From a virus, in the IMG/VR virus record IMGVR_UViG_3300021364_000117, positions 1 through 30,289 of that record: a DNA stretch of 30,289 nucleotides; one strand, written 5' to 3'. Of this stretch, positions 1-30,289 are shown piece by piece; the first letter of the stretch is position 1; every line of letters begins with the position of its first letter. The position numbers and the translations under genes were made by a program. The notes under the pieces were generated by a model. The model was given only the letters and a program-made list of their open reading frames with translations. It was not told where the DNA came from and did not search any database.

Positions 1-730
1 TTTCTTGAAGCTTTAGTAATTCATTCTCGTAGTTCTTCAACAGTGTCTTAACAGAAGCCGAAGGATTATCTTGTCTCATTAAATGATGACGAACATCGAT
101 ATTACCTAAATAAACTCGAAGTGACTTGATCCATGGATAAACATATGTATCCAATCCTCTCTTAAGAGCGCCATGCATAGTTAAACCATCGTGACGCTGA
201 GTCATATAGCCTGGAGTGTATTGGCTAAACGAATGACTATCTCCAAAACAAAGCTTGTCTGTCTTTTCAATACAGTCAATTCTTGGAATCTCATTTTTAC
301 AGATTCGTTTAACATCTTCTATCTTGTCTTCAAGAGTCTTAAATAAATCTGTACCAGTATGAAGACGCTGCTCAATCAATGTTCCAATACATGGCATATC
401 ATGGTGTAAACTATACATCTCAGTAGAGCTAAAGATACGCATGATTTGGTGATACAAATCGTCATTAGCGCCTCCAAAGATATTGAAGGTGCCTTTAAAT
501 TCCATACCATGTTCTAGTAAAATAGCGTCGTAATCTGACCAATCTATATTGGTATCTGTGATTACATCAACGTTCTCATAGCCTGCGTTTACACATTGAT
601 TTGCCAAGTGATATGCCCAACCTGATTTGTGTGAACTAACCTTAGGGCTTAACTTACCGACAAGAGCTGCAATACCAATACGAGACGACTTATCGCCAAT
701 ATAATCCGATAGGTACTTTAGTTCACTCAT
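1..730 (-). CDS. Partial GDSH/SGNH-like protein, C-terminus outside window
   Basis: An open frame starts with ATG at 730 and runs without a stop for 243 codons to the left edge, so the C-terminus is missing. The first half (residues 15-120) looks like an alpha/beta fold, with a sugar-transferase-like stretch around DYDAILLEHGMEF. The second half has FGDSHSFSQ at about 162-170 and YLGNIDVRHHL at about 207-217. A GDSH block followed by a G-N-x-D-x-R-x-H block is the pattern of SGNH-type hydrolase-like proteins, so an esterase or glycan-modifying role is possible. The start lies 2 bases after the stop of the upstream 99-codon gene, so the two are probably co-transcribed. I do not recognise a named gene. 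Coding status is very likely; the function is tentative. Confidence 0.75.
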   Translation of the reverse strand, partial: MSELKYLSDYIGDKSSRIGIAALVGKLSPKVSSHKSGWAYHLANQCVNAGYENVDVITDTNIDWSDYDAILLEHGMEFKGTFNIFGGANDDLYHQIMRIFSSTEMYSLHHDMPCIGTLIEQRLHTGTDLFKTLEDKIEDVKRICKNEIPRIDCIEKTDKLCFGDSHSFSQYTPGYMTQRHDGLTMHGALKRGLDTYVYPWIKSLRVYLGNIDVRHHLMRQDNPSASVKTLLKNYENELLKLQE

Positions 731-732
731 AA

Positions 733-1032
733 TTATTTAATTGGATCTTCTGATTCACCATAGCCGTGCTTTTCAACATAGTTGTTGAGGGCACCAAGAT
801 ATGCTACAGCATCAAGAAGGTTGTCTTCTTTATAGTTATAAGAATGTCTGCTAAGCTTAAGTGCAACAAGAGCAGCGTACATATCAGAACCATTCCACTC
901 TTTACCTGTCATTCCTGAGCAGATCATAGCAGCTCGACGCATACCTTCTTCGAAAGGTCCATATTGACGTTCTTTCTCTTCTGATCGTTCGTTGATAATC
1001 TTATTTGCTTGGTCTAGTATATTATTGGCCAT
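733..1032 (-). CDS. Small phage protein, DUF6378-like
   Basis: 99 codons. The pattern ERQYGPFEEGMRRAA (about 21-35), then a Gly-Lys turn, then MYAALVALKLSRHSYN (about 51-66), then DNLLDAVAYLGAL (about 70-82), matches a small helical family common in phages and often labelled DUF6378. Its biochemical role is unknown. The gene lies 13 bases downstream of an exact T4-type late promoter octamer and just beyond a terminator, so it begins a new transcription unit with the GDSH protein behind it. The alternative ATG at about 1038 is in another frame. Confidence 0.8.
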   Translation of the reverse strand: MANNILDQANKIINERSEEKERQYGPFEEGMRRAAMICSGMTGKEWNGSDMYAALVALKLSRHSYNYKEDNLLDAVAYLGALNNYVEKHGYGESEDPIK

Positions 1033-1044
1033 ATCATAACTTTT

Positions 1045-1052
1045 TATTTATA
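1045..1052 (-). promoter_or_regulatory. T4-type late promoter octamer TATAAATA
   Basis: On the minus strand the sequence is CATATAAATAAAAAG, which contains TATAAATA exactly, the -10 consensus that the gp55 sigma factor recognises in T4. It lies between the terminator hairpin (1055-1082) and the ATG at 1032. A start site 5-8 bases downstream would leave a leader of only about six bases. The exact match and position make it likely, but gp55 and gp33 are not in the window. Confidence 0.6.
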
Positions 1053-1054
1053 TG

Positions 1055-1082
1055 AAAAAGGCAGCGAAAGTTTCACTGCCTT
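1055..1082 (-). terminator. Intrinsic terminator after the small-gene cluster
   Basis: Reading the minus strand from 1082, AAGGCAGTG and CGCTGCCTT form a 9-bp stem (one G-U pair) around a 7-base loop, followed by T residues. It sits 22 bases past the stop of the 76-codon gene at 1105 and directly before a late promoter octamer. Confidence 0.75.
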
Positions 1083-1104
1083 AACTCAAGTATATCGCTA
1101 ATTA

Positions 1105-1335
1105 TCAAGAATAATATTCAGCGACGTAGTTCTCTAAAAGAGATTGGTTTTTGCCGTCAAGCTGTGCATAAAAGGTGTTCATTGCGCCTCGACTGCCAGC
1201 TTGATCGTAAGCTGCATTAAATTTTTCTTTAAGATGATTAATCATCAAATCGCCTTGGCTTTCAAAGGCTTTTTCAACAAAGTTTGACGGAAAGTTAAAG
1301 CCAAACATTACAAAGTCTTTTACTGTACAGATCAT
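1105..1335 (-). CDS. Hypothetical protein, 76 aa
   Basis: A small soluble protein with no motif I recognise. Its N-terminus (MICTVKDFVMFGFNFPSNF) is hydrophobic and aromatic; the remainder is predicted helical and mixed-charge. It is the last gene before the terminator at 1055-1082. Its ATG overlaps the stop of the preceding 45-codon ORF as ATGA, which suggests translational coupling and supports this start. Coding potential rests on the overlap chain and the higher GC shared with its neighbours. Confidence 0.65.
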   Translation of the reverse strand: MICTVKDFVMFGFNFPSNFVEKAFESQGDLMINHLKEKFNAAYDQAGSRGAMNTFYAQLDGKNQSLLENYVAEYYS

Positions 1336-1469
1336 GATTGCATTTTAAGTTGTTCGAGTTCAGCTTCAATTTCAAGAGCCAAGTTTCGAATTTGACTTGG
1401 GTTCATTTGATCGATCATGGCCTGTGAGTAGCCTGCCTCTTTAAGGAGATTAATTGCGTATTGATTCAT
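1332..1469 (-). CDS. Small acidic helical protein, 45 aa
   Basis: A short ORF that begins MNQYAINLLKEAGYSQAMID and ends ELEQLKMQS. It is linked at both ends by ATGA overlaps, with the coiled-coil ORF upstream (stop at 1466-1468) and with the 76-codon gene downstream (start at 1335). Without it there would be a 130-base hole in an otherwise gapless cluster. The sequence suggests two helices, the second of the form PSQIRNLALEIEAELEQLK. The function is unknown. Confidence 0.65.
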   Translation of the reverse strand: MNQYAINLLKEAGYSQAMIDQMNPSQIRNLALEIEAELEQLKMQS

Positions 1470-1621
1470 GATTTTTGTTTTTGGATTTCTTCTAAAGTTT
1501 CTTCTATTTGAACATTAAGTTCTTCATATTGCTCTTCCATAACTGAGATAGACTGAGCAAGATTAGCTCGCGCTCCGCGAAGGAGAGCGAGCTGTTCTGT
1601 AAGATTATTGATTGATGACAT
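1466..1621 (-). CDS. Small coiled-coil protein, 51 aa
   Basis: I chose the ATG at 1621 (MSSINNLTEQLALL) over a longer reading from 1720, because the longer one would lie almost wholly over the gene at 1605-1994 and adds an uncharacteristic Trp/Cys/Ser stretch. With this start the overlap is 17 bases. The product is heptad-like (NLTEQLALLRGARANLAQ, then VMEEQYEELNVQIEETLEEI), so a short coiled coil is likely. Its stop overlaps the next ATG as ATGA. The function is unknown. Confidence 0.65.
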   Translation of the reverse strand: MSSINNLTEQLALLRGARANLAQSISVMEEQYEELNVQIEETLEEIQKQKS

Positions 1622-1994
1622 GCAAAGGGAATTTAAACGTTTTGCCATTCTTGATGTTTTTGGCCAACACAGGATACTTCGTGCTGCGAGGAGCAAGACC
1701 AGTGATTTCATACTCTTCATACTTAAAGGTAAACGTATCGCCGAGCTTTTTAGTGATTCGGAACTGACTCAAAGCATATCGATTAAAGTCAATAGCTTCT
1801 TTAGTCAACACTTGGCCAGATTCAGCGATAGTAGCGATCTCAAGCTTAGTCGTACAATTGCTATCAGAGAATCGAGAACCCTTAATATCAATGTTTACTC
1901 CATACTTTTCAGCTACAGCTTTCAAAGCGTCTTTAATTTCCAAGTTGATCTGGCGAACAGAATCGCGATCGAGGGAGTTGATTTTGTTACTCAT
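1605..1994 (-). CDS. Conserved phage hypothetical protein, 129 aa
   Basis: The N-terminal half has a helix (RQINLEIKDALKAVAEKYG) and a strand with KLEIATI. The C-terminal half has LGDTFTFKYEEYEITGLAPR followed by a KYPVLAKNIKNGKTFKFP segment, which looks like a small beta-barrel or SH3-like module. The overall layout resembles an uncharacterised protein common in large tailed phages, but I cannot name it. It starts 19 bases after the 71-codon gene ends, with AAAAGAT just before the ATG. Confidence 0.75.
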   Translation of the reverse strand: MSNKINSLDRDSVRQINLEIKDALKAVAEKYGVNIDIKGSRFSDSNCTTKLEIATIAESGQVLTKEAIDFNRYALSQFRITKKLGDTFTFKYEEYEITGLAPRSTKYPVLAKNIKNGKTFKFPLHVINQ

Positions 1995-2013
1995 ATCTTT
2001 TAAGATTTATTAA

Positions 2014-2229
2014 TTAGCGTTCAAGGATTACAAAGTCACCGAAGTAAGAGTCAAAGACATTGATCAGATTTTCATAGTCTCCGCTCGTCATCTCTTCGCG
2101 AATCTTATCAGCGTCATAGCCAAGCTGCTTTGCAAATCGGTTAGCATAGCCAAGGATAACAAAGGCGTTACCTTCAGGGCCGGTGAGGTCGATAACGATC
2201 TCGCTTTTGGGTTGTTTTTCTCTAATCAT
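2014..2229 (-). CDS. Conserved small phage protein, 71 aa
   Basis: A core of EIVIDLTGPEGNAFVILGYA (about 10-29) followed by RFAKQLGYDADKIREEMTSG (about 31-50) and YENLINVFDSYFGDFVIL. This is the pattern of a small conserved phage family of unknown role that I recognise only by its IDLTGPEGNAF signature. It heads the cluster that runs to the terminator at 1055 and has the promoter-like element 2251-2281 upstream. Confidence 0.75.
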   Translation of the reverse strand: MIREKQPKSEIVIDLTGPEGNAFVILGYANRFAKQLGYDADKIREEMTSGDYENLINVFDSYFGDFVILER

Positions 2230-2250
2230 CTGTTCTGTTTGTTCTTAAGG

Positions 2251-2281
2251 TTACATAGCTAATATACGAAATTCTGGTCAA
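2251..2281 (-). promoter_or_regulatory. Promoter-like element, copy 1 (TTG-N12-TATATTAG)
   Basis: The minus strand from 2281 reads TTG, 12 bases, then TATATTAGCTATGTAA. The same arrangement with identical spacing recurs at 2745-2775. It lies 22 bases before the ATG at 2229 in the only sizeable gap of this region. I infer an early or middle promoter; whether host sigma or a phage factor reads it is unknown. Confidence 0.45.
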
Positions 2282-2308
2282 CCTGAAAATCTGAAATGTT
2301 AAAAAGTG

Positions 2309-2596
2309 TTAAATTTTTTCAAGTGAAGTGGCCCACTCTGGAATAATAAAGGCTGTGAATTCTTCGCCTGCACAACAAACATCTTTAGAGTCTCGCTCTA
2401 TAATATTCATAAAATTTTGACGGCGTGATGCTTCTAAAAAACTCGTATTAGCAAAACCAATAGGAATCGCAGGTCCGCTATACGTTGCATTTAGTTCATC
2501 AATATAACGACCTTCGGTTTTTCTACAAGTACATGTTTTAGCCTCATACTTGAGATTGAAGACGTCGCCACATTCAGTACACATTAAAAGCTTCAT
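2309..2596 (-). CDS. Zinc-ribbon phage protein, 95 aa
   Basis: The N-terminus carries CTECG at residues 6-10 and CTCRK at about 22-26, giving four Cys ligands in a CxxC...CxC layout, so it very likely binds zinc. A conserved middle block follows (RYIDELNATYSG, then AIPIGFANTSF). Another Cys pair (DVCCAGEEF) lies near residue 74. This organisation is typical of an uncharacterised small phage family, and nucleic-acid binding is possible but unproven. It is coupled to the upstream ORF by an ATGA overlap at 2593-2596. Confidence 0.75.
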   Translation of the reverse strand: MKLLMCTECGDVFNLKYEAKTCTCRKTEGRYIDELNATYSGPAIPIGFANTSFLEASRRQNFMNIIERDSKDVCCAGEEFTAFIIPEWATSLEKI

Positions 2597-2745
2597 TGAT
2601 CGTCTTGATTTTTATGCTTCTTCTTACGAGTGTAATTCTTTTTAGAAGGCACCGATTTTGTAATCATCTTACGGCGCACAATTTGAGCAACGTGACGCAA
2701 ATTAAGGCCGTTAAGTATATCTTTATTTTTTTTATTGTCTGTCAT
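2593..2745 (-). CDS. Small highly basic protein, 50 aa
   Basis: I place the start at the ATG at 2745 (MTDNKKNKDILNGLNLRHV), because a reading from 2775 would begin inside the terminator hairpin. The product is strongly basic, with NYTRKKKHKNQDDQ at the C-terminus, and may bind nucleic acid. It is the first gene after the terminator 2763-2792 and has promoter-like copy 2 directly upstream, almost touching the ATG. It overlaps the zinc-ribbon gene by four bases. Confidence 0.65.
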   Translation of the reverse strand: MTDNKKNKDILNGLNLRHVAQIVRRKMITKSVPSKKNYTRKKKHKNQDDQ

Positions 2746-2775
2746 TACATATCTAATATACGTAAAAAAGCCCAA
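2745..2775 (-). promoter_or_regulatory. Promoter-like element, copy 2, fused to a terminator
   Basis: On the minus strand TTG is followed after 12 bases by TATATTAGATATGTAA, matching copy 1 at 2251-2281 in sequence and spacing. The TTG lies inside the 3' arm of the terminator stem and the element runs into the start codon at 2745, so any transcript from it would have almost no leader. Confidence 0.45.
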
Positions 2776-2792
2776 ACTTAAAAGTCTGGGCT
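2763..2792 (-). terminator. Intrinsic terminator after the internal-protein module
   Basis: Minus-strand arms AGCCCAGAC and GTTTGGGCT form a 9-bp stem (one G-U pair) with a TTTTAA loop, followed directly by a run of T. It lies 26 bases beyond the stop of the 459-codon gene, closing the transcription unit that runs from 10541. Confidence 0.85.
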
Positions 2793-2818
2793 CTTTAAAT
2801 TTTGTTAAAAAGTGTTAA

Positions 2819-4198
2819 TTACTTACTTGGAAATTGAAGCTCTGCTTCTTCTTTAGCAGCTTGTTGTACTTTTCTTTTACTACCAAAATACCAAATCAAC
2901 GCTGAAGTAGTATCAGATGCGTCAGCTTCTCCTCCTAAAAAGGCTTCAGCCGCATGTCTACCTGCTTTTGAATTAAGAACAGCTAAAGCCTCCCAAACTG
3001 TTAAACCTATATGTCTTTTTTGAAGGTCATGAATTCCTTGATGAGTTAAAAACATAGCTTTATCTTCACCTAATTCGTTAGCTAAAGTACCACACCATCC
3101 GTGAGTTTTATTGACATCTTCTTCTGTATATTCTAAATCTCCCCAACTAGACATTCTGATTTCAGAGATAACGGATTCATAAACAGTAATACACATATCA
3201 CTATGTTTTACAAATTCCTTAACTTCTAGGCCCATTTCTTTGCCAACAGCCTCCATATATTCTCTACCAGCATACGTAGAAGTTCTAACTTCATATCCAT
3301 TCTTCCCCTTTTTCTTAACGCTTTTAATGGCCTTATCAGAAAAACCAGTTACATCTTCAAACTGATTTTGAAACTCGTATTTAAAATCAGATGCTGTTCC
3401 GGTATAAACTTCGTCGACTTGATCAGACTCAAATTGGAATTGTCCCTTCTTTCCCTTAGAAAAATCATCATGTTCGTCTGCGTTTACAATCGCCAATAAT
3501 CCAACATCTTTCTTTTTGACCTTTAGATCTGTGATAGCCTTTTGCTTTGCAGCCCATAGACTATCAGCTTCAATTTCATGCTTTGCGCCTTGAAATATTG
3601 CGTAAAATCTAGTTTCGTTAACAACAGATTCTCCTAAAGCATCTAAAAAATCAGAAGGTAATTCTTCTCCATATCTGTCGTCGAATATTTCTTCTAGATC
3701 CTTTATAGTAACTTTGCCTTTATAGTCATTATCAATATCATCTGGAACATCGGCATGATCTGAGTTCATAATGTCCTCTCCATATGCATCTTTCCATGCG
3801 TTAATAATGTCCTTTGCATTATACTTTTTTGCTTCGCTCACTTGTTGGCTATTTAGCCCATTTATAAATTCTTCGAAGTTTGCCATCTTCTTTTTCTTTT
3901 TTTTGTATTCTTCTTCTGCGTCGCCCCTACCAGCCGGTACATCTCCAGATCCAAGTAAACCGTCAGCTGGTAATTCTATTGGACCCATACCATTAATTTG
4001 ACCAGCTTGAATATTTTCAGGTACTCTTTCTGGTAATCCACCATGCTTAGTTGCAGCAAATTTCTTAAGCTGCTTAAGAGTCATAGAATCTGCGAGATCT
4101 TTAACCTCTTGACTAGCATCTTTAGAGTCAAGCTCACCCTTCTTATAAGCGTAAGCCATTCCCATTAATCTTTGTTGTACTTTACTAAGAGCGGGCAT
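2819..4198 (-). CDS. Mosaic protein, DUF3008-like N-terminus, candidate internal virion protein
   Basis: 459 codons. Residues 1-58 (KVQQRLMGMAYAYKKGEL, then KKFAATKHGGLPERV) match the DUF3008-type module of many phages. A linker with RGDAEEEYKKKKKK follows, and then MANFEEFINGLNSQQVSEA at 105, which looks like a fresh N-terminus with a capsid-targeting-like peptide. The rest holds a small module near 195-250 (YAIFQGAKHEIEADSLWAAK) and a C-terminal helical region (THGWCGTLANELG, then THQGIHDLQKRHIGL). No catalytic motif is recognisable. It is last in the 10541-2819 unit and is followed by the terminator. An internal start at 3886 would give a 355-residue product. Confidence 0.85.
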   Translation of the reverse strand: MPALSKVQQRLMGMAYAYKKGELDSKDASQEVKDLADSMTLKQLKKFAATKHGGLPERVPENIQAGQINGMGPIELPADGLLGSGDVPAGRGDAEEEYKKKKKKMANFEEFINGLNSQQVSEAKKYNAKDIINAWKDAYGEDIMNSDHADVPDDIDNDYKGKVTIKDLEEIFDDRYGEELPSDFLDALGESVVNETRFYAIFQGAKHEIEADSLWAAKQKAITDLKVKKKDVGLLAIVNADEHDDFSKGKKGQFQFESDQVDEVYTGTASDFKYEFQNQFEDVTGFSDKAIKSVKKKGKNGYEVRTSTYAGREYMEAVGKEMGLEVKEFVKHSDMCITVYESVISEIRMSSWGDLEYTEEDVNKTHGWCGTLANELGEDKAMFLTHQGIHDLQKRHIGLTVWEALAVLNSKAGRHAAEAFLGGEADASDTTSALIWYFGSKRKVQQAAKEEAELQFPSK

Positions 4199-4202
4199 AA
4201 TA

Positions 4203-4271
4203 TTAATTTGAAATGGGGTGCCATGGTTTTACCCAATATTCCCAAAATGCTTTTTTAATTTTACCAGACAT
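4203..4271 (-). CDS. Possible 22-codon Trp-rich micro-ORF
   Basis: The ATG at 4271 lies inside the last codons of the 830-codon gene. The ORF encodes MSGKIKKAFWEYWVKPWHPI and two more residues, and stops 4 bases before the next ATG at 4198. Three of 22 residues are Trp. It exactly fills the only gap between the two large genes and follows the overlap style of this genome, but it is too short for coding statistics. The alternative is untranslated leader. Confidence 0.35.
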   Translation of the reverse strand: MSGKIKKAFWEYWVKPWHPISN

Positions 4272-6753
4272 AATTCATATTTTCGATTTTATCAATTCTG
4301 TCTTTAATTGATTTAGCCTCTTGCTTAACCCTTTCCTCATAATAACTAGATGATAAACTAATTTGAGTTTCATTAGAATATCTTACATAGTTTGAGTAAT
4401 TATCCAGAATCTGAGACATATGATTCGCAGCGTCTCTCATTCTAACTGCTCTACCTTTAGGATCTCTGCCTATTACAAGTTCTCCGCTTTCAACTTCACC
4501 TTTGGCTAGACCTTGTTGAATTTGTAAAGTTAAAGCATCTACCGCGTCCTTAACCATTTTATCTAAAGGCAAGTTAGCTGCTTTGTCTGCTAAGATCTCT
4601 TTATATCGCTTCATATTTTCTCTTTTAAAATCTTTATCTGATTTAAAAGCGATTGCACCTTTCTTAGCAGCTGCTCTATCAGCCATCTTTCCAGCAGTTG
4701 AATACTTATCTCTAAGTACCGCAGTATCTAAGACAACCGCTCTATCTGCAACCTCTGAAATTCTCTTCGGATTGTAAAGGCCCGTTGAATCCCAGCCTTT
4801 ATACTTTTTACTAATACCTACGCTATCACCGGGTTCGCTAGACACTAAAGTTCGGCCGTTGCCGGATGAATTACGGCTCCATGTCATGCCCTGGAATTGA
4901 TTACCCTTAACAATAGCCAAAATACCAGCTGGGATAGTTTTTTGCCCTTCGTAATCAGCATGTGGATTTTCTTTTTGTTGATCTACTACGTAAAATATAA
5001 CATAGCGATTATCTTTGTCCTTTCTAGTTATAGCATGCGCTTCAGCTGCACTCATATCAATTATATCTTCATCCTCTACTTTATCTAAAGCAACATTAGC
5101 CATGTTATAAAAAGCTTTAGGTAAGTCCTTTAATGAGCTAGAAGACCAACTGCGAGATATTTTAGTATTAAAAAGTTGAGCTAATTTGGCTGACTTAAAT
5201 GCCTCGTTAACGTCCCCTCCTACTTCAATAGAATTTGACTCTACTGGCTCAAACATTCTTTGGGCCAATTTAAACTCTTCTCTATGGAAATGTCTTAAAT
5301 AAGTTCTAACGGCGTCGTCTACTAAACCTTCATAATTGGTTTTGTATTCAGGCCACTCATCCCAATATCTATCAACTGCACTTTCAGCCGCATCTCTTAG
5401 TTTTTTATCAAACGGAGATGGCATGTTTTTAGGCTTTCTAATCATATAGTGAATTACTTCACTCATAGCATAACTATCAGAAGTTCCCCATTCATTAACA
5501 GTTTCTTCATTTAGAGAAGCAATAAACTTTCCAAATGATTCTGAGACTAATTTATTTTCTGTAACTTCTTCTGTTTCTTCTACTTCGGGAGCTTCCTCAC
5601 TTACATCTTTTACTGTAACCGGAAAGGTTTTACCCTTAAATTCAAATTCTTTTAAACCTTCTGCTTTAGCTGCTCTAGCTGCAGTAATAAATGCGTTTCT
5701 ACCTTCACCCAACATAGAACCATCCCATGTTTCTGGTGAGCCAGACTTAGCTTTCATACCTACAATCTTTTCTATCTTAGGTATATTAGAATTTGCTTTA
5801 TTTTCCTGTCCTGTTAAAGAAACTCTTAAGTAAATCTTTTTACCTTGAGGATAAAAATCACAATCACCTAAACCTTCCCCTTCAATTTTGTCAGCTAATT
5901 TTTCAGCAGTCTTTTCATCCTTTAAAATAAAGTTAATATGTCCATCTCCTTTATCTAACATATCTTCATATTTACCTTCTTCTATAACATCATCTTCTAT
6001 CAACTCAGACTCTAGGACTTGAAGACCTAATTGTCTACCGTCTTTAGTTTTAGCAACAGCGTACTTCCATTCCTTTTCTTTTTCGTCCCAAAGATAAACG
6101 TATTCTGCACCATCATATGCAACGTCTTGTAGATAATCATCTAAATCTTCTAGTTTTCTTTTTTGAGTCATATCATATTTGGTTTCGCCTCTATCTCTAC
6201 CGTAGAATACTGTTTGACCGTCGATTGGTGTATTAAAGTGGTGACCTTCGCCTCCTTCAATACCAGGCTCTAAATATGAAATACCATTCTTTCCAAGTTT
6301 TAATAGTTCTTTCATCTTTTTAGTGTCAGAAAAATGATCTTTTGCCATTTGGCCTACGCCTTCTGGATAACCATCGCTATGAACATACGTAGAGTGAATA
6401 ACGCCTCTTCTATCAATGATACCAATTTGAGAACGCGTAGATTCTAAAATAAAGCCTTCATTTTCATTGATTGCAAATGTTTTAAGAACTCTTTTACCAA
6501 ATCTAGATAATGTGATACCGTCTTCTGATACATTAAAGTATTTTGCATTTCTGGTCATCCATCTTTTAGAATCATTGCTTAATTCAGATAAAATAGAATT
6601 AAACTCTTCTTGAGTTAGCGTGCCATCAGCAACCGCTTCTATCATTTTGTTTCTGACTCTTGCCGTTAAACCAGCTTCCATTGCTGGATGATTTTCAGTA
6701 TAACGTCTCTTTAACGTTACTTTCTTTTCATTTAGGAAATCTTGGAATTTCAT
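4261..6753 (-). CDS. Large multi-module candidate internal virion protein
   Basis: 830 codons. The protein opens MKFQDFLNEKK, close to the T4 capsid-targeting sequence, with a possible prohead-protease site after LNE (residue 9). Residues 108-190 hold IGIIDRRGVIHSTYVHSDGY, PEGVGQMAKDHF and TVFYGRDRGE, a conserved phage domain of unknown function. Residues 352-383 carry AFITAARAAKAEGLKEFEFK and GKTFPVTV, a short module seen at the ends of other phage proteins. A second tag-like peptide (SESFGKFIASLNEE) begins at about 404, and DVNEAFKSAKLAQLF at about 514 starts another segment with YVIFYVVDQQ. It looks like several small cargo modules joined together. It follows the repeated promoter-like element at 6772-6785. 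No enzyme motif is evident. Confidence 0.85.
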   Translation of the reverse strand: MKFQDFLNEKKVTLKRRYTENHPAMEAGLTARVRNKMIEAVADGTLTQEEFNSILSELSNDSKRWMTRNAKYFNVSEDGITLSRFGKRVLKTFAINENEGFILESTRSQIGIIDRRGVIHSTYVHSDGYPEGVGQMAKDHFSDTKKMKELLKLGKNGISYLEPGIEGGEGHHFNTPIDGQTVFYGRDRGETKYDMTQKRKLEDLDDYLQDVAYDGAEYVYLWDEKEKEWKYAVAKTKDGRQLGLQVLESELIEDDVIEEGKYEDMLDKGDGHINFILKDEKTAEKLADKIEGEGLGDCDFYPQGKKIYLRVSLTGQENKANSNIPKIEKIVGMKAKSGSPETWDGSMLGEGRNAFITAARAAKAEGLKEFEFKGKTFPVTVKDVSEEAPEVEETEEVTENKLVSESFGKFIASLNEETVNEWGTSDSYAMSEVIHYMIRKPKNMPSPFDKKLRDAAESAVDRYWDEWPEYKTNYEGLVDDAVRTYLRHFHREEFKLAQRMFEPVESNSIEVGGDVNEAFKSAKLAQLFNTKISRSWSSSSLKDLPKAFYNMANVALDKVEDEDIIDMSAAEAHAITRKDKDNRYVIFYVVDQQKENPHADYEGQKTIPAGILAIVKGNQFQGMTWSRNSSGNGRTLVSSEPGDSVGISKKYKGWDSTGLYNPKRISEVADRAVVLDTAVLRDKYSTAGKMADRAAAKKGAIAFKSDKDFKRENMKRYKEILADKAANLPLDKMVKDAVDALTLQIQQGLAKGEVESGELVIGRDPKGRAVRMRDAANHMSQILDNYSNYVRYSNETQISLSSSYYEERVKQEAKSIKDRIDKIENMNYVW

Positions 6754-6771
6754 ATTTATGTAGTTTATTTT

Positions 6772-6785
6772 CTTTTTCTATATAT
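6772..6785 (-). promoter_or_regulatory. Candidate late promoter, 14-mer ATATATAGAAAAAG copy 1
   Basis: The minus-strand 14-mer ATATATAGAAAAAG recurs at 10560-10573. In both places TATATAGA lies 24 bases before a start codon (here 6753) and directly after the stop of the preceding gene. It resembles a diverged T4 late octamer. Function is inferred from repetition and position. Confidence 0.5.
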
Positions 6786-8626
6786 TAGGATTTTAAGAAC
6801 TGATTAAAAGTCATAACGTTCGACGTAGACTCCATTGTTGCCATTGATTGCTCTAACGTATCTTTAAGTTTTAAATACATTGGATGAATCTCCTTCGGTG
6901 TTAGCTTCTTAAATTGTTTTTCATCACCAGCTAACATTGCATTTCTAACCTGAGTAGCTGAAATATTCTTACCAGTTCTTGGTATCTCGAACAGTCCAAA
7001 ATCATCTCTGACGCCTAAATCATCTCTATATTCTTGCTTATCTACTTGATAGCTATAAACCTTTAATCTATCAGTTCCAGTTCCCCAAAGTACTGGTTCA
7101 TATTTAGGTCTCATTTCATTAAACATTTTGTCGATGGCTGCAGAAGGTATAACAAATACCTCTTCAATTGGATACTTCTTTTTTAGTTTTTCCAACATCT
7201 CAATTTGTAGTTCTTCAGAATAAGGTCTTTTAAATGCATCCTCCTTTTTCTTAGTCTTTGACTTAACTAAGAAAATAACAACAGGGTAACCGTTTTGTTT
7301 ATGAATAGCATCTATAACTTTAGCATGTCCTAATGTAAAGGGTTGGAATCTGCCAACAAACATATTAACCGGCTTTGCACCTTGATCAGGATGTTCAACA
7401 GTCAACGCTTCAACAATTGGACTAACTTGGGTTTTTAGCTTTTCTTGCTTTAAGTAAGTATTAAATGTCATAATCTCTGATTCATTCTTTTTTGCAAAGA
7501 CAGCGGCTTCTATCTTTTCTACGATCTCATTCATTTGAGACATAAGGTCGGCGTTTATAATCTTGGTTTCCTTTGTTCTCTTTTTTCTAAATGAACCCAA
7601 CATAATCTTAAATAATTCTGATAGATCCTCGTTTTGAATTAGTTTTATCGTACCTTCGTTTTTAATAAAATCTTTGTTAAGTTCAAATCCTTTTCTACTA
7701 GAAAAACCTGCCGAATCAAATTCAGCACCTATATACTTAACTGCGTTCTTAGACATATATTGATTAAATATCTCTGAAACTAGCTCGATGTATCTTAAAT
7801 CTGTATCTTCTTCTACCAATTTTACATCATCCATATTGAACTGAGTCATATACTCAACAAGATCTAGAATCGTAATTTGATACATGTCAGAAGCTTCTCT
7901 TTCTTTTTCTTCAACTTTATCAAATCTACCAAGTTTAAAGTTCTTAATATTCTTTTTGTCTATAAAAGAAACTATAAGCGAATCTATATCTCCATCTAAA
8001 CCTTCATTAAGAGCAGTCTTATTTGCCATGTGATTAAAAATACTATAGACCTTTCTAGTAAAGGAAGTATTTTCAAATACATTCTTAAATGATTCATTAT
8101 TCATTTCTAAAAGCTCAACTAACATGTCCTTTTGATTAGAATCTAAAACTCCGTTAAATAATATAGGAGGAGCCTGAACTTGTAGCATATTAGACCATTT
8201 TTCAAGAACTTTAGGGTCTCTAATTACTTTTTTAATTTGAGTTGGGTCAGTTGGATTTAAAACTTGAATATGTGTTAAAATAAGGTTATTTTTAGGAAGA
8301 GCATCATATTGAATATCAACTGTTCTCTTTTCAGTCATATAGTCAAAACCAAACTTCCAATCCTTTGGCATATCTTCTCTAACCTCTTTAGGAATAGATC
8401 TAAAGAAATCGATTGCATTTTCATAATATCTAACAATAGTTCTATCAACCTTATTCATTGGTGTTCTAGAACCGCTCTTATAATAATCGTATCCTTTATC
8501 AGTATTTCTAACGTGAAAGGAAGAAGCTTGAATCTTTTCAGTAACCAAGCATCTTTGCTTTAACAAAGCCATAAACTCATTTCTATTAACTGAGTTAAAG
8601 TGTTTTCTTAGATCTTGTAGTGCCAT
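6785..8626 (-). CDS. Ligase-fold-like N-terminus fused to NMN-adenylyltransferase-like domain
   Basis: 613 codons. The C-terminal domain (about 420-590) has VNMFVGRFQPFTLGHAKVID with the (H/T)xGH nucleotide-binding motif as TLGH, VLWGTGTDRLK in the middle, and ISATQVRNAM matching the ISxTxxR signature. This is a nucleotidyltransferase of the NadR/NMNAT class, expected to make NAD from NMN and ATP. The N-terminal 240 residues show VTEKIQASSFHV (K31), WKFGFDYM, and DSLIVSF followed by NFKLGRFD, which line up loosely with motifs I, III, IV and V of RNA/DNA ligases, with the usual Glu of motif IV replaced. Tag-like peptides occur before the NMNAT domain (MTFNTYLKQEK, about 386) and at the very end (MTFNQFLKS). 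The gene overlaps the 428-codon nucleotidyltransferase by one base (TAATG). Confidence 0.85.
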   Translation of the reverse strand: MALQDLRKHFNSVNRNEFMALLKQRCLVTEKIQASSFHVRNTDKGYDYYKSGSRTPMNKVDRTIVRYYENAIDFFRSIPKEVREDMPKDWKFGFDYMTEKRTVDIQYDALPKNNLILTHIQVLNPTDPTQIKKVIRDPKVLEKWSNMLQVQAPPILFNGVLDSNQKDMLVELLEMNNESFKNVFENTSFTRKVYSIFNHMANKTALNEGLDGDIDSLIVSFIDKKNIKNFKLGRFDKVEEKEREASDMYQITILDLVEYMTQFNMDDVKLVEEDTDLRYIELVSEIFNQYMSKNAVKYIGAEFDSAGFSSRKGFELNKDFIKNEGTIKLIQNEDLSELFKIMLGSFRKKRTKETKIINADLMSQMNEIVEKIEAAVFAKKNESEIMTFNTYLKQEKLKTQVSPIVEALTVEHPDQGAKPVNMFVGRFQPFTLGHAKVIDAIHKQNGYPVVIFLVKSKTKKKEDAFKRPYSEELQIEMLEKLKKKYPIEEVFVIPSAAIDKMFNEMRPKYEPVLWGTGTDRLKVYSYQVDKQEYRDDLGVRDDFGLFEIPRTGKNISATQVRNAMLAGDEKQFKKLTPKEIHPMYLKLKDTLEQSMATMESTSNVMTFNQFLKS

Positions 8627-9912
8627 TATCTTCCGTATTTTATAATGCCCAATAACTGGTTAATAGCAGCGAACGTACCAGTTAATTTATAGTTTTTACC
8701 TTTGTATCTAAATACTATACCTTCGGTTGGTAATATAGATTGCATGCCTCCGATTCTATCAAGTCTAGCTAATTCAGCTTCAACCTTTTCAATATTAGAA
8801 ATGTTATCTCCCTTTCTAATCTTTTCTACTTCTTTATTTAAATACTTATGTAATCTTTGTACCTCTTTATCTGGGTTTGCTGAAATAAAGTTACTTGCAT
8901 TTTTAATGATGATGGATCCAAGTTCTAGGAATAGATCCTCAAATGGTCTAATATTTTCCTTATACTTTTTCTTGACATCTTCTTGATCAAACTTCTTAAT
9001 TGCGGCATGCTGTGTCTCATCTACTAATTTGCTAATTGCTCGCAAATCTAGAGTTTTCTTATCTTTATAAGCCCATCTCAAAAGTAAACCTTCCTTTACA
9101 TCCTGTGTTAAATTACCGAAGTGTTCCTCGATTTGATCTCTCCACCACATTTCATGATATCTAGATACTTCATCGGCATCCGTTAAGCCATACCTATCTC
9201 TTAGTGCTTCTAGCTTTTTGATGAATTTAGCTTTATTCTTATCAAAATCTAAATCCTTTCCTATTTTAACAATTTGTGGAGGGATAATGGTAAATATTTC
9301 ACCGACATGTGCGTTGATTTTTTCAATAGCATTAGCTAACGAAGTAGCTGATTCAGGGTTATCACCTATAATATTACCTTCTCCATCTGTTATAACAATA
9401 CCATGAAATTGAATTACGTCACCTGCGTCATAATGAATAACATTAGGATTCTTTGAATAGATCAACTCCATATTCATCCAGTTTTTACCGTTATCGAATA
9501 TTTCTAAATCTTTAGCAGAAAGCTTAGGTAACGTTGTAGATAATTGTTTACCTGCCTCTATAAATGTCATTCTAACCAATTCTGGACGATCATCCCATTT
9601 TGTTATAAATGCATCTATGTCCATAGGAGCTCTTAACTCTCCTTTATTTCTAGAAAAAAAGACTTGACCGTCCATTACGGTGGCAAAAAGATTTTGACCA
9701 TCTGTTTTTTCTCTAGGCTCTATTTCAAAATTAAGTTCTCCGCTTAGTCCTTTTTCTATAAATAGCCTAAAGTCTCCAAATGTCAAAGATTTGTTTTCAA
9801 ATGGATGCGCCATATGGCCAGCTGCACCACCCTCCATAACAAGAGAATAGCCCATGTCTATGGGCTGCTCTCTTTCATTTAAAAAATCTTTATATAATAG
9901 GATTTTATTCAT
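8626..9912 (-). CDS. Ligase-superfamily nucleotidyltransferase-like protein with capsid-tag-like N-terminus
   Basis: 428 codons. EKTDGQNLFATV holds the KxDG motif I (K69 as candidate adenylated lysine). NMELIYSKNPNVI (E149) fits motif III, TEGIVFRYKG (E397) motif IV, and YKLTG (K409) motif V, in the right order. GHMAHPFENKSLTFGDF before motif I is a signature I associate with an uncharacterised phage family. The spacing between motifs III and IV is long (about 250 residues), so this is not a standard Rnl1, Rnl2 or DNA ligase; a divergent RNA ligase, DNA ligase or protein-AMPylating activity are all possible. The N-terminus, YKDFLNEREQ, resembles a capsid-targeting peptide. TAATG overlaps link it to both neighbours. 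Confidence 0.8.
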   Translation of the reverse strand: MNKILLYKDFLNEREQPIDMGYSLVMEGGAAGHMAHPFENKSLTFGDFRLFIEKGLSGELNFEIEPREKTDGQNLFATVMDGQVFFSRNKGELRAPMDIDAFITKWDDRPELVRMTFIEAGKQLSTTLPKLSAKDLEIFDNGKNWMNMELIYSKNPNVIHYDAGDVIQFHGIVITDGEGNIIGDNPESATSLANAIEKINAHVGEIFTIIPPQIVKIGKDLDFDKNKAKFIKKLEALRDRYGLTDADEVSRYHEMWWRDQIEEHFGNLTQDVKEGLLLRWAYKDKKTLDLRAISKLVDETQHAAIKKFDQEDVKKKYKENIRPFEDLFLELGSIIIKNASNFISANPDKEVQRLHKYLNKEVEKIRKGDNISNIEKVEAELARLDRIGGMQSILPTEGIVFRYKGKNYKLTGTFAAINQLLGIIKYGR

Positions 9913-10541
9913 TATCCAAGTGAGCTTTGTAGCATACCGGCAGCTTCACCGTAATCTCCGCCAGCTTTGGATAAAATTCCATCTACTACTTCTTGAGCCT
10001 TTGCTTCGTCAAACTCGTCTCCAAATGCCTTTTGAAGAACTGAGAATGCATACTCTTTAAAATCTTCGTCTGATTTAATATCAGCCTCGTTAACCTTAAC
10101 TGATTCTCCCAAAGAAGATGTTAGCATACCTACAGCGGCACCATAGTCTCCTTCTGCCTTACCAAGAATACCGTCTATAGTTTCTTGTGCTTTAGCTTCA
10201 TCAAAATCTTCACCAAATGCTTTTTTCAAGACTGTCATTGCATATTCTTGAAACTCTTCTTCGGACTTAACTTCAGCTTCAGTAACTGAATATGCCTCTT
10301 CTAATCTATCAATCATATAGTTAACGTCCTCGTTTACTTCTCCACCTCTTAACTTTAAAAAGAAAGAAGTTTTTTGTTCTTCATCTAATTCATTAAGATC
10401 TGTTACACCGTATTCGGCTAAAAGAGATTTAAATGTTTCGGCACTAGATGTTCTTTTCGCTTCTTGCTCTTGTTCTAACTTGATTTGAGCCTCTTGTCTT
10501 TTAGCAGAAGCAAAGCTATTAAAGTCTTGTAATTTATTCAT
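9912..10541 (-). CDS. Acidic duplicated-domain protein, possible prohead core or internal protein
   Basis: 209 codons, rich in Glu, Lys and Ala and probably all helical. Residues 1-35 form a charged helix (AKRQEAQIKLEQEQEAKR). Residues 86-145 and 150-209 are two copies of a 60-residue domain, about 42 of 60 identical by my alignment. Each contains KAFG, FDEAKAQE and GDYG. It is first in the unit after the promoter-like 14-mer at 10560-10573 and precedes the candidate packaged proteins. That position, together with the acidic helical composition, suggests a core or scaffold-like role, but there is no homology I can name. Confidence 0.8.
   Translation of the reverse strand: MNKLQDFNSFASAKRQEAQIKLEQEQEAKRTSSAETFKSLLAEYGVTDLNELDEEQKTSFFLKLRGGEVNEDVNYMIDRLEEAYSVTEAEVKSEEEFQEYAMTVLKKAFGEDFDEAKAQETIDGILGKAEGDYGAAVGMLTSSLGESVKVNEADIKSDEDFKEYAFSVLQKAFGDEFDEAKAQEVVDGILSKAGGDYGEAAGMLQSSLG
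9915..10094 (-). repeat. 60-residue domain, copy 2
   Basis: This stretch encodes residues 150-209 of the 209-codon protein (starts VNEADIKSDEDF, ends LQSSLG). It is the tandem partner of 10107-10286, separated by four codons. Confidence 0.85.
10107..10286 (-). repeat. 60-residue domain, copy 1
   Basis: This stretch encodes residues 86-145 (starts VTEAEVKSEEEF, ends LTSSLG). By eye 42 of 60 residues match copy 2, most differences being E/D, V/I, K/Q or T/S. Confidence 0.85.
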
Positions 10542-10559
10542 GATTATAGTAATATTTTA

Positions 10560-10573
10560 CTTTTTCTATATAT
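10560..10573 (-). promoter_or_regulatory. Candidate late promoter, 14-mer ATATATAGAAAAAG copy 2
   Basis: Identical to 6772-6785 and at the same 24-base distance from the next ATG (10541). Its TAG is the stop codon of uvsW. It would drive the internal-protein unit separately from the replication genes. Confidence 0.5.
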
Positions 10574-12074
10574 CTCCTTCAAATTGAACCTTTTTCACGC
10601 TATAGCTAAACTTCTGTTCCTTGTAAATACGCTGCCTCGCATTAGCATGTCTCATTAAATAATTGAACCACTCTGGAGAAGATAAATCATCAACAAAATC
10701 TACAATGATAACTTCTTCTTTTGATTTATGTTGTCTAAGTCCACGACCAATAGATTGTCTAATAATGACCTCGGATTTGAATGATTCTGTGAAGAAGATG
10801 TTGTGTATTTTTTTAATAGAAATTCCAGTAGAGAAGGTGCCATATGAAGCTACGATCACTACTTCTTCGCCAGCTTCCATCTTTTTCTTGTATTCTTCTC
10901 TTATGTCCTTGTCAGTACCTCCATCTACATAATAGACAACCTTGTCGCTATCTTGCCTAAGCTTCTCATAAAGCTTTTTACCATGTTCTATGCGATGAAA
11001 CAAGACAAGGGAATTTCGGGGAATTTTAGATATGACATTCGTAATAAAGTTTAGTCTACCGGGGGAATTTATTACGTAGTTTTGTTCAAACTTAAATACA
11101 TCTTTGCTTTCGTATTTGTTCATAGCCATCTCCATAAACGCTTGTTTTGTAGAATCTGGTGCATAATCCATTTCAATGACTTTAACTTTACAACCTGCGA
11201 TGTGACCTTGTTTTTGCAAGAAGTTAGCACTGACTTCTGTAATAACAGGACCAGTGTAAGCCATCAAAGTAAGTCTGTCTAACTTACCTCTTTTAGGAAT
11301 AGTCCCTGACAAACCAAAACGATACTTAGCCGATACACACTTCTGTAAGATAGTCTTAATAGAATTAGACTTAGCTTTATGTGTCTCGTCAATAATAACA
11401 GCGTCAAACTGCTCAAAATACTCTTTGTTCTTTTTAACAAGAGATTGATACGTTCCAATAACAACATTACGACCAGCTCTAATCTTTTGGCCTGAGTAGA
11501 TTTGTTGAATCTTAATACTAACTTGGTTCTTATAGTTATAGTCCATAAAGTCTTCAGTAGCTTGAACTACAAGTGAAACGTTAGGTACTATAAATAACAC
11601 CTTATTTGCCTTTTTCTTTTCAAGCATATATGCCACTACTAAGAATGATATAAGTGTTTTACCTGCTGAAGTAGCTAATTCTGCCAAACATCTTCTAAAT
11701 TTTAAGATGTTAAAAGCCGCATCCATTTGATAGTCGCGTGGTGTAATCTCAGAGTCTTTAAAGAAGTCTAAAGCCCAAGCTTCAAATTCTTCTTGGTTAA
11801 CGCTTTTATCAAAAAGATCAGTGACTCCGTTTAATTTAAGGTCATATGAATATTCCTTACATGTATCCATGATTTCCTTCCATAGTCCAGAAGGAATCCA
11901 TTTGTCATCTTTAATATACGAGACGTAACCATCCCAGACACCTCGCTTGACCAAGGGGTTAAATCTCCATGATTCAATCCTCTTAGTAAGTGAGATGTTG
12001 AGCTGTTCTATTTCTAACTCTGTCGCTGAATCTACTCTTAGAAACTGATTATTTTCTGTTAAGCTAAGTTCCAC
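10566..12074 (-). CDS. uvsW: UvsW-type ATP-dependent DNA helicase
   Basis: 502 codons, against 503 in T4 UvsW. The N-terminal domain shows RFNPLVKRGVWDGYVSYI (about 37-54), like the RFNP...G.WDG segment of T4 UvsW. Helicase motifs follow: TPRDYQMDAA (Q-like, about 111), ATSAGKT (motif I, 134-140), IIDETHKAK (DExH, about 227-235), GLSGTIPKR (motif III, 254-262) and IRQSIGRGLRQHKSKEE (motif VI, about 440). It is a superfamily 2 helicase that unwinds recombination intermediates and restarts forks. The start is GTG at 12074; an overlapping ATG is out of frame, and the AAGGAG upstream is about 19 bases away. It lies directly downstream of uvsY, as in T4-like genomes. Confidence 0.93.
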   Translation of the reverse strand: MELSLTENNQFLRVDSATELEIEQLNISLTKRIESWRFNPLVKRGVWDGYVSYIKDDKWIPSGLWKEIMDTCKEYSYDLKLNGVTDLFDKSVNQEEFEAWALDFFKDSEITPRDYQMDAAFNILKFRRCLAELATSAGKTLISFLVVAYMLEKKKANKVLFIVPNVSLVVQATEDFMDYNYKNQVSIKIQQIYSGQKIRAGRNVVIGTYQSLVKKNKEYFEQFDAVIIDETHKAKSNSIKTILQKCVSAKYRFGLSGTIPKRGKLDRLTLMAYTGPVITEVSANFLQKQGHIAGCKVKVIEMDYAPDSTKQAFMEMAMNKYESKDVFKFEQNYVINSPGRLNFITNVISKIPRNSLVLFHRIEHGKKLYEKLRQDSDKVVYYVDGGTDKDIREEYKKKMEAGEEVVIVASYGTFSTGISIKKIHNIFFTESFKSEVIIRQSIGRGLRQHKSKEEVIIVDFVDDLSSPEWFNYLMRHANARQRIYKEQKFSYSVKKVQFEGDI

Positions 12075-12097
12075 ATTGACTCGTTGTTTTCTTCTCC

Positions 12098-12523
12098 TTA
12101 CAGATCTTTGAGTGCAAGTCTGTTTCGGATGGCAAAGCCCATGTTATCTAGGGTCTTCACCGACTCTTTTAGAAATTCAAGTTGGTTTTCTAAGTGAGCT
12201 AATATAGTATTGTCATCGGCTAGGTCTGCCTCCATAAACATTACCTTTTGCTTCTCTCCTAGTTTATAGTCATACTCAAAATATCTAATGTAAGCTTCAC
12301 GGTTTCGACTAGCAAGAGTTGCTTTCTGCGCGCGAATCTTGGTGTTTATATATGCTATTTGGTCGATTAGCGTTTGGCGAGACGAAAGTACTTTAGCAAT
12401 AGTTTCTTCCATACCATTAATATACTTAAGGCTATCTGCAAGCTCTTTAATCTTTTCAGACCATTCGCTTCTTTGTTTGCCCAAGCGCTCATCGATTTCT
12501 AATATTTTTTCTTTACTTCCCAT
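12098..12523 (-). CDS. uvsY: UvsY-type recombination mediator
   Basis: 141 codons, against 137 in T4. The overall layout matches UvsY: an N-terminal helix, a middle basic segment (KIRAQKATLASRNREAYIRY), an acidic switch (YKLGEKQKVMFMEADLADD, like the T4 stretch with SEMKTVLSADKD), then LENQLEFLKESVKTLDNMGF and AIRNRL, paralleling the T4 GFAIKHI ending. UvsY loads the UvsX recombinase onto gp32-coated ssDNA; gp32 lies nearby, but UvsX is not in this window. The start overlaps the preceding stop as TAATG. Confidence 0.8.
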   Translation of the reverse strand: MGSKEKILEIDERLGKQRSEWSEKIKELADSLKYINGMEETIAKVLSSRQTLIDQIAYINTKIRAQKATLASRNREAYIRYFEYDYKLGEKQKVMFMEADLADDNTILAHLENQLEFLKESVKTLDNMGFAIRNRLALKDL

Positions 12524-12744
12524 TAAAATAGCGATCTTCTATTCGATTTAGGCTTAACAAATACGCTAGCCTTCTTTTTCTTTTTATACTTTGGTTTTAT
12601 AGACTCTGTTTCAGGTAACTCTACATCATATTCAGAGCTATCAAAGTCAAGCAATAGCTTATGACCTTTAAATCTCTTTCCATCTTCATAGAAATTATCT
12701 AAATCCTCTTCAACCATTTTTGTTATATCTTCTATACGTACCAT
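12523..12744 (-). CDS. Hypothetical basic-tailed protein, 73 aa
   Basis: The N-terminal half is acidic (ITKMVEEDLDNFYEDGKRF, LLLDFDSSEYDVELPE) and the C-terminal third is strongly basic (KPKYKKKKKASVFVKPKSNR). Its ATG lies inside the last codons of the primase gene and its stop overlaps the uvsY start as TAATG, so it is probably translated with them. The charge asymmetry suggests binding to nucleic acid or to a replication protein. I do not recognise a family. Confidence 0.7.
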   Translation of the reverse strand: MVRIEDITKMVEEDLDNFYEDGKRFKGHKLLLDFDSSEYDVELPETESIKPKYKKKKKASVFVKPKSNRRSLF

Positions 12745-13802
12745 AAGTCTAGAGGGCTTGTAGTGAAGTATTCGTTTATTCGTTTATAAGCCTTAGACCC
12801 CTCTCGGTAACATACGATCATAAGATCGTTTAAGTCTTTTATATTATATGTATCTAGCTTATTTTCGCTTAGAAATTTAGACCACATAAACACTGGCCGG
12901 CCTCTTTTAAGTTTTTCTGCCATCTTTTCTCGGCCTGTTTTATCGTTATCAAACATATATCTTACTGTCGCCATCTCATCAAACTCTTCAGTTGATCTGC
13001 CAGCTGTAGCTAATGCAAGTGAGTTAGACATAAACTTAGCATCTAATGGCCCTTCAAAAATAGTAACGTCTCGTTGAAAGTTAATTTGCATAATGCCGAA
13101 TAGAGTTGAAACTTTACTTACCTTAACAAGATCTTCTTCTTCTAAATTTAGCTCTATGTTCATTTCTTCGTACAACTTAGGTAAATCATACGTAAGATAT
13201 CTAGAACCTTTACCTTTCATACGACGACTTTGAGCTGCCAATACATTACCTTCAGGTGTTTTATTGAGTATCCATAGTTTTTGATCCTTATTAGAAAATA
13301 AAAAGTGATCAGACATATGATGAAGCAAACGTTCTTTAAGCTTAAACCAAATCCAATCTCCAGGTTCAATATCGACTGCTCCAAAATATTGCTTAAACTT
13401 ATCTATAGGTATAGCAAGTTCATCAGCTTTAGTAAATACATTGTGTCGAAGAGTCTCAACCTTCTTAACACTTCTTTCATTAGCTTTAATATAATCAATG
13501 ACATCAAATGAATCGCCAGTATTTGGCATTCTAACACCATGGTCTTTTAAGAAACCAAATAAGTTAGTATGATGACTACAGTTATAACAATGATATTGAA
13601 GCGTATCCCAATATATGTTACCTCTTTTTTTGGTATCATCTTTATGGGAATCCCCACAATAAGGACATGCCAAGACTATTCGTCCTGACATGTCCCTTAG
13701 GGTTTGCTTATTGGGAGCAGCGTGTTCTTGAACTACTACTTCCTTAAGCGCGAGCTTTATCTTGTGCTTTAGATCCTCTGTAAGATTAGATGTCGAGGTC
13801 AT
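12732..13802 (-). CDS. 61: DnaG-type DNA primase, gp61-like
   Basis: 356 codons (T4 gp61 has 342). The zinc-binding domain shows CPYCGDSHKDD (C46, C49) and YHCYNCSHH (C72, C75). The TOPRIM core shows VTIFEGPLDAKFMSNSLALA (catalytic Glu at about 250) and MFDNDKTGRE (about 283-292), with IKDLNDLMI further on. It makes RNA primers for lagging-strand synthesis and works with the replicative helicase, which lies outside the window. The ATG overlaps the end of the gp32 gene by 17 bases, so the two are probably co-translated. The loss of one or two canonical residues cannot be judged by eye. Confidence 0.9.
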   Translation of the reverse strand: MTSTSNLTEDLKHKIKLALKEVVVQEHAAPNKQTLRDMSGRIVLACPYCGDSHKDDTKKRGNIYWDTLQYHCYNCSHHTNLFGFLKDHGVRMPNTGDSFDVIDYIKANERSVKKVETLRHNVFTKADELAIPIDKFKQYFGAVDIEPGDWIWFKLKERLLHHMSDHFLFSNKDQKLWILNKTPEGNVLAAQSRRMKGKGSRYLTYDLPKLYEEMNIELNLEEEDLVKVSKVSTLFGIMQINFQRDVTIFEGPLDAKFMSNSLALATAGRSTEEFDEMATVRYMFDNDKTGREKMAEKLKRGRPVFMWSKFLSENKLDTYNIKDLNDLMIVCYREGSKAYKRINEYFTTSPLDLWYV

Positions 13803-14697
13803 TCAAGAAAGAATCAAGGTCGTCGTCAGTGCTAACTGAAGTAGTGTCTGATGTTGACTCGGTGGTAGCAGTAACCGGAGCGGTGACTGGCTCTTTCTTT
13901 GCTTGCGTTTTAGGCGCAGCACTTGGAGTGACTTCAGCAATAGAGTCTCCTGGGTTGAGATACATGCGAAGTACGTTGTTAACGAACTCACGAGTGTCCT
14001 CGTCCCATGCTTGATAGTCATACATAGAAAGATCAGGTGCTCCTTCAAGTTCAGTCTTGATAGTCTCCATGGTTTCTTTGCTACGCTCAGCTGGTTCGCC
14101 GTTAACAACAACTGCAGAGCGAGATGCAGAGAACTTAGACTTGTCGTAGTTATTGTACTCGCCTTGGCGTGTAATAATCAACTCGAAGTTCTTACCTTCA
14201 AAGAGATCGAAGACCTGTGTTGGTTCACCAAAGTCTGGCTTCAATTCAGCGTCAATCTTCTCTTTAATCTTGTATCCAAACTTGAATACCTTGTATTGAC
14301 CTTCAAGATCTGGATTCTGAGGATCCTTGATAATCTTGATTAGTGCGTAATACTGTTGACGACGCTTAAGCTTGTCAGAAGCCTTACGCTCAACAGCTGA
14401 ATCGGACTTACGAAGCTTCCAGAAAACATCTGCAATCGGGCACTTCTCTCCGATAGTTTGAGGTGAATCGACAATCTTGCCATCACCATTAGAATCAACC
14501 AACCAGTGTACGTACTTCTGAATAAGAGAGTTACGTGGATTAGCTGGGTTTGGAACAAAGCGAACGAGTGCCTTGTAAGTTCCGTCCTTACCGTCATCTG
14601 CGGTAGGCTTGTAAACCTCATTTGCTGAGGTAGTTGTTTGTTGAGTGTGTGTTTCTACGTCCTCAACGCCTAGATTGAAAATATCAAAATCTGCCAT
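13786..14697 (-). CDS. 32: gp32-type single-stranded DNA-binding protein
   Basis: 303 codons (T4 gp32 has 301). Conserved blocks: KYVHWLVDSNGDGK (H64), EKCPIADVFWKL (C86), YYALIKIIKDPQNPDLEGQY, FKFGYKIKEKID and NYDKSKF. The C-terminus is the expected acidic tail (DDDLDSFLNDLDI) that recruits replication proteins. T4 gp32 uses one His and three Cys for zinc; here only one His and one Cys remain in that region, so the zinc site appears lost. GC is much higher than in the surrounding genes (48% in one 60-base sample at 14041-14100), consistent with high expression. The leader holds a triple repeat (14705-14763). Confidence 0.93.
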   Translation of the reverse strand: MADFDIFNLGVEDVETHTQQTTTSANEVYKPTADDGKDGTYKALVRFVPNPANPRNSLIQKYVHWLVDSNGDGKIVDSPQTIGEKCPIADVFWKLRKSDSAVERKASDKLKRRQQYYALIKIIKDPQNPDLEGQYKVFKFGYKIKEKIDAELKPDFGEPTQVFDLFEGKNFELIITRQGEYNNYDKSKFSASRSAVVVNGEPAERSKETMETIKTELEGAPDLSMYDYQAWDEDTREFVNNVLRMYLNPGDSIAEVTPSAAPKTQAKKEPVTAPVTATTESTSDTTSVSTDDDLDSFLNDLDI

Positions 14698-14704
14698 AAT
14701 AAAA

Positions 14705-14763
14705 AACCTTTAATTTGTTAATACCTTAAAATTAGCTTTAAGTTGCTTGTTATACCTTTAATA
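14705..14763 (-). promoter_or_regulatory. Triple repeat in the gp32 leader, possible autoregulatory site
   Basis: In the sense direction the leader holds three related blocks: TATTAAAGGTATAACAA, TTTTAAGGTATTAACAA and AATTAAAGGTTTTTT, the last 8 bases before the ATG at 14697. Each contains TTAA(A)GGT and the first two extend into TAT(T)AACAA. T4 gp32 represses its own translation by coating an unstructured AU-rich leader, so this could be the equivalent; the GG in the last copy could also serve as a weak ribosome site. Confidence 0.45.
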
Positions 14764-14765
14764 CT

Positions 14766-14987
14766 TTAAAGAGTTTCAGAAAGAAATAATTTACACTCAC
14801 TTTTTGTTATGCTATCGTATTGTCTCCAGCTGCCGTCCTCTAACTTAATCAGTCCTGATTTGTGTAGTAGCTCTTCTTTTTCTTCTTGAGAAATAAGCTT
14901 ACTTAACACCATTTTATTGAGGATCTTACTTAGCTGAAGGAACTCGTACGTACATAAGTCCATGTGTGAATAATTTAAATCGTTCAT
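14766..14987 (-). CDS. Hypothetical small helical protein, 73 aa
   Basis: Two in-frame ATGs (14993 and 14987) are available. I list the second, because the repeated promoter-like 15-mer ends in the first ATG and would leave no leader. The product is helical, with MDLCTYEFLQLSKILNKMVL, then SQEEKEELLHKSGLIKLEDG, and ends KSECKLFLSETL. A Leu/Phe tail directly upstream of gp32 recalls T4 gp33 or small replication accessory proteins, but similarity is too weak for a call. Confidence 0.6.
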   Translation of the reverse strand: MNDLNYSHMDLCTYEFLQLSKILNKMVLSKLISQEEKEELLHKSGLIKLEDGSWRQYDSITKSECKLFLSETL

Positions 14988-14990
14988 CAA

Positions 14991-15005
14991 CATATCTTAT
15001 ATATC
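14991..15005 (-). promoter_or_regulatory. Promoter-like 15-mer GATATATAAGATATG, copy 1
   Basis: This minus-strand 15-mer is identical to 16109-16123, and in both places its final ATG is a start codon in frame with a gene. TATATAAG resembles the T4 late octamer. If it is a -10 box, transcription would begin at or inside the ATG, giving leaderless mRNA here unless the second ATG (14987) is used. Confidence 0.4.
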
Positions 15006-15090
15006 TAATTATTAATTTGTTTCTTTATGAAACATAATGTGGCAACTGCCATACAATTAATGGTTTTAAGCCCAAGGGAAAGAATAGGCT

Positions 15091-15759
15091 TTAAGCCTTT
15101 GATGCTAAGAGGGCTGAAAGAAAATAAGCATCGATAAGGTCATCTAATGGCTTTGGAATTTTCTTTTCAATGGTTATAGTATTGGTCACAAAATGAAATA
15201 ATTCTCCCTTCATTAAAAATGGATCTCCATTTACATTATCTAAGAAGGCTTGACACAATTGTAATTTATTCATATTGCCTTTACCTGCAAATTTCTTAAT
15301 TGTAGTTGGAGCAATTGTTTGAATATCTTCTGGTTTGAAGATTTTTAACATTTTAAGTTTTAAGATTGCGGCGCCGGCAGCCATGTCAATCATATTATTA
15401 GTTCCCATTTTAGAACCATAACTCGTACCCTCAAAAGCTATAGTATAACCATCACCTTGTTGAGATTCTTGTAAAATAAGGTTAACGATGTCATCAGCCA
15501 TTTTATCGTATCTCTTAATCTTATTTAGCTCTTGACTTGAGTAAGCATCGCTTGTTGTAAAGTCAGGCTGATAGATTAACGCAACATCCTTAAGTTTAGA
15601 TATGTCTTCTTGAAAGGCTTGTTCGGCCTTTGTACCTGTTTTAGCTTTAATATAACTTATAAACTGATACTTCTTACTCTTGTCATTATAGATACAAATG
15701 CCAGGAGAGTTGAGTGAAAAATCAACTGCTACGTAATTCACGTTATATTCTTTTTCCAA
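15091..15759 (-). CDS. RuvC-like RNase H-fold Holliday junction resolvase
   Basis: 222 codons. Acidic residues fit the RuvC-type active site in order: D13 in YVAVDFSLNSPGICIY, E110 in YTIAFEGTSYGSK, and the pair in KPLDDLIDAYFLSALL (D206/D207 and D210). APTTIKKFAGKGNMNK between them suits the helical linker of this fold. It would resolve branched DNA, a task done by endonuclease VII (gp49) in T4. The start is TTG at 15759, 6 bases after an AGGAG inside the upstream gene. A GTG at 15741 just past that gene's stop is an alternative. The remote match needs structural confirmation. Confidence 0.7.
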   Translation of the reverse strand: MEKEYNVNYVAVDFSLNSPGICIYNDKSKKYQFISYIKAKTGTKAEQAFQEDISKLKDVALIYQPDFTTSDAYSSQELNKIKRYDKMADDIVNLILQESQQGDGYTIAFEGTSYGSKMGTNNMIDMAAGAAILKLKMLKIFKPEDIQTIAPTTIKKFAGKGNMNKLQLCQAFLDNVNGDPFLMKGELFHFVTNTITIEKKIPKPLDDLIDAYFLSALLASKA

Positions 15760-16111
15760 GTGAAGCTCCTAAAGCTGCGCCAACTAATCTTGAAGTTAGA
15801 AGGTCATATAATACACCCTTTTGAACACCTAAAACTTTAGCTATTAATTTACCAACTGATTTACCTAGAGCAAAACCAGTAAGACCACCTATAATACTAC
15901 CCAATATACCTTCATTGGTCATTTCTTCATTGAATCTATCGATATCATAAGTTCCGTCTTCTAGCATGTATTCAGACGCAAATGCATCTATAGCTTCATC
16001 GACTTTAGCTTCTAATTCATCGGTCCACTCGCTTTGAAGACCTTCGTTTAAAATAAGAAGATCTTCTTCTGAAATGTTTTGCTCGTTTAGATATTCTAAA
16101 AATGTTTTCAT
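15743..16111 (-). CDS. Glycine-zipper protein with capsid-tag-like N-terminus
   Basis: 122 codons. It opens MKTFLEYLNEQN, strongly resembling the T4 internal-protein capsid-targeting peptide (MKTYQEFIAE), with a possible protease site after LNE. An acidic helical middle follows (EWTDELEAKVDEAIDAFASE). The C-terminal third is hydrophobic and Gly-rich: GILGSIIGGLTGFALGKSVG, then KLIAKVLG, then VGAALGASLGKRI, a glycine-zipper pattern typical of membrane-active or pore-forming segments. No signal peptide is seen. I infer a packaged internal protein that may act at the host membrane when DNA enters. It overlaps the resolvase by 17 bases. Confidence 0.75.
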   Translation of the reverse strand: MKTFLEYLNEQNISEEDLLILNEGLQSEWTDELEAKVDEAIDAFASEYMLEDGTYDIDRFNEEMTNEGILGSIIGGLTGFALGKSVGKLIAKVLGVQKGVLYDLLTSRLVGAALGASLGKRI

Positions 16112-16123
16112 ATCTTATATATC
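16109..16123 (-). promoter_or_regulatory. Promoter-like 15-mer GATATATAAGATATG, copy 2
   Basis: Identical to 14991-15005. The last three bases are the start codon of the glycine-zipper gene, and the first two overlap the stop of the 57-codon ORF. Position and identity argue for a promoter or a translation-start signal. Confidence 0.4.
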
Positions 16124-16295
16124 ATATTTTAATATCATTATCTTCTTCTAAAACGTATTCTATTTCATCTTCTTTTTTCATCATCATGCATTCTGCACAA
16201 CACATTCCACCGGCATTAACTATATTTTGCATAGGCGAAAAAAAAGCAGTTATGCCAGCAAAAAATAAACTAATTGTATTGAATAATTTATTCAT
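16122..16295 (-). CDS. Small Cys-rich membrane or secreted peptide, 57 aa
   Basis: A short ORF whose ATG overlaps the stop of the 183-codon gene (TAATG). Residues 1-28 look like a signal or membrane anchor (MNKLFNTISLFFAGITAFFS, followed by PMQNIVNA). A cluster GGMCCAECMMMKK with three Cys and four Met follows, and the C-terminus is acidic (YVLEEDNDIKI). C-C-x-x-C might bind metal or be lipidated. The ORF fills the whole gap between two good genes; its role is unknown. Confidence 0.6.
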   Translation of the reverse strand: MNKLFNTISLFFAGITAFFSPMQNIVNAGGMCCAECMMMKKEDEIEYVLEEDNDIKI

Positions 16296-16846
16296 TAATC
16301 TATCTCAATTTTAAGATTAAGCTTATTATAATAAAACGTAACTTCGAATGTGCTAAATTCTGCAACATTTTCGGCAAAGTTTAGGTTAAGCTCGTTAATT
16401 GAGTTCATGATAGGTTGTTCAAAAACCATAGAAGCCATACCTATTCCTTCAGCATCCATGATTCTCATAACTAGATTCTCGGTAAATGGTTGCTCGGTTG
16501 ATCTTGCATAATAGTAAAGCAAGGTATCTAACATTATCCAATAATTAATGTAACCATCTAAAAGTTGCATAGTAACCGTAAATTGTCGCTCTACTGTATT
16601 TTGAATGGGAACTGCGCCTCTATGATATCTAGTAGTACCGTCATTATCAGCCTGTGATATGGGATCAAATGAAACGCCTGGAACATTAATGCCTTGAATA
16701 GAATAGTTAACGAAATCAACAGGTCTTTGCATTAGATTGCCAGGCATTCTATTCAAATACTTAACGTATTTGTTAGCTACCTCCTCAGGTATAAAGTTTC
16801 TTGGAAACCTAAATGAAAATAAATTATTTCTAGAATTTAGAATCAT
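16295..16846 (-). CDS. Tail tube/baseplate-like virion protein, 183 aa
   Basis: Features expected of a tail-tube-fold protein: an N-terminal FSFRFPRNFIPE, then VNYSIQGINVPGVSFDPISQ (about 47-66), a central ERQFTVTMQLLDGYINYWIM strand-helix segment (about 86-105), and a final VAEFSTFEVTFYYNKLNL beta segment. Similar order (IQG...P..., then F.V.F...D...NY, then F.V.F.Y) occurs in tube and baseplate-hub proteins of contractile-tailed phages. It could be a tube, tube initiator or terminator protein; the exact T4 equivalent is not clear. It is joined by TAATG to the 695-codon gene. Confidence 0.65.
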   Translation of the reverse strand: MILNSRNNLFSFRFPRNFIPEEVANKYVKYLNRMPGNLMQRPVDFVNYSIQGINVPGVSFDPISQADNDGTTRYHRGAVPIQNTVERQFTVTMQLLDGYINYWIMLDTLLYYYARSTEQPFTENLVMRIMDAEGIGMASMVFEQPIMNSINELNLNFAENVAEFSTFEVTFYYNKLNLKIEID

Positions 16847-18933
16847 TATTCAATAGTAAATTTTCCATGAGCAATCACTGTATTATCTGATCCACTCTTA
16901 GAAGAAATATAGAATTGCTTATTTTGCATGCCTCTAATTGCACTAGCATTAGCTTCGTCTACCTTGAATAGGACTTCTCCTTTACCCAAGTCTATGTCTT
17001 TGCTTCTTTGATGATTAAATATTTTCTTAGTGCCTCCATCTTCGAAAGAAAGTACTATATCATCAGCACCTGTTAAAGAAAGTTGATCTAAATCATCTCC
17101 ATTCTTTTTGGCGATATAGAATTTATAATAGGTTGTAAACGGAGGTACATATATTGTAACATCACCGCTTGACTTATATTCTGGAGTTTCTAGATCCTCT
17201 ACTTCATCTGGTGGTAAATCAGCATTGTTATTACTAGTAATATTAACGGGCACATTAGCCGCTACAATGTTTGTCGTCTCTACAAAAGCAGGTACGTATC
17301 TAGTTGATTTAGGTAATGAATTATTGATAAGACCCTTAACTGCTCTATTAGCTGATAGATTAGGTAGAGTATTAAATACTTCTGTTAATCTAGTAGCAGA
17401 ATTAATTTTGACAGATTGCATACGCTTAGCATATTTAGCAGCTCTGTCAAATGTAACGCTCGCTCTTTTAACTATTTGCGTATTATCTGTTTCGTTTACT
17501 ATTCTCATAGTTACATCAATAGAAAAGTTAACAGCTACATTACCATTTATAATAACAGGTCTAAATGTAATTGGAGTATCAAAATCAACAACTTGTGTAA
17601 ATGTTGTATCGAATGTTTTAATTTGAGAAACACCAACTTGCTCGTAAACTTCTACTTCATACATTACAATAATGTCATCAGTTGACGTATTAATTCTATT
17701 AGTTATATAGCCTTCGAATGCAGCTGCATCATTGTCTTTTTCTCCATAAATTTCAAAATAATCTCCATCTTCTGCTTCTTCTACAACTACTGTAAAATCA
17801 GTATATTCATCCTCTCTACTTACGCTAAACGTATTTGCTTCGGCAGTATAAAAATAATTATAACCATCTATATTTTCTAATCTATCAATAAGCTTAAAGC
17901 TAATCTCATAGTTAGACGTAGGGTTTAGGTTAGAAGTTTGGTTAGAAACGGGCTCAATGACTCCGTTGCCATAGAAAAAATCTTCAAATTCAAAATTTTG
18001 ATTAACAAGAGTTGGAACCTTTAAATTTACAAACTTAGTAAATAAAGTTTCTCCTAATAAGAATGGCTTAGGATTAGAAACCTCGTAGTTACTTTGATTT
18101 AAGTAAACTAGTTGAGTTAAATAGTTTTTAATACCATTGTCTCTTTCGGTCTTAACTTCGAATAAAAATCCTTCATATCCTCTAGACGCAAAAGAAAAAC
18201 CAGATCTTAGGTGAAGTCTAATGTCATCATAGTAAATACGATTAATAGCATTAGCATCAGTTTGCGACGAAAGCAAATCAGCTTCGTTAGATCCGCTCCA
18301 ACCTGGATAAGAGTTGATATAGTTTAAAGGCTGATCATAAAGACCATCAACGTCATATCCTAAAAGAGCATATTTAACATTATCATCTACATGAGGTATT
18401 GCATGAAATCTACCAATTAAATGATTTATGTCATTTCCGGTATCTTCGTCTGGTGTAGAAAATAAAGGATTTGCCTTGTCAGCTATAACAATTTTACCTC
18501 CTGTTAATCCTGGATAGCTATAATTTATAGTTCCATAAATAGTAGGTATAAATGTACCAATGCCTACGTTGCTTAAGCTATATGTTCCATAATTTGAATC
18601 AATAGTAAATAAACTAGGATCTGGTAAAGCACTTAAGTTAAACTTATATGTTTTTCCAGCTTCGAGTAGAAGAGTTCTTCCAGCAAAATTCTCAACAGAA
18701 AGATATGCTCCGGTCACAGTCACATCAAAGTTAACTACTTGACTACCAAGCTCGCAAATCAAATGATTAATATGCTCAGTATATGGGTCGTTAGGATTTA
18801 CTGTTAATTTCTTTATTTCGCTACCGTTATCGTCAACCTCAATATAATGTGCATCTGGGTTGCCCTGATCATGGTAAATAAACTCTAACAATACATCATC
18901 GTCTATTCTAAAGTATCTAGATGACTGAGCCAT
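16846..18933 (-). CDS. Virion structural protein, 695 aa, beta-rich
   Basis: No enzyme motif is seen; composition is rich in Asn, Thr, Asp and aromatic residues with many predicted strands, like tail and baseplate proteins. Residues 84-150 (AGRTLLLEAGKTYKFNLSAL, DPSLFTIDSNYGTYSLSNVG, TGGKIVI) form a domain also present in the 2602-residue protein. Other segments include IRLHLRSGFSFASRGYEGFL (about 235-255) and DVTIYVPPFTTYYKFYIAKK near 608. The gene lies between a spanin-like lipoprotein and the tube-like gene with one-base overlaps on both sides. A baseplate or fibre-attachment role is probable. Confidence 0.8.
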   Translation of the reverse strand: MAQSSRYFRIDDDVLLEFIYHDQGNPDAHYIEVDDNGSEIKKLTVNPNDPYTEHINHLICELGSQVVNFDVTVTGAYLSVENFAGRTLLLEAGKTYKFNLSALPDPSLFTIDSNYGTYSLSNVGIGTFIPTIYGTINYSYPGLTGGKIVIADKANPLFSTPDEDTGNDINHLIGRFHAIPHVDDNVKYALLGYDVDGLYDQPLNYINSYPGWSGSNEADLLSSQTDANAINRIYYDDIRLHLRSGFSFASRGYEGFLFEVKTERDNGIKNYLTQLVYLNQSNYEVSNPKPFLLGETLFTKFVNLKVPTLVNQNFEFEDFFYGNGVIEPVSNQTSNLNPTSNYEISFKLIDRLENIDGYNYFYTAEANTFSVSREDEYTDFTVVVEEAEDGDYFEIYGEKDNDAAAFEGYITNRINTSTDDIIVMYEVEVYEQVGVSQIKTFDTTFTQVVDFDTPITFRPVIINGNVAVNFSIDVTMRIVNETDNTQIVKRASVTFDRAAKYAKRMQSVKINSATRLTEVFNTLPNLSANRAVKGLINNSLPKSTRYVPAFVETTNIVAANVPVNITSNNNADLPPDEVEDLETPEYKSSGDVTIYVPPFTTYYKFYIAKKNGDDLDQLSLTGADDIVLSFEDGGTKKIFNHQRSKDIDLGKGEVLFKVDEANASAIRGMQNKQFYISSKSGSDNTVIAHGKFTIE
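18484..18684 (-). repeat. Domain shared with the 2602-residue protein, copy in the 695-residue protein
   Basis: Encodes residues 84-150. It aligns with 23880-24104: AG-TL, TY-F-LS, DPSLF-I, G-Y and a final GG-I-V occur in the same order in both. Confidence 0.7.
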
Positions 18934-19739
18934 TATTTAAATCTTAATTTTTTTGGGGACCAAAAAAGTCCTAAGTTTATTGTTGGTCCTGGAGTAAAAG
19001 TTCCTTCACCAGTATAGTTGAGTCCATAACCTACTCCAAGGCCAAATCCAACTGAACTACTATTAGAAACATAGTCATCAATCTCCTTAGCCCTTAACTT
19101 AGAATTAATTAGGTTAATGTTTTCTATGTCAGTAATTGTAATTCCAGGGTAGTCAGTTGCAATAACCAAACTTGGGCCCTCTTCAAGATCGTCTATCAAT
19201 GCCTTCAGTCTTATAGTTTGGTCAAGTTGAATGTCAGTACTTATCAATCTAGGTTTATCAAGTTGACTAATAGAAAGTGCAGAAGTACCAGATATCATTC
19301 TTGTATTACCTTCGCTAAATATATCATACTCTGAAAAGGTAAGAGCAATCGTCGTATCGTTGATAAGAGTCGCTTGAGTTTCAGCTAGTATCTTTTCGGT
19401 TAATTCTAAATCAGCTTTTATGAGTGAGTTAATGCCTCTAAGTTTTTTGTAACCTGCAGTCAGATCGTCATACTTCTTAAGAAGCTCTTTTTCCTTTTCC
19501 TTTAGATTTTGAATATCAAACTCATATGAACGGATAGTAGTAGCTAAATCTCCATTCTCAAGCCTAACTAATCTTAAGTTATCTTCAGCCGCCCTTTTAT
19601 TGTTAATTTCTCTTTCAACCTTTTCTTTTTCAAGCTGAAGGTCTCTTTTTAAACGACGCGACTGGTTACACTGCAAGAAAAGAACTGCAATGAGGAGAGC
19701 TATTAAGCCAATACCATATTTGTCGTTTCGTTTTTTCAT
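18933..19739 (-). CDS. Spanin-like lipoprotein with coiled coil and beta-strand C-terminus
   Basis: 268 codons. A basic N-terminus (MKKRNDK) precedes a hydrophobic segment YGIGLIALLIAVLFLQC, ending in a lipobox-like LFLQC (C24), so either an inner-membrane anchor or a lipoprotein signal is possible. A long charged coiled coil follows (about 28-110). The C-terminus (SSVGFGLGVGYGLNY, then PGPTINLGLFWSPKKLRF) has alternating Gly and aromatic residues and a terminal Phe-Lys, as in outer-membrane beta strands. This layout suits an envelope-spanning lysis protein, and similar proteins occur in Bacteroidota phages. A structural tail role is the alternative. It starts 2 bases after the fibre gene ends. 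Confidence 0.7.
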   Translation of the reverse strand: MKKRNDKYGIGLIALLIAVLFLQCNQSRRLKRDLQLEKEKVEREINNKRAAEDNLRLVRLENGDLATTIRSYEFDIQNLKEKEKELLKKYDDLTAGYKKLRGINSLIKADLELTEKILAETQATLINDTTIALTFSEYDIFSEGNTRMISGTSALSISQLDKPRLISTDIQLDQTIRLKALIDDLEEGPSLVIATDYPGITITDIENINLINSKLRAKEIDDYVSNSSSVGFGLGVGYGLNYTGEGTFTPGPTINLGLFWSPKKLRFK

Positions 19740-19741
19740 AT

Positions 19742-21787
19742 TTATGGTCTAACGTTGCCCCCTGTTCCTGAGCCATCGGCTGAACTAACCTGCCCGCCAC
19801 CTGCTGAACTTCCATCATTAAATGGGAAATTAGATTGCATAGAAGTTTTATCACATGGATAAGTAAATGAAAAATCAGAGTATATCCAATTACCAGCATT
19901 TCCAAAAGTACTAAAGTCATAGTGACCTTCTTTAACTCCCTTTACTGTCAAACCGCCTCCGAATCCATTAGAATTATTTAATGGAAATAGGTAGTGATTT
20001 CCATTAGATTGTACTACAACGTTTTGATTAGGTAGTGTATCTTCCCCCTGTATATTTAATTCACCATGTGTAAATACAGACGTTACTGTAATAGCAGGAT
20101 CTAATCGTCTATGTAATTCGGGTATTTTAAAGCGAAGTATTTGACCAGTTGTATCCTCAGTCCATTCGTATGCAGTTCTTCCTGTTACGTCTTCGAACAT
20201 TTCGCTAAATGAAGTTCCATCATATCCTTGGTTACCTCCTATTTGTATAACTGGTTTCCAAATTAATTTAACTTGTAAAGTAACCAAATCTCCTATCTTT
20301 TGATACGATATTTCAGTACTTCCGTTTATGGCTGTTAATAGATTTTTTGTAGTATTACCATCAACATAGTAAAATAAGTCATCAGTTATAATTTCGCCAG
20401 TATCTCCACTTGATATGCCTATAAAGTCTTCATCCCCTTGGCCATCAGCTATTAAATAACCGCTTATATCTTCAGGAGTAATAAACGAACTTTCTTCTAA
20501 TTCAAATGGCCCTACAGGTCTACTAAAATAATCATCAAGAGTTCTTTGACTAATACTTGTGTTATAGTTAACTGCTGAACCACCGCTTGGAGAAGCTGTG
20601 TTAGTAGCAGCTGGACCCTCTTGGAATGATATGCCTTTTCCTGTTTCTATAAAATGAACTCTTTCTCTAGCAAAGACAGTTTCATTAACGACTATGGTAG
20701 GGACAGTTGTTGATCCAGCTGCAGATTCAGATTGTAAAGAAAGTTGAGTACCTCCTATTCTTAAAAAGTTTTGATTACTAGAATAAAATATAATTCTATC
20801 TGCATCTCCACCGTTAATAGGCAAATCTATATAAGTATCCCCATCTGCGTCTGTTAGCTGTCTAAGATTTAACCAAATATCACCTTCATCGGTATTTTGA
20901 TAATAAGCTTCATATTGATTAGTTTGTGAATTATATCTTAGGTTACCTCCTGATAAGTCTCCAGAAGATATAGCGTCTCTTTCTGCATTTGTACCTTTTG
21001 AAATTCTAGTAAATCCGCCACCTTGAACTAATAAGTCAGCGTCAACTACGTGTACTCTATCGTTAAAATAGGACTTAGTACCTACGCTTGTATAGAAACC
21101 ATCTTCTGTAGAAATTATTTCTGTTTTATTAGCTGATAATTCTATAACTCCTGCACCTGCATTATCGTTAGTTGCATTTAATGTAATATCATCAAAGCTA
21201 ATATTACCCTTTATCTTTAAATTGTTAGACGCTAAACCCTTTTGAATATGAAATATTCCGCCATAATTATCTTGTGTTAAGGTGTCTCCTCTGACCACCA
21301 TATTAAAACCATCTTCCGATATAAGTCTGATGTGATTTTCAAATGGGTCTTTTTTACCTATAACGAGAGAAGATCTAGCCTCGTTATCACCATCTTCTGA
21401 ATTTAAATTATTGAAATTAGGATCTCCTATATAAACCGAAGTAGGTTGAATATCTTGAGTAGGAACTCCATTATAGCTATCATCTATTTTAGGTTTGATA
21501 ATAGTAGTGTCATAATCAGTTGCATTTTCTCCAGTAACCGCAGCGTGTTGTATTGAATACCATCTATCTTGTCCATCATTTCCATCACTGCCATCGGCTC
21601 CAGCAATGCCCGCAGGTCCTTGAGCGCCTTGCGGTCCAACAGGACCTATATTACCTTGGACACCTTGTGGCCCTCTTGGCCCTAGCTGTCCACCGGTTCC
21701 TATAATTTGATCAAAATTATAATTAATTTTGTCAATCTTAATTTGATTTGTATCAGAAACAAATATTTCCTTTAAGTTAATAGGCAT
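19742..21787 (-). CDS. Collagen-like tail fibre protein
   Basis: 681 codons. It begins MPINLKEIFVSDTNQIKIDK followed by INYNFDQIIG, a head often seen in fibre proteins. Residues 31-74 are Gly-x-Y triplets (GPRGPQGVQGNIGPVGPQGA, then QGPAGIAGADGSDGNDGQD), a collagen-like triple-helical shaft that implies a trimer. The remainder is beta-rich with repeated Asn/Asp/Gly loops and GDIWLNLRQL, VHFIETGKGISFQEG and a C-terminal Gly/Ser-rich tail (SSAGGGQVSSADGSGTGG). It probably contacts the host or links baseplate to fibre. It follows the giant protein gene after one base. Confidence 0.85.
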   Translation of the reverse strand: MPINLKEIFVSDTNQIKIDKINYNFDQIIGTGGQLGPRGPQGVQGNIGPVGPQGAQGPAGIAGADGSDGNDGQDRWYSIQHAAVTGENATDYDTTIIKPKIDDSYNGVPTQDIQPTSVYIGDPNFNNLNSEDGDNEARSSLVIGKKDPFENHIRLISEDGFNMVVRGDTLTQDNYGGIFHIQKGLASNNLKIKGNISFDDITLNATNDNAGAGVIELSANKTEIISTEDGFYTSVGTKSYFNDRVHVVDADLLVQGGGFTRISKGTNAERDAISSGDLSGGNLRYNSQTNQYEAYYQNTDEGDIWLNLRQLTDADGDTYIDLPINGGDADRIIFYSSNQNFLRIGGTQLSLQSESAAGSTTVPTIVVNETVFARERVHFIETGKGISFQEGPAATNTASPSGGSAVNYNTSISQRTLDDYFSRPVGPFELEESSFITPEDISGYLIADGQGDEDFIGISSGDTGEIITDDLFYYVDGNTTKNLLTAINGSTEISYQKIGDLVTLQVKLIWKPVIQIGGNQGYDGTSFSEMFEDVTGRTAYEWTEDTTGQILRFKIPELHRRLDPAITVTSVFTHGELNIQGEDTLPNQNVVVQSNGNHYLFPLNNSNGFGGGLTVKGVKEGHYDFSTFGNAGNWIYSDFSFTYPCDKTSMQSNFPFNDGSSAGGGQVSSADGSGTGGNVRP

Positions 21788-21788
21788 C

Positions 21789-24700
21789 TTATTGCGTTAT
21801 TTTTATCATAGGTCTTATAATATAGGAGTATCCTTGACTCTTATTATATATCAATCTAAAGTTAATAGGCCTTTGAGCATGTTGATTAACAGTGTAATTT
21901 ATGTCTAGCTTAAATCCTCCGTTATCTATAAGATCTAATGATTCAACTGGATTAACAGAAGTAGATTCGCTTTGTGTTCTTCTAGTGTATATCTCTATTT
22001 CATCTACCGAAAATAGATTAACTAAGTTTGTGTTAACGTATGACCTAACATCGTCTGTTAAATCGGTTTTATCCTGGAATGAAGATGCTGCGTCAACATA
22101 TTTTTGAATTTCACCGGCGACACCAGACACTGAAAGAACGTCAGAGATTAAATCAGTCATGTAAAAATCTACATATACTTTTTCAGAATCTTCTGCAAAT
22201 ACTACATTGGCTTCATGAGAATTATTCTTTAGTATTAAATCTAAGTTTTCAAACGTACCAGCGTTTTGAGTAGTAAACGAAGTTAAAGTGTATGATTCCT
22301 TAAGTTTCATTACAGTAGAAGATAAGTAAGATCTAGATTCCTTAGTAGAGAAAGTTCCAGGAGAAGAAGAAGATTCTCCTCCAGCTAAAGCAGTTCTATA
22401 ATAGTCATCTTCCCAAGAAGACCTAAATACATTAACATCTCTTTTATCTATGGCTATTTCTCCAATAAGAGGGTAAACGGGTGAAGCTTCTCCACTTTCG
22501 CTTAGTTTCGTAACACCAGTTGAATTGTCTTCATTTACTTTATGATAAAAATGATTCTTTATCATTCCCCAATCTGTGTCATGTCGCCCATCATCAGAGA
22601 TGAATCCAAGATTAAACGCAACGTTAGCACGATTATATTTAATATAGTAAGACTCGGCTTTATGTACCCTTCTTGGACCCAAAGATTTAATCTCATCTAT
22701 TTGAGAAGAAGGATGTCTATAGAAAGTATCTTTAAAGTTTCTCTCTTCTAAGAACGAGTTTTTAGCATAGTTTCTATTAACTTTGAAATGAGAATAAATG
22801 TCAGTAAAAGTTACTACTGGTTTTAAGTCACATGTGTATTTGCCAGAATGTCTAATTAAGAAAGGATAATATGCATTTCTAGTTTGTAATTCGTAGCCTA
22901 TCGTACCATTAAATAAAGAGTAGCTCTTAGGCTTGTTATTATCAGGTTCAGCTATTAAGTTAGATGCTCTTACTATTTCTTTACCATCATCTATTGATAT
23001 AACAAATCTATTAGATTGAACTTCTCCGTCTTTAGTAATTGTAGTATATTTTATAGATGGGTCGTTTTCGTTAACTAAATTAAATATATTGCTGATCGAT
23101 AGGTTATCCAATAACAAACTATGATTGTTTATACCTCCTCCAACATATGTATATTCTGCAAATTCTTGTAATGAAAGAGGTAAATAAACAGGATCTATTG
23201 TATCTCCATTTTGATCAAACGGTAAACCTTGAATAATTAGTTGAGAATCTGAGACAACACTAACTATCTCTAATTGATATATTAGAGGATTTCCTTGGTC
23301 GTCTAAAGTTTGGTAATCTATACTAAGTATACCATATGTGTTATCAGAATTAGGAGATATTTGTGTTAAGAAATTAGGTTCTGAACCATCAAAGTGTGTT
23401 ATGCCATTAACAATATATGGCCCAGGAGAATTAAAGTCAATATCGCTTAAGTCTAAAGCTCCAGATATTCTAACGTTATCAACTGTATATTCACCATCTT
23501 CTTGTAAATTCAATTGATTTGAAAGAAGATATGATAGTTTTCTATTTAATGTGTTTCCTACATAGTCTTCGTCTAAGTTAACAGTTATGTAGAAAATAAT
23601 AAATTTAAACGCATCGTTTTTGATAATTTCATAGTCTATTGAATTTCTACTTTGACCCGTTTTGTAATCAACTACTGTAGAAAACTTATAATCATTAAAG
23701 GTTCCATCTTTTAAGAATTCTGAAGGCTTTATCTTATCAAACTCTTTTCTATTCTTAAATTCAAACTTAAGTCCTTTGAATATAGTAGATGCAAAAGATC
23801 TATCGTTTCCACCTCGACCTATAGAATATTTAATATTTCTATTAGTTTTTACAAATGCTTCAAACTTGTTAAAGTCTTGATTAGATACTGAAATATTACC
23901 TCCAACAGATGAGTCATATTCAAATGTAAAAAATCCATAGGTATTAGGTGTATATATGCCAAACTCTATGCCTCCTATATTTTCTTGCTGATACATACCA
24001 ACTGAGTTTTCTATTACAAATAAGCTAGGATCGACATTACTTAAATCAAAGTAGTATGTGTTATTTGCAACCATATTTAGTGTTGTGCCAGCCTCTCCGT
24101 TTATGTAAACTATGTAACCTCCATTAGAATTTACTGAAGTCGTAACAACATAATTCTGTTGTTCATCTGGGTCAACAACTACATCAAATCCATCACTTAC
24201 CATAAAGTTGGTAAAGTAATCTTGTTCAGTGGACTTGAACATATCTTTAGTTAGTTCAAATCCTGAAATGTAGTTAATATAGCTAAATGTATCGTTTAAC
24301 ATATAATGTTTTAGATATTCTGGCTTGTTAACTATGTAAAACCATTCATGTGTAAATGCCTTTGGATCTTTTCCCTTTACTGTAATATCTGGAGAGAAGT
24401 TGGTTCTGCCAAAGGCTTCATTTACATTCAAATAGTAAGGATTATCTCTAACCGTTTTAACGTCCTTTAAAACCCATTTGTTAATATTAGGAACTACTCT
24501 AGATTCAACTGCAAATTCTTTTAGTCCATTTTCTTGCAATCTATCATATTCAGAATCTATCTTAAAGGAAGTTTGATCTTCTGGATTTTCAGGATATAAA
24601 ACAGGATTTAAGCCTGCAAAGAAGAGTTCAGGATCTTTTAGATAATCAGGATCTATTATACCCTCAAGTGCATTAATTTCTTGTCCAGCTTCTGCATTAA

Positions 24701-27700
24701 AAACGGCTTCGTTAGCAGGTACGTAATTGGTATTTTGATATGTTTCATATTTAAGCTCTTTAAGATCTGAATTAGAAGTATCGTAAAAATCAAAATTCAT
24801 ATCATAGATGTCGTAGGCTGAAAATAAACCTATTTCAGCTTCAAACTCTCTAAACACCTTAAACTCTCCGCTGCCCAAGTCATGTCTATTTTTTAATATA
24901 ACTTTACTGTAGTTAGACGTAACGTCTTCAAGATTTTCTACTATGTCTATGACTCTATTATACCCTGCGGTTGTTTTACTATCTATGTAATCTCCTATAC
25001 CTAAACCTCCTATTGAATCGTTAGATATGAGTACTGAACGGCCATCAGAATGACCACCTATTAAATAATACGACTTCCAATCATCTAAAACAATTTGTGC
25101 TATTTTCAAGTCGTTAGTCTCATCTTCGTTTGAAGATGATATAAAATCAATAACATTAGACTTGTTTACTAAGATAGCATGTTGATACCTAGCGTAACCT
25201 ATGTTTCTATCTGAATAAACATATATGTCATTGTTGTTAACAAAGGCAATCATACTGTCTTGCTTAGATATAGCCCCTGATAGTGCTACAACTACGTCTT
25301 TGATACTACCTTGATTAGAGAATTCTCTTTCTGTGCATCTACCTTTATCAATTGCCGAGTTTGCGGTAATTAAGTTTTCAAGTAAAATAGCACTAGTATA
25401 GTTTTTTTCAACCTTAACAACTTGAGCAGGGTTAGATGAAGAAACTTCTAAATTAATATCGTTAAAATAAGAATTAAATTCTTTTACAAATATTGTGTCG
25501 CCTTCTCTTTCTACTAGTAACCCAGATATAGATAGCTGATTTTCTAAATTGTCAATAGCCTCTTCTTTAGTAGCTCCCGAGTTTATCTGCATTGTAGATC
25601 CAGGATATGAAGTTGTTATAGTCATAGTGGATCCTGGAACATGACTAATTAGACGTATGCAATACGATTGTTTTTTATTTTCTATAACCGATATAGAATC
25701 ACCGTTAAATGGTATATCAGTAATTGATAATTTAACAAAATCATATCCTACGCCTTTGTTTTCTTCTAATTCTACAGTGGTTAAAGTATCTTTAATTCCC
25801 GTAAATCTATTAATATCGTCTCCGTTATCATCAACCTTTAACGTATAGTTTTCAGCACTCCACTCGCTTCCGTTTTTGATGTTATGGTAGTGTGTATCAC
25901 ATTTCACATAGCCTAATACTGGAATATCTCTCATCATTTGACTAGATGGTATAGCAAATGTATCACCGTCAAATGAAGAATTAGGATAATTATCATAGTA
26001 CATAAAGGACGTCAAATCCTTAAACTTAATTAAGCCTGAATTAACTCTTTGAATCTTACCTTTACCTGAAGGTATTTCATCTACGAATAGTCCAAAATAA
26101 CGACTAACTGAATATTCACTAGCCTCTTCGTCATCGAACATAAATTCTAAGTTTAGAATATTAGAAGATACTATTCTATTTCTTTTAAACCCATCGGTGA
26201 TAAAGTCATTTGCTTCAATCAAAGGCTTATCAGTAGCTACAAAGTCTTTGTAAATAAATTCACCTTTACTTGAAAAGCCTCCTTTTACCAAATCTATTCC
26301 CTTAAAGAATGTTTGCTCATTCTTCTCAAAAGAAACAGTTAGCTGACTATCTTGGAAAAACTCATTGTAAACGTGTTTTCTAATATATTGACCTAATTTA
26401 GAAGACTCAGTTAGATCAAATGTTTTAACTATGGTGGCATTAGCTAATATAGACTTGATTCTATCTTGTTTATCAGGACCTAAATCGTTGTAATTTACAT
26501 TTGGTTTAGGAGAATTAACTCTGTAAATAACGAATGTTTTAGGTATATTTGTGTCTATTTGGATAGGAGCAAATATTCTAAAGTTCTCGTCGTACAGCTT
26601 AGAATTGTTAAACCTAGTACCATATTGATAATCTTCTTCGAATTGTAAATCATATGATTCTAAGACAGAAAGATCAGAAGCTCTCCTTTTGGTCTCATAG
26701 ACCATATCATACGGAGTCTTATTATCATTAAAGAATCTAGAAACATCATATGAATAATCACCTTCTGGGCTTACTCCATATCTTTTGTAACGAGAATCCG
26801 AAAGATCTTTGTTTGCGTTTATTGATTCTAAGTATATTTCTCCTCTCGAATCAGTAACAAGCTTAATATTTCCAGTTAGCCTAGGATTAGTTCTAAGAAG
26901 AGGCTTAGAGTTATTATGTAAGTCATAGTTTTGCTCTAGTCCAAATCTAGGTCCAACCTCTTCAGTTTCACTACCGTCATTAAACTCTGGTAAAATATAA
27001 AAAGTACCTGGACTGTTAATTGTGTTAAGACAATCGTCGCATCCTCCCTCATAATAGTATACTGTACCTTGGCTAGTTATACCTATTGTACTTGGACTGA
27101 CAAACTGAACATCCCCCTGGAAGTACCCAAGTTGAGAAGACATTAGCTCTTCGGCTTGTGCAGGAGATGATGCAAATATTCTACCTACATATTTTTTACA
27201 ACCATAATTTAAATCAGTGGATGCATAACTATAGAAAGAAGAGTTTAAACCGATGTCATCAGTAAACTCAGACATATAACTTACGTCATTTCCTGATAAG
27301 TTAGTATGCTCTCCGAATATTAAGTAGTGAGTATATTGACCGTTAACGGGGATGCATGAACTAAAAACATAAAATGCTAGTAAGTAATCTGGACCTCCTA
27401 CTTCAGTTAGTGTATTATCGTTTAATGTGTCAAAATAATTAGGAACGGGCTCTAAATTACACTGAATAGACCCAGTTATATAAGCTGATGATTCTATTTG
27501 ATTAGAATTTAATCCTATCCAATGGCCGCTAATTCCATCCGAGTTTGCAACCCATTTATAATAATAACCAGTGTCATCTGAATATGCGCCCGTAACTAAA
27601 GTTTCATCACCTTGTAAAGTAGTCCTAAGCTTTATGTTATATTTTGCTATTTGATCTAATGTGAGGTCAGGAAGATCGGCATGTAAATTATAGTATAGCG

Positions 27701-29597
27701 TAGAACTTGAATATAGCGGAGGTGAAAGTAATCCCTTTTGTCTATAACAAAATTCATCAGAAAAATCATATTCAGGGAAAAGGAAGTTCCAAAGAACATT
27801 TGTTGTTATCAAGCCTGTAATTTGTCTAAGAGTGCCTTGACAAACAAAAGGAGAATTATAATTTTCTGAAATGTTTATTTGATTTCTACCAAACCATCCA
27901 TTAGAAGTATCGATCTCTGCCTGCTTGTTGAAACGATAACAAAATCCAATCTCTTGATTAAAGAAACCATTTAACAGTAATTCTTCTGTTCCATAGTAAG
28001 CACCATATTCTGTAGTAAACTCATACAGCGGTATTTGATTTAACAAAATTTCATCAAAAGTTAAATCATCTGTTCCAAATGGATTTAAATAAGCACACGT
28101 TACTGTATGTTGAGCTTGATTGGCTAAATTAACATTACAAAAGTCACTTTGAGATTCACTATAAATTAAATCTATTGTCTTAACCTGAAGTAAGTTTATA
28201 TTTTCAACTCCACAAAAACAAGGAGGAGCCCCTGGAGGAAAATAAGGATTACTTGGTTGATAATTAGGATCTACTAACGCATATTCACTAAATTGACCCA
28301 TCAATAGACCGAATGTGTAAAATCCGGGTACACTATATCCATCAAAGGAACTAGAGGTATTTGGATCAGAAGTTAAGTATACATAGTATCTGTTTTCGTC
28401 TAGCCCATAAGAGCCGTCAGGTGCATTAATTAACTGCCAATACTCTGGTAAAACACCTTCTGGTAAAATATTAGGTGTAATATAAATAGGCTCCTGAGCT
28501 AACATAAGCTCCTCCATAGAATTATATTCTACGTTGTTGTTAGTATAAAAAATTCTAAGGTCATTGCCATTTGCACAAAATAGATTAGAATTGGGATCTG
28601 TTCCTGCAAATATATCTTCAAATACCGTAATATCCTCTGTAACGACCGCTATTGAGTTAGCGTACTTAACTGTAAATTCTCTGACCGTTTCATCTGGAGC
28701 TACAACTTGAGTACATAATGATTCTTCCCAGTTTACAGTATAATCATTTATCAAGCCAGACGCTTCGTAAATAGTTACATCATTGGAGGTACTGGGAAAT
28801 CCTTGATTAGCAAAGTAGCCAAATTCTAGTATATCACCATTCGAATCCATTAAAGGAATACCGGCTGCTGCTATCTGGGCTAACGTTGCTCCAGCCGGGA
28901 CATCTTCGGTTGGAAAATAACTTACACCGCTAAGCGGTATAGAGAGTTGAGAAAAGTTACATGGAGAATCTCCTTGTCCTGTAATAACTTTACGATAAAC
29001 TTGTCCGGGAGTACCAGTAAATTCTACCAATACTGGATTTACCGGACTAACTAATTTGGTTTGTAAATTATCAGAAGTTTGACCTCCTGGAAGAGTTAAC
29101 GTGTATGTTTCCCAAATATAATCAGGGTTATGTAGTATTACACCTACTGGAGGGTCGTAACTATAAACAACAGCATCTTCATTATCGGCTGGATCAAAAT
29201 TGGTTACTGGAAATGGAGTTGCACTATATTTACCAGGAGCTGCTTCATTTTGAAATTGATTATCGAAGTAAAGTTTTACACCTAATGGCGCTATTTGACC
29301 TATACTCCATCTAGGGTTTTGGCATCCGGCTCCGCCTACAAACAATTCAGCATCAGCGGGCGGAGGTAAATCTAAAACACCATCAGGATGTTGAGAATGT
29401 GCAAGAATAGTGCTATAAACCGTACTGCAGCTTACAGATCCAACTGGATCATCAGAAACCACTCTATAGAAATAAGTTATTGGACCAACAGATGTAGGAA
29501 GTTGATCCGCATCACCCTGTGCTAAAGTTAAACCGTCATGTGGCTTATAGTAAAGCTCTATACTTTTCGTATGAAGCGGTGGTAGTTGTTCGGCCAT
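21789..29597 (-). CDS. Giant virion structural protein, 2602 aa
   Basis: A very large beta-rich protein placed between a structural gene and the fibre. The first 700 residues carry about five degenerate repeats of 120-150 residues, each with a core like DLTLDQIAKYNIKL (at about 97, 237, 359, 511 and 644). Cys residues are frequent up to about 860 (CDDC at 853-856) and rare after it. From 900 onward come YDVSRFFNDNKTPYDMVYET and RIFAPIQIDTNIPKTFVIYR, then long structural stretches, and at 1832-1906 the domain shared with the 695-residue protein. No peptidase or lysozyme motif is recognisable. Size and location suit a baseplate, tail-tip or adhesin component. The start is ATG at 29597 behind an A/T-rich leader with no Shine-Dalgarno. 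Confidence 0.85.
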   Translation of the reverse strand: MAEQLPPLHTKSIELYYKPHDGLTLAQGDADQLPTSVGPITYFYRVVSDDPVGSVSCSTVYSTILAHSQHPDGVLDLPPPADAELFVGGAGCQNPRWSIGQIAPLGVKLYFDNQFQNEAAPGKYSATPFPVTNFDPADNEDAVVYSYDPPVGVILHNPDYIWETYTLTLPGGQTSDNLQTKLVSPVNPVLVEFTGTPGQVYRKVITGQGDSPCNFSQLSIPLSGVSYFPTEDVPAGATLAQIAAAGIPLMDSNGDILEFGYFANQGFPSTSNDVTIYEASGLINDYTVNWEESLCTQVVAPDETVREFTVKYANSIAVVTEDITVFEDIFAGTDPNSNLFCANGNDLRIFYTNNNVEYNSMEELMLAQEPIYITPNILPEGVLPEYWQLINAPDGSYGLDENRYYVYLTSDPNTSSSFDGYSVPGFYTFGLLMGQFSEYALVDPNYQPSNPYFPPGAPPCFCGVENINLLQVKTIDLIYSESQSDFCNVNLANQAQHTVTCAYLNPFGTDDLTFDEILLNQIPLYEFTTEYGAYYGTEELLLNGFFNQEIGFCYRFNKQAEIDTSNGWFGRNQINISENYNSPFVCQGTLRQITGLITTNVLWNFLFPEYDFSDEFCYRQKGLLSPPLYSSSTLYYNLHADLPDLTLDQIAKYNIKLRTTLQGDETLVTGAYSDDTGYYYKWVANSDGISGHWIGLNSNQIESSAYITGSIQCNLEPVPNYFDTLNDNTLTEVGGPDYLLAFYVFSSCIPVNGQYTHYLIFGEHTNLSGNDVSYMSEFTDDIGLNSSFYSYASTDLNYGCKKYVGRIFASSPAQAEELMSSQLGYFQGDVQFVSPSTIGITSQGTVYYYEGGCDDCLNTINSPGTFYILPEFNDGSETEEVGPRFGLEQNYDLHNNSKPLLRTNPRLTGNIKLVTDSRGEIYLESINANKDLSDSRYKRYGVSPEGDYSYDVSRFFNDNKTPYDMVYETKRRASDLSVLESYDLQFEEDYQYGTRFNNSKLYDENFRIFAPIQIDTNIPKTFVIYRVNSPKPNVNYNDLGPDKQDRIKSILANATIVKTFDLTESSKLGQYIRKHVYNEFFQDSQLTVSFEKNEQTFFKGIDLVKGGFSSKGEFIYKDFVATDKPLIEANDFITDGFKRNRIVSSNILNLEFMFDDEEASEYSVSRYFGLFVDEIPSGKGKIQRVNSGLIKFKDLTSFMYYDNYPNSSFDGDTFAIPSSQMMRDIPVLGYVKCDTHYHNIKNGSEWSAENYTLKVDDNGDDINRFTGIKDTLTTVELEENKGVGYDFVKLSITDIPFNGDSISVIENKKQSYCIRLISHVPGSTMTITTSYPGSTMQINSGATKEEAIDNLENQLSISGLLVEREGDTIFVKEFNSYFNDINLEVSSSNPAQVVKVEKNYTSAILLENLITANSAIDKGRCTEREFSNQGSIKDVVVALSGAISKQDSMIAFVNNNDIYVYSDRNIGYARYQHAILVNKSNVIDFISSSNEDETNDLKIAQIVLDDWKSYYLIGGHSDGRSVLISNDSIGGLGIGDYIDSKTTAGYNRVIDIVENLEDVTSNYSKVILKNRHDLGSGEFKVFREFEAEIGLFSAYDIYDMNFDFYDTSNSDLKELKYETYQNTNYVPANEAVFNAEAGQEINALEGIIDPDYLKDPELFFAGLNPVLYPENPEDQTSFKIDSEYDRLQENGLKEFAVESRVVPNINKWVLKDVKTVRDNPYYLNVNEAFGRTNFSPDITVKGKDPKAFTHEWFYIVNKPEYLKHYMLNDTFSYINYISGFELTKDMFKSTEQDYFTNFMVSDGFDVVVDPDEQQNYVVTTSVNSNGGYIVYINGEAGTTLNMVANNTYYFDLSNVDPSLFVIENSVGMYQQENIGGIEFGIYTPNTYGFFTFEYDSSVGGNISVSNQDFNKFEAFVKTNRNIKYSIGRGGNDRSFASTIFKGLKFEFKNRKEFDKIKPSEFLKDGTFNDYKFSTVVDYKTGQSRNSIDYEIIKNDAFKFIIFYITVNLDEDYVGNTLNRKLSYLLSNQLNLQEDGEYTVDNVRISGALDLSDIDFNSPGPYIVNGITHFDGSEPNFLTQISPNSDNTYGILSIDYQTLDDQGNPLIYQLEIVSVVSDSQLIIQGLPFDQNGDTIDPVYLPLSLQEFAEYTYVGGGINNHSLLLDNLSISNIFNLVNENDPSIKYTTITKDGEVQSNRFVISIDDGKEIVRASNLIAEPDNNKPKSYSLFNGTIGYELQTRNAYYPFLIRHSGKYTCDLKPVVTFTDIYSHFKVNRNYAKNSFLEERNFKDTFYRHPSSQIDEIKSLGPRRVHKAESYYIKYNRANVAFNLGFISDDGRHDTDWGMIKNHFYHKVNEDNSTGVTKLSESGEASPVYPLIGEIAIDKRDVNVFRSSWEDDYYRTALAGGESSSSPGTFSTKESRSYLSSTVMKLKESYTLTSFTTQNAGTFENLDLILKNNSHEANVVFAEDSEKVYVDFYMTDLISDVLSVSGVAGEIQKYVDAASSFQDKTDLTDDVRSYVNTNLVNLFSVDEIEIYTRRTQSESTSVNPVESLDLIDNGGFKLDINYTVNQHAQRPINFRLIYNKSQGYSYIIRPMIKITQ
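23880..24104 (-). repeat. Domain shared with the 695-residue protein, copy in the giant protein
   Basis: Encodes residues about 1832-1906, including AGTTLNMVANNTYYFDLSNV, DPSLFVIENSVGMYQQENIG and SVGGNISV. It matches 18484-18684 and resembles short beta-sandwich (cupredoxin-like) modules. Confidence 0.7.
27498..29597 (-). repeat. Array of about five degenerate protein repeats
   Basis: Residues 1-700 of the giant protein. The recurring core is (T/S)-(L/I/M)-x-(Q/E)-(I/L)-x(4-5)-(I/V/P)-x-(L/I): WSIGQIAPLGVKLYF, ATLAQIAAAGIPLMD, SMEELMLAQEPIYI, LTFDEILLNQIPLYE and LTLDQIAKYNIKLRT, 122-152 residues apart. Flanking segments often hold a Cys and an aromatic Y-x-Y or GYYYKW strand. Confidence 0.55.
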
Positions 29598-29632
29598 TTT
29601 AAAAAAATAGATTCTTTTAATATACTAATCTC

Positions 29633-29646
29633 CTAGTATATATCTA
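29633..29646 (-). promoter_or_regulatory. Weak promoter-like site before the giant gene
   Basis: In the 55-base gap between the partial structural gene and the giant gene the minus strand reads AGATATATACTAGG, similar to the TATATA boxes elsewhere, about 36 bases before the ATG at 29597. There is no exact octamer and no hairpin in the gap. Confidence 0.25.
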
Positions 29647-29652
29647 CTCCCT

Positions 29653-30289
29653 TTATGCCGATAGAGTCGCAGCTTTTATAGAGTTTTGGTTAGAGCCTTG
29701 TGCTTTGTACTTTGAGAAAACCTCTAAGTCAAATGAGAATTGTTCTCCGTCAGAATCAAAGATGTCGAAACCTATTTTCTTAGAGTAAGTTACGTTGGTT
29801 ACAACTCTTGACATTATACCAGCTACTCTACCAGTATCACTTTCAGGGTTATTACCAGCATAGTCAGTCATTCTATATTGGAAGACAACATCTAAAGATA
29901 GCGAGTTATTATCTCCGTTTTCTATTCTAGTTTTACCAAATTTATTGTCTCCGTCTACTAATAAAGAAGTTGTGTTTATTGGGGCTAGGAATAGGAAAGA
30001 TCCACATGACTTACCTCCTAATAGGTATTGATCAGCTGCGTCAAACGACATCTTTATTGTTCTTTCTACATCCTCATCATATCTATAAGCCAATTGCTTT
30101 AAGCCATTAGTATCTGTTGATTTTAAAGTAGCCGTTTTGGGCATGCTATAAATCATATTTTGCACTAAGCTAGAAACTGCGATTTCTTCCTGAAGATCAG
30201 TTATTTCAGCTGTGCCTGCACTAAAATCAGGATTTATAGAATTAACATATCCTGAGAAAATATTAGCTATGTCAGGATGAGATTTATGT
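29653..30289 (-). CDS. Partial virion structural protein, N-terminus outside window
   Basis: The frame is open from the right edge to a stop at 29653 (about 211 codons). A GTG at 30165 could be read as a start, but the upstream codons encode protein-like sequence (HKSHPDIANIFSGYVNSINP, then GTAEITDLQEEIAVSSLV), so the gene very probably starts outside. Visible blocks include SFDAADQYLLGGKSCGSFLF, LSLDVVFQYRMTDYAG and FSFDLEVFSKYK, a beta-rich soluble protein. It precedes the giant structural gene, which suggests a tail or baseplate role; I do not recognise the family. Confidence 0.7.
   Translation of the reverse strand, partial: HKSHPDIANIFSGYVNSINPDFSAGTAEITDLQEEIAVSSLVQNMIYSMPKTATLKSTDTNGLKQLAYRYDEDVERTIKMSFDAADQYLLGGKSCGSFLFLAPINTTSLLVDGDNKFGKTRIENGDNNSLSLDVVFQYRMTDYAGNNPESDTGRVAGIMSRVVTNVTYSKKIGFDIFDSDGEQFSFDLEVFSKYKAQGSNQNSIKAATLSA

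Follow-up and report, generated by a model that had tools for sequence, protein, structure and literature searches.

A tagged fusion of an RNA-ligase-like and an NMNAT-type domain as candidate head-packaged cargo of T4-like marine phages

Why should a viral gene join an NMN adenylyltransferase (NMNAT)-type domain to a ligase-like fold and surround the former with short tag-like peptides? The window analyzed here, the 30,289-nucleotide stretch of IMG/VR record IMGVR_UViG_3300021364_000117, contains such a gene (Table 1). The open reading frame picked out by the initial annotation is real and is kept by its relatives; conservation counts given below as x/67 refer to the distinct full-length fusion sequences. 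Relatives in IMG/VR viral contigs are 51–98% identical, the uncultured phage LR756500 (462 kb) has one of 36% identity, and phages of 635–735 kb carry relatives of approximately 25% identity that have the ligase-like domain only. Fold, motifs, and conservation all support the proposed joining of an NMNAT-type domain to a ligase-superfamily fold with flanking tags. A PADLOC search gave no match to any defence family, and the T4-type late promoter TATAAATA showed no enrichment. We consider, with a probability of roughly 55%, that the protein is head-packaged, injected cargo of a T4-like marine phage and acts early on NAD and RNA ends.

Table 1. Positions of the fusion protein, its domains and motifs, and the tagged neighbouring genes within the window.
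Feature	Coordinates	Strand	Support or conservation
Fusion protein, 613 aa: ligase-like domain, tag, NMNAT-type domain, tag	6785–8626	-	67 distinct full-length sequences
Ligase-like domain (Rnl2-type nucleotidyltransferase), C-terminal part helical, residues 1–378	7493–8626	-	AlphaFold, Foldseek
Motif I EKIQASSF, residues 30–37, nucleophile lysine K31	8516–8539	-	K31 66/67, E30 67/67
Motif III FGFDY, residues 92–96, acid D/E95	8339–8353	-	D/E 66/67
Eroded motif IV DIDSLIVS, residues 213–220	7967–7990	-	D/E215 49/67
Motif V-like NFKLGRF, residues 229–235, K231	7922–7942	-	K231 59/67
Internal capsid-targeting-like tag IMTFNTYLKQE, residues 385–395, in disordered linker	7442–7474	-	F/Y388 66/67, Y/F391 66/67
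Predicted prohead-protease site IVE↓A between domains, residues 404–407	7406–7417	-	E406 66/67
NMNAT-type HIGH nucleotidyltransferase domain, residues 418–596	6839–7375	-	Pfam PF01467, 5e-10; profile vs PDB
Active-site motif GRFQPFTLGH, residues 425–434	7325–7354	-	67/67
Active-site motif ISATQVR, residues 555–561	6944–6964	-	S556, A557, V560, R561 67/67
C-terminal capsid-targeting-like tag VMTFNQFLKS, residues 604–613	6788–6817	-	T606 63/67, F610 59/67
Ligase B, second ligase-like protein, 428 aa, directly upstream, start/stop overlap with fusion	8626–9912	-	Foldseek and motifs
Ligase B N-terminal tag YKDFLNE	9874–9894	-	
Ligase B motif I EKTDGQN	9691–9711	-	EKTDGQ in 116/118 members
Ligase B motifs IV (PTEGIVF) and V (YKLTG)	8677–8730	-	
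Downstream neighbour, 830 aa, N-terminal tag FQDFLNE (6727–6747)	4261–6753	-	
DUF3008 protein, internal tag FEEFIN	2819–4198	-	S-SCSM1 DUF3008-like protein annotated as virion protein

The two motifs by which the C-terminal half had been recognized, GRFQPFTLGH and ISATQVR, are both present and intact in all the fusions, and D499, F502, N503, and R506 are likewise kept in 67/67. The Pfam family CTP_transf_like (PF01467) spans residues 422–562. A profile search of the PDB using 11 diverse members of the domain gave MJ0541 (1f9a, 1.7e-8) and slr0787 (2qjo, 1.6e-7) first, and the best 11 PDB sequences were all NMN adenylyltransferases. As in NadM-like proteins, the HIGH-superfamily fold is found together with [H/T]xGH and ISxTxxR; the score for the NCBIfam equivalog TIGR01527 was 28.4 bits, below the cut-off of 181.2. 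Specificity for NMN is thus likely rather than proven, since the sequence profile lies nearest to NMNATs, yet phosphopantetheine adenylyltransferases fitted equally well or better when the fold alone was compared. The domain differs from its best sequence-profile matches, NadM (MJ0541) and the NMNAT/Nudix protein slr0787 of Synechocystis, in having TxGH in place of HxGH, no Nudix domain, and a fused ligase-like fold, and in that NadV is usually not found with it.

The N-terminal half was identified by structure comparison alone: it reached no family cut-off for a ligase in Pfam, NCBIfam, or PHROG, and a profile search of the PDB gave nothing useful. The AlphaFold model (m4acb3063ad97), for which rows from phage records were left out of the input alignment, has a pLDDT of about 90 across residues 10–230. 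Foldseek gave T4 Rnl2 as the best PDB match (2hvr, E 5.7e-8; a second Rnl2 structure, 1s68, E 4.6e-6 and TM 0.53 on the target), followed by the tRNA ligase Trl1, the RNA editing ligase REL1, and Rnl1. The structural check suggested in the initial annotation places the predicted fold of this half in the nucleotidyltransferase superfamily. The loose ligase match noted at residues 25–240 holds as a predicted fold, but its extent was underestimated, as the fold reaches residue ~378. The description "degenerate" is also fair: motif I is EKIDGSS or EKINGSS in relatives (EKIDGSS in the close ones) versus EKIQASS here, and motif IV, mostly IDGLI in relatives, has DS at 215–216 in the window, so that its EG is not intact, while its acid is kept in 49 of the 67. 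Rnl2-type enzymes are expected to have both EG in motif IV and K-x-K in motif V, a combination not found here. N or D takes the place of the motif I lysine in the huge phages and LR756500. Given the erosion of motif IV and the loss of this lysine in the huge-phage relatives, the module may serve in RNA binding alone or as a structural part. Considering the predicted Rnl2-type fold and the conservation of K31, K50 (67/67), and D/E95 alongside weaker motifs IV and V, we regard it as a diverged ligase-superfamily module, and the domain of the marine clade might perhaps still form an AMP adduct. The T4 RNA ligase 2 (gp24.1) family is the closest solved fold and shares the motif I lysine, but identity is only ~12%, motif IV is eroded here, and no profile match is significant.

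The tag-like peptides that had been noticed are indeed present, with cores MTFNTYL (386–392) and MTFNQFL (605–611) flanking the NMNAT domain, and they resemble the capsid-targeting sequence (CTS) of T4. T4 ipII and ipIII start with MKTYQEFIAE followed by A, and among the 81 open reading frames of the fetched T4 stretches, only these two showed the CTS-type pattern. In T4, the CTS loads proteins into the prohead core and is removed by gp21 (PMC3012670, PMC5694885). Among 197 neighbouring genes in 21 related loci, the strict tag motif occurred within the first 22 residues of 57, against 0.45 in shuffles, and at a control position (residues 31–52) in 2. Genes of unrelated content open with such peptides, as do ligase B (YKDFLNE) and the 830-aa protein (FQDFLNE) next to the fusion gene, and KLFEQF[IVL]NE starts many short genes in the relatives.

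The first tag lies in a linker modelled as disordered over residues 379–406 (pLDDT <50) and is followed by IVE↓A, where I/L/V/M404 and A/G407 are kept in 65/67 and 66/67, respectively. This site resembles IAE↓A of T4 ipII and ipIII and aligns with INE↓A, which ends the N-terminal tag of a stand-alone tagged NMNAT in contig L015. On sequence grounds, the [ILV]-x-E↓[AG] site is likely a prohead-protease site, cleavage of which would part the two enzymes in the head. The gp21 protease family (PF03420) scored above the cut-off in 8 of the 11 related records, including a 122-kb contig with a 98%-identical protein; the window itself is too short to show it. The PF03420 domain sits in open frames of 635–831 aa in eight of the records (G001–G007 and W01) versus 220 aa in Microcystis phage Mel-JY01, and in the eight the prohead protease is possibly fused to another part. 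The order of tag and [ILV]-x-E↓A/G site is thus that of CTS-bearing internal proteins, the E followed by A included, and relatives have a gp21 homologue. In contrast to IPII, IPIII, and Alt of T4, the tags are internal and C-terminal, the N-terminal ones being found in the neighbours, and what would be packaged is a fusion of ligase-like and NMNAT domains. Alt, like the fusion protein, is an NAD-linked enzyme, and its processing by gp21 at both termini (PMC5694885) gives a precedent for C-terminal tags.

A similar combination of enzyme and tag is found in cyanophages. NMNAT-like proteins were detected by mass spectrometry in purified virions of S-SCSM1, S-CREM2, S-CBWM1, and S-SZBM1 (PMC9602691, PMC10665884). 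Contamination of the virions was allowed for by the authors (PMC10665884), and the accessible text of the two reports names no signal for loading these proteins (PMC9602691, PMC10665884). The fetched sequence of the S-SCSM1 NMNAT opens with MKSFLQFLKEA, the same kind of tag, and a virion protein encoded near it, the DUF3008-like SSCSM1_93, has TFKEFLEYIE at its C-terminal end. The cyanophage proteins, named "cytitidyltransferase" (for example, S-SCSM1 ORF91 and S-CREM2 ORF154), are HIGH nucleotidyltransferases as here, and those we examined carry a CTS-type tag. They differ in being encoded by a separate gene, in having a single N-terminal tag and, in the members examined, no fused ligase-like domain, and in reading GRFNPP where the fusion protein reads GRFQPF (~25% identity).

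These observations led us to prefer a role as packaged cargo. What the analysis establishes is the anatomy of the sequence, the predicted folds, the conservation, and the recurrent association of NMNAT with ligase-like modules; that this phage packages and cleaves the protein, that the domains are catalytic, and that they act jointly on NAD and RNA ends is what we infer. The tags, matching the CTS, would dock the fusion protein in the prohead core, where a gp21-type protease would probably cleave it at the site separating the domains and possibly a second time close to the C-terminal tag. The RNA-ligase-2-like and NMNAT-type modules would then share the virion and reach the cell along with the DNA. 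At that stage, ahead of all phage gene expression, the NMNAT module would produce NAD+ from NMN and ATP, and the ligase-like module, together with tagged ligase B, would bind or seal RNA ends broken by the host. Reading the peptides as address tags for head loading, we think it probable that injection of the protein accompanies that of the viral DNA and that it works in the first minutes of infection. Packaging, to which the tags point, would shift the time at which the enzymes act; the initial annotation had left the tags unexplained.

Among the other explanations, the one nearest to the initial annotation is that the protein only replenishes NAD+ against NADase defences of the host, the ligase-like domain being a passive carrier or scaffold anchor. 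We consider this doubtful. It agrees with the intact NMNAT motifs (67/67) next to an eroded ligase motif IV and with the loss of the ligase lysine in the huge-phage relatives, but the near-invariant K31, K50, and D/E95 would be needless for a passive carrier. In addition, NADases release nicotinamide and ADP-ribose, whereas an NMNAT requires NMN. The NMN-making NadV family, which would favour replenishment, was found in 3 of the 11 related records searched (most of them fragments). A search of 8 IMG/VR contigs, which may be incomplete, left 7 without a NadV match, among them a 212-kb one; nor did the contig that encodes the 98%-identical relative give a match. The suggested recycling of NAD depleted by host defence is thus partly supported: three records bear NadV, but in most it was not found, and the products of NADases do not include NMN. 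One of the 11 related records has KptA, which would require NAD+ for RNA repair. In a survey of viruses, all NadM-bearing phages also had NadV (PMC9503650), and NAD-reconstitution pathways are known phage counter-defences (PMC12774641). Namat was rejected as a match, being a NAMPT-like enzyme and not a HIGH nucleotidyltransferase (PMC12774641).

It is improbable that the tags are cytoplasmic docking or scaffold-interaction peptides and that the fusion protein acts late in the infected cell. Their internal and C-terminal location, with none at the N-terminus, would suit such a function, but they match T4 ipII/ipIII and a virion protein detected by mass spectrometry, and both a protease site and a protease gene are present.

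The pairing of NMNAT and ligase noted at this gene extends to the upstream neighbour, ligase B, which is itself ligase-like, suggesting that the NMNAT travels with ligases. In 101 of the 119 loci, no more than 60 bp separate ligase B from the fusion gene downstream of it, and the members of ligase B keep PTEG[ILV]VF and [YFM]KLTG. The first PDB matches of its model in Foldseek were ligases, although weak (best E 4.5e-3); a profile search of the PDB gave nothing useful, and hhalign did not support common descent of ligase B and the ligase-like domain at this depth. In most relatives, residues 27–38 of ligase B (9796–9834, minus strand) form an invariant EGGAxGHxxHPF approximately 30 residues before the motif I lysine.

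Elsewhere the NMNAT and ligase-like modules are fused in both orders, adjacent, or separate yet tagged. The NMNAT is fused ahead of ligase B in Mel-JY01 and in LR756508, where the fusion has a ParB-like N-terminus. In contigs L012 and L015, which probably represent a single event, the fused NMNAT is missing and a 426-aa protein ends with both tags in tandem; just upstream lie genes for a tagged Pol-beta-like protein and for an NMNAT that is separate, tagged, and ~33% identical. An intron was rejected there, as the sequence has the protein terminating after both tags; the larger protein of L113 was rejected as an NMNAT-free case, since it lies at the locus edge and the NMNAT comes next. The Pol-beta-like protein (L015: 6567–7451; L012: 6101–6982; 293–294 aa), encoded between the NMNAT and ligase-like genes, has a nucleotidyltransferase-like GSAGKKKEGQTSGDIDIAV motif and is a candidate RNA-end nucleotidyltransferase, with a weak Pfam match (E 0.13).

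More distant arrangements were also seen. Campylobacter phage CP220 gp026 (YP_009169160), encoded near the portal gene, likewise combines a ligase-like N-terminus (EKYDG; weak Pfam RNA_ligase match, E 0.029) with a HIGH C-terminus (profile E 9e-11), but the erosion is reversed: its ligase motifs look intact and its HIGH motifs are eroded. Contigs of cyanophage type pair a DUF6267 gene, which has a KWDG motif, with a tagged NMNAT-like gene directly after it; this order holds in all 68 testable loci (68/68), which amount to few independent cases because the contigs are closely related. The cyanophage DUF6267 protein (PF19782; L126: 2794–3789) has a HEGF..YKIVDR stretch besides the ligase-like KWDG motif. 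As hhalign did not support homology of DUF6267 and ligase B, we claim the KWDG motif only and not a ligase.

Repeated fusion in both orders would be accounted for if the ligase used NAD+ as AMP donor and freed NMN, from which the NMNAT would remake NAD+ in cis. We consider this improbable: the AlphaFold model leaves only ~24 residues ahead of the first long strand, with no apparent Ia-type domain for NAD binding, and the nearest folds are ATP-dependent RNA ligases. There is a slim chance that a packaged two-domain enzyme NAD-caps or decaps RNA ends, or repairs them NAD-dependently, on entry, NMN being added or removed by the NMNAT module while the ligase-like module grips the 5' end of the RNA; a 2021 review reports no post-transcriptional NAD-capping enzyme (PMC8131947). 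The least probable reading is that the NMNAT joins NMN to 5'-triphosphate A-RNA held by the ligase-like module, or the reverse: it comes from the architecture alone, an NMNAT physically joined to an RNA-ligase fold, and an unproven proposal holds that NMNATs could add caps after transcription, but E. coli NadD and NadR gave no capping (both in PMC8131947).

The cargo reading connects two loose ends, namely cyanophage virion NMNAT-like proteins without a known loading signal and many unnamed genes of marine T4-like phages that share a short motif at the N-terminus. Should this motif be a CTS of the T4 kind, what a common group of ocean phages injects early would be readable from sequence, and the cargo at this locus would include enzymes of NAD synthesis and of RNA ends. 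The arrangements also suggest how cargo may evolve, with domains gained or lost between tags.

Other genes of the window showed further features. In the 830-aa protein, residues 105–239 match phrog_1987, and parts of the protein match jumbo phages of Erwinia, Serratia, Pectobacterium, and Caulobacter. The 209-aa product of the gene at 9912–10541 (minus strand) has LQDFNSF as a tag-like start and contains a stretch of ~55 residues (KSEEEFQEYAMTVLKKAFGEDFDEAKAQE..) twice in nearly identical form; the gene in this place is far longer in relatives (397–708 aa). The 2602-aa protein encoded at 21789–29597 (minus strand) is presumably tail related, as it adjoins a collagen-like tail fibre gene (19742–21787).
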